Assembly (NCBI GenBank): GCA_030645235.1
Contig: JAUSMV010000030.1
Coordinates: 1,178,001-1,242,000 of the forward strand
Reading direction: 5' to 3'
Source of the DNA: Parvibaculum sp.
GTDB taxonomy: Bacteria > Pseudomonadota > Alphaproteobacteria > Parvibaculales > Parvibaculaceae
DNA: 64,000 bases
This document shows positions 1 through 64,000 of this stretch, one piece after another. Within the stretch, counting starts at the first letter, position 1. Every line of letters starts with the position of its first letter. Under the pieces are notes generated by a model that saw only the letters and a program-made list of their open reading frames with translations, was not told the origin of the DNA and made no database searches. Position numbers and translations under genes: made by a program.

Positions 1-276
1 CCCATGAGGCCTGACGCCGTCGACCTGCGCTGGGTGAGCGCACTCCTGCATCGCAATGGCGTCATCGAGGACTCAGGCGTGGCCGCTGCGGTGCTGGGCC
101 ATCCGGCCCATGGCCCCGCCTGGCTCGCCAACAAACTCGCCACGTACGACACGGCCCTGGAGTCGGGCGAGATCATCCTGTCGGGCAGTTTCACGGCGCC
201 GCTGTTCGCCCAGGCGGGCGACACCTTCCACGTGGACTACGGCCCCATGGGGTCCATCTCGGTGCGCTTCATATGA
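1..276 (+). CDS. hpaH: 2-oxo-hept-4-ene-1,7-dioate hydratase, C-terminal part (5' end outside window)
   Basis: The gene enters from the left edge; about 91 codons of its end are visible. HpaH hydrates 2-oxo-hept-4-ene-1,7-dioate to 4-hydroxy-2-oxoheptanedioate in homoprotocatechuate meta-cleavage (cytoplasmic, metal-dependent). The visible tail carries the segments HRNGVIEDSGVAAAVLGHPA, WLANKLATYD and HVDYGPMGSISVRF, which follow the C-terminus of E. coli HpaH as I know it. The stop codon overlaps the hpaI start (ATGA, 4 bases), so the two are probably translationally coupled. The other hydratases of this fold (MhpD, XylJ) are less likely because hpaI and hpaE lie beside it. Confidence 0.85.
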   Translation, partial: PMRPDAVDLRWVSALLHRNGVIEDSGVAAAVLGHPAHGPAWLANKLATYDTALESGEIILSGSFTAPLFAQAGDTFHVDYGPMGSISVRFI

Positions 277-1025
277 ACCCGATGATCGCAGCCCTTTCTC
301 AGGGCCGACCCCTGATCGGCCTGTGGCAGGCTCTGGCGAACGCCTATACGGCCGAGATATGCGCCTCGGCGGGCTATGACTGGTTGCTGTTCGATGGCGA
401 GCATGCCCCCAACACCCTGCAGACTCTCCTGGCGCAGTTGCAGGCGGTGTCGGCGGCCCCCGTCGAGGCAGTCGCCCGGCCACCGATCGGCGAGCCGACG
501 GTCATCAAGCAATACCTCGATCTGGGTTTCCGCACCCTGCTGATCCCCATGATGGAGAGCGCCGAGCAGGCTGCCCGCGTGGTGGCCGCAACGCGCTACC
601 CGCCGACCGGTCTGCGCGGAGTGGCCGGTTCGACCAGCCGTGCCTCGCGGTTCGGGGCGGATACGAACTACCTGAGCACCGCGCACGAGCACCTCGGCTT
701 GATCCTGCAGATCGAGAGCCGCGCAGGTCTCGACGCCATCGAAGCGATTGCGGCGGTCGAGGGGGTCGACGCCTTGTTCATTGGGCCTGGAGATCTCGCT
801 GGTGCGCTGGGACACCTGGGAAACCCACGCCATCCCGATGTGCAGACGACGATCGACGCGGCGATCAAGCGAACTCTGGCCGTAGGATGTCCGGTCGGGA
901 TATTCGCCCTCGATGCGGAGGACGCGCGTCGGCGTTTCGCGCAAGGCGTAACCTTCGCCTCAGTCGGCACCGACATCGGTCTGCTGGCGGGTGGGGCGCG
1001 TGCGCTGCGTCGGGCGATGGACTGA
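273..1025 (+). CDS. hpaI: 4-hydroxy-2-oxoheptanedioate aldolase (HpaI)
   Basis: Class II aldolase that splits 4-hydroxy-2-oxoheptanedioate into pyruvate and succinate semialdehyde, the last step of homoprotocatechuate degradation. At 250 residues it is close to family length. Residues that match the known HpaI active site are visible: His44 in FDGEHAPN, Arg69, metal ligands Glu148 (in QIESRAG) and Asp174 (in FIGPGDLAG), each one position earlier than in E. coli HpaI. The ATG overlaps the hpaH stop by 4 bases. It is convergent with hpaE, with only 48 bases between them and no clear terminator hairpin. Other HpcH/HpaI aldolases share the motifs; the context decides the call. Confidence 0.9.
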   Translation: MNPMIAALSQGRPLIGLWQALANAYTAEICASAGYDWLLFDGEHAPNTLQTLLAQLQAVSAAPVEAVARPPIGEPTVIKQYLDLGFRTLLIPMMESAEQAARVVAATRYPPTGLRGVAGSTSRASRFGADTNYLSTAHEHLGLILQIESRAGLDAIEAIAAVEGVDALFIGPGDLAGALGHLGNPRHPDVQTTIDAAIKRTLAVGCPVGIFALDAEDARRRFAQGVTFASVGTDIGLLAGGARALRRAMD

Positions 1026-1073
1026 GGTCGGACAGCCGGGTGCGAACTTGCGACCGGCGCTTAGCTGCGGCAC

Positions 1074-2573
1074 TTACACGCCCAGGCGCTGAATCTTATG
1101 GTCGCCATAGGCGAGCGCGACGTTCTTCGTCTCCATGTAGAAGTCGAAGCTCCAGTCACCGCCGTCCCGGCCGATGCCGCTGGCCTTCATGCCCCCGAAT
1201 GGGGTCGCAAGGTGGCGTACGTTTTCGCTGTTGACCCAGACCATGCCAACTTCCAGGGCGTTGGCGACACGCAGGGCGCGCCCAACGTCCCGGGTCCAGA
1301 CATATCCGGCCAGCCCATAGGCGACGTCGTTGGCCTTGGCAACGGCATCGGCCTCATCGTCGAAGACCATGGCGGTCAGCACGGGGCCGAATATCTCCTC
1401 CTGAGCGATCCGCATGCTGGGGTCAGCGTCCACAAAAAGGGTCGGCTGAAGAAAATATCCGTCGCCGGCGATCGCGCCACCGCCCGCGGCGATGCGGGCA
1501 CCACCCTCCTGTCCGATCTGGAGGTAGTTCTGCACCTTGGCGAGGTGACGGGAGTGGATGAGCGGTCCCACTTCGGTCTCGGGATCAAAGGGGTCGCCCA
1601 CCTTTAGCTTCATCACCCGTTCGGCGACCTTGGCTACGAAGGCATCATAGATCGATCGCTGAACCAGCAGGCGCGAGGAGGAGGTGCAGCGCTGGCCGTT
1701 CAGCGAGTAGATCATGAAGATCGCCGCATCGAGCGCGCGGTCCAGGTCCGCGTCCTCGAACACGACCATGGGGTTCTTCCCGCCCAACTCAAAGTGGACG
1801 CGCTTCAACGTCTCGGATCCTTGTCGCATGATGGCAGCGCCGGTCGTGGACTCCCCCACGAAGGCGACGGCCTTGATATCGGGGTGTTCGGTAAGGGCCT
1901 TGCCTGTCGTCTCTCCCAGCCCATTGACCGCATTGAAGACGCCCGACGGAACACCGGCTTCGTGCGCAATCTCAATCAGAAGGCGCGCCGAATAGGGTGA
2001 CCACTCGGCGGGCTTGTGAACCACGGTGCAACCGGCCGCGAGCGCCGGTGCGATCTTCCAGGTGGAGAGCATGAAGGGCGTGTTCCACGGGGTGATCACC
2101 GCCACCGGCCCGATGGGCCTGCGATTGGTGTAGTTCAGGTGTTCTGCGGACGGCAGGGCCCGACCGTCGGCAGCGGCGGGCGCCCGGTCGGCGAAGAACC
2201 GAAAGTTCTCCGCGCCGCGTAACGCGGCCTTGGACATGAAGCGCCAGCATTGCCCCGCATCCAGACATTCAACGGCCGCAATCTCGTCCGCCCGCGCCAC
2301 GATAAGATCCGCCACCCGGTGGAGGATCGCCCTGCGCTGCTCGCCGGGCGTCGCGGCCCAGGCGGGAAATGCGGCCTTGGCTGCAGCAACTGCGGCGTCG
2401 AGTTCATCTTGGGTGGCGTCGCAGGCCCGACCCAGGTCGGCCCCCGTCGCCGGTTCGCTCACTGAAAAGGTTGGACCGGCGCCGGCGCGCGCTTTGCCGC
2501 CGTAGAAGTGCCCCAGCGGCGCGCCCAACCTCTCGACGGTTTCCAAGGCGCGATGACGATGAGAACTGGACAT
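1074..2573 (-). CDS. hpaE: 5-carboxymethyl-2-hydroxymuconate semialdehyde dehydrogenase (HpaE)
   Basis: NAD-dependent aldehyde dehydrogenase that oxidises the ring-cleavage product of homoprotocatechuate. It has 499 residues, a little longer than E. coli HpaE at the N-terminus. Visible ALDH elements are PWN (about residue 162-164), the general base Glu262 in FELGGKNP, the nucleophile Cys296 in NGQRCTSSSR, EEIFGPV, and the C-terminal PFGGMKASGIGRDGG. The ending (NVALAYGDHKIQRLGV) resembles HpaE specifically. A GGGAG ribosome site lies about 7 bases before the ATG. It is divergent from the Rieske oxygenase gene, sharing a 122-base AT-rich promoter region. Confidence 0.88.
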   Translation of the reverse strand: MSSSHRHRALETVERLGAPLGHFYGGKARAGAGPTFSVSEPATGADLGRACDATQDELDAAVAAAKAAFPAWAATPGEQRRAILHRVADLIVARADEIAAVECLDAGQCWRFMSKAALRGAENFRFFADRAPAAADGRALPSAEHLNYTNRRPIGPVAVITPWNTPFMLSTWKIAPALAAGCTVVHKPAEWSPYSARLLIEIAHEAGVPSGVFNAVNGLGETTGKALTEHPDIKAVAFVGESTTGAAIMRQGSETLKRVHFELGGKNPMVVFEDADLDRALDAAIFMIYSLNGQRCTSSSRLLVQRSIYDAFVAKVAERVMKLKVGDPFDPETEVGPLIHSRHLAKVQNYLQIGQEGGARIAAGGGAIAGDGYFLQPTLFVDADPSMRIAQEEIFGPVLTAMVFDDEADAVAKANDVAYGLAGYVWTRDVGRALRVANALEVGMVWVNSENVRHLATPFGGMKASGIGRDGGDWSFDFYMETKNVALAYGDHKIQRLGV

Positions 2574-2605
2574 TCGATATCTCCCGACGACGAAAATTAT
2601 TTATC

Positions 2606-2616
2606 ATAGTAACTAT
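2606..2616. promoter_or_regulatory. candidate operator, short inverted repeat
   Basis: The sequence ATAGT-A-ACTAT is a perfect 5-bp-arm palindrome in the AT-rich gap between the divergent hpaE and Rieske oxygenase genes. MarR-family proteins often bind short palindromes of this kind, and a MarR gene lies 2.3 kb away (4917-5567). I saw no second copy near the MarR or nitrilase genes. The role as an operator is inference. Confidence 0.35.
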
Positions 2617-2635
2617 TTTCTTGGCCGAGTCCAAC

Positions 2636-2664
2636 TTGACGCGATGCCGAATTTATATTAAATT
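2636..2664 (+). promoter_or_regulatory. candidate sigma-70-type promoter of the Rieske oxygenase gene
   Basis: TTGACG (2636-2641), 17 bases, then TAAATT (2659-2664) in a strikingly AT-rich stretch within otherwise GC-rich DNA. Transcription would start near 2671, about 25 bases before the ATG at 2696. The candidate operator at 2606-2616 lies just upstream of the -35 box. Confidence 0.45.
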
Positions 2665-2695
2665 TAAGATAAATAGCGATGTGGAGGATGCCATC

Positions 2696-3955
2696 ATGAC
2701 GTTCGCGGATGAAAGCGAAGGGCGCGCCCACGGTCGGCCAGCTGCCTCACCCGATGATGGATTCGCCCTTTGCGGTCCCGGTACACCCGGCGGGGAGCTG
2801 TTGCGGCGCTACTGGCAGCCTGTAGCGATGTCGAAGAACGCGACCAGCCGCCCCCGGCCAGTGAAGCTGCTGGGGGAAGACTTGATCCTGTTCCGCAACG
2901 GTGCGGGCGAAGTGGGACTGCTCTACCCCCGGTGCATGCACCGGGGGACCAATCTGGTCTATGGCAAGGTGGAACAAACCGGAATCCGTTGCTGCTATCA
3001 CGGATGGCTGTTCGACCCGCAGGGGCACTGTCTTGAAATGCCCTCGGAGGCCGGCGAGGACGCCTACCGATCGGTCCGGCAGCCCTGGTACCCGGTCGTC
3101 GAGAAATTCGGGATCATCTTTGCCTACCTCGGTCCGGCCGTGGCTCAACCGGCCTTCCCGACCTTCTCGATTGAGGAGGACCTCGAACCGGGCGAGGAAC
3201 TGGTGGGCTACTGCAACGATACGGGTGCCAACGGCCCCACGCCCAAGATCGCCGGGCGCACCGATTACAACTGGTGGCAGATGTTCGACAACTTCATAGA
3301 TCCATTCCATGTCGTCGTCCTTCACAACCAGATCAACGGCGTACAGTTCAGCGCTAACCTCGGCCTACGGCCGGACGTCAGGTTTGAGTACACCGCAGAC
3401 GGGGTAATCAGTATCCAGCGGCGCAAGATGGCAGACGGGACCATCCACCAACGGCTCAGCCAGATCATCATGCCGAACATGAACGGCACCGCCGGCGTGA
3501 CGGACGAAGATCTTGGTCGCGCCCATCTCGGTTGGACCGTGCCCTTGGATGACCGGAGCTTCCTGCAGTACGGCCTGGCGCGCCGCGCAGACCTTATCCA
3601 GAGCCGAAAAAACTTCGAAGGCATCGGCATGATGCGCGACGACTGGGGTCCCGCCCATGGCCGCCCCTTCAGAGAATGGACCTTCGAGGACCACCAGGAT
3701 TGGCAAACCGACTACGTGGCCCAGAAGGGACAGGGCGACATCAGCCTTCACAGCGAAGAGCATTTGGTGAGTGCGGACCAAGGCATCGCCATGGCGCGAC
3801 GCAAGTTCCGTCAGGAAGCTGCGCGGGTCCTGAAGGGCGAGGCGCCCGTCGGATCAACGGTCGAGACGCCTTACCGAATCGAGGTTCTGGCCGGTAACGC
3901 CCTGCTGGATCCCAACACCGGTCGCTGCCTCGCCGGCTTCGCCAGCCGGACATGA
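2696..3955 (+). CDS. Rieske [2Fe-2S] ring-hydroxylating oxygenase or O-demethylase, alpha subunit
   Basis: Terminal oxygenase of a two-component Rieske system; electrons come from the reductase encoded next. The Rieske cluster ligands are visible: Cys80-x-His82 and Cys99-x2-His102 (CCYHGW). The mononuclear iron site is Asn192 and D-x2-H-x4-H with His205 and His210 in FIDPFHVVVLH. The N-terminal block (CGPGTPGGELLRRYWQPV) is typical of the phthalate 4,5-dioxygenase/LigXa/phenoxybenzoate dioxygenase branch, whose members include O-demethylases. The open frame extends far upstream, but the ATG at 2696 is preferred: GGAGG sits 8 bases before it and the family N-terminus begins shortly after. That gives 419 residues. 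The substrate is not readable; neighbours suggest an arylacetate leading to homoprotocatechuate. Confidence 0.85.
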   Translation: MTFADESEGRAHGRPAASPDDGFALCGPGTPGGELLRRYWQPVAMSKNATSRPRPVKLLGEDLILFRNGAGEVGLLYPRCMHRGTNLVYGKVEQTGIRCCYHGWLFDPQGHCLEMPSEAGEDAYRSVRQPWYPVVEKFGIIFAYLGPAVAQPAFPTFSIEEDLEPGEELVGYCNDTGANGPTPKIAGRTDYNWWQMFDNFIDPFHVVVLHNQINGVQFSANLGLRPDVRFEYTADGVISIQRRKMADGTIHQRLSQIIMPNMNGTAGVTDEDLGRAHLGWTVPLDDRSFLQYGLARRADLIQSRKNFEGIGMMRDDWGPAHGRPFREWTFEDHQDWQTDYVAQKGQGDISLHSEEHLVSADQGIAMARRKFRQEAARVLKGEAPVGSTVETPYRIEVLAGNALLDPNTGRCLAGFASRT

Positions 3956-3995
3956 GGCATCCCGCCACCACGCTCAGTCCGCCGGAGGGGTCCCG

Positions 3996-4943
3996 ATGCA
4001 CGACCCACGCCTGACCCTCCGCGTGACGGCGGTTTTCTGGGAAACCGAGACCGTGAAGCGGTTCGAGCTCCGTCCGCTTGATGGGACGCCGCTACCGCCC
4101 TTCACCGCCGGCGCCCATCTGGGGGTCGAGCTAGGGCCCAACCTCTTCCGGAGCTATTCACTCATGAACAGCCCGCGCGAGCGTCACCGTTACGAGATCG
4201 GCGTGTCGCTCGACCGGAATAGCCAGGGCGGCTCACGCTATTGTCATGAGAGGCTGCGTCCCGGGGACCTTCTGACCCTCTCACCGCCACGCAACACTTT
4301 TCCGCTCGCGGCATCGGAGGCGCCGGCGCTGCTGATCGGCGGCGGTATCGGCGTGACGCCCCTGATTTCCATGGCCCACGCGCTCAGCGAGGCGAAGAAG
4401 CCGTTCCGACTGGTGCACGCTGTGCGATCACGCGCCGAGGCTCCCTTCAGCGAGATCCTCGCTGAGCTGGGCGAGACGGTGACACTTCATGTGGACGAGG
4501 AATGCGGCGGAGTGCTGCCGCTTGCGAACTTTCTGGCGACGGCGGCGTCGGGCAGCCACCTCTACTGTTGCGGGCCTCAGCCTATGCTCGACGCCTTCAT
4601 CGCGGCCACAGCCGACCGACCGACGAATACGGTGCACACAGAAAGCTTCGCGCTCCCGGAGACCGCGTCGCCTGGCGCGGGATTCACCGTCGAACTCGCG
4701 CGGAGCGGACGCACGGTGGCGGTCGCCCCGGATCAATCTATCCTGGCCGCTCTCCAGGCCGCGGGGGTCCCGACTACGAGTTCCTGCAGGCAGGGGATTT
4801 GCGGCCTATGCGAGACCGTGATCGTGACCGGTGAGGCAGAGCATCGCGATTCCCTTCTCACACCTGATGAGCAGGCCGCCAACCGGACCATGATGATCTG
4901 CTGCTCGCGCAGCCGCTCAGACCACCTTGTCCTCGATCTCTGA
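3996..4943 (+). CDS. Rieske oxygenase reductase (FNR-like flavin/NAD domains plus C-terminal 2Fe-2S ferredoxin)
   Basis: Electron-transfer partner of the oxygenase, of the phthalate dioxygenase reductase/VanB type. Domain order: flavin-binding barrel with RSYSLMN (52-58), NAD-binding domain with GGGIGVTP (115-122) and YCCGPQPMLDAF (190-201), then a plant-type ferredoxin domain with Cys264, Cys269, Cys272 and Cys302 (C-x4-C-x2-C-x29-C). It has 315 residues, the usual length. GGAGG lies about 7 bases before the ATG, 40 bases after the oxygenase stop, so one transcript is likely. Its 3' end overlaps the convergent MarR gene by 27 bases. Confidence 0.88.
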   Translation: MHDPRLTLRVTAVFWETETVKRFELRPLDGTPLPPFTAGAHLGVELGPNLFRSYSLMNSPRERHRYEIGVSLDRNSQGGSRYCHERLRPGDLLTLSPPRNTFPLAASEAPALLIGGGIGVTPLISMAHALSEAKKPFRLVHAVRSRAEAPFSEILAELGETVTLHVDEECGGVLPLANFLATAASGSHLYCCGPQPMLDAFIAATADRPTNTVHTESFALPETASPGAGFTVELARSGRTVAVAPDQSILAALQAAGVPTTSSCRQGICGLCETVIVTGEAEHRDSLLTPDEQAANRTMMICCSRSRSDHLVLDL

Positions 4944-5567
4944 ACGGAGGGAATCAACGCGATGATCGGTGAACGCCTCCAGACACTCCGCCAGCCGGGC
5001 AAGCCCCTGCCGGATGGCCGTCTGCTCCGTCACCGCCAGGGGCCGCAGCGCCGTATCGAGCAGGCCTGCGGTTTCGGCAACGAGGGCATCGATCAGGGCC
5101 AAGCCCGCCGGCGTCAGCCGGACCATCTGACTGCGACCGTCCTGCGGATCGCTGAGCCCTTCGATGAGGGCTTGCCCCTTGAGGAGGTTCACCGTGTAGG
5201 TGATCGCCCCGGAGGTGACGCCCAAGAGCCGAAAAAGGTCGGTCGGGCGTTGGGCATAGGGCGGGCCAACCCGCCGCAAGGCGTACAACAAGTGGATCTC
5301 GCCCGATCTGAGGCCCAACCCCCGCGCCGTTCGCACCTCGAACTGGTTGAGCAGGATGCTAAGCCTGGTCAGCAGCGTCCCAATCTCGAAGCCCAAACCT
5401 TCGATTTCCGGTTTTTCGGCCCGCCATTGCGACAGGATGAGTTCAGTCATGCCAACTTGAGACCAGGTCACAGCCGGGTCGAGCGCGGCGTTCCCATTGG
5501 CGGACGCGTCACCGCGCCGCCCGGCGTGTGTCGATGGCAGAGACGAAGATTTGGAACGATCCGACAT
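4917..5567 (-). CDS. MarR-family transcriptional regulator
   Basis: Winged-helix regulator. The DNA-binding core is visible: GLRSGEIHLLYALRRVG, recognition-helix region VTSGAITYTVNLLKGQALI, and the wing with the MarR DxR pattern in DPQDGRSQMVRLT. At 216 residues it is longer than the typical 140-160, with a polar N-terminal extension. The start at 5567 is chosen because an AAGGGG ribosome site precedes it; the frame is open further upstream. It is divergent from the nitrilase gene (182 bases apart) and convergent with the reductase. It is a good candidate for local control of the cluster by an aromatic ligand. It is too long to call HpaR with confidence. Confidence 0.85.
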   Translation of the reverse strand: MSDRSKSSSLPSTHAGRRGDASANGNAALDPAVTWSQVGMTELILSQWRAEKPEIEGLGFEIGTLLTRLSILLNQFEVRTARGLGLRSGEIHLLYALRRVGPPYAQRPTDLFRLLGVTSGAITYTVNLLKGQALIEGLSDPQDGRSQMVRLTPAGLALIDALVAETAGLLDTALRPLAVTEQTAIRQGLARLAECLEAFTDHRVDSLRSEIEDKVV

Positions 5568-5749
5568 CTGACCCCTTTGATTGTGACAGCGGCACCAGCG
5601 CCCCGACGACGGCAGGATAGACCGACAGGTCGAGACCGCCAAGCGACCCACCATCACAGTGGACGCGGCGCATCCGGCGTCGCCCGAGACCGACACACCT
5701 CAACCCCACCCAACCCGCGCGCCCCGCGCCCTTACACTGGAGATGCTTG

Positions 5750-6769
5750 ATGTCCCACCCGAGCCCATTCCTCGCCGCTGCCGTCCAAGCGGCGCCGGCT
5801 TTCCTGGATTTCGAAGCGGGCGTTGAGAAGACCGTCGCCCTCATGGACGAAGCGGGTGCCCAGGGGGTCCGCCTGCTGGCCTTCCCCGAGGCTTGGATCC
5901 CGGGCTACCCGTTCTGGATCTGGGTCACCAGCCCCTTGGAGGCGATCGGCCTTGCCCGGCGTTACCAAGATAATTCCCTGACCGCCGACTCGGAAGCATT
6001 CACGCGCATTGCCGAAGCGGCCCGCCGGAACAACCTGCACGTCGTCTTGGGCGTCAGCGAGCGCGATCATGGATCGCTCTACCTTGGCCAAGCCATCATC
6101 GGCGCAGACGGCCGCACCCTCGCGCATCGGCGGAAACTGCGCCCGACCCACGTCGAGCGCTCTGTCTTCGGCGACGGGGATGGTTCCGACCTAGAGGTCC
6201 ACGATACGCCACTCGGACGGCTGGGGGCGCTCAACTGCTGGGAGCACCTGCAACCTCTGGTAAAGGGCGCCATGTTCGCGCAGCACGAGGAAATCCATGT
6301 GGCCTCATGGCCAAGTCTTTCGTCCGCCAGCGGAGGACCCGCCTACGCCCTCGGCCGCGAGGTCAATCTGGCCGCCTCACAGGTCTATGCAGCGGAAGGC
6401 GGGTGCTATGTACTAGCCGCGACCCAGCTCGTGACCCTCGACGTCCTGCGTGTTCAGTCAGAGCTCCTGGGCCGAGAGGCACCCTTCCCGCTCGGCGGTG
6501 GCTGCAGCATGATCTATGGTCCGGATGGTCGACCTCTGGCTGAGTTCCTCCCCGAGGACGCCGAAGGTCTGGTGGTGGCCGAGATCGATCCGAGCGCCAT
6601 CGCGTTCGCCAAAGCCTTGGCCGACCCCGTAGGGCATTACGCACGACCTGACGTCCTGTGCCTGACCCATGACCGAACCCGTCGGCGCGCGCCATTGCCG
6701 GGGGTCGGCGCAGAGCACCCGGACCTGTCCGCGGACCCGGCGGCGGCCTGCGATGCTGAAGGCGCGTGA
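5750..6769 (+). CDS. nitrilase (aliphatic/arylacetonitrilase-type)
   Basis: Hydrolyses a nitrile to the carboxylic acid and ammonia. The catalytic triad of the nitrilase superfamily is visible: Glu47 in FPEAWIPGYP, Lys129 in HRRKLRPTH, and Cys163 in GALNCWEHLQPL. The block around the cysteine, followed by QHEEIHVASWP, marks a true nitrilase rather than an amidase or carbamoylase branch. It has 339 residues, the normal length. The ATG at 5750 has GGAG 7 bases upstream; an in-frame TTG lies one codon earlier. It is divergent from the MarR gene. With hpaE, hpaH and hpaI nearby, an arylacetonitrile substrate is a reasonable guess but not shown. Confidence 0.88.
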   Translation: MSHPSPFLAAAVQAAPAFLDFEAGVEKTVALMDEAGAQGVRLLAFPEAWIPGYPFWIWVTSPLEAIGLARRYQDNSLTADSEAFTRIAEAARRNNLHVVLGVSERDHGSLYLGQAIIGADGRTLAHRRKLRPTHVERSVFGDGDGSDLEVHDTPLGRLGALNCWEHLQPLVKGAMFAQHEEIHVASWPSLSSASGGPAYALGREVNLAASQVYAAEGGCYVLAATQLVTLDVLRVQSELLGREAPFPLGGGCSMIYGPDGRPLAEFLPEDAEGLVVAEIDPSAIAFAKALADPVGHYARPDVLCLTHDRTRRRAPLPGVGAEHPDLSADPAAACDAEGA

Positions 6770-6900
6770 CCATGGGTCGCCGCCCCCATATGCCCCCGAA
6801 CTGAACGCCGCCCGGCCCGGCATGGAAGTGCGTCGTCCCAGCGGACGCCATGATCGCGGTCACGCATTCCGGCTCAGTCAAATTGTATCAAGCGATGATC

Positions 6901-6924
6901 CAATCTTCTTCGTTCGGAAGATTG
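6901..6924. repeat. inverted repeat, 8-bp arms
   Basis: CAATCTTC (6901-6908) and GAAGATTG (6917-6924) flank an 8-base loop. No T-run follows, so it is unlikely to be a simple terminator for the nitrilase gene. Function unknown. Confidence 0.5.
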
Positions 6925-7027
6925 AATCACCGTTCGGCTAGTTCCTCAAGACTATACGGGGCTATTCACATCAAGGTCGCGGGCCGCTTGGGCAAACGCC
7001 ACCCCTCGATCTCGTACCAACTTTACC

Positions 7028-7049
7028 GCCTCGAGTTTAAACTCGAGGC
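7028..7049. repeat. 22-bp perfect palindrome
   Basis: Eleven-base arms with no spacer: GCCTCGAGTTT followed directly by its reverse complement. It lies 110 bases before the esterase start. It could be a dimeric regulator's operator or a site for a recombinase. No partner protein is assigned. Confidence 0.6.
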
Positions 7050-7109
7050 TGAATACCCATCACCGTTGCAAAGTGATCTGACGTGGGAAAAAATAGTCAT
7101 GGCATACTG

Positions 7110-7126
7110 CTGATCAAGGTGATCAG
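7110..7126. promoter_or_regulatory. candidate operator upstream of the esterase gene
   Basis: CTGATCA-AGG-TGATCAG is a perfect 7-bp-arm inverted repeat ending 32 bases before the esterase ATG, where a repressor could block transcription. The regulator is unknown; the local MarR protein is one candidate. Confidence 0.4.
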
Positions 7127-7158
7127 TCGGAAACGCCAGCGAACGTGCAGCAACAGGA

Positions 7159-8061
7159 ATGGTGATCGTGGTTAGCAAAGAGATGCGCGACTTTTGGGCC
7201 ATATGTCCCGCAATGCCTGACATCCCTCCTGTCGCCAGCCTCCCGGCCGAGCGACAGGCGAGGGACGAGCGGACGATGCAGCGCTATCCCGTCCTGGCGG
7301 GCGTGACGTCGGAGGCGGTGCGTTGCGATGAGGTCTCCGCGATCTGGTACCGTCCGGACAACGCGAGACCAGATCACGCGATCCTCTACATCCACGGCGG
7401 CGCTTTTATCTGGAGTTCTGCAGCAGGCCACTGCGGCGTGATTAGTCGCGTGGCGGCGGAATGTCGGATCGATACCTTGGCCCTGGACTACGGTCTGGCC
7501 CCGGAACAAGCCTTTCCAGGCCCAGTTGAGGAAGGCGTCCGCCTCTACAAGTGGATGCTGACTTCGGGCTACAAGCCGGGTGCAATTTCGCTGATCGGCG
7601 ACTCGGCCGGCGGTGGTCTCGTCCTGTCGGTCCTGCTGGCGCTGAAGGCTGAAGGCCTCCCGCTCCCAGCCTGTGGCGTGATCGCCTCCGCCTACGCGGA
7701 CCTGACCAACGCGGGCGAGAGCATCGACTGGATTACGAAGGACCCCTGCGTGACCCGCGAGGGCCTAGACGCTTGCCGGGATCAGTATCTGCAAGGGCAC
7801 GACGCCGCCGATCCGTTGGCGTCTCCGATCTTTGGGGATTTCACGGGCTTTCCACCCCTCCTAGTCCAAGTTGGCTCCCGCGAGCGCCTTCTGAGCGATT
7901 CCTTGCGTGTCGCTGCTACGGCCGACGCGGCTGGTGTTGACGTGCGGCTTGAAGTCTATGATGGCTGTGTTCACCTCTGGCACTGGTGGGTGCCGGACGC
8001 ACCGGAGACTGCGAGGGCCATGAAGAGCGTCGGGGACTTTTTGTCCGCGCACACGCGCTAG
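7159..8061 (+). CDS. alpha/beta hydrolase, HSL-type esterase
   Basis: Carboxylesterase of the hormone-sensitive lipase group. The oxyanion-hole motif HGG (79-81, in YIHGGAFIW), nucleophile Ser149 in GDSAGGG, probable acid Asp247 and catalytic His272 (VHLWHWW) are visible. It has 300 residues, the usual length, and no signal peptide, so it is cytoplasmic. The ATG at 7159 is used; an in-frame GTG at 7168 is possible. It stands alone, preceded by a region with inverted repeats, and may release an acid from an ester in the catabolic cluster; the substrate is unknown. Confidence 0.82.
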   Translation: MVIVVSKEMRDFWAICPAMPDIPPVASLPAERQARDERTMQRYPVLAGVTSEAVRCDEVSAIWYRPDNARPDHAILYIHGGAFIWSSAAGHCGVISRVAAECRIDTLALDYGLAPEQAFPGPVEEGVRLYKWMLTSGYKPGAISLIGDSAGGGLVLSVLLALKAEGLPLPACGVIASAYADLTNAGESIDWITKDPCVTREGLDACRDQYLQGHDAADPLASPIFGDFTGFPPLLVQVGSRERLLSDSLRVAATADAAGVDVRLEVYDGCVHLWHWWVPDAPETARAMKSVGDFLSAHTR

Positions 8062-8210
8062 GTTCTGTACGGCACTGTCAGCCCAACGACATCAAATTTA
8101 TGAATGGTGCAAGAGTGGCAGGGCGGGCGTAGCTCAGGCCACGATTTTGTTCCACTCGGCCATGGCGACTGAGCGGCGGGTTTTATAGTCGTTGCGTTCG
8201 ACGCCACGTC

Positions 8211-8732
8211 GCGAGGATCGAAGTTGGTGAAGCACTAACTACCATCCAATTCGATGCGTCTTCACTACGCGAAGATTCAGCGTCATCAGACGACGAGATG
8301 CTCGACCGCCTCACGCTGATCACAATGGACAACGAGTCCCTCAATCTCGGCGATGACATTCTACAGCTAACAATCGAAGGCGTACTCGCCCGAAACGGCG
8401 GAGACAAATCAATCGCTGGCTGGGATACCAACAACTGGATAGCACCATGGCGCAAGATCGATCCAGGCCTCGTCAAGGCTCTCGCCCGTGCACATCTCTG
8501 GCGCGATATGATCGAGAATGGGCAAGTCACAACAATTGATGAGCTCGCACGGACTGCAGGCACCGAGCGAACCCATCTCGCCCGGATGCTCCGTCTCGCG
8601 TTCCTCGCGCCTGATATTCAGCAGGCGATCCTCACCGGGCGTCAGCCCCAGAGCTTACGTCTTCGAGCTCTGCTTGAGACCGAGTTGCCCGCCACCTGGT
8701 CGGGCCAGCGCCAGGTTCTCGGCTTTGCCTGA
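8211..8732 (+). pseudogene. C-terminal remnant of a large alphaproteobacterial serine recombinase
   Basis: The frame carries the end of the long serine recombinases common in Alphaproteobacteria: a stretch RIEVGEALTTIQFD, then DPGLVKALARAHLWRDMIEN, a helix-turn-helix-like TIDELARTAGTERTHLARML, and the closing LAPDIQQAILTGRQPQSLRL. In the full protein this follows the resolvase catalytic domain, the recombinase domain and the zinc ribbon, none of which is present. The frame upstream of about 8211 loses similarity, and a different minus-strand scrap begins near 8205. An ATG at 8298 could still make a 144-residue protein. It lies about 200 bases from the 3' end of tRNA-Arg, consistent with a decayed integration module. 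Confidence 0.65.
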
Positions 8733-8939
8733 GTCATCTCCAAACTCGAAAACGGATGATCCGCTAAAAGTGTGGGTCAATCTTCTCACGCCGGAGCAAG
8801 GGGCCTGAAGAGGCCAGATCAGGCGCCGGCGCGAGAGCGTTTTTGTCTCCGAAGACCCACACTTATTCGACGCAAGCGCCCGTTATCACGGGACTATTCC
8901 GGATGCGGCGTCACACAGAGCAAAGTTGGAATGGATGAT
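8733..8939. other. gap between recombinase remnant and tRNA-Arg
   Basis: No gene seen. It holds a pair of 11-base inverted sequences, AAGTGTGGGTC (8768-8778) and GACCCACACTT (8854-8864), 75 bases apart. They may be remains of a mobile element or a large stem. Together with 8062-8210 this looks like island-edge debris. Confidence 0.5.
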
Positions 8940-9016
8940 TGGTGCACCGAGAAGGATTCGAACCTCCGACCCTCAGATTCGTAGTCTGATGCTCTATCCA
9001 GCTGAGCTACCGGTGC
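8940..9016 (-). tRNA. tRNA-Arg (anticodon ACG)
   Basis: Read on the minus strand, the gene starts GCACCGGTAGCTCAGC and ends with an encoded CCA (8940-8942). The acceptor stem pairs GCACCGG with TCGGTGC (one G-U). The D-arm GCTCAGCTGGATAGAGC is present. The anticodon stem TCAGA/TCTGA encloses the loop CTACGAA, giving anticodon ACG. The T-arm contains GGTTCGAATCC. The length is 77 bases with CCA. The 3' end points left, towards the catabolic region, so this is the likely attachment site of an island. Confidence 0.97.
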
Positions 9017-9121
9017 AGACCCAAAACAGGTACGACCGGAGCCGCTGTCGTTTGGGTGCGCTCTTATTAAAGGGAAGAGCGGAGGAAGGCAAGGCCTGTT
9101 GCAGATTGTTTCACTGCTTCC

Positions 9122-10162
9122 TCACGCTTTCCGGTACGCCTTGTAACCGACTGTATCGCCTAGAGTTTCTGCCTCGTAAACACCGCGAGCGACCGCTCGG
9201 GCAACGCAATCTGCGGCAATCGCGCCCAAGCGCAATATTTGGCGGGCGCGCGCCTCGCTCCCCAATGGCTTTCGCGCGGTTGCCAGTACAAACAAAACAT
9301 CGCCATCAAAAGGCGTGTGGATAGGCCGGATCGCACGAGCGAGGCCGTCCTGCGCCATGATAGCGACACGGCGGGCCTCAGATGGCGTGAGGTCGGCATT
9401 GACCGCAATACAGCCAATGGTCGTGTTACCACCCGCAAGTGCGGCCGCCTCGCCTTTGGTACCAATAAAGGGATCAAGCCCTACCGCATGGCGCATGTCG
9501 GCAGGCAGACCATAGCCGCCGAACTCACCCTCCATCTCATAAGGAGCGGCCCAAAACGCATGGCTGTCCGGTACAAGAACAGAGCCGTAAGGATTGACCG
9601 CGATGAGCGCCCCCACCTGCAAGCCGCCATCGGCGATGGCAGAGGCCGAACCTAAGCCGCCCTTGATCTGACCCGCCCGTGCGCCAAAGCCCGCGCCAGA
9701 ATTGCCAAGCGCAAAATCTTTTGCAGCAGCGGCGCAAGCCATTCGGCCGATCGCATTATAGGGCGGCTCTTCACCCCATTCCTTGTCGCCGCCATTGCTG
9801 AGATCAAACAGGATCGCCGCAGGGACAACAGGCGCGACTTTGGAGGCTGTGCCCATACCATAGCCGCGACCGCGCGCGCCGAGCCAGGCGGTGGCACCGG
9901 ACGCAGCGTCCAGTCCATAAACCGAACCGCCCGACAAAACGATGGCATCGACCGCATCGACGAGGCAGGTTGCATCGAGCGCATCGGTTTCGCGCGTACC
10001 CGGCGCACCGCCACGCACGTCAACGGCGGCAATCGCGCGCTCATCCGGCAAAATAACACTCACGCCTGAGCGCAAATCCGCATCATGGGCATTGCCGACC
10101 GCAATTCCGTCCACATCTGTGATGAGATTGCGGGGCCCCTTGCAGATACTGGCGATGGTCAT
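9122..10162 (-). CDS. P1 family (DmpA-type) peptidase
   Basis: Self-processing N-terminal-nucleophile aminopeptidase family (DmpA/L-aminopeptidase D-esterase fold). It shows the family blocks GIAVGNAHD, VDVRGGAPGTRETD, SGGSVYGLDAASG, GNSGAGFGA and, at residues 245-250, GNTTIG. Cleavage before Thr247 would generate the catalytic N-terminus. At 346 residues it is a normal length for the shorter P1 members. There is no signal peptide. It is divergent from a gamma-glutamyltransferase gene with 38 bases between them, suggesting a shared promoter region and a joint role in peptide or glutathione breakdown (inference). Confidence 0.85.
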   Translation of the reverse strand: MTIASICKGPRNLITDVDGIAVGNAHDADLRSGVSVILPDERAIAAVDVRGGAPGTRETDALDATCLVDAVDAIVLSGGSVYGLDAASGATAWLGARGRGYGMGTASKVAPVVPAAILFDLSNGGDKEWGEEPPYNAIGRMACAAAAKDFALGNSGAGFGARAGQIKGGLGSASAIADGGLQVGALIAVNPYGSVLVPDSHAFWAAPYEMEGEFGGYGLPADMRHAVGLDPFIGTKGEAAALAGGNTTIGCIAVNADLTPSEARRVAIMAQDGLARAIRPIHTPFDGDVLFVLATARKPLGSEARARQILRLGAIAADCVARAVARGVYEAETLGDTVGYKAYRKA

Positions 10163-10200
10163 AAGCTACACTCTTGAATTGAAAAAGGATTTGGACCGCA

Positions 10201-11943
10201 ATGGATTTCAGCATACCGATGAAGCGCATTGTGCCACTCGCCGTGGCGACCGTCATTGTTGTTGTCGCCACAGTCTGGTTCATGTTTGGCCGGGACAGAC
10301 CCACACAATACATGGTCGCTGCCGCAAATCCTTATGCGTCTGGGGCGGGCGCCGCGATTCTTGCCAAAGGCGGCAGCGCGGTAGATGCGGCCATTGCGGT
10401 ACAGGCTGTGCTGACGCTCGTTGAACCTGAATCATCAGGATTGGCCGGCGGCGCTTTCATGCTTCATTGGGCGTCGGCGAGCGAAAAGCTTGATGCTTAT
10501 GACGGGCGTGAGACGGCTCCCGCGGGCGCGACGCAGGACATGTTCCTTGATGACGGCAAAGCACCACTCGGCATTGTTCCGGCGATCTTAAGCGGTCGCT
10601 CGGTCGGCTCACCCGGCGCTGTCGCCATGCTTGCAATGGCGCATAAGGAACACGGTAAGCTTCCATGGGCCGATCTCTTTCAGCCTGCGATTGAATTGTC
10701 TGAAAATGGATTTGTCGTCTCGCAGAAACTTGCCGCCGCCGTCGCGCGCGATCCCGCACTCGCCATGATGCCTGCGTCACAGGATTATTTTTTCACCAAG
10801 GATACGAGTGGCAAACGCATACCCGTTGCCGCCGGATCAGTTTTGAAAAATCCGCTGCTGGCCGAAACACTCAAGGTGATTGCCGCTGAAGGGATTGACG
10901 GATTTTACAAAGGAGCAGTCGCACAATCGATTGTGGATGCCGTTCACGCTGCACCGTCGCGACCCGGCACGCTCTCGATGAGCGATCTTGCCAAATACGA
11001 AGCCAAACACCGCGAGCCGCTCTGCCGTCCTTATCGCGTCTATGTTGTCTGCACCATGCCGCCGCCAACGTCAGGCGGCATCGCGACGCTGCAGGTGCTC
11101 GGCATTCTTTCGCATTTTTATATGGATCAGATCGAGCCGATGTCGCTCACCGCCGTTCACTTCATCGCTGAGGCTGAAAAACTCGCCTATGCCGACCGCG
11201 GCAAATTTTTGGGCGACCCTGATTTTGTGCATGTGCCGGTCGAAGCCCTGCTTGACAAAGACTATCTCGCCGGTCGCGCCGCCCTCATTGACCCCAGCGC
11301 ATCAATCGGCAAAGCCGAACCGGGCAAACTCAATGACAAGGCGGCGGACAATCAGGGCACAAATGTATCAGTCGCTTTTCCCTCCACATCGCATTTCTCG
11401 ATTGTCGATGCGGACGGCGATGTCGTCTCCATGACCACATCAGTTGAAGCGCCCTTTGGCAGCCACCTGATGGCCGGCGGCATGATTCTAAATAATCAGC
11501 TTACTGATTTTTCTTTTGTACCGACGGAAGACGGCAGGCCCGTCGCCAATGCGGTTGCGCCGAACAAACGTCCGATGTCAGCGATGGATCCCGTTATTGT
11601 GTTTAACAAAACGGGTGACTTCTATGCGGCGCTGGGATCACCCGGCGGCAGCCGCATCATCGGCTATGTGACGCAATCGCTCGTCGCCGTGCTTGACTGG
11701 AAGATGTCCATGCAAGAGGCCTTCGATCAGCCGCGCTTTCTTGACCGCAACGGTCCGCTCGAAATCGAGGAAGGCACATCGCTTGAAAAACTGACGCGGG
11801 ACCTCACGCAACTCGGTCACGAGGTGAAACCCACCAAAATCAACAGCGGCTTACACGGCATCCGCGTAACACCGGAAGGTCTCGACGGCGGTGCCGATCC
11901 GCGCCGCGAAGGCAAAGTGATTTCGGGGTTCGTCGAACGCTAG
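10201..11943 (+). CDS. ggt: gamma-glutamyltransferase
   Basis: Transfers or hydrolyses gamma-glutamyl groups of glutathione and related compounds, in the periplasm. An N-terminal hydrophobic helix (about residues 9-29) acts as signal or anchor. Family blocks are MVAAANPYASGAGAAIL, GRETAP, the loop TMPPPTSGGI (285-294), the autoprocessing nucleophile Thr396 in STSHFSIVDADG, and LGSPGGSRII near the end. At 580 residues it is the usual precursor length; cleavage before Thr396 would give the large and small subunits. Its stop overlaps the convergent glucokinase stop by 4 bases. Confidence 0.92.
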   Translation: MDFSIPMKRIVPLAVATVIVVVATVWFMFGRDRPTQYMVAAANPYASGAGAAILAKGGSAVDAAIAVQAVLTLVEPESSGLAGGAFMLHWASASEKLDAYDGRETAPAGATQDMFLDDGKAPLGIVPAILSGRSVGSPGAVAMLAMAHKEHGKLPWADLFQPAIELSENGFVVSQKLAAAVARDPALAMMPASQDYFFTKDTSGKRIPVAAGSVLKNPLLAETLKVIAAEGIDGFYKGAVAQSIVDAVHAAPSRPGTLSMSDLAKYEAKHREPLCRPYRVYVVCTMPPPTSGGIATLQVLGILSHFYMDQIEPMSLTAVHFIAEAEKLAYADRGKFLGDPDFVHVPVEALLDKDYLAGRAALIDPSASIGKAEPGKLNDKAADNQGTNVSVAFPSTSHFSIVDADGDVVSMTTSVEAPFGSHLMAGGMILNNQLTDFSFVPTEDGRPVANAVAPNKRPMSAMDPVIVFNKTGDFYAALGSPGGSRIIGYVTQSLVAVLDWKMSMQEAFDQPRFLDRNGPLEIEEGTSLEKLTRDLTQLGHEVKPTKINSGLHGIRVTPEGLDGGADPRREGKVISGFVER

Positions 11944-12947
11944 GAGCGGCTCTCCATCGCCGCGTGAGCCAATCCCAACAGCGCAGGATCGGGCCGTGTA
12001 ATAACGCGGATCGGGATTTGCGCGAGCCAATTGCGCAAGCGGCCTTTGTTGAGGAAATGGTGCTGAAAAAGACTCGTGTCGAAAAGTTGTGTTTCCGAGA
12101 CCTTATCAGCGGCGAGCCAGCCCGGCACAATGCCGCCGCCGATATAAATGCCGCCGCGGGCGCCGAGTGTGAGGGCGAGATTGCCCGCCGTCGCCCCAAG
12201 CCAACCGCAAAAGAGTGAAACGGCTTCTGATGCCAGCGGCGACTTTCCGTCCCGCGCCCGTGTTGCAATGTCGAAGGCACTGGGCGGCGTGTCCACACGC
12301 TGACCCGCGAGCGCGTTGAGCGCCATGTAGAGCGAGACGAGACCCGGTCCGGACAAGACACGTTCAATGGAGACACGACCATAGGCTTTCATCAATTGCT
12401 CGACGACCGCCAACTCGCGCGGGGTGGTGGCCGTGATATCCACATGACCGCCCTCGCCCGGTATCGCCACGTAAGCGCCATCGCCCGTCGGCATCAATGC
12501 GCCGACGCCGAGACCTGTGCCCGGACCAACAATGGCGATAGCAGCGGCAGGGTCTGCGGCGGCGCCGCCAAAATCAAACAAGTCATGCGATGTGAGATGC
12601 GGGACGGCAAGGGCCAGCGCGGCAAAGTCATTCATCAGAACAGGATGTGCAACGCCGGTGGCGCGCGCGAGCGAGGCAACCGATACATCCCACGGGCAGT
12701 TCGTCATGGCGATGGCGGCACTGTCACTTGCACCTGTGACCGGACCTGCCGCGCAAATAGCGACCGCGTTGAGCACAGGGTTCCCGTTTTCATTGAGATA
12801 GGTGGCAAGCGCCGCATCAAGGCTTTGATGATGAGCCGTCAGCAAAACGGACGGCGCGCCGATGCGCAGTGTAACGCCCGTGACCTCCGCCAATGCAAAA
12901 CGGGCATGTGTGCCACCAATATCAGCCACAAGAATTTGTTCGCCCAT
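11940..12947 (-). CDS. glk: glucokinase (Glk type)
   Basis: ATP-dependent phosphorylation of glucose, cytoplasmic. It shows the phosphate-binding loop VADIGGTHARFAL near the start, the sugar-binding MNDFAALALAVP, VGPGTGLGVGAL, PGEGGHVDI, and the second phosphate motif GGIYIGGGI. With the start at 12947 the protein has 335 residues, normal for bacterial Glk. The frame continues upstream into the previous gene, but that extension has no similarity. Only 4 bases separate it from the stop of the upstream flavoprotein gene, so they share a transcript. With pgi elsewhere in the window this supports glucose catabolism. Confidence 0.93.
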   Translation of the reverse strand: MGEQILVADIGGTHARFALAEVTGVTLRIGAPSVLLTAHHQSLDAALATYLNENGNPVLNAVAICAAGPVTGASDSAAIAMTNCPWDVSVASLARATGVAHPVLMNDFAALALAVPHLTSHDLFDFGGAAADPAAAIAIVGPGTGLGVGALMPTGDGAYVAIPGEGGHVDITATTPRELAVVEQLMKAYGRVSIERVLSGPGLVSLYMALNALAGQRVDTPPSAFDIATRARDGKSPLASEAVSLFCGWLGATAGNLALTLGARGGIYIGGGIVPGWLAADKVSETQLFDTSLFQHHFLNKGRLRNWLAQIPIRVITRPDPALLGLAHAAMESRS

Positions 12948-12951
12948 AACG

Positions 12952-14367
12952 TCAACCAAAAAACCGCAAGAAACGAACAAGCGCGCGGGTCCGCGGGCTG
13001 AATAATGTGGGTGTATAATAGGAGCTTGCAACGCGCTTGGAGACTTCTGACAAAGTCGGATAAGGCACGACCACACCAGCCATTGCACTCAGGCGGATGC
13101 CGCGCGATTTAGCGAGAACCCAAGGCAAAATCAACTCGCCCGCTTCCGGGCCAACAATGGTGCAACCGAGAATGCGGCTATGCATGTCGGTGATGATTTT
13201 GATGTGGCCTTCAGTGCGGCGCGTTGCCTGCGCGCGATCATTCTCGCCAAACTGCCAGCGCAAGACATTGATTTTCTTGTAGCGTGAGCGGGCTTCCGTT
13301 TCCGTCTCGCCCACATGTGCGATTTCGGGGTCTGTGTAAGTGACCCACGGAATGGTGCCGTAATCGGCCTTGGCCGGAATACGAAAAAGCGCGCTGCGGA
13401 TGATGAGACCCGCGTGATAATTGGCAACATGGGTGAATTGCAGTGCGCCCGCCACATCGCCGATAGCGTAGACGCGCCTGTTAGTTGTCCGCAGGCCATC
13501 ATCCACTTTTATGCCGCGCGATGTATAGGCCACATTGGCAGATTCAAGGTTCAGACCCTCGACATTGGCGACACGACCGGCGGCGACAAGAATATGCGAA
13601 CCCTGGATCGTGCGACCGCTTTCGAGCGTGAGTATGAGATTGCCCGCTTCACCCGACACCGAGATGATGCGCGTGCGCTCCAGAATTTCGATGCCTTCAC
13701 GCGTCAACTGATCGATCACGATACGGGTCAGTTCAGGATCATCTTTCGACAACGCGTCTGCCGCTTCGATCACCGTGACGCGTGCACCGAGACGATGGTG
13801 CGCCTGTGCCATTTCCATGCCGATGGGACCACCGCCGATAATGATGAGATGTTCAGGGCAGACCGTCAGATCAAAGAGGGTTTCATTGGTGAGGTAAGGC
13901 ACATCGGCAAGGCCCGCAATGGGCGGCAGGCTCGCGCGTGAGCCTGTGGCAATGACAAAGCGGCGCGCGCGTATTTCGGTGTTGCCGACCTGCACGGTAC
14001 GACGGTCCTTGAAACGTGCGGTCCCTTTGATGACATTGACACCAAGCCCTTCAAAGCGCGCGACGCTGTCATTGGGCGCAATCGCATCAATGACGCCGCG
14101 CACATGGGCATTCACTTTGGCAAAATTAACTTTCGGCTTAACCGGGGCGATGCCGAAACGCGCACCATCAACCATATCGAAAGCATGCTTGGCGGCGGCT
14201 ATCAGCGCCTTCGATGGCACACAGCCCGTGTTGAGACAATCGCCGCCCATTTCACCACGCTCAATGAGTACGGTGCGCGACCCCAATTGCGCGGCACCGG
14301 CTGCCACCGACAAGCCGCCGGAGCCTGCGCCAATGACGCAGATATCCGCTTTGATTTTCTTGACCAT
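12952..14367 (-). CDS. pyridine nucleotide-disulfide oxidoreductase, mercuric-reductase-like
   Basis: FAD flavoprotein of the dihydrolipoamide dehydrogenase/MerA group. The FAD-binding GAGSGGLS (13-20), redox-active Cys44 and Cys49 in GGDCLNTGCVPSK, the NAD-binding GGGPIGMEMAQ, and the second FAD motif YAIGDVAG are visible. The dimer-interface end reads VPYPTLSEVSKR, so the His of the HPT motif of lipoamide dehydrogenase is replaced by Tyr, as in MerA-like proteins. The MerA metal-binding vicinal C-terminal cysteines are absent. The gene follows a TVP38-family membrane protein by 29 bases; the two families are often adjacent. The substrate is unknown; it is not a housekeeping Lpd. Confidence 0.85.
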   Translation of the reverse strand: MVKKIKADICVIGAGSGGLSVAAGAAQLGSRTVLIERGEMGGDCLNTGCVPSKALIAAAKHAFDMVDGARFGIAPVKPKVNFAKVNAHVRGVIDAIAPNDSVARFEGLGVNVIKGTARFKDRRTVQVGNTEIRARRFVIATGSRASLPPIAGLADVPYLTNETLFDLTVCPEHLIIIGGGPIGMEMAQAHHRLGARVTVIEAADALSKDDPELTRIVIDQLTREGIEILERTRIISVSGEAGNLILTLESGRTIQGSHILVAAGRVANVEGLNLESANVAYTSRGIKVDDGLRTTNRRVYAIGDVAGALQFTHVANYHAGLIIRSALFRIPAKADYGTIPWVTYTDPEIAHVGETETEARSRYKKINVLRWQFGENDRAQATRRTEGHIKIITDMHSRILGCTIVGPEAGELILPWVLAKSRGIRLSAMAGVVVPYPTLSEVSKRVASSYYTPTLFSPRTRALVRFLRFFG

Positions 14368-14396
14368 GAGAGTTCCGATATTTTCTGGGACGCGCT

Positions 14397-15125
14397 TTAC
14401 GGTGCGCGACGGAAACGACGATAGAGAATGGGCAGAAGCGAGAGCGCGGCAAGCGCGAGCAGCGGCCCGATCACTTGCGGTTGGCGCAACAAGCCAAGAT
14501 CAGGCGTGCCGCCCGCATCAAAGATCGCGCCGAGACCATTGCCGAGGCTCGCAAAAACAAAAGTGCCGGGAATGATGCCGAGGAATGTCGCGGTGACGAA
14601 TGTCCTGAGCGACACACCCAAAAAGGCTGGGGCCAGATTGACGAGCCAGAAGGGAAAGGCCGGCACGAGGCGAAGAAACAAGAGGTAACTGAAAGCGTTT
14701 TTCTTGAACCCTTCTTCCATGCGCGCGATGGCGCCGCCCGCTTTAGAACGCAAGAGATCGGCAAGCGCCGTGCGCGCTGCGATAAAGAGAATGGACGCCC
14801 CGATTGTCGCGCCGATGACAGTTGCCGCCCCGCCGAGCCATGTGCCGAAGAGGAAACCGCCGGTCAGAGTGGCGACAAGCGCACCCGGCAGAGAGAAGGC
14901 TGCCATCAGCGCATAGGCGGCGATGTAGATGAGGATGGCAAGGATCAGATTGGCCGCGACCCATTGGCTCAGGTCCGTTCTGTTATCGCGCAAAGTATCA
15001 AGGGTCACAAAGCGCTGAAGATCGAACACGAAGAACAGGACAAAGCCGAGCGCAAGAACAGCAAGAGGCCAGAATCGCGCCGCTCCGCCCGTCGGCTTTG
15101 CGTCCGCATCTTGTGTTTCGCTCAT
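14397..15125 (-). CDS. TVP38/TMEM64 family membrane protein
   Basis: Inner-membrane protein of the VTT/DedA-like superfamily, 242 residues. Hydrophobic segments lie near 18-38, 54-76, 80-100 and 180-215, with the conserved LPGALVATLTGGFLFGTWLG stretch and the FLLRLVPAFPFWLVNLAPAF type block (here written FLRLVPAFPFWLVNL). Related proteins have lipid-scrambling or transport roles; the exact role here is unknown. It is the first gene of a minus-strand set with the MerA-like flavoprotein and glucokinase. A LexA-type box lies 110 bases upstream. Confidence 0.85.
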   Translation of the reverse strand: MSETQDADAKPTGGAARFWPLAVLALGFVLFFVFDLQRFVTLDTLRDNRTDLSQWVAANLILAILIYIAAYALMAAFSLPGALVATLTGGFLFGTWLGGAATVIGATIGASILFIAARTALADLLRSKAGGAIARMEEGFKKNAFSYLLFLRLVPAFPFWLVNLAPAFLGVSLRTFVTATFLGIIPGTFVFASLGNGLGAIFDAGGTPDLGLLRQPQVIGPLLALAALSLLPILYRRFRRAP

Positions 15126-15234
15126 AATGTCCCCCGTTTGCCCGCTGGGCCTTATTGCTTAAGCCGCCGTCCCCATGTCTTTGCGGGCTAAAGTCTCCTA
15201 AATGCATACGGCGGCATAGAGGAAAAGATCACCA

Positions 15235-15249
15235 GAACAAAATAGGAAC
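15235..15249 (-). promoter_or_regulatory. candidate LexA (SOS) box, GTTC-N7-GTTC
   Basis: On the minus strand the sequence is GTTCCTATTTTGTTC, an exact GTTC-N7-GTTC direct repeat with the T-rich centre seen in alphaproteobacterial SOS boxes. It lies in the 389-base gap between the TVP38 gene (minus) and rpmH (plus), 110 bases upstream of the former. No other gene is seen in the gap. One exact match could arise by chance. Confidence 0.5.
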
Positions 15250-15357
15250 ATACGTCCGCTATCTGCTGCTTTCCCATTGTTTTTGAGATTACGCCAAAAA
15301 TGCCGCAAAAAGGCATAGAGAATAGGTTTGGCGGCCCTCTGACACGTGCCTGCCGCA

Positions 15358-15387
15358 TTGACTTCAAGGCGTTTAATCGACTATACA
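15358..15387 (+). promoter_or_regulatory. promoter of the rpmH-rnpA-yidC operon
   Basis: TTGACT (15358-15363), 18 bases, then TATACA (15382-15387). Both boxes are near consensus. Transcription would begin near 15394, leaving a leader of about 120 bases before the rpmH start. Confidence 0.65.
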
Positions 15388-15514
15388 CCCCGCCAGACAG
15401 CCGTCAGGTCATCGCCCGACGGCTCTTATATTCTTGGACCTATTAGTTTTTAGACCCTTGTGAGCCGCGCCCCTTCGGGTTGCCGTTCGGGTCTATTTCG
15501 GCGGAGACAGAGAC

Positions 15515-15649
15515 GTGAAACGGACCTACCAACCGAGCAAGCTCGTCCGCAAGCATCGCCACGGCTTCCGTGCGCGCATGGCAACTGTCGGTGGCCGCAA
15601 GGTTCTCGCCGCTCGCCGCGCCCGTGGCCGTAAGAAGCTTTCGGCCTGA
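15515..15649 (+). CDS. rpmH: 50S ribosomal protein L34
   Basis: A 44-residue basic protein that starts at GTG and is easy to overlook. The translation begins [19 protein letters not shown], continues with [19 protein letters not shown] and ends RKKLSA, which is the L34 family throughout its length. GGAG lies 8 bases before the GTG. It is followed by rnpA and yidC, the conserved bacterial order. No dnaA gene or DnaA-box cluster is visible beside it. Confidence 0.97.
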
Positions 15650-15760
15650 TCCCAACTGGCGGCCTGCGGGCTGCCTAATTGCGGGAGTGAACGATAGTGG
15701 CGGCTTTTCTGATCGCCCCGCTCGTGCTCTCTCCGGCGGGCCTCACCACATGAAACCGGG

Positions 15761-16159
15761 ATGCGCCTTATGACCCGGCCCCCCGAACTTCAACGCTTAC
15801 AAAAGCGCTCCGAGTTTCTTGCTGCCGCGAAGGCCGAGAAATCCGCGCTGGGCGGACTTGTGCTGCAAGCCCGCGCCCGTGGTGATGATGCCGCACCGCG
15901 TGCAGGCTTCACTGTCACAAAGAAAGTCGGCAATGCGGTCATTCGCAATCGCGCCCGCCGCAGGCTCAAAGAAGCCGCACGTGAAATCCTTCCCCTTCTT
16001 GGCAAAGCCGGTTACGACTACGTACTTGTCGGACGACAATCGACGTTGACGCGGGCCTGGCCCGACCTTCTCGCCGATTTGCGGCTCGCGCTTGCCAAGA
16101 TTCATCGCAATGCAACTGCATCCTTTGGCCCGCCAGATCATGCAGACAAGAAAGACTAA
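15761..16159 (+). CDS. rnpA: ribonuclease P protein component
   Basis: Protein subunit of RNase P, which matures tRNA 5' ends. Small and basic, with FTVTKKVGNAVIRNRARRRL, the conserved RNR signature that binds the RNA subunit, at about residues 48-67. It has 132 residues from the ATG at 15761; an in-frame ATG at 15770 (MTRPP) is equally possible. It lies 111 bases after rpmH and 5 bases before yidC, in one operon. Confidence 0.95.
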   Translation: MRLMTRPPELQRLQKRSEFLAAAKAEKSALGGLVLQARARGDDAAPRAGFTVTKKVGNAVIRNRARRRLKEAAREILPLLGKAGYDYVLVGRQSTLTRAWPDLLADLRLALAKIHRNATASFGPPDHADKKD

Positions 16160-16164
16160 AGTTC

Positions 16165-18003
16165 ATGGGTGATAATCGCAATTTCCTGATCGCCATTTTG
16201 CTGTCCGTGTTGGTCTTCATCGGCTGGCAGCATTTTGTCGTGACGCCGCGCATGGAAGCCGAAAAAGCCCGCCAGGAAGCGGTCGCCGCTCAGACAGCCC
16301 TTGCTGAAGGCAAGAGCGCCACCACAAGTCAAGCTGCAGACGTCACAGGCACAGCCACGGCACCTGACATCAGCGGCGTCGGCGGCGCAACGATTGTCCC
16401 GACCATCACATCGCGCGCCGAAGCGCTTGCCCTGAGCCCGCGTCTGGCCATTGTCTCGGATGCGCTGGACGGTTCGATTGCGCTCAAAGGCGCGCGCTTT
16501 GACGATCTCAATCTGCGCGGTTATCACGAGACCGTGGACAAAACGAGCCGCGAGATCGCGCTTTTTTCACCGGCCCATACAGATAAACCTTATTTCAGCG
16601 AAACAGGCTTCATTGCGGCCCCCGGCACCGATGTCAAACTGCCTGACGCCAACAGCCTCTGGACAGTTGTTCAAGGCGACAAGCTGACACCTTCGACGCC
16701 TGTCACACTCGCTTTCGACAATGGCGAAGGTCTCATCTTCAACCGCACGATTTCACTCGACGATCATTACCTCTTCACGATCGTTGATACGGTCGAAAAC
16801 AAAACGGGTAACACCGTTACGCTCTATCCTTATGGCCTCGTCTCTCGCACCGGCCAACCCGAAAGCCTTGCTTTCTACATTCTGCATGAAGGCTTTATCG
16901 GTGAGTTCAAGGAGTATGGCGAAGAAACCCAGACCTATGCCAATGCCATCAAAGCCGAAGTACCCACGACCATTACCGACACCGAGGGCTGGCTTGGCAT
17001 TACCGACAAATATTGGGCCGCCGCCCTCATCCCGCAGGCAGGCCAGACATTTGTAAGTCGCTTTGGTGCAACGGCGAGCCCAACAGGTGATCCGAAGCAC
17101 GAACACTTCCAGGCGGACTTTCGCTATGAAGCCAAGGTGATTGCATCGGGCGCGACCCTCACCATCAATAACCGCCTTTTTGCCGGTGCCAAAGTCTCCA
17201 AGATCATCAACTCCTATCTTGATCAGGGCATCTTCCGTTTCAATCTGCTAATCGACTGGGGTTACTTCTGGTTCCTGACACAGCCCGTGTTTAAGGGCAT
17301 CGAAATCATCGCCCATGCAGTCGGCAATTTCGGTATCGCCATTCTCATTATGACGGTGCTGATCAAGCTCGCCTTCTTCCCACTTGCCAATCGCTCCTAC
17401 GAGTCGATGAGTAAAATGAAACTCTTACAGCCGAAAATGGAAGAACTGCGCGAACGGCACAAAGAAGACAAGATGGCGCAACAGCAAGCCATCATGGCGC
17501 TCTATAAGGAGGAGAAGGTCAATCCGATTGCCGGTTGCCTGCCGATTCTTATTCAGATCCCAGTCTTCTTCGCGCTCTATAAAGTTCTCTTCGTCACTAT
17601 CGAAATGCGCCATGCGCCTTTCTTCGGCTGGATTCATGACCTTTCCGCGCCCGACCCGACGACAATCTTCAATCTCTTCGGTCTCATTCCGTGGGACCCG
17701 TCCGGTGTGCCGCTCATCGGTCACTTCCTGATGCTCGGCGTCTGGCCGCTCATCATGGGCTTCACGATGTTCGTGCAGCAGCGCATGAATCCCGCGCCCG
17801 CCGACCCCATCCAGCAGCAGATCTTCCTGTGGATGCCCGTGCTCTTCACGTTCATGCTCGCAAGCTTCCCTGCCGGTCTCGTCATCTACTGGGCATGGAA
17901 CAACACGCTGTCGGTCTTGCAGCAAGGCGTCATCATGCGCCGTCAGGGTGTACCGATTGAGATTTTTTCAAATCTCGGCATCAAAAAAACTAAAAAGACG
18001 TAA
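16165..18003 (+). CDS. yidC: membrane protein insertase YidC
   Basis: Inserts proteins into the inner membrane, alone or with Sec. N-terminal transmembrane helix (about 6-22, [18 protein letters not shown]), a large periplasmic domain to about residue 360, then the conserved core: [19 protein letters not shown], a cytoplasmic hairpin with [15 protein letters not shown], and the later helices around [19 protein letters not shown] and [20 protein letters not shown]. The C-terminus is basic. At 612 residues it is usual for Alphaproteobacteria. It lies between rnpA and yihA. Confidence 0.97.
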
Positions 18004-18005
18004 GA

Positions 18006-18737
18006 GTGGCAAAAGACAAAGAGCCAGTGCCTGTCGATCCGGAGCATGAGAAGCTCGAAGGCAAAGGATTGCTCACGGGCGACCTTGAAATGGGACGCTG
18101 GCTCTTTGCGCAGCCCTGCGATTTTCTGCGCGGGGCCACCTCGATTGAAAACCTGCCGCCTGTCAGCGCACCCGAAATCTGCTTTGCTGGCCGCTCCAAT
18201 GTCGGCAAATCGAGCCTCGTCAATGCGCTGACGGGCCGCAATACGCTGGCACGGACCTCGAACACGCCGGGCCGCACACAGGAACTCAACTTCTTCACGC
18301 TCGGCCCTAAAGGCTATCCGGCGCTGACGCTGGTTGACTTGCCCGGCTATGGCTATGCCCGCGAGACACGCTCACGCGTGGAGCAATGGACGAAGCTCGT
18401 CATGGCTTACCTGCGCGGTCGCGTCGCGCTCCAGCGTGTGCTGGTGCTGATCGACAGCCGCCACGGGCTGAAAGACAGCGACCATGAGGTGATGAAGCTC
18501 CTCGACGAGACAGCGGTGTCGTTTCAGGTCGTCCTGACCAAGATCGACAAGCTCAAAGCCTCCGAAGTCGATGCCCGCGTTGAAGATGTGCGCATGGGCG
18601 TGCGCCGCCATGTGGCCGCCCACCCCACCGTGCTCGCCACCTCATCCGAGAAGGGCGACGGCATTGCCGAGTTACGCGCAGAAATCGCTTTGCTGGCAGA
18701 CCGCGAAGCCTTCCGTTATAAAACTCAGAGCGAATAA
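18006..18737 (+). CDS. yihA: ribosome biogenesis GTPase YihA/YsxC/EngB
   Basis: GTPase needed for large-subunit assembly. G1 is [13 protein letters not shown]2 lies in TPGRTQ, G3 is DLPGYG, G4 is TKID and G5 is near SSEKGDG. It has 243 residues with an acidic N-terminal extension, common in this class. It starts with GTG two bases after the yidC stop. There is some room for a later start, but the first residues up to [18 protein letters not shown] are consistent with the alphaproteobacterial family. Confidence 0.95.
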
Positions 18738-18763
18738 TTTTAAGCGAGGAGCTTCGCGCTTTC

Positions 18764-19690
18764 ATGTCGGGATCGAAGTCACATACGCCGGAAGACGACG
18801 CCAAAGATATTGAGCGCGCCCGCGTGCTCTCCGAAGCGCTGCCCTTCATGCAGCAATATGATAATTGCACCATCGTCGTGAAATACGGCGGCCATGCCAT
18901 GGGCGACGAAGCGCTGGGCGCTGAATTTGCCCGTGACATCGTGTTGCTCAAGCAATCGGGCCTGAACCCCATCGTCGTTCACGGCGGCGGTCCTCAGATC
19001 GGCGCGATGCTCACCCGTCTCGGCATTAAGAGCGAGTTCTCCGGCGGCCTTCGCATTACTGACAAGGCAACCGTCGAGATCGTCGAAATGGTGCTGGCGG
19101 GTTCGATCAACAAGCAGATCGTGGCACAACTCAATCAGGCGGGCGGACGCGCCATCGGCTTGAGCGGTAAAGACGGCAATCTCATCATTGCGCGCAAGGT
19201 GAACCAGAAAATCCACGATCCGGAATCCAATATCGAAAAGATTTTGGATCTCGGTTTTGTCGGCGAACCGGAAACCATCAACCCTGAAATCCTCAACACG
19301 ATCATCGCGTCCGATATTATTCCGGTGATCGCACCCGTCGGGATTTCCAAACAGGGTGACACCTACAACATCAATGCCGATACGGCAGCGGGCGCGATTG
19401 CCGCCGCGATGGGTGCCACGCGTCTGTTGCTGCTGACCGACGTGCGCGGTGTGCTCGACAAAGACAAAAATCTCATCGAAGAGCTTACCGTCGATGAAGC
19501 GCTTGCCCTGATGCGCGACGGCACGATCTCCGGCGGCATGATCCCCAAAGTTGAAACCTGCCTTGAGGCAGTCGAGGGCGGCGTCGAAGCCGTCGTCATT
19601 CTCGATGGTCGTGTGCGCCATGCTGTGCTGCTTGAACTTTTCACCGAGCATGGTGTCGGCACGCTGATCCAGAAGGCCCAAAACAAGTGA
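18764..19690 (+). CDS. argB: acetylglutamate kinase
   Basis: Second step of arginine synthesis: phosphorylates N-acetylglutamate. Characteristic blocks are [23 protein letters not shown], the [20 protein letters not shown] stretch, the SGKDGNL motif, and [17 protein letters not shown] near residue 205. It has 308 residues; the N-terminal extension is of the type seen in hexameric, arginine-regulated enzymes, which suggests feedback control (inference). It lies 26 bases after yihA and overlaps the next gene by 4 bases. Confidence 0.96.
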
Positions 19691-20772
19691 GCCGTGGCGG
19701 CAGGTTCTTTGCCGCGATCGGGATTGCCCTGTTGACGGCGCTGGCTTTAGTCAGCGCCCCTCAACCGGCACAGGCCGATTATCGCTTCTGCAACGCCACG
19801 AGCTATGCCCTACAAGGGGCTATTGCAGCCCCTCACGGCAACGCGGCGGTGTTGCGGGGCTCTGATGCAGGCGCTGAGCTTGCCGGTGCTGAACCGCAAG
19901 TCGGAACAAACTGGACCACGCAAGGCTGGAGCGAAGTGCGGCCCGGTGAATGTGTCTCCATCCTCAAGGGACCGGTTGTCAAAGGCGACTATTATGTCTT
20001 TGCCCGATCAATTGACGCCCATCAGGGACCGACCAAATTCTTTTCCGGCAATTTTAGCTTTTGCACCCTCCCCGGCACGTTCGCACTTGAAGCGCGCGAT
20101 AATTGTGCAGCACGTGGGTATGACTCATTTGATTTCATTCGCGTCGCCGTCAAGGCGGGTGAGGAATGGGTCACAAGTTTTGGTGAGCCACGCGACTTTA
20201 CACTGGAGCAGGCGCGCATTGCCGGCGCACAACGCCTGCTGCGCGACAACGGGTTGCGCGTGCCCAAGATCGATGGCTATGCCGCCAAGAACACAGACCG
20301 TGCCGTTATGGCTTTCCAACGCTCAAGCGGGACTAGGGCCACAGGTGTGATCGACGACGGACTGATCGAAGCTCTCGTCGCGGGAGCGAAACGCGAGCAA
20401 GAAAAACTCGGTCTCTATCTCTGCAACAAGACCAGCCAGCTCGTCTGGGCGGCGGTTGCTTTGTCGCGCGCCGACGAAGACACATCAAGTGGCTGGGTCC
20501 GCATCAGCCCCAACACCTGCACCAAGGCAATTAAAGACAAGCTCGAGGCCAAACCCTATTACGTCTATGCCGAAGCCACGGACGACAAAGGCGCTATCGC
20601 CACGCGTGAGGGGCGTCGCCTTATCTGGTCTGGACGCGAACCCTTTTGCGTCAAGACGACGCGGTTCGACATCAAGGGACGCGAGGCCTGCACCATGCGC
20701 GGCTATGACGAACGGCCTTTTATGAAATTGGATACAGGTGGCAAGGCGACATACAGCTTCAATCTGGAATGA
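19687..20772 (+). CDS. exported DUF1036 protein with central peptidoglycan-binding-like domain
   Basis: A secreted protein of 361 residues that starts with GTG inside the argB stop (GTGA overlap). Signal peptide about 1-30, ending PAQA-DYRF. Two DUF1036-like halves are visible: first [12 protein letters not shown] to about residue 160, second [12 protein letters not shown] to the end, each with paired cysteines and a GDYYVFA / KPYYVYAEA strand. Between them, about 175-235, [16 protein letters not shown] and [19 protein letters not shown] look like a peptidoglycan-binding (PGBD_1) fold. Function unknown; probably envelope-associated. Confidence 0.75.
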
Positions 20773-20784
20773 AGCGTCCGCCTA

Positions 20785-22059
20785 TTAGGCAGTTGCATCA
20801 ACGCCGAAATAGTTGAGGTGCCAGCGCATTTCTTCTTCATTCATCGGATAGTCAACACCGCCACGCGGTAGTACGCGCGTCTCCGGCGGGACATTGGCGA
20901 CAAACATTTCAATCGCCAGCGCCGTTCGCATGGCAAGGCCCGCGCGCCAGCACAGAGCTGTTATGCCCTTGCCGCTCTTGGCTTCAAGAATACGTGTGAT
21001 CACCGGTTCCGGTATTCCCGTTTTGAGCGACAGTGACAGGACAACTGCAGCGGTCTGCTGTAACGAGGCGGCCTGCGCAATCAAATCGTCATTGAGGGTG
21101 CCGGCTTTGAAAGCCTTTTGAATATTGACAATCGCGGCACCCGGCGTCGGCGTCGCGCTATCAGCATTGCTTTCGATGCGCGATTGAGCCCGTGATTTCA
21201 ACAACTTCTTTGTCTCGTCGTCGAGGTCGCTCTTTTGAGCGAGCTCTTCGATCAGCGCCCGCGATACAAAAATGGCGATGCGGCGCACTGCCCGCAATGA
21301 CAGCGCGGGTCGCATAACGAGTGGTAAATGCCAGGCCTCTATGGCAGCAGCATCTGAGATGATGCGATCAAGCGTGTCTTCTCGGATTTCGGCATTGGGG
21401 TTGGTCAGCAAATGCGCGATGGCCGGAATATCAAGCGTCGCAACAATCGCATCAGCCAATGAACCGTCAACACAACGACGACGCGCAATGGCCTCAAGAG
21501 CGCCCTGCACGCGGCTTGTCGCCACGATCTCAATTAAATCATCGTCAGACAAGAGCGGCGAATATTCAAGCACCGGTGCGCAAACGAGCAGTTCAGCGTC
21601 GCGCGCAAGGCTGACCGCGAGGCGCTTTGGCACGCTGGGGCATGATTTTATTTCTTCGGCAACGATCTGGCGTACGCGCGTGACTTCATCTTTGGCGAGA
21701 CGCTCAAGGAGTGACACAACACGATCACGCGTGGCGCTCAGCTCGATTGACTTCATGTCGGGCACGATGCGTGAAATTTTGCGCGCGAGTTCGGCGCGCA
21801 CATCGCTCGCGAGATCAAATGCCAGACCTTCGTTGGCCGAAATGGGTGTTGCAGGATTGGCGGCGACAAGCGAGCGCACCGAGACGTCGGGGTCGGATGC
21901 TAAATAATAGAGTGTTTCCGGCGGTGCATCGCTGCGCGCGGCCAGTTCGCGCTTTACCTCCAGCGACCGGCTTTCCAACGCGGCACGCGCGTCCTCATAA
22001 CGCAGCCGCGCGGGCAGCGTCTCTGAAGTAAAGAGCTTTTTGAACCAGTTGAAACCCAT
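20785..22059 (-). CDS. DUF2336 domain protein (HEAT-like repeats)
   Basis: A 424-residue soluble, alpha-helical protein without signal peptide. Repeating short motifs of the type SDAPPETLYYLASDPDVSVR and NPNAEIREDTLDRII suggest HEAT-like repeats over residues 10-300, as in the alphaproteobacterial DUF2336 family. The start at 22059 is chosen because GGAG lies 6-7 bases upstream; an ATG two codons earlier is too near. It is convergent with the DUF1036 gene (12 bases apart) and divergent from the nucleotidase gene. Function unknown. Confidence 0.75.
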   Translation of the reverse strand: MGFNWFKKLFTSETLPARLRYEDARAALESRSLEVKRELAARSDAPPETLYYLASDPDVSVRSLVAANPATPISANEGLAFDLASDVRAELARKISRIVPDMKSIELSATRDRVVSLLERLAKDEVTRVRQIVAEEIKSCPSVPKRLAVSLARDAELLVCAPVLEYSPLLSDDDLIEIVATSRVQGALEAIARRRCVDGSLADAIVATLDIPAIAHLLTNPNAEIREDTLDRIISDAAAIEAWHLPLVMRPALSLRAVRRIAIFVSRALIEELAQKSDLDDETKKLLKSRAQSRIESNADSATPTPGAAIVNIQKAFKAGTLNDDLIAQAASLQQTAAVVLSLSLKTGIPEPVITRILEAKSGKGITALCWRAGLAMRTALAIEMFVANVPPETRVLPRGGVDYPMNEEEMRWHLNYFGVDATA

Positions 22060-22171
22060 ATGCATCTCCGACAGGCAGTTTTGACCGCGCGCGTTAAGGT
22101 CGCGTTAAAGATCGGCGGGAGGATAAGTCGCGCTTGCAAAAGCCTGTGGGCAAGGGCAATTTCGGCTCAAC

Positions 22172-22885
22172 ATGGTGAACAAATCACAAATAGACGCCCG
22201 TGCCGGGTTTAGCGAAATTGAACATTGGGTGTTCGATCTCGACAACACGCTCTATCCGCCGCGCTATGACCTGTTCGGTCAGATCGACATTCGTATGACG
22301 GAGTTCATCGGCACCTATCTCAAGATTGATGAGACGGAAGCGCGGCGTGTGCAGAAGGAATTTTACGTCGAGCACGGGACGACGCTGGCAGGCCTCATGG
22401 CTGTCCATCAGATGGAGCCGCAGGCCTTTCTCGATCATGTGCATTCAATTGACGTGAGTGTCGTGCCTCCAGATCCGGACCTCGGACAAGCCATTGCGCG
22501 CCTGCCCGGACGCAAGGTGATTTTTACCAATGGTTCGGTGCAGCACGCAGAAAATGTAGTCACACGGCTTGGCATCGCGCATGTGTTTGACGACATGTTC
22601 GATATTGTGACGACGGGCTTTGCACCAAAACCTCACGCAATGGCTTATGAGCGCTTTCTTGGCGCAAGCGGCATCGACCCCAAACGCGCGGCCATGTTTG
22701 AAGACCTGCCGCGTAATCTGGAAATACCGCATGCGCTTGGCATGACAACCGTGTGGGTGCGACCGCAGGGCGAAGCGGGACCTGAGCGCTATCAGAAACT
22801 ATCGCATGAGGGTGGCGACGGGGCCCATGTCCATCATGTCGCCGATGATCTTACGGCTTTTCTGAAGGCGCTGACGAAGGTGTGA
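22172..22885 (+). CDS. HAD hydrolase, pyrimidine 5'-nucleotidase (Sdt1-like)
   Basis: Haloacid-dehalogenase family phosphatase. Motif I is FDLDNTLYPP (Asp nucleophile), motif II IFTNGS, the motif III lysine is in APKPHAMAYE, and motif IV is FEDLPRN. The LYPPR after motif I is typical of the pyrimidine 5'-nucleotidase branch, which dephosphorylates UMP/CMP. It has 237 residues. The gene stands alone and is convergent with mutL, 3 bases apart. Confidence 0.85.
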   Translation: MVNKSQIDARAGFSEIEHWVFDLDNTLYPPRYDLFGQIDIRMTEFIGTYLKIDETEARRVQKEFYVEHGTTLAGLMAVHQMEPQAFLDHVHSIDVSVVPPDPDLGQAIARLPGRKVIFTNGSVQHAENVVTRLGIAHVFDDMFDIVTTGFAPKPHAMAYERFLGASGIDPKRAAMFEDLPRNLEIPHALGMTTVWVRPQGEAGPERYQKLSHEGGDGAHVHHVADDLTAFLKALTKV

Positions 22886-22888
22886 GCC

Positions 22889-24703
22889 TTACTTGCGTCC
22901 GAACAAACGCTCGATGTCTGTGAGTTTCAGCTCAACGTATGTCGGGCGACCGTGATTGCATTGGCCTGAATGGGGCGTGGCTTCCATCTCGCGCAGCAAC
23001 GCATTCATTTCATCTGCTGTAAGCCGACGCCCGGCGCGCACAGACCCGTGACAGGCAATGGTGCCGCAGACCTGTTCAAGGCGTTCCTTGAGCGAGAGCG
23101 CCTCATCAAGCTCCGAGAGATCATCAGCTAAATCGCGTACAAGACCTGCTACATCAAGCTTGCCGAAAATCGCAGGCACCTCACGTACGACAACGGCCCC
23201 CTGCCCGAAGGCTTCGAGGACAAAACCAAGTTCGGCAAGTTCACCCGCGCGGGCAACCAAGCGCTCTGTTTCCGCCTCATCAAGTTCGACAACTTCAGGG
23301 ATCAACAAAATCTGGCGCGCAACACCGCGCGCGGCCATCGCTTTTTTCATGCGCTCATAGACAAGACGCTCATGCGCCGCATGCTGATCGACGATAACAA
23401 TGCCGTCTGTGGTCTGCGCAATCACATAGGTCTCATGCAACTGCCCGCGCGCGACACCCAAAGGCGGCGTCATGCTGGAAGGATCGACATGTTCAGTTGT
23501 CGATTGCGGCTCGACGCGGGCCGCATGAGCGCCGAGATCGGCAAAGGCGCTTTGAAATGTTGCAACAGATGCGGGCGATGAAAAGCCGCGCTCCCATGTC
23601 GGTTGCGCAAACGATGACGCGGGAGCCTGGGCGTAGTCAGGGCGCAGTGCATCAAGCGTGGCGGCGGCAACCGTTGTGGACGCGCGATGCCCCGCCGCAT
23701 GAAGCGCATGTTTCAACGCGCCAACGATCAGCCCGCGCACAAGACCTGCATCGCGGAAGCGCACTTCAGCTTTGGCCGGATGCACGTTGACGTCCACTTC
23801 GCGCGGATCGATCTCAACAAAGAGCGCCACAGCAGGATGACGGTCACGCGCGAGGAAATCAGCGTAAGCGCCACGCACCGCGCCGACGATCAGCTTGTCG
23901 CGCACGGGACGGCCATTAACGAACAAAAACTGCAACTGCGCATTGCCGCGATTGTATGTCGGCAGGCCTGCAAAACCTGTGAGGCGGATGCCCTCGCGCA
24001 CAGCATCAATGGCCAATGCATTTTCGGCGAAGTCACGGCCCATGATGGCACCGAGACGGGCAAGACGACCCGCATCGCCCTCGGCTTCCGGCATCAGACG
24101 CAGCATGTTGCGGCTTTCGCTCGTCAGTGAGATTCCCACTTGCGGATGCGCCATAGCAAGTCGTTTGACGACATCAGCGACGGCCAGCGTTTCAGAGCGT
24201 TCACCTTTCAAAAATTTCAGGCGCGCAGGTGTGGCGTAAAACAAATCACGAATATCGATGCGCGTGCCGACGGGACCGGCCGCAGGTTCAACCGGCGATA
24301 CTTTGCCGCCTTCAACCGCAATATGCATGGCGCTGTCGGCCCGGCGCGGGCGCGAGGTGATGGAAAGCCGCGCCACCGCACCGATGGAGGGAAGCGCTTC
24401 ACCGCGAAAGCCGAGCGTTGCCACATCATGCAGGTCTTCGCGGCCATCAGCACCCATCGGGAGTTTCGACGTCGCATGACGTTCCACCGCGATCATCAAA
24501 TCATCGCCGCTCATGCCGATGCCATCATCGCTGACGCGAATGAGATCGCGTCCGCCGCCTGCAATGATGATGTCGATTTGCGTCGCGCCCGCATCAAGCG
24601 CGTTTTCGACGATTTCTTTCACCGCGCTCGCAGGACGTTCAACCACTTCACCGGCAGCGATGCGGTTGATTGTGCCTTCGCTTAAGCGGCGAATGACGGG
24701 CAT
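22889..24703 (-). CDS. mutL: DNA mismatch repair protein MutL
   Basis: GHKL ATPase that links MutS to strand removal. N-terminal ATPase motifs: [18 protein letters not shown] and [13 protein letters not shown]. The C-terminal domain has [12 protein letters not shown], the DQHA-x2-E-x4-E metal-binding motif of MutL proteins with endonuclease activity. At 604 residues it is the expected length. It lies 3 bases after pgi on the same strand, at the end of a long minus-strand run from ileS. Confidence 0.96.
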
Positions 24704-24706
24704 GGT

Positions 24707-26044
24707 TCAGCGAAGCTCCGCGAGATATTGGCGTGCCAGAACTTTACCCTCTTCGACGGCGGGCTGATCGAAGGGATCAACGCCCAGAACTTTACCCGCG
24801 ATGATGGTCTCCAGCATGAAATGCATGAAGAGAGCGCCGAGCGCACGTTCGTTGAGCTTCGGCACCATGAAAGTGCGCACGGGACGACCGTTGCGCGCGA
24901 GCGTGTCGATGGTGGCGCGCGCCTCGGCGTCAACCAGATCGCCGATATGCGCATTGCCCAAACCTTCAAAGCCCGTGCCTTTGGTGAACTGCTCCAACGC
25001 CTGCGGGCCTTCGCCGACTGTCTCCGTGCGGAAGACGGTAAACATCTTGTCGCGCGGCCCGTCGAGATAGAGCTGCAACTGGCTGTGCTGATCGACAGGA
25101 CCAATGGCTTTAATCGGCGTGGTGCCATGACCCTGCTTGCCGAGGCTTTCAGCCCAGAGCTGGCAATGCCAGGCGATGAACCGATCAAGCCGATCGGCAT
25201 AGGCCATAAGGACAGAAAGGTTCGCACCCTTGTCACGCTGAAGCGCAATCGACAACGCGGCACCAACGGCGGGCGCAACGGCGGCAGGTTCCGCGCCGCT
25301 TAAGATAGGCGACAAGACGTCTGCGGCACCAAGGCGGAAGGCTTCAATGTCGAGGCCGAAAATCTGCGCAGGCAAAAGACCCACATTGGTCAGCACCGCA
25401 TAGCGGCCACCGACGCGGGGGTCATGTTCGAGCGTCGGAAATCCGTGTTGATCCGCAAAGGCACGCAGCGGATTGGGTTTGCCGTCCTTGGCGGGTTCTG
25501 TGAGCACCGCAAAATGGTGCTTCATATATTTGCCCCCGCCCGCCTTTTCGATGGCGCTCATGGCGGTGAGCATTTGCAACGCGGGCTCAACCGTGCCGCC
25601 CGATTTCGACACGACAAGAAACCGCGTCGTGCGCAGATCGACAGCGGCGAGCGCGGCTCCCATCGACCAGGCATCAAGATTGTCCATGATGTGGATGCGC
25701 GGGCTGGTGTGACTAAACGCTTGCGTACCCCAACCGGTGAGTTGGGCAATCGCCTGCGCGCCCAATGAAGAGCCGCCGATGCCGAAGATGAAGAGGTCGG
25801 TCGTGTCTTTGAGCAGAAGGTCAGAGATTTCACGCACGCGGGGCATGTCATCACGGCGTTCGGGCAGACGCATCAACGCCAATGTGTCTTTCGCATGGGC
25901 ATCACGCAGCCAGTCGAGCGCGGGGCGCGTCGCGTCGAGCGTCTTTACATAGGCTGCGCGCGAAAGACCGGTCGCGCCGATCTTCTCGTCAAAGCAGGTT
26001 TCGATAGATTGCACATAAGGCAGAGATGACGACATTTGGCTCAC
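24707..26044 (-). CDS. pgi: glucose-6-phosphate isomerase
   Basis: Interconverts glucose 6-phosphate and fructose 6-phosphate. SIS-fold sugar-phosphate motifs are visible: FGIGGSSLGAQAI and VVSKSGGTVEPALQML, with a later GRYAVLTNVGLLPAQIFG and the catalytic region WAESLGKQGHGTTPIKAIG. At 445 residues it is shorter than the E. coli enzyme (about 550), matching the compact bacterial form. An in-frame ATG three codons later is a possible start. It lies 85 bases downstream of the M16 peptidase pair and 3 bases before mutL. Confidence 0.93.
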   Translation of the reverse strand: MSQMSSSLPYVQSIETCFDEKIGATGLSRAAYVKTLDATRPALDWLRDAHAKDTLALMRLPERRDDMPRVREISDLLLKDTTDLFIFGIGGSSLGAQAIAQLTGWGTQAFSHTSPRIHIMDNLDAWSMGAALAAVDLRTTRFLVVSKSGGTVEPALQMLTAMSAIEKAGGGKYMKHHFAVLTEPAKDGKPNPLRAFADQHGFPTLEHDPRVGGRYAVLTNVGLLPAQIFGLDIEAFRLGAADVLSPILSGAEPAAVAPAVGAALSIALQRDKGANLSVLMAYADRLDRFIAWHCQLWAESLGKQGHGTTPIKAIGPVDQHSQLQLYLDGPRDKMFTVFRTETVGEGPQALEQFTKGTGFEGLGNAHIGDLVDAEARATIDTLARNGRPVRTFMVPKLNERALGALFMHFMLETIIAGKVLGVDPFDQPAVEEGKVLARQYLAELR

Positions 26045-26129
26045 ATGAATTGGAGGCTCAGGGCGACACTATCAAGATGCAACAAAAGGGGCCAGATCAT
26101 GGCAATCGCAAGAGCCGCCTGCAAATCGC

Positions 26130-27509
26130 TTAATGAACCAACAACTCATTGTGTCGCGTGCCCGCATCGGGATCAACGGCGCGGGCGGGTGGCAGAGGCT
26201 TGGCGCTCATATCTGGTTCACCGACAATGGCAACGACAGGTGCCTTGTCAGCCAACAGGCGCTTGGCGACGCGGGCAATGTCGGCTTGCGTCACCGCATT
26301 GATCAACTCATTGCGATGATCAACATAGCCGATCCCCAGATTTTCCTGCTGGATCGCCAGAAGCTCGCCCGCGATCTTGGCGTTGCTGTCAAAACGCAAA
26401 GGGTATGACCCGGTGAGATAGGTTTTGGCATCCGCCAATTCTTCGGCGCTTACGCCCTCGTCCGCCATGCGGGCAAATTCCTGACGGATCAACGACAGAG
26501 CCGTGCCGACGCTCGCATTTTTGGTGCCGACCTGCCCCATATAGAGCGCGGCGTGACGCAGCGGATAGAGAGACGTGCCGATGGAATAGGCCAGACCGCG
26601 CTTTTCACGCACTTCTCCGGTGAGGCGCGAGGAGAAGCCACCGCCGCCAAGCATATAGTTCATCACATAGGCAGGCACAAAATCAGGGTCACTGCGCATC
26701 AGGCCCGCGCCGCCAAAGAGGACAACACTTTGGGGGAAAGGCTGGCGTATGATTTTTGTCGTCGCGCGAATGGCCGGTTTCACATCCGCAATTTTGGTGC
26801 GCGTCGCGGTGGCAGGCAGACCGCCAAAAGTTTTGTCGAGCAGTGCACCAAGTTCCGCCGGTGTGATCGGGCCCACAACGCCGATCAGCATATTGTCACG
26901 CGCGATGGTGCGCTTCACATAGGACTTCAAATCGGCTTGGTCGATCGCCGCCACAGTCTTCTCCGTGCCGGACGAGGGTCGCGCATAAGGATGCTTGCCG
27001 AGTATCGCTTTCATCCACGCCTGAGAGGCGATGAATTCAGGGTCCGACGCATTGCGCACAACGATGGAGCGGATTTGCGCGCGGATGCGCTCAACGGCTT
27101 CGGCGTCGAACCGCGGCGCGGCGAGCGCAATTTGCAACAGCGCAAAAGCCTCATCGCGGTTTTCCGCAAGCGTTTGCAGATGGGCGTTAAAATAATCCTT
27201 GTCTTCGGAATAAGAAAGCGAGGCGTTCGATGTTGCCAAACGCTTTTGATATGCGTTTGAATCCATATCGCCCGCGCCTTCATCAAGAAGACCAGACACC
27301 ATATTGGCGAGACCAAGCTTTGCGGCGGGATCGGTCGCCGAGCCACCCTCCCATGACACTTCCATCGTAATGATCGGCACTTCATATTCTTCGACGAGCC
27401 AGGCCTCAATACCGCCGGGGCTGACGACATGCTTGATTTCAAAAGCCTGGGCGGGAAACGCTGCAAAAGCGACTGCGAGAAGGATGAGGCTGGCCAGAAT
27501 TTTTCTCAT
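26130..27509 (-). CDS. M16 family peptidase-like subunit, zinc site lost
   Basis: Exported protein of 459 residues with a signal peptide (about 1-22, ending FPAQA). It has the two-domain M16B fold, for instance GLANMVSGLLDEGAGDMDSN where the zinc-binding HxxEH should be, and the C-terminal GYVDHRNELINAVTQADI and SSRLTGEVREKRGLAYSIG substrate-binding block. The absence of HxxEH shows that it cannot bind catalytic zinc in the usual way. Its start overlaps the stop of the active-type M16 gene by 4 bases, so the pair probably forms a heterodimer, as known for mitochondrial-type M16 peptidases. Confidence 0.88.
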   Translation of the reverse strand: MRKILASLILLAVAFAAFPAQAFEIKHVVSPGGIEAWLVEEYEVPIITMEVSWEGGSATDPAAKLGLANMVSGLLDEGAGDMDSNAYQKRLATSNASLSYSEDKDYFNAHLQTLAENRDEAFALLQIALAAPRFDAEAVERIRAQIRSIVVRNASDPEFIASQAWMKAILGKHPYARPSSGTEKTVAAIDQADLKSYVKRTIARDNMLIGVVGPITPAELGALLDKTFGGLPATATRTKIADVKPAIRATTKIIRQPFPQSVVLFGGAGLMRSDPDFVPAYVMNYMLGGGGFSSRLTGEVREKRGLAYSIGTSLYPLRHAALYMGQVGTKNASVGTALSLIRQEFARMADEGVSAEELADAKTYLTGSYPLRFDSNAKIAGELLAIQQENLGIGYVDHRNELINAVTQADIARVAKRLLADKAPVVAIVGEPDMSAKPLPPARAVDPDAGTRHNELLVH

Positions 27510-28954
27510 GGCCTTGCCTCCCGGGGCGCGGCAGACGGCAACAACTCTCCGGTCACAGCATGGCGCGCATCAAGCACATGAGCCGCCGCATCGCGCACAT
27601 CTTCCGCTGTCACAGCGCGGATCGCATCGGGCCATGTGTAAATATCTTCGGGCGAAAGGCCTGTCATCAGGCCGCTGCCATAGGCCATTGCCATGGTCCG
27701 CTGGCGATCACGCGCATAAATCGCACCGGCGGCAAGTTGCGATCTCGCGCGGGTCAGTTCTTCGTCGGTGATGTCGCTTGCCAAAAACTTCGCAAGCTCA
27801 TCATCAACCGCTTTCTCAGCATCGGCGACGCTGCCACCGACGCGGGGCAAAGCATAAAGGCCGAAGCTGCCGGACCCGATCTGGTCGCCTTCATACCATG
27901 ACTGCACAGCGGTGAGTTTCCGGTCGCGCACGACAAGCGCCTGATAGAGACGGCTCGTTGTACCACCACCGAGAATTTCAGCCAGCACATCCATCGCGGC
28001 GCTCGCACGCGGCCCGAGATCGGCGCTTGAAGGGGCGGGATAAAAACGCAGCCATGACGGAGCCTGCACGCGCTCATCATGCATAGTGATGCGCTTTGGA
28101 GATTGCGGCCAGACAACAGCGGGGCGCACCTGCTCATGCGTCGGCGCGTAGTCTTTGATGGTGCCGTAATATTTTTCAGCGAGCGGTTTCAGCTCTGCGC
28201 CTGTGATGTCGCCTGCAACAATCAGCACAGCGTTTTTGGGCGTGTAGTAACGGCGATACCAGTCGAGCGCGTCCTGCGTTGAAAGCGCGGCCACTTCCGC
28301 CTTGTAGCCGATCACATCGCGGCCATAGGGGCTTCCCCCATAAAGCGCGGCATTCATCTTGGACTGCAACTCGGCGAGCGGCTCGTTTTCGATACGCATA
28401 CGCAGTTCTTCAAGCACCACATCGCGTTCGGGCAGCACTTCCTTGTCGGTCAGTTTCAGATTTGTCATGCGATCAGCTTCCATCTCCATGACGAGCGGAA
28501 GCCGGTCTTTCGCGATCGATTGAAAATAACCGGTGTAATCATAGTTCGTGAAGGCATTGTCCTGACCGCCATTGCGCGCGACGGTCTTGGAAAATTCACC
28601 CGGCGCAATTTTGTCAGTGCCCTTAAACATCAGATGTTCAAGGAAATGCGCGATGCCTGTTTTGCCCGCCACTTCATCAGCCGCGCCGACGCGATACCAA
28701 ACCATATGCGTGACAACGGGCGCGCGGTGATCGGGGATTACCAGCACGTCCATGCCGTTGGCGAGACGGAATGTTTCAGGTGCGCCTGCCCCTTGCGCCA
28801 GCGCCACGGGGTCCGTGCCCTGAGCTTGTACGAAAGGCAATTTAAACGAGGCACAGGCCCCCAGAGCCATAGAGACCGACAGGGCGGTACAAAGCATCGC
28901 CCGCCGCGCTATGCGGCGCGGTGATGGCAAAGAGGTGAAGGAAGTGAATGTCAC
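27506..28954 (-). CDS. M16 family zinc peptidase, lipoprotein
   Basis: Periplasmic metallopeptidase, 482 residues. The N-terminus has a hydrophobic segment and lipobox ALGAC at about residue 30-34, so it is probably a lipoprotein. The zinc motif HFLEH (in GIAHFLEHLMFKG) and the distal Glu in LPERDVVLEELRMR are intact. The second domain contains GGGTTSRLYQALVVRDRKL. It is translated just before its zinc-less partner. It follows the DUF3035 gene by 14 bases in the ileS-lspA operon. Confidence 0.92.
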   Translation of the reverse strand: MTFTSFTSLPSPRRIARRAMLCTALSVSMALGACASFKLPFVQAQGTDPVALAQGAGAPETFRLANGMDVLVIPDHRAPVVTHMVWYRVGAADEVAGKTGIAHFLEHLMFKGTDKIAPGEFSKTVARNGGQDNAFTNYDYTGYFQSIAKDRLPLVMEMEADRMTNLKLTDKEVLPERDVVLEELRMRIENEPLAELQSKMNAALYGGSPYGRDVIGYKAEVAALSTQDALDWYRRYYTPKNAVLIVAGDITGAELKPLAEKYYGTIKDYAPTHEQVRPAVVWPQSPKRITMHDERVQAPSWLRFYPAPSSADLGPRASAAMDVLAEILGGGTTSRLYQALVVRDRKLTAVQSWYEGDQIGSGSFGLYALPRVGGSVADAEKAVDDELAKFLASDITDEELTRARSQLAAGAIYARDRQRTMAMAYGSGLMTGLSPEDIYTWPDAIRAVTAEDVRDAAAHVLDARHAVTGELLPSAAPREARP

Positions 28955-28968
28955 TTCGGAAATCTGCC

Positions 28969-29583
28969 TCAGAAGATCGAGGACCAGAGACCGGAAAAGA
29001 AACCTTCTTTTTCCGGCGCGACCGAGGGCGTTTCGCCCGTCGTCACAGGTTTGCCCTGCGCAGCGTTCTGTTCAATGCGGCGACGTTCACCAGCGGCATC
29101 AACCGTGCGGGCATCAGACTGCGACGGCTTCTGCCAGAACAGGACTTCATTGGTGAAGGAGTCATTCTTTTCGACAAGCGTGCGCTGATCGTTGTTCACG
29201 ACCTGACGAATGGCCGGATTGGCTTCGGCGCCACCTGTCTTTTCGAGCAGAGCCACTTCGCCCGCCGTACCGGCAACCGGAGCCGCGTCAAGCGAAGACG
29301 AGCCGGTCAGCGCCTTCTGAGCGACGATATTGGGTTCGAAATTAGCTTCCTGCGGGCGCGCGACGCCGGGCTGGGGCGGACGCAGCGAGAAATCCGGCGG
29401 GAAGACGAGCGGTGCCTTGGTGACAATGGCAAATTCATCAGGCGCTTGCTTGCCATAGCCCAAGCTGTCCTTGAGGCTGTCTGAAGAACAGGCGGCAAGG
29501 CCGAAGGACAGGGCAACAATAGCGCCAGCGACGCTCAGGTTCCGGATATGCTGGCTCGTCAACTTCACTCTCATATTCCTCAA
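28969..29583 (-). CDS. DUF3035 lipoprotein
   Basis: Predicted lipoprotein of 204 residues: signal helix then lipobox LAACSSD at about residue 32. The mature part begins with the conserved DEFAIVTKAPLVFPPDFSL and RPPQPGVARPQE of the DUF3035 family, followed by a disordered, Gln/Glu-rich tail. Function unknown. It lies between lspA, which would process its signal, and the M16 pair in the same orientation. Confidence 0.82.
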   Translation of the reverse strand: MRNMRVKLTSQHIRNLSVAGAIVALSFGLAACSSDSLKDSLGYGKQAPDEFAIVTKAPLVFPPDFSLRPPQPGVARPQEANFEPNIVAQKALTGSSSLDAAPVAGTAGEVALLEKTGGAEANPAIRQVVNNDQRTLVEKNDSFTNEVLFWQKPSQSDARTVDAAGERRRIEQNAAQGKPVTTGETPSVAPEKEGFFSGLWSSIF

Positions 29584-29619
29584 CCCAATTCTCGTTCTTG
29601 CCCGGTCGGTGGCTCCGGC

Positions 29620-30180
29620 TCAATCGCCGTCGCGGGCCGCTTCTGACTTCGTCCCCGCTTGTCCGAACAGGTTCGGAAAAAAGGACTCAATCAAGATAAG
29701 GCCGACACCAATGGCAATCCAGATGTCTGCGACATTGAAGATATACCAGTAAAAACCAAAGGCATGAAAACTAAAAAAGTCCGCAACAGCGCCATAGATC
29801 AGACGGTCGAGCACATTGCCTAAAGCCCCGCCGATGATGAGACCAATCGCCACGGCAAGGACCTTGTTTTCAGCTTTGGCTAGCCATAATCCGAGGCCGA
29901 TGACGATGCCAAGTGCAAATGTCACCAGAAAGATGATCCCTGCCGTCGTTTCAGCCTGAAAAAGCCCGTAGGAGACGCCCTTGTTCCAGGCCATGACGAT
30001 GTCGAAATTATCGCTCACCTGGATACGGCCGATACTGGGCAGGTCGAGCACATGGAGCGACCACCATTTATGCAGCCGGTCGCTGGCAAGGGCGAGAACA
30101 GCCACGACCGTGCCGATAAGCGAAAAGGCACCCCAAACAGGTTGACCGAAAACGGAGAGTGGGCGGTTCATATGGCTCAT
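29620..30180 (-). CDS. lspA: lipoprotein signal peptidase II
   Basis: Aspartyl protease in the inner membrane that cleaves prolipoprotein signals. It has four membrane helices and the two catalytic regions GNVLDRLIYGAVADFF and FNVADIWIAIG, each with its Asp; NKGVSYGLF is also present. It has 186 residues. The start overlaps the ileS stop by 4 bases (a second ATG lies three codons in). The ileS-lspA pairing is common in bacteria. Confidence 0.95.
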   Translation of the reverse strand: MSHMNRPLSVFGQPVWGAFSLIGTVVAVLALASDRLHKWWSLHVLDLPSIGRIQVSDNFDIVMAWNKGVSYGLFQAETTAGIIFLVTFALGIVIGLGLWLAKAENKVLAVAIGLIIGGALGNVLDRLIYGAVADFFSFHAFGFYWYIFNVADIWIAIGVGLILIESFFPNLFGQAGTKSEAARDGD

Positions 30181-33077
30181 CCTTTGGCGGCGCGGCGCGC
30201 GTCAAACTCGATAACGGCGGCGGCGTCGCGCGGTGTGAGGTCAGGGAAGCCCGCAACCGAACCCACATCCGGCATGATCTTCCACGAGCGCGCGCATTTC
30301 TTACCTGTGGCAAGCTTAGGCACAACGGCAACGCCCGACACATCATCAAGACGGAACGCATCTGCCGGACCATCGCCGTCAATGAGATGACCGCCCGATG
30401 TGATCGCAAGTTCAGCGAGATCAACACCCGCCATGGCCGCTTTCAAATCAACGTTTGAAACATAAACGTCAGGGGCTGATTCAAGGCTTGAGCCGATCCG
30501 CTTTTCGCGGCGCTCGACTTCGAGAGCACCCGTGACGACGCGGCGGAGTTCACGCACCTTGCGCCATTTTTCAGCCAGATCTGGATTAAGCCACTCAGCA
30601 GGCGCGTCAGGGAAGGTGCGCAAATGAACCGACGCGTCTTCGCCGGGAAAGCGCGTCAGCCAGACTTCTTCCGCCGTGAAGCACAAGATCGGCGCAAACC
30701 ATGCGGTCAGCGACATGAAAAGTTCATGCAGCACGGTCCGGCAGGCACGACGACGCAGGCTTGAAGGCGCGTCGCAATAAAGCGTGTCTTTGCGGATGTC
30801 GAAATAAAAGGCCGAGAGGTCAATGTTCATGAAATTCGACAGCGCATGGAAGATGCGCTTGAAATCATAATCGTTATAAGCGGTCCGCACGAGCCCGTCG
30901 AGTTCGGCGAGCTTATGCAGGATCGAGCGCTCAAGCTCCGGCATGTCGGCAACGGCCACGCGCTCTGCTTCATCGAACCCTGTGAGGTTGCCGAGCAGAT
31001 AGCGGAACGTGTTGCGGAGCTTGCGATAGGCTTCGACGTTGGATTTCAGGATCTCATTGCCGATGGAATGATCATCCCAGTAATCGGTCGAGGCGACCCA
31101 GAGGCGCAGGATGTCTGCGCCGTTCTGCTTGATGATTGTCTCAGGCTCGACCGCATTGCCGAGCGACTTCGACATCTTCAAACCTTTGTCAGTCAGCGTC
31201 ATGCCATGCGTCAGCACTTGTTTGTAAGGTGCGCGCCCGCGCGTGCCGCAGCTTTCCAGGAGTGACGATTGAAACCAACCGCGATGCTGGTCGGAGCCTT
31301 CAAGATAAAGGTCCGCAGGCGACGGCATCCCGCGCGCTTCAAGCACGAAGGCATGGGTGGAGCCTGAGTCAAACCACACGTCGAGAATGTCGGTGACTTT
31401 GTCGTAATCGGCGGCCTTGTGGTTTGAACCTTCCAAGAAAAAGCTCACGGGCTTTTCAAACCAGGCGTCCGCCCCTTCTTTGGCAACGGCATCCACGACG
31501 CGTGTGTTCACTTTGTCATCGCGCAGGATCGAGCCGTCACCCTTATGGACGAAGATCGTCAGCGGCACGCCCCAGGCGCGTTGACGCGACAGAACCCAAT
31601 CAGGACGGCCTTCAACCATCGCATGAATGCGATTGCGCCCGCGCGCGGGCACCCAGCGCACTTTGTCGATTTCGCTCAGCGCCACATCGCGGAGCTTCAT
31701 GCCATTAGCTTCAGCAATCGGCGCATCCATCGAGACGAACCATTGCGCCGTGTTGCGGAAGATCAGCGGCGCTTTCGAGCGCCAGCTATGCGGGTATGAA
31801 TGTTTGAGCTTGCCCTGAGCGAGCAGCTTGCCTGAATTGATAAGTTCTTCGATGACAGCCGCATTCGCTGTGCCTTCTTTGCCCTGACGCGTCAGCACGA
31901 ATTTGCCTGCGAACAAAGGCACATCATCATAATAGACGCCTTCTTCGTTCACGGTTTCGGGGATGCCCTTCTGACCGAAATTCTGTACCCAGATCATATA
32001 GTCGTCCTGACCATGACCGGGCGCGGTATGCACAAAGCCCGTGCCCGCCTCTTCCGTCACATGATCGCCCGCGAGCAACGGCACGTCGAACTCATAGCCT
32101 TGCCCGCGAAACGGATGCGCGCAGACCACACCGTCAAGCGACGGCGCATCGCTGAGACGCGTCCAGCTTTCGATCTTCGCGTCTTTCTTCACTGTGTCAG
32201 CGAGGCTGTCGGCCAGCACGATTTTTTCACCCACGACGGCGCGCGAATGTTCCGCGAGCGCCGTCACTTCATAGATGCCGTACCCAATTTTCGGCGAATA
32301 GGAAATTGCGCGGTTGGCAGGGATCGTCCAGGGCGTCGTCGTCCAGATCACGATGGTGGCATCGCCGAACCCGTCACCCTTGACGACCGGAAACTTGACC
32401 CAGACCGAGCGGCTTTCATGGTCGGCATATTCAACTTCCGCTTCCGCCAGCGCGGTCTTCTCAACGACCGACCACATCACCGGCTTTGAGCCGCGATAGA
32501 GCGCGCCGTTCATGATGAACTTCTGGAACTCCGCAACGATGGCGGCTTCGGCGTCAAAGGTCATGGTGAGATAGGGATTGTCCCAATCGCCGCTGACGCC
32601 GAGGCGCTTGAACTGTTCGCGCTGCACATCGACCCAGTGCTGCGCGAATTCGCGGCATTCGCGGCGGAATTCGAGCGGCGGCACTTCGTCTTTGTTCTGG
32701 CCCTTCTTGCGGTATTTCTCTTCGATCTTCCATTCGATCGGCAGCCCGTGGCAATCCCAGCCGGGCACATAAGCCGCGTCCTTGCCCATCATCTGCTGCG
32801 AACGAACGATGATGTCCTTCAGCGTCTTGTTCAGCGCATGGCCGATATGGATGTCGCCATTGGCATAAGGCGGACCGTCATGCAGCGTGAAGGTCTCGCG
32901 GCCCTTGGACGTTTCGCGCAGGCGCTTATAGAGGTCCATCTTCACCCAGCGCGCCAGCCATTCAGGCTCGCGCACGGGCAGACCGGCCTTCATGGGAAAG
33001 TCGGTTTCGGGCAGAAAGATCGTCTCGCGGTAATCGCGCGCGTCGGATGCAGTGGAATCAGTGGTATCGCTGGCCAT
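30177..33077 (-). CDS. ileS: isoleucyl-tRNA synthetase
   Basis: Class I synthetase, 966 residues. HIGH motif at 77-80 (DIHIGHALNK), editing domain with TTPWTIPANRAI, and KMSKSLGN in the C-terminal half of the catalytic core, followed by the anticodon-binding helical domain. The C-terminal zinc-binding domain seen in E. coli is short, but a KKCARSW remnant remains. It is the first gene of the minus-strand run through lspA, DUF3035, M16, M16, pgi and mutL. Confidence 0.97.
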   Translation of the reverse strand: MASDTTDSTASDARDYRETIFLPETDFPMKAGLPVREPEWLARWVKMDLYKRLRETSKGRETFTLHDGPPYANGDIHIGHALNKTLKDIIVRSQQMMGKDAAYVPGWDCHGLPIEWKIEEKYRKKGQNKDEVPPLEFRRECREFAQHWVDVQREQFKRLGVSGDWDNPYLTMTFDAEAAIVAEFQKFIMNGALYRGSKPVMWSVVEKTALAEAEVEYADHESRSVWVKFPVVKGDGFGDATIVIWTTTPWTIPANRAISYSPKIGYGIYEVTALAEHSRAVVGEKIVLADSLADTVKKDAKIESWTRLSDAPSLDGVVCAHPFRGQGYEFDVPLLAGDHVTEEAGTGFVHTAPGHGQDDYMIWVQNFGQKGIPETVNEEGVYYDDVPLFAGKFVLTRQGKEGTANAAVIEELINSGKLLAQGKLKHSYPHSWRSKAPLIFRNTAQWFVSMDAPIAEANGMKLRDVALSEIDKVRWVPARGRNRIHAMVEGRPDWVLSRQRAWGVPLTIFVHKGDGSILRDDKVNTRVVDAVAKEGADAWFEKPVSFFLEGSNHKAADYDKVTDILDVWFDSGSTHAFVLEARGMPSPADLYLEGSDQHRGWFQSSLLESCGTRGRAPYKQVLTHGMTLTDKGLKMSKSLGNAVEPETIIKQNGADILRLWVASTDYWDDHSIGNEILKSNVEAYRKLRNTFRYLLGNLTGFDEAERVAVADMPELERSILHKLAELDGLVRTAYNDYDFKRIFHALSNFMNIDLSAFYFDIRKDTLYCDAPSSLRRRACRTVLHELFMSLTAWFAPILCFTAEEVWLTRFPGEDASVHLRTFPDAPAEWLNPDLAEKWRKVRELRRVVTGALEVERREKRIGSSLESAPDVYVSNVDLKAAMAGVDLAELAITSGGHLIDGDGPADAFRLDDVSGVAVVPKLATGKKCARSWKIMPDVGSVAGFPDLTPRDAAAVIEFDARRAAKG

Positions 33078-33353
33078 TTATGCTCTCGGGGTGTCAGGAT
33101 TTCGGAAGTTCACGCGGAAATCACCCGACCGACGCGAGAAGGCCCAAGCCTCCTCAAGCTCCGGTCGGGCCGCTAATTCGGGCCACGGTGCCTATAATCC
33201 GGCGCAGCAATGGGGTCATGGTGTTCATGGGGCCAGTTTCTATCAGCCGGACTATTAAAGGTCCAGTAAAGGCCAAAACCCCTGCACGAAGACAAATTCG
33301 GGGCGAAATGGGCTAAAGATGGGTCAATCAACTTCCCGTCCGAAGGTCTCCCG

Positions 33354-34130
33354 ATGCGCCTTGCCTCCGTTTTTGCCCTTTTGCTGGTTTTGGCCGTCCA
33401 ACCCGCCTTCACCCCCGCTTGGGCCGGACCCCGCTTTGATGCCATCAAGGCGTCCGGCACGCTCCGCGTCGGCCTCACCGGTGATTATGCCCCCTTCTCC
33501 AAGCGCGACCCCAAAACAGGCGCTTACGAAGGTCTCGACGTCGATCTCGCCCGCTCACTTAGCCACTCGCTCGGCCTGAAACTCGAAATCATCCCGACAA
33601 GCTGGCCGACTTTAAGCGCCGACTTAGAGACCCAAAAATTCGACCTCGCCATGGGCGGCATTTCAGTCACCGCCGCGCGCGAAAAAATCGGCCTCTTTTC
33701 CGTGCCGATGCTTTCGGACGGCAAAGCTCCCATTGCCCGCTGCGACAAGGCCGACCGTTTCGCGACCTTGGAGTCTATTGATGAGCCGGACGTCCGCGTC
33801 ATCGTCAATCCCGGCGGCACCAACGAAAAATTCGCCCGCGCCAATATCCGTCATGCGCAGATCATTTTGCATCCTGAGAATGTGACGATCTTCGACGAGA
33901 TCATCGCGGGCCGCGCCGACGTGATGATGACCGACGCCATCGAAACGCGGCTACAGGCCAAGCTCCATCCGGAACTTTGCGCCGTGCATCCCGATCAGCC
34001 GTTTGACCATGCGGACAAAGCGTATTTTCTGACGAAAGACGACGCGCTGAAAGCGGCCGTGGACAAATGGCTCAATGGTTTGAAAGCGTCAGGCGAATTG
34101 ACGAAGCAAATTGATCACTGGGTGGAGTGA
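33354..34130 (+). CDS. periplasmic cyclohexadienyl-dehydratase-like (PheC) solute-binding-fold protein
   Basis: Exported protein of 258 residues with a clear signal peptide (about 1-24, ending PAWAG). It has the family-3 solute-binding fold: IKASGTLRVGLTGDYAPF, FDLAMGGISVT, and the PheC-like block IVNPGGTNEKFARAN plus DVMMTDAIET. In PheC enzymes this fold dehydrates prephenate or arogenate in the periplasm. A simple amino-acid binding protein of an ABC transporter is the alternative, but no permease or ATPase gene is adjacent. A cytoplasmic prephenate dehydratase is also present at 59569-60423. Confidence 0.7.
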   Translation: MRLASVFALLLVLAVQPAFTPAWAGPRFDAIKASGTLRVGLTGDYAPFSKRDPKTGAYEGLDVDLARSLSHSLGLKLEIIPTSWPTLSADLETQKFDLAMGGISVTAAREKIGLFSVPMLSDGKAPIARCDKADRFATLESIDEPDVRVIVNPGGTNEKFARANIRHAQIILHPENVTIFDEIIAGRADVMMTDAIETRLQAKLHPELCAVHPDQPFDHADKAYFLTKDDALKAAVDKWLNGLKASGELTKQIDHWVE

Positions 34131-34136
34131 AAAATT

Positions 34137-34258
34137 CCCTCCCCCCTTGAGGGGGAGGGCTAGGGAGGGGGGTCTTCTTCGTTAGACTCTTTGACCGCCG
34201 CATACCCCCACCCAAAAAATCTAAAGTAGATTTTTTGACCTCCCCACAAGTGGGAGGT
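34137..34258. repeat. palindromic intergenic repeat element, copy A
   Basis: About 120 bases between two convergent genes. It has a left hairpin with C/G-rich arms (34137-34159), a perfect 10-bp inner hairpin AAAAAATCTA-AAG-TAGATTTTTT (34214-34236) and a right hairpin CCTCCCCA-type (34237-34258). It shares its plan with the elements at 35653, 37897, 42431 and 46890. Confidence 0.75.
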
Positions 34259-34269
34259 AGAGGAAATAA

Positions 34270-34698
34270 TTAGGCTGAAAGAATCCGCTCTACCGCCCGC
34301 GCCTTGAGCGCCAGTTTCCCATCATCGGTCGTGAAGGTCGCTTCCACATAAGCCTGCGTCTTCGACACATTCACCACATGGCCCTCACATGACAAAATGC
34401 CTTTCGTCACGGGACGGAAGAAATGTGTTTGCAGGTCAATCGTCGTGAAATTCTGATCATCGCTCAGAAGCGTCATCAGCGCGAAAGAACAAGTCTGGTC
34501 GGCCAGCGTTGCGAGATAGCCGCCGAAAATCGCCACCGGATTCATGAATTTCGGATCAACCGGCCAATCGTAACGAATGCGGCCGGGTTCAATGACGGTG
34601 AGTTTCCCCGCGTAAAGACCCAAGGCCGCCACATGCGGCGGGGCTTTTTCCATGTCGCCCGCTTCGATGTTTTTTAAGATGCGCGACCAGCTCGGCAT
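34270..34698 (-). CDS. PaaI-type hotdog thioesterase
   Basis: Acyl-CoA thioesterase fold, 142 residues. The hotdog signature is FMNPVAIFGGYLATLADQTC, with an Asp in the LADQ turn and the strand TIDLQTHFFRPV. The start (ATG) overlaps the stop of the PEP mutase-family gene (TAATG), so the two are translationally coupled. Substrate unknown. Confidence 0.82.
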   Translation of the reverse strand: MPSWSRILKNIEAGDMEKAPPHVAALGLYAGKLTVIEPGRIRYDWPVDPKFMNPVAIFGGYLATLADQTCSFALMTLLSDDQNFTTIDLQTHFFRPVTKGILSCEGHVVNVSKTQAYVEATFTTDDGKLALKARAVERILSA

Positions 34699-35564
34699 TA
34701 TTCAGTCCCTGCAATCTTCGCGGCACTTGCCAGCAACTCCGGCAGGCCCACAAGCTCGTTATAAGTTTGGAACGTGACGCGGCTTTCATTTGCCGCCAGC
34801 CCCTCGCCGCGCAGTAATGTCGCGTAAACCTCCTGCAAACGCTTTGTCACAGCCAGCAAAGCCGAGACCGGATAGATCGCGATTTTGAAACCCAATTCTT
34901 CCAGCGTCTTTGCATCCAGCATCGGCGTCTTGCCGTCCTCCACCATATTGGCGAGCAGCGGCACGCCCTTGAAGGTCGCGCAGACTTTTTCGAGTTCCGC
35001 CATGTCGCGCGGCGCTTCGATGAAGAGAATATCGGCACCGGCTTTGAGGAAAGCCTCACCGCGCCTGAGCGCCTCGTCGAGATCATGCGTCGCGCGTGCA
35101 TCGGTGCGCGCCATGATCTTGAAATCTTTGGACGAGCGCGCATCCGCCGCCGCCGCAATCTTTTGCGCGGCGTCTGTCACGGAGACAACTTCCTTGCCTT
35201 CCATATGTCCGCAGCGTTTGGGGAACACCTGATCCTCAATCTGAATGCATTGCGCGCCCGCTTGCTCATAAGCGCGTGCGAGCCGCGCCGCATTCAAGGG
35301 TCCGCCGTGACCATTGTCACCATCGGCAATGAGCGGCACCGCGCCCGCCGCCGCGCTCATCGCCCGCACGCGGTCCACCATTTCAGAAGCTGACATCAAA
35401 CCAATATCCGGCAATCCCAGATGCGAACCGGCGAGACCAAAGCCCGTCATATAAACAGCAGGCGCACCCGCTTGTGCGGCGAGTTTCGCCGACAGCGCAT
35501 CATAAGCGCCGGGCGCAATGATAAGGCCGGGGGATTTCAGAAGTTCGCTCAGCGTTTTGGTCAT
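34698..35564 (-). CDS. isocitrate lyase/PEP mutase superfamily enzyme
   Basis: Carbon-carbon lyase of the PrpB/oxaloacetate decarboxylase group, 288 residues. Metal and substrate motifs are ADGDNGHGGP, IQIEDQVFPKRCGHMEGK (catalytic loop KRCGH) and DILFIEAP. Likely acts on a 2-methylisocitrate-like or oxaloacetate-like substrate. It is first in a two-gene operon with the thioesterase. No prpC or prpD gene is nearby, so prpB is not assigned. Confidence 0.85.
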   Translation of the reverse strand: MTKTLSELLKSPGLIIAPGAYDALSAKLAAQAGAPAVYMTGFGLAGSHLGLPDIGLMSASEMVDRVRAMSAAAGAVPLIADGDNGHGGPLNAARLARAYEQAGAQCIQIEDQVFPKRCGHMEGKEVVSVTDAAQKIAAAADARSSKDFKIMARTDARATHDLDEALRRGEAFLKAGADILFIEAPRDMAELEKVCATFKGVPLLANMVEDGKTPMLDAKTLEELGFKIAIYPVSALLAVTKRLQEVYATLLRGEGLAANESRVTFQTYNELVGLPELLASAAKIAGTE

Positions 35565-35652
35565 GGTTGCTTTAACGTTTGAATTTCAGTTGAGGCGGAC
35601 CTTCGCAAATTGGCGGGGGGTTGTCACTCACAAGCCCCGTCTTTCATTCTTC

Positions 35653-35802
35653 AACCCTCCCCTTGAGGGAGGGTCAAACGGCGTCTTCGCCGTTTGGGGC
35701 GGGGTCGCGGTCTATCGTCTGGTTCTGAATTTGCGGTGGCTTTCGTTCCCCCGCCCCAAAAAATCAAAGGTGATTTTTTGACCCTCCCTCAAGGGGAGGG
35801 TT
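35653..35802. repeat. palindromic intergenic repeat element, copy B (150 bases)
   Basis: Outer arms 35653-35678 and 35777-35802 are perfect 26-bp inverted repeats. Inside the left arm lies a GC hairpin CAAACGGCG/CGCCGTTTG (35675-35696), and beside the right arm an AT hairpin AAAAAATCA/TGATTTTTT (35758-35779). The centre (35697-35757) is unpaired. It is the same length as copy D at 46890-47039 but carries the two inner hairpins in swapped positions. Confidence 0.85.
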
Positions 35803-35809
35803 CAAGAGT

Positions 35810-36430
35810 TCAGAACGACGGCGGCGTACAAGCAGACACAATCACGCAATCAATCGTCCCCGTGTTGCGCCATCGATGCGGCAACCGGCTATCAAAATAA
35901 TAGGCATCCCCCGCCGTCAGCGTCCGCGTTTCGCCGCCGACGGTGAGTTCAATCAGGCCCGACACGACAATGCCGCTTTCCTCGCCCGTATGGGACAGCA
36001 TGTCCTGGCCTGTATCCGCGCCCGGCTGATAGCGCTCATGCATCATCTGGATGGCGCGCCCTTGCGTGTCGCGGCCCACAAGGCGGAATGAAATCGCCCC
36101 CGCGCCGATTTCGCGCAGCTCCTTTGCGGCATAGAAAACCTTGTTGCGCGGCTTTAAATCAAGCGTCAGGAAATCCGCAATCGACAAAGGAAATCCGTCC
36201 AAGACTTTCTTCAATGAGCCGATGGACGGGCTGATGCGGTTTTGCTCGATGAGCGAGATTGTCCCATTGGTGACGCCCGCGCGTTTGGCGAGTTCGCGCT
36301 GCGACAGCCCGTGCATGGTGCGCAACTCGCGCAGACGCTGGCCGATATCGGGCAGCGCAATGTCAGCGTCGCCACTAAGCGTTTCGCCGCCATGGGCGCG
36401 GCGGAAGGGTCTCGGATTGGTCTTGGTCAT
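35810..36430 (-). CDS. XRE-family regulator with C-terminal cupin domain (PuuR-like)
   Basis: 206 residues. The helix-turn-helix spans about 27-80 (LRELRTMHGLSQRELAKRAG, then TNGTISLIEQNRISPSIG). The C-terminal cupin domain has VGGETRTLTAGDAYYFD and RLPHRW. This layout is that of PuuR-like regulators of amine or amino-acid catabolism. It is divergent from the omega-aminotransferase gene (115 bases between the starts), which it probably controls. Confidence 0.88.
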   Translation of the reverse strand: MTKTNPRPFRRAHGGETLSGDADIALPDIGQRLRELRTMHGLSQRELAKRAGVTNGTISLIEQNRISPSIGSLKKVLDGFPLSIADFLTLDLKPRNKVFYAAKELREIGAGAISFRLVGRDTQGRAIQMMHERYQPGADTGQDMLSHTGEESGIVVSGLIELTVGGETRTLTAGDAYYFDSRLPHRWRNTGTIDCVIVSACTPPSF

Positions 36431-36545
36431 GTGTTTAAGATACTCAACATTCAGCCAATGTCACGTGCGTGCCGCCCCTTGCATTCTGTGCCCCATCGCA
36501 GTCTCATCTGGCCTTGCCATTCTCACGACCGACCGGAGACCGCCC

Positions 36546-37883
36546 ATGTGCGCCGACACTGTTGCCCACCCCAATGACCTTGAATCGAACTGGCTCCCCT
36601 TCACGCCCAACCGCCAGTTCAAGCGCGAACCGCGCCTGCTCGCCCGCGCCAAGGACACGAGCTATTTCAAGCCCGATGGCACGGAAGTCCTGGACGCCAC
36701 CGCCGGTCTCTGGTGCTGCAACGCGGGCCATTGCCGCGACGAGATTGTGAAAGCCATTCAGGATCAGGCAGGCGAGCTTGATTTCGCGCCGACCTTCCAG
36801 TTCGGCCACCCCAAAGCCTTTGAGCTGGCCTCGCGCATCACCTCGCTCATGCCCGGCGACCTCGACCATGTGCTCTTTTGCAATTCAGGCTCTGAAGCTG
36901 CCGACACGGCTTTGAAAATCGCCATCGCGTATCATCGCGCCAATGGCGAGGGCAGCCGCACACGTCTCATCGGCCGCGAACGCGGTTATCACGGCGTCGG
37001 CTTTGGCGGCATCTCGGTCGGCGGCATGGTCGCCAACCGCAAAGTCTTCGGTCCCCTTCTCGCAGGCACCGACCATCTGCCGCACACCTATAATCGCGCC
37101 GAACAGAAATTCACCATCGGCCAGCCCGCCTGGGGCGCGCATTTGGCGGACGACTTGCAGCGCCTTGTCGAGTTGCATGATGCCTCCACCATCGCCGCCG
37201 TCATTGTCGAGCCGATGGCCGGTTCAACCGGCGTGCTGCCGCCGCCCGTCGGCTATCTCGAGCGCCTGCGCGAGATCTGCACCAAACACGGCATCCTGTT
37301 GATTTTCGATGAAGTCATCACCGGCTATGGACGGCTTGGCTACGCGACCGCCGCCGAGCGCTTCGGCGTCACGCCCGATATTCTGACCTTCGCCAAAGGC
37401 ATCACGTCGGGCACCGTGCCGATGGGCGGCGCTGTCGTGCGCAAGCATATTTACGACGCGTTCCAGACCGGCCCCGATCATCTGATCGACCTTTTCCACG
37501 GCTATACGTATTCAGGTCATCCGCTGGCGGCCGCCGCGGGCATTGCGACGCTCGATCTTTACAAGCGCGAAAATCTGTTTGAACGCGCGCGCGAAATGGA
37601 ACCTGTCTTTGCCGAAGCGATCATGAGCCTCAGGCACCACAAGCTCGTCGCTGACATTCGCTGCATCGGCTTGGCCGGTGCGGTTGATCTTCTGCCCATC
37701 GACGGCTTGCCGGGCAAGCGTGGGTTCGATGCGATGCGCGCCGCCTTCCACGATCACAATATGATGGTGCGTGTGTCAGGCGACACGATTGCCTTCTCGC
37801 CGCCGCTCATCATTTCCAACACGGAAATCACCGACATTTTCGACCGCTTCACCAAAGTGCTCGATCAGGTCGCGAAGGCGTAA
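36546..37883 (+). CDS. class III omega-aminotransferase (beta-alanine--pyruvate type)
   Basis: PLP enzyme that transfers an amino group from an omega-amino acid or amine to pyruvate. The N-terminal WLPFTPNRQFK marks the beta-alanine--pyruvate branch. Others: FCNSGSEAADTALKIA, IIVEP-type segment VIVEPMAGSTGV, LIFDEVITGYGRLG and the PLP lysine in FAKGITSGTVPMGG. The frame is open for 135 codons upstream of the chosen ATG, overlapping the divergent regulator, but only from 36546 does it match the family; this gives 445 residues. Confidence 0.9.
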   Translation: MCADTVAHPNDLESNWLPFTPNRQFKREPRLLARAKDTSYFKPDGTEVLDATAGLWCCNAGHCRDEIVKAIQDQAGELDFAPTFQFGHPKAFELASRITSLMPGDLDHVLFCNSGSEAADTALKIAIAYHRANGEGSRTRLIGRERGYHGVGFGGISVGGMVANRKVFGPLLAGTDHLPHTYNRAEQKFTIGQPAWGAHLADDLQRLVELHDASTIAAVIVEPMAGSTGVLPPPVGYLERLREICTKHGILLIFDEVITGYGRLGYATAAERFGVTPDILTFAKGITSGTVPMGGAVVRKHIYDAFQTGPDHLIDLFHGYTYSGHPLAAAAGIATLDLYKRENLFERAREMEPVFAEAIMSLRHHKLVADIRCIGLAGAVDLLPIDGLPGKRGFDAMRAAFHDHNMMVRVSGDTIAFSPPLIISNTEITDIFDRFTKVLDQVAKA

Positions 37884-37896
37884 GATTAAAATTCTT

Positions 37897-38020
37897 CCCC
37901 TCCCCCCTTGAGGGGGAGGGAGGAGCGCCTGCTTAGGCGCGGAGGGCGGGGGGTCTGCTTCGCAAAACCTCTACCTCTGCACCCCCCTCCCTAACCCTCC
38001 CCCCTCAACAGGGGGAGGGG
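37897..38020. repeat. palindromic intergenic repeat element, copy C
   Basis: Between convergent genes. It starts with CCCCTCCCCCCTTGAGGG and ends with a C-rich hairpin near 38020; between them is GCGCCT-GCTT-AGGCGC (37925-37940). It shares arms, but not inner hairpins, with copies B and D. Confidence 0.65.
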
Positions 38021-38031
38021 ACAGAAAAAAC

Positions 38032-39345
38032 CTACTTCTGATTATGCTCGTTGATCACTTTCAGCGACTGCCGCTCCGCAAAGCCGTAAATGCCTTTCGA
38101 CATCAGTGACGCTTCCGCCTTGCGCCGCGCACCATAGACTTCCGCGCGGATGCCATGCACTTCCACATCATCGGGTGCGGCCAGTCCTGCCATTTCAGCC
38201 AGATGACAGGCAAGGCGGAGATCGCCTGCCGCCACGAGTTCTGACGCGCGTTTCGCCAGCGCCTTCGCGCCACCGGCCAGCGTCGCCATTTCAGCGGCCA
38301 GCACTGCATCCGCCGCGGGCTTGAGGTTTGCCGGATTGCCGTCATACCAGCCGCCGTAAAGCCGCCAGATATTGTGAATGACAAATTCAGGCTCGTCATA
38401 CACAGGTTGCAGATAAGGCTTGCCCATGAGGTGCGCGGGCACTTTCACCGAATGAATAATCTCATCCAATCGCGCGCCGTTGTTCATCATATCAACGGTC
38501 TGGCTCACCAGCGTTTCAAGCGCCGTTGCAATATGATCGAGCACCATGGCAATGCGCGCCTTGCCCGCAATCGGCAGACCATGTGCGGGCAGCAATAGCT
38601 CCGGCTCTTTCGCAATCATTTCGCGCAAGGCACGCGCCCATTCGAGCGGATAGCGCTGCACCTTTTGCGGATTGCCCGCATTGGGGAAAACCCAGGTGAT
38701 AAAATCGCCGGTGCAGATCGCTTTATGTTCCGGCACATAGGCCCAGAGATGGTCGTCTGTTTCGCCGATCGCATGATGCAATTCAAAATGCGTGTCGCCG
38801 ACTTTCATGTCGAGCCGGTCAGCAAAAGTCGTATCGGGATCAATCCACGGGTTCGGACCAAAGCGTCCGGGATTTGCCGAACCGCCGCCCTCGCCCATGC
38901 GCAGTTCCGTCGCGGGCGCAAACTGGCGTGCATTGATCGTGAAGTTGTAGCCGTTCGTTGCCTCATAGCGGCGGAAGCGGGGCGAGACATTTTCATGCGC
39001 CACAATGCGCGGGCGACGATGGCCCTTCTCGCAGGCCTCGCAGATAAAATGATTGGTGCCGCCCACATGATCCGCGTGGCCATGCGTGTAGCAAATATTC
39101 GACACGGGCTCGTCGGTCCAGCTGCGCAGTGACTTCAGCACACCGCCGCCAAAGGCTTCGAGGCTCGTATCGAAGAGCACAATGCCGTCGCCTGTTTTGA
39201 AGGTGACGACATGGGAAAAGGCTTCGATCATCGCGATGCCGTTGCCAAGCTCTGACAATTCCATTGTCGGGCGGTTCACAAGCCCCGCCCCTTCGTAAAT
39301 GTCATTGTCGATGAAGCGCGCTGACAGCGCCAAAAGATCAGCCAT
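38032..39345 (-). CDS. MBL-fold hydrolase with alkylsulfatase dimerisation domain
   Basis: Metallo-beta-lactamase-fold enzyme, 437 residues. The zinc motif is THGHADHVGG (HxHxDH), with further ligands in CTGDFI and LPAHGLP. The second half has WRLYGGWYDGNPANLKPAAD, the landmark of the SdsA1/Pdsa alkylsulfatase dimerisation domain. It lacks the C-terminal SCP2-like domain of full-length type III alkylsulfatases (about 650 residues) and has no signal peptide, so the substrate may differ. It lies after an SDR gene, same strand, 112 bases apart. Confidence 0.85.
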   Translation of the reverse strand: MADLLALSARFIDNDIYEGAGLVNRPTMELSELGNGIAMIEAFSHVVTFKTGDGIVLFDTSLEAFGGGVLKSLRSWTDEPVSNICYTHGHADHVGGTNHFICEACEKGHRRPRIVAHENVSPRFRRYEATNGYNFTINARQFAPATELRMGEGGGSANPGRFGPNPWIDPDTTFADRLDMKVGDTHFELHHAIGETDDHLWAYVPEHKAICTGDFITWVFPNAGNPQKVQRYPLEWARALREMIAKEPELLLPAHGLPIAGKARIAMVLDHIATALETLVSQTVDMMNNGARLDEIIHSVKVPAHLMGKPYLQPVYDEPEFVIHNIWRLYGGWYDGNPANLKPAADAVLAAEMATLAGGAKALAKRASELVAAGDLRLACHLAEMAGLAAPDDVEVHGIRAEVYGARRKAEASLMSKGIYGFAERQSLKVINEHNQK

Positions 39346-39457
39346 AAAGGGTCTCCCTGAATTTAAGGAAGACAGTTTCGGCTTTCTCCTCCGCGCCGTC
39401 GAGCAGGAACGGATTGAATTCCGCGTGACGGAATATCAGTCCGGCGTCGGGTCGCCC

Positions 39458-40309
39458 TTATTTTTCGATCAGCCCGACCGCCTTGCCAATCGTGCGGTCC
39501 AGAAATCGCTTGGGCAGAAGCTGCGGGATCGTCCAGTTCTGCAAGCGACCACGCAAGACGGCATAGCGCACTTTGGGCTTGTCGGTCGTCAGCGCATGAA
39601 GGATCGCGCGGCCAAGGCGTTCAGGTGCAAGGCCCTGCTTGCCACTCGCTAGGAAATAGTCGCGGAACTTCACCAGCGAGGGATAATAGGCGCTGTTGGC
39701 ATAGGGCGTGATGTCCACTTCCTCCGCCTTGTTCCAGATTTCGGTTTTGACCGCACCGGGCCCGATGATGATGACGTCGATGCCAAACAACAGCAGCTCG
39801 CGGCGCAGGCTCTCCGACATGCCTTCAAGCGCATATTTGGAAGCGGAATAAGGCCCGACAAAGGGCGCGGCCTGTTTGCCGCCGACAGAACTGATATTGA
39901 TAATGCGGCCCGGTTCACCCTTGAGCGAGCGGTCCGCGCCGAGCAATGGTGCGAAAGACTGGGTGACGAGGAAGGGGCCGGTGACATTCACTTCCATCTG
40001 CTGACGGAAATCATCGACGCTCAAATCGAGGAGCGGACCTGACACGGCAATGCCTGCATTATTGACAAGCCCGAAGAGCTTCTCGCCTTTGAGCGCCGCG
40101 CGGACTTCTTCGGCGGCACGTTTGATGGCGGGCTCGTCGGTCACATCAAACAACAGCGGCACGAAATTCGCGCCGAATTCCTTCTTCAGGCGCTCGCCGT
40201 CGGCCTCTTTGCGGACACTGCCGAAAACGCGAAAGCCTTTGCCGATCAGAACTTTCGTCGCGCCCCAACCGATGCCGGTTGAAACACCTGTGATAACAAC
40301 GCTTTTCAT
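39458..40309 (-). CDS. short-chain dehydrogenase/reductase (retinol-dehydrogenase-like)
   Basis: NAD(P)-dependent oxidoreductase of 283 residues. The cofactor motif is TGVSTGIGWG at the N-terminus, NNAGIAVSG and the catalytic Tyr-x3-Lys in YSASKYALEG. Start at 40309 is chosen because GAGGGGG lies just upstream and the fold begins at MKSVVITG; the longer frame adds an unrelated 18 residues. It lies 50 bases after the GNAT gene. Substrate unknown. Confidence 0.88.
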   Translation of the reverse strand: MKSVVITGVSTGIGWGATKVLIGKGFRVFGSVRKEADGERLKKEFGANFVPLLFDVTDEPAIKRAAEEVRAALKGEKLFGLVNNAGIAVSGPLLDLSVDDFRQQMEVNVTGPFLVTQSFAPLLGADRSLKGEPGRIINISSVGGKQAAPFVGPYSASKYALEGMSESLRRELLLFGIDVIIIGPGAVKTEIWNKAEEVDITPYANSAYYPSLVKFRDYFLASGKQGLAPERLGRAILHALTTDKPKVRYAVLRGRLQNWTIPQLLPKRFLDRTIGKAVGLIEK

Positions 40310-40359
40310 ATGATGCCCCCTCGCCAAATGACCCGAAGCCAAGAAATGGTCATTCAAGC

Positions 40360-40806
40360 TCAAAGGTCAAGGTCATAGCGCAGCCAATCTGTCCTTTGGG
40401 CAAGCTTGTCATAGAGTTTTTGCGCCTGAAGATTGTCGCGCGCCGTCTGCCAATAGAGGCGCTGCCAGCCTTCCCTGCGGCCGCGCGTCGTCAATTCAAC
40501 AATCAGCGCACGGCCAATACCAAGGCCCCGCGCCTCTTCGCTCACATAGAGGTCTTCGAGATAGCAGACAGGCTTCGTGCCCCATGTGCCCGCATGGAGA
40601 TGGGCATGGGCAAGCCCGAGCGCCTTGCCCTCTTTGTCCTCAGCAATGAGACCGATGAAATGACCCGACAAGATACGCCTGAACGTGGCGTCCGAAATTT
40701 CAGGCGGCACATTGGCTTTATAAAATTCCAGATAGCCCGCCCATAAAACGTCCCAGACCGCGCGGTCGGCGGCCGTTATGAGACGGATCACGGGCGGGGC
40801 TTTCAT
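40360..40806 (-). CDS. GNAT-family N-acetyltransferase
   Basis: 148 residues. The acetyl-CoA-binding motif is CYLEDLYVSEEARGLGIGRA (R/Q-x2-G-x-G/A), with the C-terminal YWQTARDNLQAQKLYDKL. The start overlaps the stop of the upstream SDR gene (TGATG). Acceptor unknown. Confidence 0.88.
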   Translation of the reverse strand: MKAPPVIRLITAADRAVWDVLWAGYLEFYKANVPPEISDATFRRILSGHFIGLIAEDKEGKALGLAHAHLHAGTWGTKPVCYLEDLYVSEEARGLGIGRALIVELTTRGRREGWQRLYWQTARDNLQAQKLYDKLAQRTDWLRYDLDL

Positions 40807-41570
40807 CAGGAAATTGTTGCGCCGCCGTCGATGACAAGGCTCTGGCCGGTCATAAAGGCACCGGCCTGGCTTGCGAGGAAGACCGCCGCGCCCGCGATTT
40901 CGTCCGGCATGCCGATGCGCTTTAAGGGCGCACCCGAGGTTGAGCGTTCGAGGATTTCAGGATTGTCCCACAGCGCCTGCGCAAACTTCGTCTTGATGAG
41001 ACCGGGCGCAATGCAATTGGCGCGCACATTATGCGGGCCGTTTTCCACCGCGATATTGCGGGCAAGCTGGAAGTCAGCCGCCTTGGACAGACAATAGGCC
41101 CCGAGCACGGGCGAGCCTTTGAGACCGCCGATTGACGAGATAATGATGATCGCGCCGTCCTTGCGCTCGATCATCTGGGGCAGGACCATGTTGGAAAGCC
41201 AATGGTTCGATTTGACATTGGACGACATGATTTTGTCGAAAGCATCGTCGGGAATATCGCGCGAGGAACCGAAAAACGGGTTCACAGCGGCATTGCAGAC
41301 GAGAACGTCGATTTTGCCCCATTTGGCATTGGTCGTATCAACAAGGCGCTGCAGGTCGGCTTTATCGGCAATATTGCAGGGCACGGCAATGGCCGCATCC
41401 TTGTGCTTTGCATTGATGTCGCCCGCAACCTTGTCGCAGGCATCGGCCTTGCGGCTGGAAACCACGACTTTTGCGCCATGCTCGGCGAGGCGATGCACGA
41501 TGGCCTCACCGATGCCTTTTGTGGAGCCGGTGACAACGCAGACCTTTCCGGTCAGATCAAATAGCGACAT
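40806..41570 (-). CDS. short-chain dehydrogenase/reductase
   Basis: SDR enzyme of 254 residues. TGSTKGIGEA is the cofactor motif; NAAVNPFFG, the Ser in IISSIGGLKG and the Tyr-x3-Lys in YCLSKAADFQ complete the catalytic set. The start at 41570 has GGAGAA upstream; the frame extends 10 codons more without similarity. It is the first gene of the minus-strand set SDR-GNAT-SDR-(MBL hydrolase). The substrate is unknown, but with the MBL hydrolase it may act on an alkanol-type intermediate (inference). Confidence 0.88.
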   Translation of the reverse strand: MSLFDLTGKVCVVTGSTKGIGEAIVHRLAEHGAKVVVSSRKADACDKVAGDINAKHKDAAIAVPCNIADKADLQRLVDTTNAKWGKIDVLVCNAAVNPFFGSSRDIPDDAFDKIMSSNVKSNHWLSNMVLPQMIERKDGAIIIISSIGGLKGSPVLGAYCLSKAADFQLARNIAVENGPHNVRANCIAPGLIKTKFAQALWDNPEILERSTSGAPLKRIGMPDEIAGAAVFLASQAGAFMTGQSLVIDGGATIS

Positions 41571-41754
41571 ATTCTTCTCCCTATTATTGCCGTTTTTCAC
41601 TCTTATGCCTTACGGCGAATTGAGCATTATCTTCGGGCTGTCCCCAAAGGTTTTTTTGAATTTCTGCCGACTTTCTACACTATCGGGCGCGATTTCCTAA
41701 AGGGCCGGGACTTTGCGCGTATCCATCCGCCCCCAACATGACCGGAACCAGACC

Positions 41755-42426
41755 ATGCTGATGAAACGCACACTCGCTCTCGCCGTTGCAGGCTCCTTTG
41801 CGCTTGCCGCCTGCCAGACGCAAGACGCCTATACGGGCGAACAGAAAACAAGCAAAGCCACCTATGGCGCTCTCGCCGGTGCCGTTGTCGGTGCCCTTGG
41901 CGGCGCGCTGATCGGCGGCGGCGACAGCACAGACCGTCGCCAGCGCGCGATGATCGCAGGCGGCGTCGGCGCACTCGCGGGCGGCGGCATCGGTTACTAT
42001 ATGGACAGTCAGGAAAAAGAACTGACGCAGAAGCTCCGCTCCTCCGGCGTCAGCGTCACCCGCGTCGGCAATAACATCATTCTCAACATGCCGGGCAATG
42101 TGACCTTCGCCACCAATTCATCCGACATCAATGCGAACTTCTACAATGTGCTGAATTCAGTCGCCATCGTGCTGAAGAAATATGACAAGACGCTGATCGA
42201 CGTCACGGGCCACACGGATTCGACCGGCAGCGATGCCACAAACCAGAAGCTCTCGCTCGACCGCGCCACAAGCGTCTCGCGCTACCTCATCTCTCAGGGC
42301 ACAGCTTCACAGCGTTTCCTGATCAATGGGGCGGGTGAGATGCAGCCGATTGCCTCCAACAACACGCCCGAAGGTCGCGCGCAGAACCGCCGCGTCGAAA
42401 TCAAACTGACACCGCTGACGCAGTGA
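41755..42426 (+). CDS. OmpA-family lipoprotein
   Basis: Outer-membrane lipoprotein of 223 residues that binds peptidoglycan. Signal helix with lipobox LAAC (ALAVAGSFALAACQTQ), two glycine-rich segments GALAGAVVGALGGALIGGG and GGVGALAGGGIGYYMD that form an OMP-glycine-zipper, then the OmpA C-terminal domain with GHTDSTGSDATNQKLSLDRA and NRRVEI. Starts are possible at 41755 or 41761. It is preceded by a convergent-free gap and followed by repeat copy E. Confidence 0.88.
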   Translation: MLMKRTLALAVAGSFALAACQTQDAYTGEQKTSKATYGALAGAVVGALGGALIGGGDSTDRRQRAMIAGGVGALAGGGIGYYMDSQEKELTQKLRSSGVSVTRVGNNIILNMPGNVTFATNSSDINANFYNVLNSVAIVLKKYDKTLIDVTGHTDSTGSDATNQKLSLDRATSVSRYLISQGTASQRFLINGAGEMQPIASNNTPEGRAQNRRVEIKLTPLTQ

Positions 42427-42430
42427 TCTA

Positions 42431-42542
42431 GTCCTCTCCCTCTGGGAGAGGGTTGGGTGAGGGTCTTGCTTACTTCACAGCAAGCCCCTCACCCTCCGCT
42501 TACTGACGTTCGCTCCTCCCTCTCCCGCAAGCGGGAGAGGAC
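42431..42542. repeat. palindromic intergenic repeat element, copy E
   Basis: Between the convergent OmpA and glutathione peroxidase genes. Outer arms GTCCTCTCCC and GGGAGAGGAC pair across the element; each end also folds into its own hairpin (CCTCTCCCTCTGGGAGAGG and CTCTCCCGCAAGCGGGAGAG). It has a variant arm sequence relative to copies A to D. Confidence 0.65.
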
Positions 42543-42551
42543 AAAGAAAAT

Positions 42552-43028
42552 TTAATCCAGCAACGCCTCAATCTCTTTCACGACCACTTCTTCGAGCGGC
42601 CCCGTGCGGCTGCCGAACACCTGCACCAACGCACCATCCGGTCCGATCAGATATTTGTGGAAATTCCATTTCGGCAGCGCGTCCTCGCCCGCGACTTCGG
42701 CGACCCATTTGTAAAACGGATGCGCGTCCGCACCGATCACAGATTGCTTGGCGGTCAGCGGAAAGTCGATGTCGTAATTCACTTCGCAGAAGGACACGAT
42801 CTCGGCTTCCGTCCCCGGCTCCTGCGCGCCGAAATCATTGCAGGGCACGCCGAGCACAACGAGGCCGCGCGCTTTGTATTTCTCCCACAATCCTTGCAGA
42901 TCGCGATATTGCGGCGTCAGGCCACAGCGGCTCGCCGTGTTCACAACCAGCACGGCCTGACCTTTATATTGCGACAGCGGCAAGGCCTGACCGGCAATGG
43001 TGCGGAATTCAAACTGATGGGCGCTCAT
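42552..43028 (-). CDS. glutathione peroxidase (Cys type)
   Basis: Thioredoxin-fold peroxidase of 158 residues that reduces hydroperoxides. The active-site block is VVNTASRCGLTPQYRDLQGL, with Cys in place of selenocysteine, then PCNDFGAQEPG and KWNFHKYLIGPDG containing the catalytic Gln and Trp. It has no signal peptide, so it is cytoplasmic. It stands alone on the minus strand. Confidence 0.92.
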   Translation of the reverse strand: MSAHQFEFRTIAGQALPLSQYKGQAVLVVNTASRCGLTPQYRDLQGLWEKYKARGLVVLGVPCNDFGAQEPGTEAEIVSFCEVNYDIDFPLTAKQSVIGADAHPFYKWVAEVAGEDALPKWNFHKYLIGPDGALVQVFGSRTGPLEEVVVKEIEALLD

Positions 43029-43124
43029 AATCGTCTCTCCCGTAAAGTTATGATTGCACCAAGCCTAGCATGAGCATGTCCCCCAAGGCTAAGATGCATC
43101 GACCCTGAATGAGTGAGAAATTTC

Positions 43125-44489
43125 ATGTGCGATACGATGGTGGCGCGGCCGGAGGGCACAAAATCCGGTGCGCTGATATTTGCCAAGAACTCAGACCGCG
43201 GTGCCAATGAAGCGCAATATCTTCAGCACGTCCCGCGCCTCACGCATCCGCATGGCGCGAAGCTCAAATGCACCTATATCACCATCCCGCAGGTTGAAAC
43301 GACTTACGCGGTGCTGCTGTCCCGCCCCTTCTGGATCTGGGGCGCGGAAATGGGCAGCAATGAATTTGGCCTTATCATCGGCAATGAAGCGGTCTATTCC
43401 AAAATCGCACCGCAAGCGGAAGAAGCCCTTCTCGGCATGGACCTGTTGCGCCTCGGCCTTGAGCGCGCGACCAATGCTGACGAGGCCGTCGCCGTCATCA
43501 CATCGCTGCTTGAGGCCCATGGTCAGGGCGGCAATTGCGGCCATATCGGGCGCTTTGAATATCACAATTCTTTTCTGATCGCCGACCGCCACGGCGACGC
43601 TTTCGTGCTTGAAACCGTGGGCCGCCAATGGGCGCTGGAGCGCGTCGATATAAGGCGCACGATTTCCAATGCCTATTCCATCGGTGACAGGATCGAACGC
43701 GCGAGCCAGGGGCTTGTGGCGCAAGCCGTCTCGCGCGGCTTCGTGCGCGAGGGCGACGCATTCAATTTCTCCGCCGCCTATGCGCCACCCAAACGCACGC
43801 GCTTTGCGTCGGGCATGAGCCGCTTTTGCCGCTCCACCGCTTTGATGGAACGCCGTGCGCTCCAGAGCCCCGCCGCCATGATGGCGATCCTGCGCGACCG
43901 TGGCCCGCGCGCTGAACTCGAAAAAGAATGGCGGCCCGACGGCGCGATGGGCGGCACGATCTGCGCCCATGGCTCATGGGGGCCTGTGCGCCGCCACGGT
44001 CAGACCACCGCCTCATGGGTCGCCGAGCTTGGCTCCGGCCGCTCGGTCCATTGGGTGACGGGCACGTCTGCCCCCGACACGTCGATTTTCAAGCCCGTCT
44101 TTTTCGGCCCCGGTTTTGAAGGCGCGGAGCTTCCCGATTTCGGCCCCGCCCCGACCGACCGCTATGACCCGAAGACGCTCTGGTGGGCCCATGAACGGCT
44201 CCACCGCGCCGTGCTCGAAGACTACGCGCCGCGCCTCGCCGTCTATGCGGGCGCCCGCGACCGGCTGGAAGCTGGCTTCATCGCCCGCGTCGAGGCGCTC
44301 ATGACCCGTGGCGGCACGGCGTCCGAGGCAGGCGCGCTTTCCAAAACCATCTGGGCGGAGGCGGCAGAGGCCGAGACCCAATGGCTCGCTGACGTGCTCA
44401 AAATCCCCGCCCGGTCCCGCCATCTCCCCTCGCATCTTTATCGGATGCATTGGAAAAAGTTGGCCAGACTGGCAAAGATGCCCGCCTAA
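43125..44489 (+). CDS. C69-family dipeptidase (Ntn hydrolase)
   Basis: Cysteine N-terminal-nucleophile hydrolase, related to dipeptidase A and secernins. The start is set at the ATG before CDTMV, because Cys2 becomes the nucleophile when Met is removed; an upstream in-frame ATG would bury it. Further matches are FAKNSDRGANEAQ, WIWGAEMGSNEFGLIIGNEA and GGNCGHIGRFEYHNSFLIAD. It has 454 residues. Cytoplasmic. Confidence 0.85.
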   Translation: MCDTMVARPEGTKSGALIFAKNSDRGANEAQYLQHVPRLTHPHGAKLKCTYITIPQVETTYAVLLSRPFWIWGAEMGSNEFGLIIGNEAVYSKIAPQAEEALLGMDLLRLGLERATNADEAVAVITSLLEAHGQGGNCGHIGRFEYHNSFLIADRHGDAFVLETVGRQWALERVDIRRTISNAYSIGDRIERASQGLVAQAVSRGFVREGDAFNFSAAYAPPKRTRFASGMSRFCRSTALMERRALQSPAAMMAILRDRGPRAELEKEWRPDGAMGGTICAHGSWGPVRRHGQTTASWVAELGSGRSVHWVTGTSAPDTSIFKPVFFGPGFEGAELPDFGPAPTDRYDPKTLWWAHERLHRAVLEDYAPRLAVYAGARDRLEAGFIARVEALMTRGGTASEAGALSKTIWAEAAEAETQWLADVLKIPARSRHLPSHLYRMHWKKLARLAKMPA

Positions 44490-44629
44490 CCCTCCGAAAC
44501 CCGCCGGAATCCTGCCCCGAAAACTTACGAAACCGGCTGTCTTGGTTAACTTTTTATCAAAACCTCTGGTTCAGAGTGAAGAAAGGGTCAATTCCGGATT
44601 GCGGGTCATGCACCCGCTGGGGCAATGGA

Positions 44630-45883
44630 ATGTCAACGCTGAAAACTTTGCTGGCTACCGCGCTTTATGCTTTGCCGTCGTTGGGCTTAGCCTATGGGCT
44701 TGCCGGTCTGGGATTGCTCGAACCCAAACTTGCCATTCTCGCAGGCTTGATCGCCTGCCTTCTCGGCGCCGAAGCCCATGCTGCTTTTTCCCGCCGCATC
44801 GAGCGCATCAAAGTGCGCGGCGAACTCACCGAACTTTCAACCGTTGCCGCCACGCTTTCGCGCGAGCTTGATCTCGCCGGCGAGCGCATCATCGAACTTG
44901 AAGAACGCTTTGAGCGCGAAACGACCGCGCGCATGGAACGCATCTTCTCCGAAATCCGCGTTGTGGAATCGCTCGTGAAACGCCTCGCCGAAACGCGCGA
45001 CGCCCCGCCCATGCCTGCCGTGGCACAGGCCGGTGCCCCGCGCATGCAGGCAACGCTCAACAAAGCTTTCACGCCCGCCATCGTTGCGCCTGAACGCGAA
45101 GTGACCGAACTCAGCGACACAGAGCTTCTCGAAACCATCCGCCGTTCGCTCGAAAGCAACCGCGTCGATCTTTATCTCCAGCCCATCGTGACACTGCCGC
45201 AGCGCAAGGTCCGCTATTATGAAGGTCTGTCACGCCTGCGTTCGGAAGACGGCACGCTCATCATGCCGCGCGATTATATGCGCGTGGCTGAACCTGCCGG
45301 CATGATGCCGACGGTTGATAATATCCTTCTGTTCCGCTGCATTCAGGTCGTGCGCAAACTCGCCCAACGCAACAAGAATGCCGGCGTCTTCTGCAATATC
45401 TCGGCTTACTCATTGCTCGACAGCGACTTCTTCCCGCAATTTGTCGAATACATGCAGCACAATCAGGATCTCTCACAGCATCTGATTTTTGAATTCAGCC
45501 AGATGACTGTGAACGGCATGGGACCGATCGAGCAGGAAAGCCTCGCGCAGCTTGCCGGTCTCGGCTTCCGCTTCTCGATGGATCAGGTCACAAGCGTGCG
45601 CCTCAACGCGCCCGTGCTGCATGACCTCAACTTCCGCTTCGTCAAAATTCCCGCCGCCCTTCTCACAGGCGCGGCTGACGCCGACAATGACATCCATGTC
45701 GGCGACATCAAGGAAGTGCTGAAGCGTAACGGCATCCAGCTCATTGTTGACAAGATCGAAACCGAACGCGAAGTGGTTGATATTCTCGACATGAATGTCG
45801 AATTCGGTCAGGGCTACCTCTTCGGCGAACCCAAACCCGTCCGCGAAGAAGTCGTCCGCGCCGGTCAGGACATCGCGGCCTGA
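44630..45883 (+). CDS. membrane-anchored degenerate EAL-domain protein
   Basis: 417 residues. Two N-terminal hydrophobic segments (about 5-25 and 31-48), a charged coiled coil (about 55-120), then an EAL-like domain (about 160-400). The EAL motif reads EGL (YYEGLSRLR), the metal-binding DDFGxG loop is replaced by MDQVTS, while the Asn of NISAYSLL and a Glu in FEFSQ remain. It is therefore probably not an active c-di-GMP phosphodiesterase, and may be a c-di-GMP or protein-binding sensor. The start at 44630 has GGGG upstream; an alternative start at 44450 overlaps the dipeptidase gene. Confidence 0.82.
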   Translation: MSTLKTLLATALYALPSLGLAYGLAGLGLLEPKLAILAGLIACLLGAEAHAAFSRRIERIKVRGELTELSTVAATLSRELDLAGERIIELEERFERETTARMERIFSEIRVVESLVKRLAETRDAPPMPAVAQAGAPRMQATLNKAFTPAIVAPEREVTELSDTELLETIRRSLESNRVDLYLQPIVTLPQRKVRYYEGLSRLRSEDGTLIMPRDYMRVAEPAGMMPTVDNILLFRCIQVVRKLAQRNKNAGVFCNISAYSLLDSDFFPQFVEYMQHNQDLSQHLIFEFSQMTVNGMGPIEQESLAQLAGLGFRFSMDQVTSVRLNAPVLHDLNFRFVKIPAALLTGAADADNDIHVGDIKEVLKRNGIQLIVDKIETEREVVDILDMNVEFGQGYLFGEPKPVREEVVRAGQDIAA

Positions 45884-45903
45884 TTTTTCAGGTTTGAACA
45901 TGC

Positions 45904-45931
45904 AAAAGCCCCGCTCCATGCGGGGCTTTTT
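45904..45931 (+). terminator. Rho-independent terminator after the EAL gene
   Basis: Stem GCCCCGC/GCGGGGC (45908-45926) with a 5-base loop, followed by TTTTT and preceded by AAAA, so it also works in reverse. Confidence 0.85.
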
Positions 45932-46015
45932 CGTTTCTGCGGTCCTTAATTTGACACTTCTCCCCCGCCCGCTATCTTGCCGCCGACTGTAAAGCCGGAA
46001 CAAGGAACCCGTCCC

Positions 46016-46858
46016 ATGAGCACCGCCCAGATGAAGTCCGTTGTGGAAGCCGCCTTTGAGGCTCGTGACACCATCAATTTCGGCACCAAAGGCGAAGTGC
46101 GCGAAGCCGTCGAGGCGGCGTTGCAGGCGCTTGATCGCGGCGAAATGCGGGTTGCCGAAAAGTTCAAAGGCGAGTGGATCGTCAATCAGTGGCTCAAGAA
46201 AGCCGTGCTCCTGTCCTTCCGCCTCAACGATATGGGTCTCATTGAAGGTGCGCCGGGCGAGGCCAGTTGGTGGGACAAGGTGCCGTCCAAGTTTCAGGGC
46301 TGGGGTGAGGCTGAATTCCGCAAGGCCGGTTTCCGCGCCGTGCCCGGCTCCATCGTGCGCCGCTCGGCCTATATCGCGCCCAATGTCGTGCTGATGCCCT
46401 CTTTCGTGAATCTCGGCGCCTATGTGGACGAAAGCACGATGGTCGATACATGGGTGACGGTCGGCTCCTGCGCCCAGATTGGCAAGAACTGCCATCTGTC
46501 AGGCGGCGTCGGCATCGGCGGCGTGCTGGAACCCTTGCAGGCCAATCCCGTCATCATCGAAGACAATTGCTTCATCGGCGCGCGGTCCGAAGTCGTTGAA
46601 GGCGTCATCATCGGCGAAGGCGCTGTGCTGTCCATGGGCGTCTTCATCTCAGCGTCCACCAAAATCATCGACCGCGCCACCGGCGAAATCCATATCGGCA
46701 AAGTGCCGCCCTATTCGGTCGTGGTCCCCGGCTCCCTGCCCGGCAAGGCCAATCCCGACGGTTCGCCCTCACCCAGCCTCTATTGCTGCGTCATCGTCAA
46801 AACGGTGGACGCCCAGACACGGGCCAAAACCGCCATCAATGAATTGCTGCGGGACTGA
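46016..46858 (+). CDS. dapD: 2,3,4,5-tetrahydropyridine-2,6-dicarboxylate N-succinyltransferase
   Basis: Left-handed beta-helix acyltransferase of lysine/diaminopimelate synthesis. The family blocks are [56 protein letters not shown] and [20 protein letters not shown]. Start at 46016 (MSTAQMKSV) gives 280 residues, the normal length; the frame is open a further 13 codons. The next gene on the strand is dapE, after repeat copy D. The two act in consecutive parts of the succinylase pathway. Confidence 0.96.
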
Positions 46859-46889
46859 TTCAAACTCTGTCGTCCCCTTCTAATCTTCC

Positions 46890-47039
46890 AACCCTCCCCT
46901 TGAGGGAGGGTCAAAAAATCTCCTTCAGATTTTTTGGGGCGGGGTCTGGGTCTCTCGTACAATTCCGAATTTTCGTTTGCCTTCGTTCCCCCTCCCCAAA
47001 CGGCAAGACGCCGTTTGACCCTCCCTCAAGGGGAGGGTT
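46890..47039. repeat. palindromic intergenic repeat element, copy D (150 bases)
   Basis: Outer arms 46890-46915 and 47014-47039 are the same perfect 26-bp inverted repeats as in copy B. The AT hairpin AAAAAATCT/AGATTTTTT lies on the left (46913-46935) and the GC hairpin CAAACGGC/GCCGTTTG on the right (46997-47017), the reverse of copy B. The centre between them runs in the same direction as in copy B. Confidence 0.85.
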
Positions 47040-47099
47040 AAGGATAAGGGAACCACAGCCTGATTGACCGCCCCTTATCCGCTGCGCTACACGGGATAG

Positions 47100-48290
47100 A
47101 TGACCGTGCCGACACAACCTTATAACGCGCTCGATATTGCCGTTGACCTGATCCGTTGCCCCTCCGTGACCCCTGCGGATGAAGGCGCGCTGGCGACACT
47201 TGCCAATTACCTCGCACCCTTGGGCTTCAACTGCGAGCGGATGCGCTTTTCCGAAGACGGCACGCCCGACGTTGACAATCTCTATGCGCGCTTGGGCTCC
47301 GGTTCACCGCATTTCTGTTTTGCCGGACACACAGATGTTGTGCCGGTCGGTGACGTCGCGCAATGGACGGTTGATCCTTTCGGCGGCGAGATCGTCAGCG
47401 GCAAGCTTTACGGTCGCGGTGCTGCCGACATGAAAGGCTCGATTGCGAGTTTTGTCGCCGCCGTCTCGCGTCTTGTGCGCGAAGGAAAGCTCACTGAGGG
47501 TGAAGGCTCCGTCAGTCTTCTCATCACAGGTGACGAAGAAGGCCCAGGCATCAACGGCACCGTGAAGATGCTGAAGGCGCTCAAGGCGCGCGGCGAAGTG
47601 ATCGACCATTGCCTTGTCGGTGAACCCACCTGCGTCTCGAAGCTCGGCGACATGATGAAGATCGGACGGCGTGGCAGCATCAATGGCTGGCTCACCGTCA
47701 AAGGCATGCAAGGCCATGTCGCCTATCCGCATCAGGCTGAAAATCCGCTGCCGCGTCTCATCGAGATGCTGGCGCGGCTCAACGCGCATGAACTCGACAA
47801 GGGCAATGCGCATTTTCAGGCGTCCAACTTTGAAGTGACGACGATCGATACCGGCAACACAGCGACCAATGTTATTCCGGGCACGGCGCACGCTGTCATG
47901 AACATCCGTTTCAATGACGAGCATACCGGCGCGAGCCTCGACCAATGGATGCGCCGCACCTTCGATCAGGTCGTGCAGGAAATGGGCGGCTCTTACGAAT
48001 TCAAAACCCAGATTTCGGGCGAGAGTTTCATTACGCAGCCCGGCGACTTCTCGGCGCTGATCGCGCGCGCGATTAAATCCGTCACGGGCGAGACAGCCGA
48101 AATGTCCACGACGGGCGGCACGTCGGACGCGCGATTTATCCGGGCTTACGCGCCGGTCGTTGAATTTGGCCTCGCAAACGCCACAATGCACAAGGTAGAT
48201 GAGCATGTGCCTGCCGGCGACATCGGCAAGCTCGCAGATATCTATGAAGCCGTGTTACGCGGCTATTTCAACGGGTCCAAAACATCTTGA
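47100..48290 (+). CDS. dapE: succinyl-diaminopimelate desuccinylase
   Basis: M20 di-zinc hydrolase of 396 residues that releases L,L-diaminopimelate. The metal-site blocks are [37 protein letters not shown], and VGEPTC; the C-terminal [11 protein letters not shown] carries the last ligand region. It lies 240 bases after dapD, with repeat copy D between. The start overlaps no gene; its stop overlaps the murI start (TTGA). Confidence 0.95.
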
Positions 48291-49111
48291 GCGACAACCG
48301 GCCTATCGGCGTTTTTGACAGCGGCATTGGCGGCATCACGGTTTTGAAGGCGCTGCGCGCGCACCTGCCGCATGAAAATCTCGTTTATCTCGGCGACATG
48401 GCGCGATTGCCTTACGGCACCAAGAGCGCTGACACGGTAACGGCCTATTCGCTGCAAACGACAAAACATCTGCTGACGCATGATGTGAAGATGATCGTCA
48501 TCGCCTGCAACACCGCGTCATCTGTTGCGCTCGCGCCTTTGCAGGCAGCCCTCGCACCACTCCCCGTCATCGGTGTGATTGAGCCTGGCGCAGAAGCCGC
48601 TGTCGCCGCGACCAAATCAAATCACATTGCCGTCATCGCCACTGAAGCCACGGTGCGCGTCGGCGCTTATGTCCGCGCGATCCACGCGCGCAATCCGGAC
48701 GCCCATGTCGTGCAGGAGCCTTGCGGGTTGTTCGTCACACTCGCTGAAGAAGGTTGGGTGTCCGGCGATGTCGTTGAAGCGACGGCGCGTCGCTATCTCA
48801 CACCACTTTTCAAACGCAAAGCGGCACCCGATACGCTGGTGCTCGCCTGCACCCACTTTCCCGTGCTCGCAAAAACGATCCGCAAAGTTGTGGGACGCGG
48901 TGTGCGTCTCGTTGACAGTGCCGAGACCACCGCGCGCGCCGTTGAAGCCGCGCTCGACATTCAGGGTCTTTGCACCAAACGGCGCGGCAGGGGGACAGTG
49001 AAATTCCTCACCACTGATAGTGTGGATCGTTTCTCGCGCGTCGGTGGCATATTCTTTGGCGAGGTCATCCGTCCCAAAGATGTGGAATTGGTCGATCTAC
49101 AATTTAGCTGA
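48287..49111 (+). CDS. murI: glutamate racemase
   Basis: Makes D-glutamate for peptidoglycan. The two catalytic cysteines are in ACNTASS and ACTHFP, with [11 protein letters not shown] at the N-terminus and [11 protein letters not shown]. It has 274 residues. The start is TTG overlapping the dapE stop by 4 bases; there is no nearer ATG that keeps the FDSGIGG block. It ends before a 190-base gap with a hairpin. Confidence 0.93.
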
Positions 49112-49184
49112 AAGAGACCCCTTTATCCCCCGCCTGAGGATTATTTTACGGGGTACTGCCGATAAGCCGCCGAAAAGTGAAAAT

Positions 49185-49204
49185 CTATCCCCGACCGGGG
49201 ATAG
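49185..49204. terminator. hairpin between murI and truA
   Basis: CTATCCCC-GACC-GGGGATAG is a perfect 8-bp stem. It stands between convergent genes and may stop transcription, but no T-run follows, so this is uncertain. No gene is seen in 49112-49301. Confidence 0.4.
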
Positions 49205-49301
49205 CGTTTCGCGCGTCATGCCCGCGCACTCGACGAACCGGACTACAATCTCTGCATGGAAACACTCAATCTCTTGCAAGAAATGTCGAGTGTTTCGAGC
49301 C

Positions 49302-50042
49302 TTATTTATAGTCAACCTTCATCAAATAGAGCCCGTCCGGCGGTGCCACGGGGCCGCAAAAAGTGCGGTCTTTGGCCTTCAGCGCCTTCTCCAGATCGCG
49401 TTTCGTCCAGCGTCCTTCGCCCACCAATTTCAGTGAACCGACGAGTGAACGCACCTGATTGTGAAGGAAGGAACGCGCCGATGCAGTGACTTCAATCTCT
49501 TCGCCGTAGCGTGAAACAGAAAGCACATCGAGCGTCTTTTCCGGCGATTTCGCCTGACATTGTGTGGAGCGAAACGTCGTGAAATCGTGATGCCCGATCA
49601 GCATTTGCGCGGCGTCATGCATCGCGCTCGCATCCAATTGTTTGAACACCAACCATGCCTGATGACGATCAAGCGTCAGCGGCGCACGACGATTGATGAT
49701 GCGATAAAGATATTGACGACCCGTCGCGGAGAAGCGCGCTTCAAATGTATCAGGCACCTCTTCCACTTCCACAATCGCAACAGGATGCGGACGCATATGT
49801 GAGTTTACCGCGTCGCGCAATGTGTCGGTGCGCACAGGTGTTTCGAGATCAATATGGGCCACTTGTCCGAGCGCATGCACACCGGCATCCGTGCGCCCCG
49901 CACCATAGACGCGCACGTCGGTTCCGCAAAAACTTTTGACACCGGCCTCAATCACATCCTGCACCGAGCCGCCGCCCGTCTGCGACTGCCAACCGACATA
50001 AGGCTGTCCGTTATATTCAATCGTGAGTTTGTAGCGCGGCAT
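49302..50042 (-). CDS. truA: tRNA pseudouridine(38-40) synthase
   Basis: Modifies positions 38-40 of tRNA. The catalytic Asp is in [14 protein letters not shown] near residue 50; [16 protein letters not shown] at the N-terminus is the family start. It has 246 residues. The start overlaps the fmt stop by one base. Third gene of the def-fmt-truA operon. Confidence 0.96.
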
Positions 50043-50980
50043 CAGACGAGCCTCTCGCCGCGCGAGAGCGCAAAGCCGCGCAGAAAATCATCCGCCTTCA
50101 TCGGGCCTTTGCCGGCGCGCTGCAACTCCGTGATGCGCAGTGCACCTTCACCGCAGGCAATCGTGACACCGTCCTCAAGCGACAAGACTTCGCCGCTCGC
50201 ACCTTTGGCGCTTACTGGTTCAGCCCGCAGCACTTTGATGCGCGTTGCTACGTCACCGCGCGTGACTTCAAAAAAGGCTCCGGGAAACGGTGTCAGCCCG
50301 CGAATATGGCAATCGAGTTCCGGTGCCTTGCGTGTCCAGTCGATGCGCGCTTCGTCTTTTTCGATCTTATGCGCGTAAGTGACGCCGACGTTTGATTGCT
50401 GTGTCGCAACGATCGAACCGCGCGACAGGGCGGCGAGTGCCCGCACCATCAGCGACGCGCCAACCTGCGAAAGATCATCATGCAGCGATCCCGCTGTTGT
50501 CGTTTTCGTGACCGGCATATGTTCGGCAAGCAGCACGGGACCTGTATCAAGCCCCGCATCCATCTGCATCACCATGACGCCGGTCTCTTTATCGCCCGCC
50601 ATGATCGCGCGCTGAATGGGTGCCGCGCCGCGCCAGCGTGGCAGAAGCGACGCATGAAGATTGAGACACCCCATGCGCGGCGCATCAAGGATCGCTTTGG
50701 GGAGAATGAGACCATAAGCAACGACGACCGCCACATCCAAATCAAGATCAGCGAACGCTTGCTGCTCTTCCGCGCTCTTCAATGATCTCGGTGTGCGCAC
50801 TTCGATGCCCGCATCCGCTGCGAAGCGGTGCACCGGTCCCGGTGTCTCCGTCATGCCGCGACCCGACTTGCGCGGTGGTTGCGAATAGACGGCAACGACC
50901 TCGTGACCTGCGGCGAGAAGTTCCGACAAGACTGTGACGGAAAAATCCGGCGTGCCCATAAACGCGATGCGCAGGCTCAA
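50042..50980 (-). CDS. fmt: methionyl-tRNA formyltransferase
   Basis: Formylates initiator Met-tRNA. N-terminal [18 protein letters not shown], the formyl-folate-binding [18 protein letters not shown], and DTGPVLL. The frame extends upstream through def, but the family start is near MGTPDF; a TTG at 50980, overlapping the def stop (TTGA), is the best start and gives 312 residues. Central gene of def-fmt-truA. Confidence 0.94.
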
Positions 50981-51501
50981 GCCGGTTCCTTTTCCTGCTG
51001 CTTCTTCGCCTTGGTGAGCTTCTTCAGCATCATCGAGCGCTTGAGCTTGGAGAGGTGATCGATGAAGAGCACGCCTTCGAGATGGTCCATCTCGTGCTGG
51101 AAACAGGTCGCGAAAAGGCCTTCGCAATCTTCTTCGTGCAGTTCGCCGTTATAGTCGAGATAACGGATGCGGCATTCGGCAGGACGCGCCACGTCTTCGT
51201 AAAATTCCGGCACCGAGAGGCAGCCTTCTTCGTAAACCGCGAGCTCTTCCGAGACGGACAGGATTTCAGGATTCACGAAAAACCGGGGCTGGGGGTCTTC
51301 GCCTTCGCGCGCCAGATCCATCACGATCACGCGCAGGGGTTCACCCAATTGAACGGCGGCAAGGCCGATGCCCGGCGCATCATACATGGTCTCCAGCATA
51401 TCATCCATGAGACCGCGCAAAGCACCGTCCACCCGCTCCACGGGGAGCGAGCGCTGCTTCAAACGCGCGTCAGGCGCAGTGATGATCTCTCGGATGGCCA
51501 T
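50977..51501 (-). CDS. def: peptide deformylase
   Basis: Removes N-formyl groups. All three motifs are present: [16 protein letters not shown] and HEMDH. The start at 51501 ([10 protein letters not shown]) gives 174 residues; a start 7 codons earlier is possible, with weak ribosome sites at both. It ends with a lysine-rich tail. First gene of def-fmt-truA. Confidence 0.95.
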
Positions 51502-51557
51502 GCGCTTGAAATAAGCCCCCATGCCGTAATGGTCAAGCGGGTGCGACCTTTACGGTA

Positions 51558-51992
51558 TTATTGGTCGCAATTGGCCACGCAAACCTGATGCTCGGCAATC
51601 TGACCGCCGCAGGAGCGGTAGCACATATTATATTGGCCGGTGCATTCCGATCCCAGATTGTCGCACTGATAATAGCTCGGGCTATATTTGTAAGGCTCTT
51701 TGGGTTCAGGAAATTTGGCCGGATCCTTGGCGTATAGCTTCAGCGCCACGATGTAATCGTCTTTGGCCTTCCGATAGTTGGATTCCGCCTGATGATCGGC
51801 ATTGGCGCGGCATTCCATCTTGGCGTTGCGCGCATCGGACTGACACATGGACTGGTCAGCCTGACAATTCTGCACGCATTGCATGCCTGACTTGGTCGGC
51901 GGCGGCGTGAAATCGTAGCGTGTCTCCATAACAGGACCGCAGGCGGCCAAGCCCAGTGTAAACAACAGAATTGCGAGTAACCTAGCCATCAT
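51558..51992 (-). CDS. small cysteine-rich lipoprotein, unknown family
   Basis: About 144 residues from the ATG at 51992 (in-frame starts at 51989 and 52016 also exist). Signal helix LLAILLFTLGLAAC with lipobox LAAC. The mature part has 10 further cysteines, several as C-x3-C: CVQNC, CYRSC, CVANC, plus MECRAN and YYQCDN. The middle is charged (YRKAKDDYIVALKLYAKDP). I do not recognise the family; the cysteine pattern suggests disulfide-linked helical hairpins. Confidence 0.7.
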   Translation of the reverse strand: MMARLLAILLFTLGLAACGPVMETRYDFTPPPTKSGMQCVQNCQADQSMCQSDARNAKMECRANADHQAESNYRKAKDDYIVALKLYAKDPAKFPEPKEPYKYSPSYYQCDNLGSECTGQYNMCYRSCGGQIAEHQVCVANCDQ

Positions 51993-52146
51993 CCGCCCCC
52001 AAGCGTTCAGAATCACATGTTCGTTTCAGGATAAGACACATAAAGGGAAAGTCGAACACGGATTGCAGCGCGGTGGCCAAATGACGCTATAGCGGGAATC
52101 GGGCTATAGTTGCCAAAATGTTCGCATCCCTTATTTCAGGTCACGC

Positions 52147-53268
52147 ATGCCCTTTCTCTCTCCCGTTGAACTGATCCTCATTGCTCTTGTCGTGATGCTT
52201 GGCATTGGGCTTGCGGCTTTGCTGCTGGCACGCGGAGGCGGCAGCAAAACAGATGCGCTGGAGACAGGCTTTGAACGCCTCGTCGCGCAGCAGTCCGAGC
52301 TCACAGGCCGGTTGCAAAGCATGGCGGAAGCGCAGTCGCTGGCGCAAAACGCGCTCACTGCGACGCTCAACGAACGGCTCGATCAGGTGAGCACACGCAT
52401 GGGCGTGAGCCTTGAAGAAAGCTCCGTCAAAACGGTCGAAAGCCTGACGACGCTTGCCGAGCGCCTTGCCATTATCGATCAGGCGCAAAAAAACATCACA
52501 GAGCTTTCCTCGCAGGTCGTGGGTCTCCAGGACATATTGTCGAACCGGCAGGCGCGCGGCGCATTCGGCGAAGTGCAGTTGCAGGACATCGTAACGAGCG
52601 CACTGCCGCCATCGGCTTATGCATTTCAGGCAACGCTGGCAGGTCAGGTGCGCGTCGACTGTCTCGTGCATCTGCCCAACCCGCCCGGCTCAATTGCCAT
52701 TGACGCCAAGTTTCCGCTCGATGCCTATCACGCTTTGCGCAATGCCAAGGATGATGCGGAACGCACCGTCGCACAGCGGCAGTTTCGCGGCGATCTGCTG
52801 AAGCACGTCAAGGACATTTCTGAAAAATACATTGTGCCGGGTGAGACAGCAGAATCGGCGCTGATGTTTTTGCCATCGGAAGCGGTCTATGCCGAATTGC
52901 ATGCAAACTTTCCAGACGTCGTGACGAAATCCTATGCCGCACGCGTCTGGATCGTTTCGCCCACAACGCTGATGGCGACGCTCAACACTGTACGCGCTGT
53001 GCTCAAAGACGTTGAGATGCGCAAGCAGGCCGGTGAGATTCAAAAATATGTCGGCCTCATGTTGCAGGACGTCACCCGACTTGACGGGCGCGTCGCCAAT
53101 CTCGAAAAGCATTTTCAGATGGCGGAAAAGGACATACGCGACATACGTACATCGGCCGACAGTATCGCCAAGCGTGGTGACAAAATTCAGGATGTGGAAT
53201 TGGGCGAAGGTGATGCACCCATTGCGGCAATCGGGACCCCGCGCATTGAACGTGATTTGCTGACCTGA
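52147..53268 (+). CDS. rmuC: DNA recombination protein RmuC
   Basis: 373 residues: an N-terminal transmembrane helix (about 5-24), a coiled-coil region, then the RmuC nuclease-like domain with GAFGEVQLQDIV, IDAKFPLDAYHAL and FLPSEAVYAELH. RmuC limits rearrangements at inverted repeats. The stop overlaps the next start by one base. Confidence 0.92.
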   Translation: MPFLSPVELILIALVVMLGIGLAALLLARGGGSKTDALETGFERLVAQQSELTGRLQSMAEAQSLAQNALTATLNERLDQVSTRMGVSLEESSVKTVESLTTLAERLAIIDQAQKNITELSSQVVGLQDILSNRQARGAFGEVQLQDIVTSALPPSAYAFQATLAGQVRVDCLVHLPNPPGSIAIDAKFPLDAYHALRNAKDDAERTVAQRQFRGDLLKHVKDISEKYIVPGETAESALMFLPSEAVYAELHANFPDVVTKSYAARVWIVSPTTLMATLNTVRAVLKDVEMRKQAGEIQKYVGLMLQDVTRLDGRVANLEKHFQMAEKDIRDIRTSADSIAKRGDKIQDVELGEGDAPIAAIGTPRIERDLLT

Positions 53269-53795
53269 TGCGAACGTTCCTCGCCATATGCGGCAGTCTG
53301 CGCCGTTCATCGTCCAACAAATCTTTGCTGGAAGCCGCCGCTCTGCTCGCGCCCGACGGCGTGACGATTTCGCTCTACGAAGGCATGGGCGAGCTGCCCG
53401 CTTTCAATCCCGATATTGCTGACGATGCGCAGCCCGCCAGCGTCACCGATTTTCGCGCGGCGCTTGGACGCGCCGATGCCGTTATTATTTCGACACCTGA
53501 ATATGTACATAGCCTGCCGGGTTCACTCAAAAATGCGCTCGACTGGCTCGTCGGCACAAGCGATCTCGTCGATAAGCCCGTCACGCTTTTCAATGCTTCG
53601 CCGCGCTCGACCTATGCGGTGGCGGCGCTCAATGAAATTCTGACCGTCATGTCAGGGCGTGTTGTTGATGATGCGAGCATCACGTTGCAGCTTTCGGGGC
53701 GCGATCTCGATGCAGCAGGGATTGTGGCGGAGCCGCCATTTTCTGCCGAAATCCGGCGCGGGATTGCCACCTTGCTGAAAGCTGTTGAAGCGTGA
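53268..53795 (+). CDS. NADPH-dependent FMN reductase
   Basis: Flavodoxin-fold reductase of 175 residues. The FMN loop is CGSLRRSSSNKSLL, the second loop is TPEYVHSLPGSLKNALDWL. Coupled to rmuC by a one-base overlap (TGATG). Physiological acceptor unknown. Confidence 0.88.
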   Translation: MRTFLAICGSLRRSSSNKSLLEAAALLAPDGVTISLYEGMGELPAFNPDIADDAQPASVTDFRAALGRADAVIISTPEYVHSLPGSLKNALDWLVGTSDLVDKPVTLFNASPRSTYAVAALNEILTVMSGRVVDDASITLQLSGRDLDAAGIVAEPPFSAEIRRGIATLLKAVEA

Positions 53796-53915
53796 TTGTC
53801 TCAAGCCCGCAACACTCTGTTGCTGGCACATCAGCTAGTTTGTCCCACTGAGCGGCCTATATTTCATCTCAATAGGTGGCGGGAGACATGTCCCGTCCGA
53901 ACAGGAGATGAGATC

Positions 53916-54836
53916 ATGAACACAGTTCAGAACTCCCCGAAGAAAGTACAAGCTTCAGCGAAGAAGGTTTTGGGTATCCTCAGCAATCCCCACAGGCATT
54001 GGGTGGGCGACGGCTTTCCCGTGCGCTCGCTCTTTTCTTATGGCGCCGATAGCGAACAGGTCAGCCCGTTTCTGCTGCTCGATCATGCAGGCCCGCATGT
54101 CTTTGAACCGGCGCTGAAACCACGCGGCGTCGGCACACATCCTCATCGTGGTTTTGAGACTGTCACCATCGTCTATGAAGGCGAAGTGGCGCATCGTGAC
54201 AGTGTCGGCAATGGCGGCGTCATTGGTCCCGGCGATGTGCAGTGGATGACAGCTGCAGGCGGCATTTTGCATGAGGAATTTCACTCGCAGGGCTATACGA
54301 AATCAGGTGGACCGTTCCACATGGTGCAGCTCTGGGTGAACCTGCCCGCCAAAGACAAGATGAACGCGCCTTCCTATCAGGCGATTGTGAACAGCGACAT
54401 TCCCAGCGTTGATTATGCGGGCGGCAAGGCCCGTGTGCGGGTGATTGCGGGTCAGTTTGAAGGTCATGCCGGACCGGCCCATACACATACGCCGATCAAT
54501 GTCTGGGATACAAGCTTGCAGGCGGACGCCAAACTGTCGTTCGATCTGCCCGAAGGCCACACGAGTTTACTCGTGGTGCTGAAAGGCCGGATTACAGTGA
54601 ACGGAACGCAGGACGCCGGCGCATCGGAAATCGTGTCGCTGTCACGCGAAGGCGGCACGGTTGAGATTGAGGCCGCAGGCGACACGGTGCTCCTCATCCT
54701 CACCGGTGAACCGATTGATGAACCGGTGGTGGGTTATGGCCCGTTCGTGATGAACACGGAAACCCAGATCCATCAGGCGATTGCCGACTTCAATGCGGGC
54801 CGCTTCGGCGCGATGGAAGAAACAGTCAACGCATAA
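53916..54836 (+). CDS. pirin family protein
   Basis: Cupin-type metal protein of 306 residues. The Fe-site block is GVGTHPHRGFETVTIVYEGE with downstream GVIGPGDVQWMTAAGGILHEEF; the C-terminal cupin follows. Pirins may act as quercetinases or regulators; the role here is unknown. The start at 53916 has AGGAG 9 bases upstream, and the earlier open frame has no similarity. Confidence 0.9.
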   Translation: MNTVQNSPKKVQASAKKVLGILSNPHRHWVGDGFPVRSLFSYGADSEQVSPFLLLDHAGPHVFEPALKPRGVGTHPHRGFETVTIVYEGEVAHRDSVGNGGVIGPGDVQWMTAAGGILHEEFHSQGYTKSGGPFHMVQLWVNLPAKDKMNAPSYQAIVNSDIPSVDYAGGKARVRVIAGQFEGHAGPAHTHTPINVWDTSLQADAKLSFDLPEGHTSLLVVLKGRITVNGTQDAGASEIVSLSREGGTVEIEAAGDTVLLILTGEPIDEPVVGYGPFVMNTETQIHQAIADFNAGRFGAMEETVNA

Positions 54837-54841
54837 AGACG

Positions 54842-54877
54842 AAAGGCGGAACTAAAAAGTTCCGCCTTTTTTTCTAA
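54842..54877 (+). terminator. Rho-independent terminator after pirin gene
   Basis: A perfect 12-bp stem AAAGGCGGAACT/AGTTCCGCCTTT with a 4-base loop and a run of T. It overlaps the recR stop on the other strand, so it may serve both converging transcripts. Confidence 0.9.
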
Positions 54878-55473
54878 AAGGGGCGACGTGATTTCATGGC
54901 GGCGGCGAGTGTGCCGTCATCAAGATAATCAAGCTCGCCACCAACGGGCACGCCATGAGCTAGGCGCGAGACCGAGATGTTGAGGCCTTCGAGGCGGTCG
55001 GTGATGTAATGTGCCGTCGTCTGGCCATCAACGGTGGCATTCATGGCGAGGATCACTTCTTTGATCTCGCCTTTGCTGACACGTTCGATCAACACACCGA
55101 TATTCAGATCATTAGGACCGACGCCGTCGAGCGCCGACAGCACCCCGCCGAGCACATGGTAGCGGCCCTTATGCACGCCTGCGCGCTCAAGCGCCCAAAG
55201 ATCGCCCACATCTTCGACAATGCACAGAATGACCGGATCGCGCGCAGGATCGCGGCAGATCGTGCAGGGGTCTTGCGTATCGGCATTGCCACAGGTTTTG
55301 CAGATACAGGCTTTTTCAACCGCATCGGCCATGGCAATGGCGAGCGGCGTCAGCAGTGTTTCTTTTTTCTGGATAAGTTGCAGCACCGCGCGGCGCGCCG
55401 AACGCGGGCCAAGCCCCGGCAGCTTTGACAGAAGCTGGATGAGGCGCTCGATCTCAGGGCCGGTTATCGCCAT
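54874..55473 (-). CDS. recR: recombination protein RecR
   Basis: RecFOR pathway protein of 199 residues. Helix-hairpin-helix ([15 protein letters not shown]), C4 zinc finger ([18 protein letters not shown]), and Toprim domain with [11 protein letters not shown]. It follows ybaB by 7 bases in dnaX-ybaB-recR. Confidence 0.96.
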
Positions 55474-55480
55474 TGCGGCA

Positions 55481-55798
55481 TCACAGACTGAAGCCCGGCG
55501 GCAGTGGCAGGCCGCCTGTCAGGGTCTTCATTTTGTCAGCGGCCATGCGCTCGGACTTTGCTTTGGCGTCGGCGCTGGCAGCGACAATCAGGTCTTCGAG
55601 AATTTCGCGCTCATCCACTTTCATCAGGTCCGGCGCAATCGAGACGCGCTTGATGTGGCCCTTGCCGGACATGGTGACGCGCACCATGCCGCCGCCCGAT
55701 GTGCCTTCGACTTCCACCGCTTCAAGCTCGGTTTGCAGATCGGTCATCTTGGACTGCAGAGCTTGCGCTTGCTTCATTATGTCTGTGAGATTTTTCAC
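55481..55798 (-). CDS. nucleoid-associated protein YbaB/EbfC
   Basis: Small DNA-binding protein of 105 residues with the coiled helix [19 protein letters not shown], and the [20 protein letters not shown] strand region. Its start overlaps the dnaX stop (ATGA, 4 bases). Typical dnaX-ybaB-recR order. Confidence 0.95.
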
Positions 55799-57654
55799 TC
55801 GTCGAGTTCCATATCAGGGTCAGGGAAAAACTGGTCTTCGTCATCGCTCAAGGCCAGAGGCGCACTCACCGTCGGGTCGCGCACATCGACAATTTTAGAG
55901 CCGGGAAATGCCGCAAGTGCAGCCTGCACCAACGGATCAGAGGCCGCATCTGCCTTCAAAGCATCGTCGCGCGTTTGCGCTTGTTCTTTAAGCGTCGGAG
56001 CGGCATCCGCTTTCGCTGTCGCGATCGAGACCACCCAACGCTGGCCGGAGGCGCGCGTCAGCTTGTCGGAGAGTTCACGCGCGATATCGCCTGATGTATT
56101 GGCAAGCGGCTGAATCTCGATATGACCGACGTCAAAGCGAACGAGACGGACACCTGCTTCGAGCGCGGACTGCATGCGGATGTCACGCTGCACGCGAAAG
56201 TAAGCTACCACGTCTTCAAAGCGCGCGAACTGCGCGGATGTTGCGACACTCGCGGCTTGCGTAACGGCAGGCTGGCGCGGTTCGGCTTCGCTGGCGCTTG
56301 CGACGGTGCGCAGTTGCGCGCGCGGACCCCCGGACGGGCCGGACGACGCACCGGATGGTGCTGAGCGCGTCGTCGCGCCGCCGCCTTTGAGTTGTTCGAC
56401 AAGTTCTTCGGGGCTCGGGCCTTCCGACACATAGGCAATGCGCACGAGAACCATTTCAGCGGCCGCAATCGGACGTGCCGCGCCGCTCACTTCGATGATG
56501 CCTTTGAGCAGCATTTGCCAGACGCGCGACAACACACGGATCGGCAGGCGCGAGGCCATGTCCTGTCCGCGCACGCGCTCAATTTCCGACATGGCAAGAT
56601 CGTCAGCCGCCCCCTCAACGAGTTTGAGGCGCGTCAGCCAATGGGTGAGGTCGGCGAGATCAGAAAGCACGACGACGGGATCGGCACCGACATCATACTG
56701 GGCGCGTAGTTCCGCCAAGGCACCGGCAATGTCACCCTGCATCAGCAAATCAAACAAATCGAAAATGCGGGCGCGGTCGGCAAGACCCAGCATGTCGCGG
56801 ATCATTTCTTCGCGCACACCCGCTCCCGCATCTTCACCGCTGACGCTGTGAGCAATGGCACGGTCGAGGAGCGAAAGACCGTCGCGCGCGGAACCATCGG
56901 CAGCACGTGAAAGAAGTTTCAGCGCTGCATCATCAACCGCCACGTTTTCTCTGGCTGATACGCGGCCCAAGAGGCCCGACAATTCATCGACGCTCAGACG
57001 ACGCAAATCGAAACGCTGGCAGCGCGACAGAACCGTCACCGGCACTTTGCGGATTTCAGTGGTCGCAAAAATAAACTTCACATGCGCAGGCGGCTCTTCA
57101 AGCGTCTTCAACAAGCCGTTAAAGGCAGCGTTTGAGAGCATGTGCACTTCGTCGATGATGTAGACTTTGTAGCGCGCGGACACAGGCAGATAGCGCACGC
57201 TTTCGATGATCTCGCGGATGTCACCGATGCCGGTACGCGAGGCCGCGTCCATTTCGATCACGTCAACATGGCGACTTTCCATTATGGCATCGCAATGGAT
57301 GCCGGTCTTCGCCATATGAATGGTCGGGCCGGTGACGCCCTCGCCTTCATAATTCAGGGCGCGCGCAAGGATGCGGGCCGTCGTCGTTTTGCCGACGCCG
57401 CGCACGCCTGTGAGCATGAAGGCATGTGCAATGCGTCCGGTCTCGAAGGCGTTGGACAGGGTGCGCACCATCGCCTCTTGGCCGACAAGGTCGTCAAAGC
57501 TCGACGGGCGGTATTTGCGCGCGAGAACCTGATAGGCGGAGGCCTGGGGGCGGGGCGATGATTTTGCTTCGCCGCCAAAAAGCGCGAAGCCCGGCTCTTC
57601 GTCTGCGCTCGGCGGGATGGCTTCAAGCGCCGTATTTTCTACGCTGTCGTCCAT
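55795..57654 (-). CDS. dnaX: DNA polymerase III subunit gamma/tau
   Basis: Clamp-loader ATPase. YQVLARKYRPSSFDDLVGQE, Walker A GVRGVGKTTTARILAR, Walker B YIIDEVHML, and sensor RCQRFDLRR. The zinc-cysteine cluster after Walker A is largely absent in this copy (only one Cys). Start at 57654 gives 619 residues; the open frame continues through the SRP RNA gene upstream and is not coding there. C-terminal tau region is long. Confidence 0.95.
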   Translation of the reverse strand: MDDSVENTALEAIPPSADEEPGFALFGGEAKSSPRPQASAYQVLARKYRPSSFDDLVGQEAMVRTLSNAFETGRIAHAFMLTGVRGVGKTTTARILARALNYEGEGVTGPTIHMAKTGIHCDAIMESRHVDVIEMDAASRTGIGDIREIIESVRYLPVSARYKVYIIDEVHMLSNAAFNGLLKTLEEPPAHVKFIFATTEIRKVPVTVLSRCQRFDLRRLSVDELSGLLGRVSARENVAVDDAALKLLSRAADGSARDGLSLLDRAIAHSVSGEDAGAGVREEMIRDMLGLADRARIFDLFDLLMQGDIAGALAELRAQYDVGADPVVVLSDLADLTHWLTRLKLVEGAADDLAMSEIERVRGQDMASRLPIRVLSRVWQMLLKGIIEVSGAARPIAAAEMVLVRIAYVSEGPSPEELVEQLKGGGATTRSAPSGASSGPSGGPRAQLRTVASASEAEPRQPAVTQAASVATSAQFARFEDVVAYFRVQRDIRMQSALEAGVRLVRFDVGHIEIQPLANTSGDIARELSDKLTRASGQRWVVSIATAKADAAPTLKEQAQTRDDALKADAASDPLVQAALAAFPGSKIVDVRDPTVSAPLALSDDEDQFFPDPDMELDE

Positions 57655-57700
57655 CAAAATCCCTGCATTGGGAAGCCCCCGCAAGGAAGGCAAGAGAGGT

Positions 57701-57796
57701 GGGAGGCTGGACAAACAACCCGTGGCTGTCTCGTTACGGCTGCTTCCTTCCGGACCTGACCGGGTTGGCGAGGGCTCCGTCCGTCGCCAACCTCCC
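57701..57796 (-). ncRNA. ffs: small SRP RNA (4.5S RNA)
   Basis: On the minus strand it contains GGTCAGGTCCGGAAGGAAGC, the invariant SRP domain IV that binds Ffh, closed by an outer stem GGGAGGTTGG with CCAGCCTCCC. The length is 96 bases. It lies just upstream of dnaX, a usual place in Alphaproteobacteria. Confidence 0.95.
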
Positions 57797-57802
57797 GAGA
57801 TG

Positions 57803-57833
57803 AGTATATCAGGCCAAAAGGCATCGGATGCAA
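57803..57833 (-). promoter_or_regulatory. promoter of the SRP RNA gene
   Basis: On the minus strand, TTGCAT (57828-57833), 19 bases and TATACT (57803-57808). The -10 box is 6 bases before the mature 5' end of the RNA, as expected for direct initiation. The spacer is a little long. Confidence 0.55.
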
Positions 57834-57928
57834 GGGCAGGATTGAGCCTTGCAGCATCTCGTGCCACCCTCCCCCACCGAAATTTGCCAACCGTACTCGA
57901 AGAAAATTCGCCAAAGGACACGTCTCAT

Positions 57929-58876
57929 ATGGGCATCCCCCAGAATCCGAACATTTTTGCCAATAATCCGCTTGACCGGGCGAGCTATCGCCGCGCCGAT
58001 CCGCAGTGGATTGCAGGCCAGATTGCCGACGCCAACAGCCTTTTTGTTCCGTTTTATCGCCTGTCCCCCTTCATTTTGCCTGAGGAAACCAAGGGCGCGG
58101 GCAAGGATGTAGGCTGGCTCAAAATGGGCCTCGTCAAGGAACTCGCCGGAAGCAATCCGCTGATGATCTTTCTCGGCATTAATAAGCGCGGCAAGTCGCT
58201 CTTTGCAGTCGATGTGTCCGGTTTGAAAGACCATGAGAATCACCCCGCTCTGAAAGGCCTCGGCGCGTTTGAGGATTTACGCGCCATTGCCATGGCCGGT
58301 GAGATCACGCCGTCCGAACTTGCGATCCTCGCGCAGGGCAAAAGCATGATCGACTGGAACCAGCGTCATGGGTTCTGCGCGGCCTGTGGTTCACCCTCCG
58401 AGATCGCTGAAGCGGGCTATAAGCGCCAATGCCCGTCCTGCAAGGCAGAGCATTTCCCGCGCACAGACCCCGTTGTCATTATGCTCGCAACTTATGGCGA
58501 CACATGCTTTCTCGGCCGTCAGAAAATATGGCCCAAGGGCATGCATTCAGCATTGGCGGGATTTGTCGAACCCGGTGAAGCAATTGAAGAAGCCGTCGCC
58601 CGTGAACTTCATGAAGAGGCAGGCCTCACCACAAAGTCAGTGAGCTATCATTCAACGCAGCCATGGCCCTATCCGTCATCGCTGATGATCGGCTGTATGG
58701 CGGTTGCCGAGAATGACAGCTTTAAAGTGGACGGGATTGAACTCTCTGAAGGGCGTTGGTTCACACGTTCGGAAATCAAAGCCGTGCTCGCCGGAAAAGG
58801 GGACGGGAGTTTCTGGATGCCGCCGCCTTTTGCTATTGCACATCAACTCGTCAAAACCTTTGCCGAGCAGGAATAA
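57929..58876 (+). CDS. nudC: NAD(+) diphosphatase / NAD-cap RNA hydrolase NudC
   Basis: 315 residues. N-terminal domain, zinc ribbon CAACG and CPSC (C-x2-C pairs), Nudix box GFVEPGEAIEEAVARELHEE followed by AGL, and the NudC signature TQPWPYPSSLM. Start at 57929; the longer open frame reads through the SRP RNA gene and is rejected. Terminator follows. Confidence 0.95.
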   Translation: MGIPQNPNIFANNPLDRASYRRADPQWIAGQIADANSLFVPFYRLSPFILPEETKGAGKDVGWLKMGLVKELAGSNPLMIFLGINKRGKSLFAVDVSGLKDHENHPALKGLGAFEDLRAIAMAGEITPSELAILAQGKSMIDWNQRHGFCAACGSPSEIAEAGYKRQCPSCKAEHFPRTDPVVIMLATYGDTCFLGRQKIWPKGMHSALAGFVEPGEAIEEAVARELHEEAGLTTKSVSYHSTQPWPYPSSLMIGCMAVAENDSFKVDGIELSEGRWFTRSEIKAVLAGKGDGSFWMPPPFAIAHQLVKTFAEQE

Positions 58877-58879
58877 GAA

Positions 58880-58907
58880 AAAGCCCGCCTCTCATGGCGG
58901 GCCTTTT
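58880..58907 (+). terminator. Rho-independent terminator after nudC
   Basis: Stem GCCCGCC/GGCGGGC with a 6-base loop, preceded by an A-run and followed by CTTTT. It lies between nudC and the convergent membrane protein gene. Confidence 0.85.
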
Positions 58908-58927
58908 CATTGGTCCGTTTTTCTGTT

Positions 58928-59551
58928 TTAGCGGACCCGACGCAACGTAACGTAGGACGAAAAGAAAATGAACAAGGTGCCCAGCTGTTCAAATGACTCT
59001 TCGATCATTTCGCTGACATCGTGATCGCCTGTGAAAATATGTTTTTCTGCAATATCACCCAGCACATAAAGCACACTGCCTACAAGCAATATCCGGCCTG
59101 GGCCAAACATCACCCAGCGCGGAGCAAGACTGATAGTTTTGAGGACGTGCCCCCAGGAGCCTACGAGCAGGGCAATCCATAAGACACCGAGAAACACATA
59201 GTGAAGGCGACTTTCAAACGCCGCCCCGAGCGCCTCCTCATAGCGTGTGCCGCGAATTTCCAATTCACGAAAAAGTATGCACATGCAGAAAATAGTCAGG
59301 GCCAGCCAGAACGAGCGCGACACAGCTTCCGGCGCGCGGCGCGCGGCCAGAAAATAGAAAACGGCACCGGCCAACAGGAACAAGTTCTGGCATGTCTCAA
59401 AAAGGCCGTTCTCCAGATAATATGCGATCGTGCCGAAACAGACATAGGTCTGCAGGCAGACGATTGTGAACAACGCCACCGCTGCAAAATCACCTTTGCG
59501 CCCGAATAACGCAGACGTTGACGGCATGATGGCTGACTGTTTCTCACTCAT
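58928..59551 (-). CDS. integral membrane protein, unknown function
   Basis: 207 residues with about six hydrophobic segments (near 22-42, 52-70, 78-98, 110-132, 145-165, 184-202). The loop FRELEIRGTRYEEALG and the stretch IAEKHIFTGDHDVSEMIEES are charged and may hold functional residues. I do not recognise the family. It follows pheA by 17 bases on the same strand, so it may share the kdsB-pheA transcript. Confidence 0.7.
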   Translation of the reverse strand: MSEKQSAIMPSTSALFGRKGDFAAVALFTIVCLQTYVCFGTIAYYLENGLFETCQNLFLLAGAVFYFLAARRAPEAVSRSFWLALTIFCMCILFRELEIRGTRYEEALGAAFESRLHYVFLGVLWIALLVGSWGHVLKTISLAPRWVMFGPGRILLVGSVLYVLGDIAEKHIFTGDHDVSEMIEESFEQLGTLFIFFSSYVTLRRVR

Positions 59552-59568
59552 CAGACGCGCAGAACTTT

Positions 59569-60423
59569 CTAGCGGTTGCCCGCAACTGTGGCGCGATAAG
59601 GATGCGCAGGGTAAATGCCCAGAATTTTCAGCTCACTGGTGAAGAATTCAAGCTCTTCAAGCGCAAGACGGACATTGCGCGATGCCGGATGGCCTTCAAT
59701 GTCAGCGTAAAACTGGCTCGCGTTGAACGTGCCTTCAAGCTGATAGCTTTCAAGCTTCGTCATGTTGATACCATTGGTGGCAAAACCGCCAAGAGCCTTG
59801 TAGAGCGCGGCGGGCACGTTGCGTACCTTGAAAATGAAGCTCGTGACAACGGGACCGCTGTCTGGTTCGGCATCCTCGGGATCTTTTGCCATGATTAGAA
59901 AGCGCGTGGTGTTGTGTTCGGCGTCCTCAATGTCGGCCTTCAGCACATCCAGATCATATATTTCGGCCGCCAGAGCTGACGCAATGGATGCGCGCGTGAG
60001 GTCGCCAGCTTGTGAAACAATACGGGCGGAACCCGCGGTGTCGGCAGCGACAAGCGGCGTCAGGCCCAATTCACGAATGACATCGCGACACTGCCCAAGC
60101 GCCATAACATGACTCTCGACTGTCTTCAGACCGGAGAGCTTTGCGCCCCTTATGCCGAGCAACTGATGGCGCACACGGAGAAAATGCTCGCCCACAATGT
60201 AAAGGGCGGAGGCGGGGATCAAATGATGAATATCTGCGACACGCCCTGCAACAGAATTTTCGATCGGGATCATAGCTAGACGCGCACGGCCTTCCGAAAT
60301 GGCGGCAAACACGTCTTCAAACGTGGCGCAGGGCAGCACCCTCATATCGGGATAGGCTTCAAGACAGGCGATATGTGAATTTGCGCCGGCCTCGCCTTGA
60401 AAGGCGATGGTGTTGTCTGCCAC
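59569..60423 (-). CDS. pheA: prephenate dehydratase
   Basis: Forms phenylpyruvate for phenylalanine synthesis. FQGEAGANS at the start, IPIENSVAGRV, the TRF motif in NTTRFLIM, and a C-terminal ACT domain (about 195-284, VPAALYKALGGFATNGINMT and KLESYQ) for feedback by phenylalanine. It has 284 residues and no chorismate mutase domain. The start is GTG, 3 bases after kdsB. Confidence 0.95.
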   Translation of the reverse strand: MADNTIAFQGEAGANSHIACLEAYPDMRVLPCATFEDVFAAISEGRARLAMIPIENSVAGRVADIHHLIPASALYIVGEHFLRVRHQLLGIRGAKLSGLKTVESHVMALGQCRDVIRELGLTPLVAADTAGSARIVSQAGDLTRASIASALAAEIYDLDVLKADIEDAEHNTTRFLIMAKDPEDAEPDSGPVVTSFIFKVRNVPAALYKALGGFATNGINMTKLESYQLEGTFNASQFYADIEGHPASRNVRLALEELEFFTSELKILGIYPAHPYRATVAGNR

Positions 60424-60426
60424 GGT

Positions 60427-61191
60427 CTATGTCCGGTTTGTAAGTGCGTTGCGCGCTTTTTCGAGATCGGCGGGAGTATCGACACCGAGAGGAACAGTGT
60501 CAACGAGGGCAACCTCAATTGACATGCCCGCTTCCAGCGCGCGCAACTGCTCCAGTTTTTCACGTATCTCAAGGGGTGACGGTGGCAGACTGACAAAACG
60601 CTCAAGCGCATCGCGACGATAGGCATAGAGACCTATGTGGTGATAATGCGGGCCGTCGCCCGATGGTGCGGTCGCGCGCGTGAAATAGAGGGCGCGGCCC
60701 GCACGTGCGCCGGGGGCAAGCGCCACAACGGCCTTCACCACATTGGGGTTGGTACGCTCTTCCTCAACTTTGATTTCGCAGGCCAACGTCGAGAGGTCAG
60801 CGCCGGAGCGGTTTAATGCCTCGGCGGCAATCCGAATAAGCTTTGGGTCAAGCGTCGGCAAATCGCCCTGCACATTGACGATGACATCGTGACGGCCCTC
60901 AGGATCAACGACCTTGAGCGCCGCCCAGATACGGTCCGAACCGGAGGGCAAATCGGGCGAGGTCAGAACGGCCTCTCCGCCTGCTGCGATGATCACCTCG
61001 ACAATTTCTGATTCGGCGGCTGCCACCACCACACGGCCAAGCCCTGATTCCATCGCGCGCGCCCAGACCTGAACGATCATCGGCTTTCCTGCAATATCAG
61101 CCAAAGGCTTTCCCGGCAGGCGGGTCGAGGCCATACGGGCGGGAATCACAATGATGGGGTTTGCGACCGTATTTTGATCAGACTGGCTCAT
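60427..61191 (-). CDS. kdsB: 3-deoxy-manno-octulosonate cytidylyltransferase
   Basis: Activates KDO for lipopolysaccharide. [19 protein letters not shown] nucleotide-binding start, [11 protein letters not shown], and the [16 protein letters not shown] block. It has 254 residues. First gene of kdsB-pheA. Confidence 0.96.
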
Positions 61192-61316
61192 CCCGGCTCC
61201 TTCAACCTTAGTTTGGTCGCAACGAGCAAAACTTCCGTCTTTGCTCCTGTCAGGGCGCTAATTGTGCGACGGAACGCCGCAATTTGCCTCGATTTTTCGA
61301 GTGTGGAGTAGTTTCC

Positions 61317-61346
61317 TTGCGCCACATACCCGATGCGTCTTATACG
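61317..61346 (+). promoter_or_regulatory. candidate promoter of the cytochrome c gene
   Basis: TTGCGC (61317-61322), 18 bases, TATACG (61341-61346), in the 283-base gap between the divergent kdsB and cytochrome genes. It is a partial match only. No gene is seen in the rest of that gap. Confidence 0.35.
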
Positions 61347-61474
61347 GCTTGCGGGCGGGGCGCGGAAGCGGCTAATCTCCGCGCCAAATTAGGGGTTCTG
61401 GCAGACGCATTAGCACGTTATCCTGCCCTGCACAGTATTCCTTCCAACCCTGAATTCTGGCGGCACGAGAGCAA

Positions 61475-62074
61475 ATGGATAGTTTCGAAATCAACAAAAT
61501 TGCAGCGGCAGTCCTCTTTTCTCTGCTGCTCGTGCTTGGCATTAAAAATGCCGCCGACATGCTTTATCACACCGAAGCGGCCAATCCGCAGTCCTTCGTA
61601 GTTGAAGGGGTGGTTGCAGAAGGCGCCGTCGCCGAAGCCGGCCCCGTTGAAACCGCTGTGCCATTGCCCGTGCTTCTCGCCAGTGCGGATGCCGCAGAAG
61701 GCGCAAAGCAGGCTAAGAAGTGCGAAACCTGCCATAACCTTCAGGAAGGTGCGGGTGCCAAAATCGGCCCTGACCTCTATGGCATTGTCGGTCGCAAGAT
61801 TGCCAGCGCTCCGGGTTTTGCTTACTCGGCAGGCATGAAAGCCAAAGGTGGCGAGTGGACTTTTGAGGCGCTCTCCCACTTCATTGAGAACCCCAAAGCT
61901 TATGTCGCAGGCACCGCGATGGGTTTTGCAGGTATCAAGAAGCCTGATCAGCGCGCCGCCCTTCTGGTTTATCTGAACACGCTGGGCTCAAACCAGCCGC
62001 TCCCGAAAGTGGAAGCGGCGGCGCCTGCTGCGCCTGCCGAAACACCGGCGGGACCCACAGCCAAACCCCATTAG
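61475..62074 (+). CDS. membrane-anchored cytochrome c (CycM/c552-like)
   Basis: 199 residues. An uncleaved N-terminal helix (about 8-24) and a linker rich in Ala/Val/Pro lead to a class I cytochrome c domain: haem motif CETCH (Cys83, Cys86, His87), GPDLYGIVGRKIAS, and axial Met149 in GTAMGFAG. The C-terminus is an Ala/Pro-rich tail. Such proteins pass electrons from the bc1 complex to an oxidase at the periplasmic membrane face. Confidence 0.93.
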   Translation: MDSFEINKIAAAVLFSLLLVLGIKNAADMLYHTEAANPQSFVVEGVVAEGAVAEAGPVETAVPLPVLLASADAAEGAKQAKKCETCHNLQEGAGAKIGPDLYGIVGRKIASAPGFAYSAGMKAKGGEWTFEALSHFIENPKAYVAGTAMGFAGIKKPDQRAALLVYLNTLGSNQPLPKVEAAAPAAPAETPAGPTAKPH

Positions 62075-62098
62075 ACGTTTGCAACATCATCGGATTTG

Positions 62099-62130
62099 AA
62101 AACGTCCTGGCTTTGCCAGGGCGTTTTTTA
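62099..62130 (+). terminator. Rho-independent terminator after cytochrome c gene
   Basis: Stem ACGTCCTGGC/GCCAGGGCGT with loop TTT (one G-T pair) followed by a run of T. Confidence 0.85.
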
Positions 62131-62267
62131 TTGCCCTGACAACGGTACCTGTCTTTTTTGTTAGACGCATTTCACGCTTCATGCCTCGCACTTGCCGTAA
62201 AAAATCGCCACAATATGTGACAAGATTCTCAAAGAGTTTTGATCGTGCACGCGTGAGGGGAGACAAA

Positions 62268-64000
62268 ATGATCACGGGAAATTTGGTCCGGATGATGGCA
62301 CTGGTGATGGCCGTTGCGGGCATAGCGGTGACATCAGCTCTACCTGCCCGATCAGAAGAGGATCGTCACGGCGTTTCGCTTTTCGATAATCTCAAATATC
62401 CCACCGGATTCAAAAATTTTGACTATGTGAACGTGAACGCGCCCAAAGGCGGCGTGTTGCGCTATGCCGTGCTCGGCTCTTTTGACAGTCTCAATCCCTA
62501 TATCGTCAAAGGAGACTCAGCCGCAGGCATAAATTTCATCTATGACACATTACTCGAACCCAGCATCGACGAAGCCGGTTCTGAATATGGGCTCATCGCC
62601 GAAAGTGTGTCGTACCCTGATGATGTTTCTTCCGTTACATTCACATTAAGGAAGGTCGCGCGTTTTAATGACGGTAAGCCCGTGACAGCAGACGACGTCA
62701 TCTGGAGCCTTGAAACGCTGCGCAAGCTCAACCCCTTTTATTCCGCTTACTACAAAAACGTGAGTAAAGCTGAAGCTCTTTCGCCAAGCAAAGTGCGCTT
62801 TACTTTCTCCATGAAAGGTAACCGTGAGTTACCACTCATCATGGGTCAACTTCCTGTCCTGCCGAAACACTATTGGATGAGCAAAGACACCAAAGGAAGA
62901 CAGCGCGACATTTCGCAAACCACTCTTGAAGCGCCTGTGGGCAGCGGCCCATACCGAATTTCGGAAGTGAAGCCCGGCAATTCAATTACCTATGAGCGCG
63001 TTAAAGATTATTGGGCCAAAGACTTACCCGTCAAAATCGGTACCAATAATTTTGATCGTATGAGCTTTGTCTATTATCTCGATCCCGAAGTGGCGCTCGT
63101 TGCCTTCACCGGCGACCGCGCAGATTTCCGGCTGGAGAACAGCGCGAAGAATTGGGCGACGCGTTACAATATTCCGCCTGTGAAAGACGGACGCATCAAA
63201 CTCGAGAAGTTGCGCACGCAGAACAGTCAAGGCATGCAGGGCTTTGCATTCAATATGCGCCGTGACAAATTCAAAGACGCGCGCGTGCGCGAAGCCTTTA
63301 ACTATGCCTTTGATTTTGAGTGGGCCAACAAGACGCTTTTTTACGGTCAGTACACACGAAACAATAGTTTCTTCGCCAATTCAGAACTTGCCTCAAGCGG
63401 CGTTCCCACGGGCGCTGAGTTAAAATTGCTGGAGCCATTCCGCGCCGATCTGCCGCCTGCTCTTTTTACCAACCCATACAAGAATCCTGAGGCGGACGGA
63501 TCGGGCAACAATCGCGGAAATTTATCAGCAGCCGGAAAGCTTCTCGATGCGGCGGGTTGGAAAATCGTCAATGGAAAACGCGTCAACGACAAAGGTGAAC
63601 GGTTTAACGTAGAGTTCATACTCGACAATCCAACCTTTGAACGCGTCGTAGCTCCTTACCGACAGTCACTTGAGCGGCTCGGCATCGAAGTGACGCTGCG
63701 TTCAAATATTGATAGTTCGCAATATCAAAACCGTATCGATCACCGCGACTTTGATATCATCGTCCACTCTATCGGACAATCGCTCTCGCCCGGCAATGAA
63801 CAGCGCGACTTCTGGAGTTGTGACGCTGCCAAGCTTGATGGTAGCCGCAATGTGATCGGCATTTGCGATTCCGCAGTTGAGGCACTAATCGACAAAGTGA
63901 TTTTTGCCAAAAGCCGTGAAGAGCTTGTCGCTGCGACGCGCGCGCTTGATCGTGTGCTGCTCTGGAAACACTATGTCGTACCGCAATGGTACTTATCCTA
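62268..64000 (+). CDS. YejA-like peptide ABC transporter substrate-binding protein (3' end outside window)
   Basis: The frame is open from the ATG at 62268 to the right edge (577 codons visible). GAGGGGAGA lies about 6 bases before the ATG. Signal peptide about 1-27. Family-5 extracellular solute-binding protein features: HGVSLFDNLKYP, YVNVNAPKGGVLRYAVLGSF, PVTADDVIWSLETL, LPKHYW, GSGPYRI, and WKHYVVPQWY near the end, as in YejA of E. coli. Other genes of the transporter would follow to the right. Confidence 0.9.
   Translation, partial: MITGNLVRMMALVMAVAGIAVTSALPARSEEDRHGVSLFDNLKYPTGFKNFDYVNVNAPKGGVLRYAVLGSFDSLNPYIVKGDSAAGINFIYDTLLEPSIDEAGSEYGLIAESVSYPDDVSSVTFTLRKVARFNDGKPVTADDVIWSLETLRKLNPFYSAYYKNVSKAEALSPSKVRFTFSMKGNRELPLIMGQLPVLPKHYWMSKDTKGRQRDISQTTLEAPVGSGPYRISEVKPGNSITYERVKDYWAKDLPVKIGTNNFDRMSFVYYLDPEVALVAFTGDRADFRLENSAKNWATRYNIPPVKDGRIKLEKLRTQNSQGMQGFAFNMRRDKFKDARVREAFNYAFDFEWANKTLFYGQYTRNNSFFANSELASSGVPTGAELKLLEPFRADLPPALFTNPYKNPEADGSGNNRGNLSAAGKLLDAAGWKIVNGKRVNDKGERFNVEFILDNPTFERVVAPYRQSLERLGIEVTLRSNIDSSQYQNRIDHRDFDIIVHSIGQSLSPGNEQRDFWSCDAAKLDGSRNVIGICDSAVEALIDKVIFAKSREELVAATRALDRVLLWKHYVVPQWYLS

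What the first reader, a model, noticed from the sequence alone, without database searches (positions are those of the whole stretch)
35653..47039. Copies B and D have swapped inner hairpins around a same-direction centre
Both are exactly 150 bases, with identical 26-bp outer arms and similar centres read in the same direction. In copy B the GC hairpin is left and the AT hairpin right; in D it is reversed. Since the outer arms are inverted repeats, inversion of the centre or exchange between copies would give this pattern.
Basis: partly seen in the sequence, partly recalled or inferred. Interest (0 to 1): 0.6.

Follow-up and report, generated by a model that had tools for sequence, protein, structure and literature searches.

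The report
Two-ended palindromes with a nuclease partner
Two copies of a small repeated DNA element really do carry their two inner hairpins in opposite order; this looks like a rare old rearrangement in a mobile repeat family that travels with a small, little-studied nuclease gene, rather than an active genetic switch.

Summary
Observation confirmed: B (35653-35802) and D (46890-47039) are 150 nt, share 26-nt outer arms, and their centres match in the same direction (core 30/42, reverse 10/42) with GC and AT hairpins exchanged. The genome (a Parvibaculum relative) holds 25 copies with both hairpins: 12 arranged like B, 13 like D, each with one GC and one AT hairpin. On a tree of the centres the arrangement changes about 4 times (8.6 if shuffled): an inherited subfamily trait, not a live switch. 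The same reversal occurs in other species, best at a locus sharing one flank in two sister species. The copies are paired, inverted 'intrastrand triplex' (BoxC/PIT-type) palindromes whose second loop has grown into a hairpin; published E. coli pairs also always have unlike ends. New: such palindromes lie within 200 nt of 79 of 84 DUF559 (Vsr-like nuclease) genes examined, at 84 times the density further away, and genomes rich in them mostly carry DUF559. I propose that DUF559 mobilises them and that repair between copies at the inner G/C blocks re-pairs centres with ends. Mobilisation is inferred, not shown.

The parts
35653..35802 (+). copy B: complete two-ended element, arrangement I (GC hairpin beside the CGCGGTC side of the centre)
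35653..35678 (+). B, left outer arm; holds the palindrome CCCTCCC-CTTGA-GGGAGGG (35655-35673)
35675..35696 (+). B, GC inner hairpin (takes the place of the second loop of a triplex motif)
35697..35704 (+). B, G-rich block (GGGGCGGGG with the last G of the hairpin): third strand of the left triplex motif and left inner inverted repeat
35705..35747 (+). B, centre
35748..35757 (+). B, C-rich block CCCCCGCCCC, right inner inverted repeat
35757..35780 (+). B, AT inner hairpin
35777..35802 (-). B, right outer arm
46890..47039 (+). copy D: complete two-ended element, arrangement II (AT hairpin beside the same side of the centre)
46890..46915 (+). D, left outer arm
46912..46936 (+). D, AT inner hairpin
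46937..46944 (+). D, G-rich block
46945..46987 (+). D, centre, same direction as in B
46988..46997 (+). D, C-rich block CCCCCTCCCC, with the T that marks most arrangement-II copies
46997..47017 (+). D, GC inner hairpin
47014..47039 (-). D, right outer arm

Best explanation
B and D are two copies of a short, mobile, non-coding element built from two inverted 'triplex-motif' ends (C-rich arm, loop, G-rich arm, inner hairpin, G-rich third strand) around a 43-nt centre. Shown: in the copies examined the two ends carry different inner hairpins. Shown: two arrangements of centre and ends exist and are inherited as subfamilies. Shown: palindromes of this kind sit beside DUF559 (Vsr-like, PD-(D/E)XK-type nuclease) genes in many Proteobacteria, either with the gene in the place of the centre or with elements on each side of the gene. 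Inferred: the DUF559 protein recognises or cuts the folded palindromes and is the element's own mobilising enzyme, the 150-nt copies being its gene-less derivatives. Inferred: the swap arose a few times when a break in one copy was repaired from another copy, or from itself, through the inverted G/C blocks, which replaces or turns the centre while leaving each end intact. Inferred: identical ends are removed because left and right hairpins would pair into one long hairpin, whereas unlike ends keep the folded strand branched.
For: Copies: 48 arm matches in the genome; 25 copies with both inner hairpins, each one GC plus one AT. Unlike ends across the genus: 0 of 83 parsed elements in 14 genomes have identical 8-nt stems against 13.6 expected from shuffling hairpins within genomes; with 1 difference allowed 3 against 20.7, with 2 allowed 15 against 30.6. 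Rare, inherited switch. Reversal elsewhere. Centre or half different at orthologous loci. Insertion at the D site: of 22 genomes of the genus with DNA held upstream of dapE, only the window's genome (two arms) and G003 (one solo arm at the same place) have a palindrome within 400 nt; 20 have none. DUF559: palindrome within 200 nt of 79 of 84 genes, on both sides in 45, 4.63 per kb against 0.055 per kb more than 500 nt away; 0 of 17 GIY-YIG loci in seven genomes, six of them chosen for having 5 or more palindromes; 24 of 37 genomes with full-length DUF559 have at least 3 CCCTCTCCC palindromes against 1 of 105 without; other classes 7 of 9 against 6 of 103. Nuclease and palindrome similarity go together: Mantel r 0.32 (n=40), 0.80 within the genus (n=19). 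E-x-D-G-x-x-H is present in 83 of the 84 DUF559 matches; relative of solved structure 3HRL, E 1.7e-25. Gene between two gene-facing ends: 26 of 84 loci by a loose test, 16 by a strict one; 9 have both ends facing away. Branched fold: outer arms pair and three inner stems project, z -12.2 (B) and -8.3 (D).
Against: No transposition, cutting or binding was shown; association does not prove mobilisation. Six genomes of other classes with 5 to 107 palindromes lack full-length DUF559 (G182, G188, G209, G214, G247, G297; G188 has a weak partial match), G249 has only a split gene with 22 palindromes, and G034 has 6 without a match. Conversely 13 of 37 class genomes with full-length DUF559 have fewer than 3 palindromes of the one type counted. 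Several Parvibaculum genomes with many copies (G002, G011, G021, G042; 83-93% complete) show no DUF559. No target-site duplication was recognised. Five of 84 DUF559 genes had no palindrome by my criterion (L139, L145, L149, L151, L164; L145 and L149 have imperfect ones). The heterotypy could be survivorship (long perfect palindromes are lost or misassembled). The best reversal pair (L182 against L242) shares only one flank, and that locus holds two copies in one species. At least two elements of this genome have ends of two different families (window 34137-34257, L112), so ends may be assembled independently without any turning of a centre.
Confidence: 0.6

Rival explanations
1. The ends are independent modules: each two-ended element was assembled separately from two unlike triplex-motif ends around a spacer, so both orders arise without any inversion.
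For: Mixed-family elements in the same genome (window 34137-34257, L112); in G017/G042 many elements have different outer arms (CCCGCCCC with CCCTCCCC); solo arms exist.
Against: The centres of the two arrangements are homologous, so the same spacer must have been used in both directions; hairpin identity is not random with respect to the centre (32 same against 7 opposite).
Confidence: 0.25
2. The palindromes are mobilised by something else and DUF559 is a passenger, or prefers to live beside them, for example as a repair enzyme for breaks at palindromes.
For: Some palindrome-rich genomes lack full-length DUF559. In Caulobacter a DUF559 protein (VsrA) behaves as a DNA-damage-linked Vsr-like protein (PMC12907096; passages seen, some from its summary).
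Against: In 16 of 84 loci by a strict test (26 by a loose one) the gene sits in the place of the centre between gene-facing ends. Protein and palindrome similarity covary. GIY-YIG genes show no such neighbourhood.
Confidence: 0.25
3. A live invertible switch (phase variation) that turns the centre by inversion at the inverted repeats.
For: Inverted repeats flank the centre; both orders exist.
Against: Arrangement follows the tree of centres and 11 of 13 arrangement-II copies share a point mark. I did not search for a recombinase or test the centre for a gene or promoter.
Confidence: 0.05
4. Terminal flip/flop as in AAV-like rolling-hairpin replication (recalled, not looked up): the whole hairpin is turned during copying.
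For: The predicted branched fold with two unlike small arms resembles such ends.
Against: Whole-element turning moves the centre with the hairpins, so it does not give a same-direction centre. DUF559 is not a Rep/HUH protein.
Confidence: 0.04
5. The elements act mainly as transcription terminators or RNA structures and order is neutral.
For: B and D lie between open frames (B ends 7 nt from the end of one; D lies between dapD- and dapE-like genes). The Enterobacter 638 paper proposes a terminator role for CCCTCTCCC palindromes (PMC2869309; passages seen).
Against: PMC4666352 says that an earlier study found no promoter or terminator activity of the E. coli motif (section 20, part 1); this rival does not explain the DUF559 association. 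Transcription was not examined here.
Confidence: 0.1

Closest known systems
Intrastrand triplex motifs (TM; also PIT elements, BoxC) of E. coli and more than 260 bacterial genomes (PMC4666352)
   Same: C-rich arm, loop, complementary G-rich arm, second loop, third G-rich strand; interspersed; may occur as inverted pairs; the two members of a pair differ (E. coli type A + type B, 5 of 5 in that paper; 25 of 25 here)
   Different: Here the second loop is a hairpin of 20 nt or more, pairs enclose a 43-nt homologous centre, both orders of ends occur around it, and a nuclease gene is linked. The paper states that no mobility functions were found around the E. coli motifs.
REP/BIME elements with RAYT transposases (recalled)
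   Same: Interspersed palindromes flanking a single small enzyme gene, plus many gene-less copies
   Different: The enzyme here is a PD-(D/E)XK-type DUF559 protein, not a Y1 HUH transposase; no GTAG foot in the arms of B and D
CCCTCTCCC palindromes of Enterobacter sp. 638 (PMC2869309)
   Same: Same palindrome class, one hundred copies, often two or three together
   Different: Interpreted there as terminators; no enzyme named for them in the passages seen
Vsr / DUF559 nucleases (PDB 3HRL; Caulobacter VsrA, PMC12907096)
   Same: The linked proteins belong to this family
   Different: The passages seen concern mismatch repair and DNA damage; the word 'palindrom' does not occur in that paper's text
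Vsr-like homing endonucleases (recalled)
   Same: Same nuclease class used by selfish DNA
   Different: Those sit in introns or inteins; these sit between palindromes

Membership tests
Intrastrand triplex motif (TM/PIT/BoxC) | Pyrimidine arm, complementary purine arm, then a G-rich third strand | tested here: met
   B and D at both ends. In the DUF559 loci 87 of 182 palindromes have a G-rich 9-mer within 60 nt on the 3' side of the purine arm against 28 on the other side, at 2-4 nt or further out; some of the further ones are arms of the next palindrome
Intrastrand triplex motif (TM/PIT/BoxC) | Short loops (1-6 nt in the published finder) | tested here: not met
   The second loop here is a hairpin of more than 20 nt; the published definition would miss these ends
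Intrastrand triplex motif (TM/PIT/BoxC) | Actual triplex formation | not testable with these tools
   needs CD or NMR on the single strand
REP / RAYT system | Y1 (HUH) transposase gene flanked by the repeats | not tested
   PF01797 was not searched; the gene found flanked by the repeats is DUF559
REP / RAYT system | GTAG foot beside the palindrome (recalled) | tested here: not met
   not in the 26-nt arms of B or D
MITE | Terminal inverted repeats, no gene, many copies | tested here: met
MITE | Target-site duplication | tested here: inconclusive
   flanks of the copies read by eye only: no constant direct duplication; flanks tend to extend the palindrome (CTTC..GAAG)
Invertible DNA switch | Both orientations at one locus in one population | not testable with these tools
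   no reads or strains of the species held
Invertible DNA switch | Orientation independent of sequence lineage | tested here: not met
   4 changes on the tree of centres, shuffled mean about 8.6
DUF559 (PF04480) | Profile match over the curated cut-off | tested here: met
   three genes in the window's genome, 130-143 bits against 20.6

The most novel reading that the evidence does not exclude
DUF559 (Vsr-like) nucleases are the mobilising enzymes of the triplex-forming palindromes (BoxC/PIT/TM class) scattered through Proteobacterial genomes: a transposase-less, nuclease-and-repair-driven kind of mobile element in which two unlike folded ends are obligatory and centre and ends can be recombined.
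Probability: 0.45. Interest if true: 0.87.

Novelty: new variant of a known kind. Interest (0 to 1): 0.7.

Why it matters
Triplex-motif palindromes have been known in many genomes without an agent that spreads them, and the published study of the E. coli motif reports that none was found nearby. A nuclease gene lying beside or inside them in two (partly overlapping) draws of genomes gives a concrete candidate that can be knocked out or assayed. The rule that the two ends differ, seen here in 25 of 25 copies of this genome, with no identical stems in 83 elements of the genus, and in the published 5 of 5 E. coli pairs, becomes a testable structural requirement. The swapped hairpins are a readable trace of how centres and ends recombine.

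Tried and rejected
Live switch: disfavoured by the tree of centres. Outer-arm inversion as the cause of the swap: rejected by geometry. Orthologous test at B and D: among the relatives fetched I saw no full copy at either site. G003 has a solo arm at D; L268, a named relative that covers B, has other genes and a solo palindrome of another family there. GIY-YIG as an alternative partner in palindrome-rich genomes without full-length DUF559: 0 of 17 loci, several of them in long uvrC-sized frames. A first inverted-repeat scan gave 16 of 30 genus and 13 of 29 class DUF559 loci above every control. A first palindrome count (59 of 65) dropped 18 loci because my catalytic-motif search missed them; it is superseded, which uses match coordinates for 84 loci. 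Conservation of D, G and H in the 65 aligned proteins was partly built in by that motif search; one search repeats the check without it. Places without a fetched locus, and the split gene L307, were not examined. The loose count of 26 loci with both ends facing the gene includes loci with G-rich DNA on both sides; the strict count is 16. Hairpin parsing trimmed or misread a few stems (for example L200). The spacer lengths printed come from a loose dapD-end pattern and are not used. The Parvibaculum DS-1 genome paper (PMC3368416) was opened for passages only.

Paper searches (10 of 10 used) showed no paper linking DUF559 or COG2852 with inverted or palindromic repeats. 'DUF559' plus 'inverted repeat' gave none. 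The 14 papers with DUF559 and 4 with COG2852 were judged by title and start of abstract, and two of them by passages. The library lacks most subscription papers, so this is not proof of absence. No structure was predicted.
Full report
OBSERVATION. Copies B (35653-35802) and D (46890-47039) are both 150 nt, share identical 26-nt outer arms in inverted orientation, and carry a GC and an AT inner hairpin in opposite order. Their centres match in the same direction: 47/60, core 30/42, reverse 10/42, above all 200 shuffles. The copies lie between open frames: B between a PEP-mutase-like gene and an HTH-cupin gene, D between dapD- and dapE-like genes.

HOW COMMON. The window's genome (3.83 Mb, 86 contigs) has 48 arm matches with up to 2 mismatches. 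I found 25 copies with both inner hairpins (18 with both full outer arms by the parser). With the GC hairpin placed left, 12 centres run one way and 13 the other. Each of the 25 has one GC and one AT hairpin. The distance between the hairpins is 60 nt, or 61 in two copies. Named relatives found with a neighbouring protein are mostly Parvibaculum and kin, so the genus is probably Parvibaculum. G013 is a single contig of 3,914,745 bases, which I recall as the size of P. lavamentivorans DS-1; I did not confirm that.

IS IT A SWITCH? A tree of the 42-nt cores needs 4 changes of arrangement (bootstraps 3-4; shuffled mean about 8.6; at most 1 of 500 shuffles as low). The tree rests on few columns, and its well-supported branches alone force only one change. 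Eleven of 13 arrangement-II copies share an A in the G block beside the GC hairpin; L050 and L047 do not. So the arrangement is inherited by subfamilies and changes rarely.

OTHER SPECIES. The same anatomy occurs through the genus with other hairpin stems. In 83 parsed elements of 14 genomes the two inner stems of an element are never identical over 8 nt; 13.6 are expected when hairpins are shuffled within genomes. Allowing one difference the numbers are 3 and 20.7, allowing two 15 and 30.6. Outside the window's genome, 113 pairs of elements share both hairpins: centres run the same way in 32, opposite ways in 7, and are not significantly similar in 74. The pairs are not independent, and four of the seven are marginal. 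The strongest opposite pair (score 88, shuffle maximum 26) is L182 in G042 and L242 in G017. These sister species are 97.6% identical at the dapE locus, and the two loci share 387 bp of one flank at 94%. There, relative to the shared flank, the centre keeps its direction and the hairpins are exchanged. G017 has two copies at that place and the other flank differs, so this is good but not perfect evidence. At loci shared by G002 and G011, one element keeps both hairpins while the middle of its centre differs strongly, another shares one half only, and a third is simply conserved. G017 and G042 also carry different elements in one shared gap.

INSERTION SITE. Upstream of dapE, DNA is held for 22 genomes of the genus. 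The window's genome has the full element, G003 (closest at this locus, 86% protein identity) has one solo arm at the same place, and 20 have no palindrome within 400 nt. An insertion in the common lineage followed by collapse between the two near-palindromic arms in G003 explains this; growth of a solo arm into a full element is not excluded.

WHAT THE ENDS ARE. Each end reads C-rich arm, short loop, G-rich arm, inner hairpin, G-rich block. This is the layout of the intrastrand triplex motif (PIT/BoxC) described in PMC4666352 (abstract, sections 15 and 18, section 20 part 1, and passages seen), with the second loop enlarged to a hairpin. That paper reports five inverted pairs in E. coli, always one type A and one type B (they differ in the second loop), and states that no mobility functions were found near the motifs. 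The unlike-ends rule here therefore matches a published observation for which I saw no explanation there. As a single strand, B and D fold with the outer arms paired and three stems projecting (z -12.2 and -8.3). Identical inner hairpins could pair with each other and remove the branching; that this is the reason for the rule is inference.

THE NUCLEASE. The genome has three DUF559 genes, each beside or inside a different family of these palindromes. The one at C58:417658-417972 lies between a half element and a full element of B/D's own family. The ones at C58:780257-780577 and C58:1287392-1287706 lie where a centre would be. Over 84 DUF559 loci with matches over 90 bits (30 from the genus search, 29 from the class draw, 24 from the phylum draw, plus L047), 79 have a pyrimidine-arm palindrome within 200 nt, 45 on both sides: 27 of 31, 28 of 29 and 24 of 24 by group. 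The density is 4.63 per kb near and 0.055 per kb beyond 500 nt. Control loci around dapE have 0.066 per kb. Seventeen GIY-YIG loci in seven genomes, six of them chosen for their palindromes, have none. Among nearest palindromes with a G-rich third strand on one side only, it faces the gene in 61 and away in 30. Both ends face the gene in 26 loci by a loose test and 16 by a strict one; both face away in 9. So two layouts exist: gene in the place of the centre, and gene between elements.

GENOME-LEVEL TEST. In 142 Alphaproteobacterial genomes (140 genera), at least three CCCTCTCCC-type palindromes occur in 24 of 37 genomes with full-length DUF559 (over 90 bits) and in 1 of 105 without (Fisher 8.6e-17; 584 against 14 copies). 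Thresholds of 1 and 5 copies give the same picture, and among genomes of at least 3 Mb the table is 19 of 26 against 0 of 30. In the phylum draw of 150 genomes it is 17 of 29 against 7 of 121; counting other classes only, 7 of 9 against 6 of 103 (p 1.5e-6; 820 against 221 copies). The cut-offs were chosen by me after seeing the lists, only one palindrome type was counted, the two draws overlap, some genomes of the second draw share a genus, and shared descent is not corrected. Six genomes of other classes with 5 to 107 palindromes and no full-length DUF559 remain unexplained; G249 has 22 with a split gene.

CO-VARIATION. Similar DUF559 proteins have similar palindromes: Mantel Spearman 0.32 over 40 class and phylum loci, 0.80 over 19 loci of the genus, none of 2000 permutations as high. 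E-x-D-G-x-x-H occurs in 83 of 84 matches. The nearest solved structure is 3HRL, 'Endonuclease-Like Protein', E 1.7e-25.

MECHANISM. Most likely: DUF559 protein acts on the folded ends, the element is copied or repaired into new sites, and gene-less copies such as B and D are carried along. Breaks at one copy are sometimes repaired from another copy. Because the G/C blocks beside the centre are inverted repeats, the donor centre can be taken up in either direction, which exchanges hairpins relative to the centre without making identical ends. Shown: anatomy, unlike ends, two inherited arrangements, differing centres between the same ends in sister species, the DUF559 neighbourhood. Inferred: enzyme action, route of copying, how centres are exchanged, and the reason for unlike ends.

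NOVELTY. The repeats belong to a known class; the hairpin-loop form, the movable centre and the nuclease partner are new as far as my ten paper searches reach (listed in Tried and rejected). Vsr-like DUF559 proteins are known from Caulobacter (PMC12907096; passages seen). A Legionella evolution study lists a transposase/DUF559 segment among potential recombination hotspots (PMC12308824; passages seen).

Noticed in passing
window 34137-34257: A mixed element: left end of the CCCTCCCCCC family (CTA loop, GGGAGGGGGG third strand), right end of the CCTCCCC family with an AT hairpin. L112 is similar. This suggests that ends are interchangeable between families.
   Followed up: partly
   Followed up: no
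L035, L039, L042, L044, L050, L052: In 6 of the 25 copies one outer arm breaks off after CCCTCCCTCA (one base differs in L052) and continues with nearly the same foreign sequence (about TCGCGCGTAGGCGCGAA, itself a hairpin).
   Followed up: no
genomes G182, G188, G209, G214, G247, G297: 5 to 107 CCCTCTCCC palindromes but no full-length DUF559; another agent or a lost gene.
   Followed up: partly
L241 (G017) against L200 (G042): Two different elements occupy the same gap between the same genes in two sister species, as if the site were a hotspot.
   Followed up: partly
L268, 9470-11360: At the B locus a named relative has about 1.8 kb of extra genes and a solo palindrome of the CCTCCCC family.
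   Followed up: partly
G000:C58:1287392-1287706 (L124): Third DUF559 gene of the genome, inside an element of the CCCTCCCCCC family; same palindrome type as in G004 (L140).
   Followed up: partly
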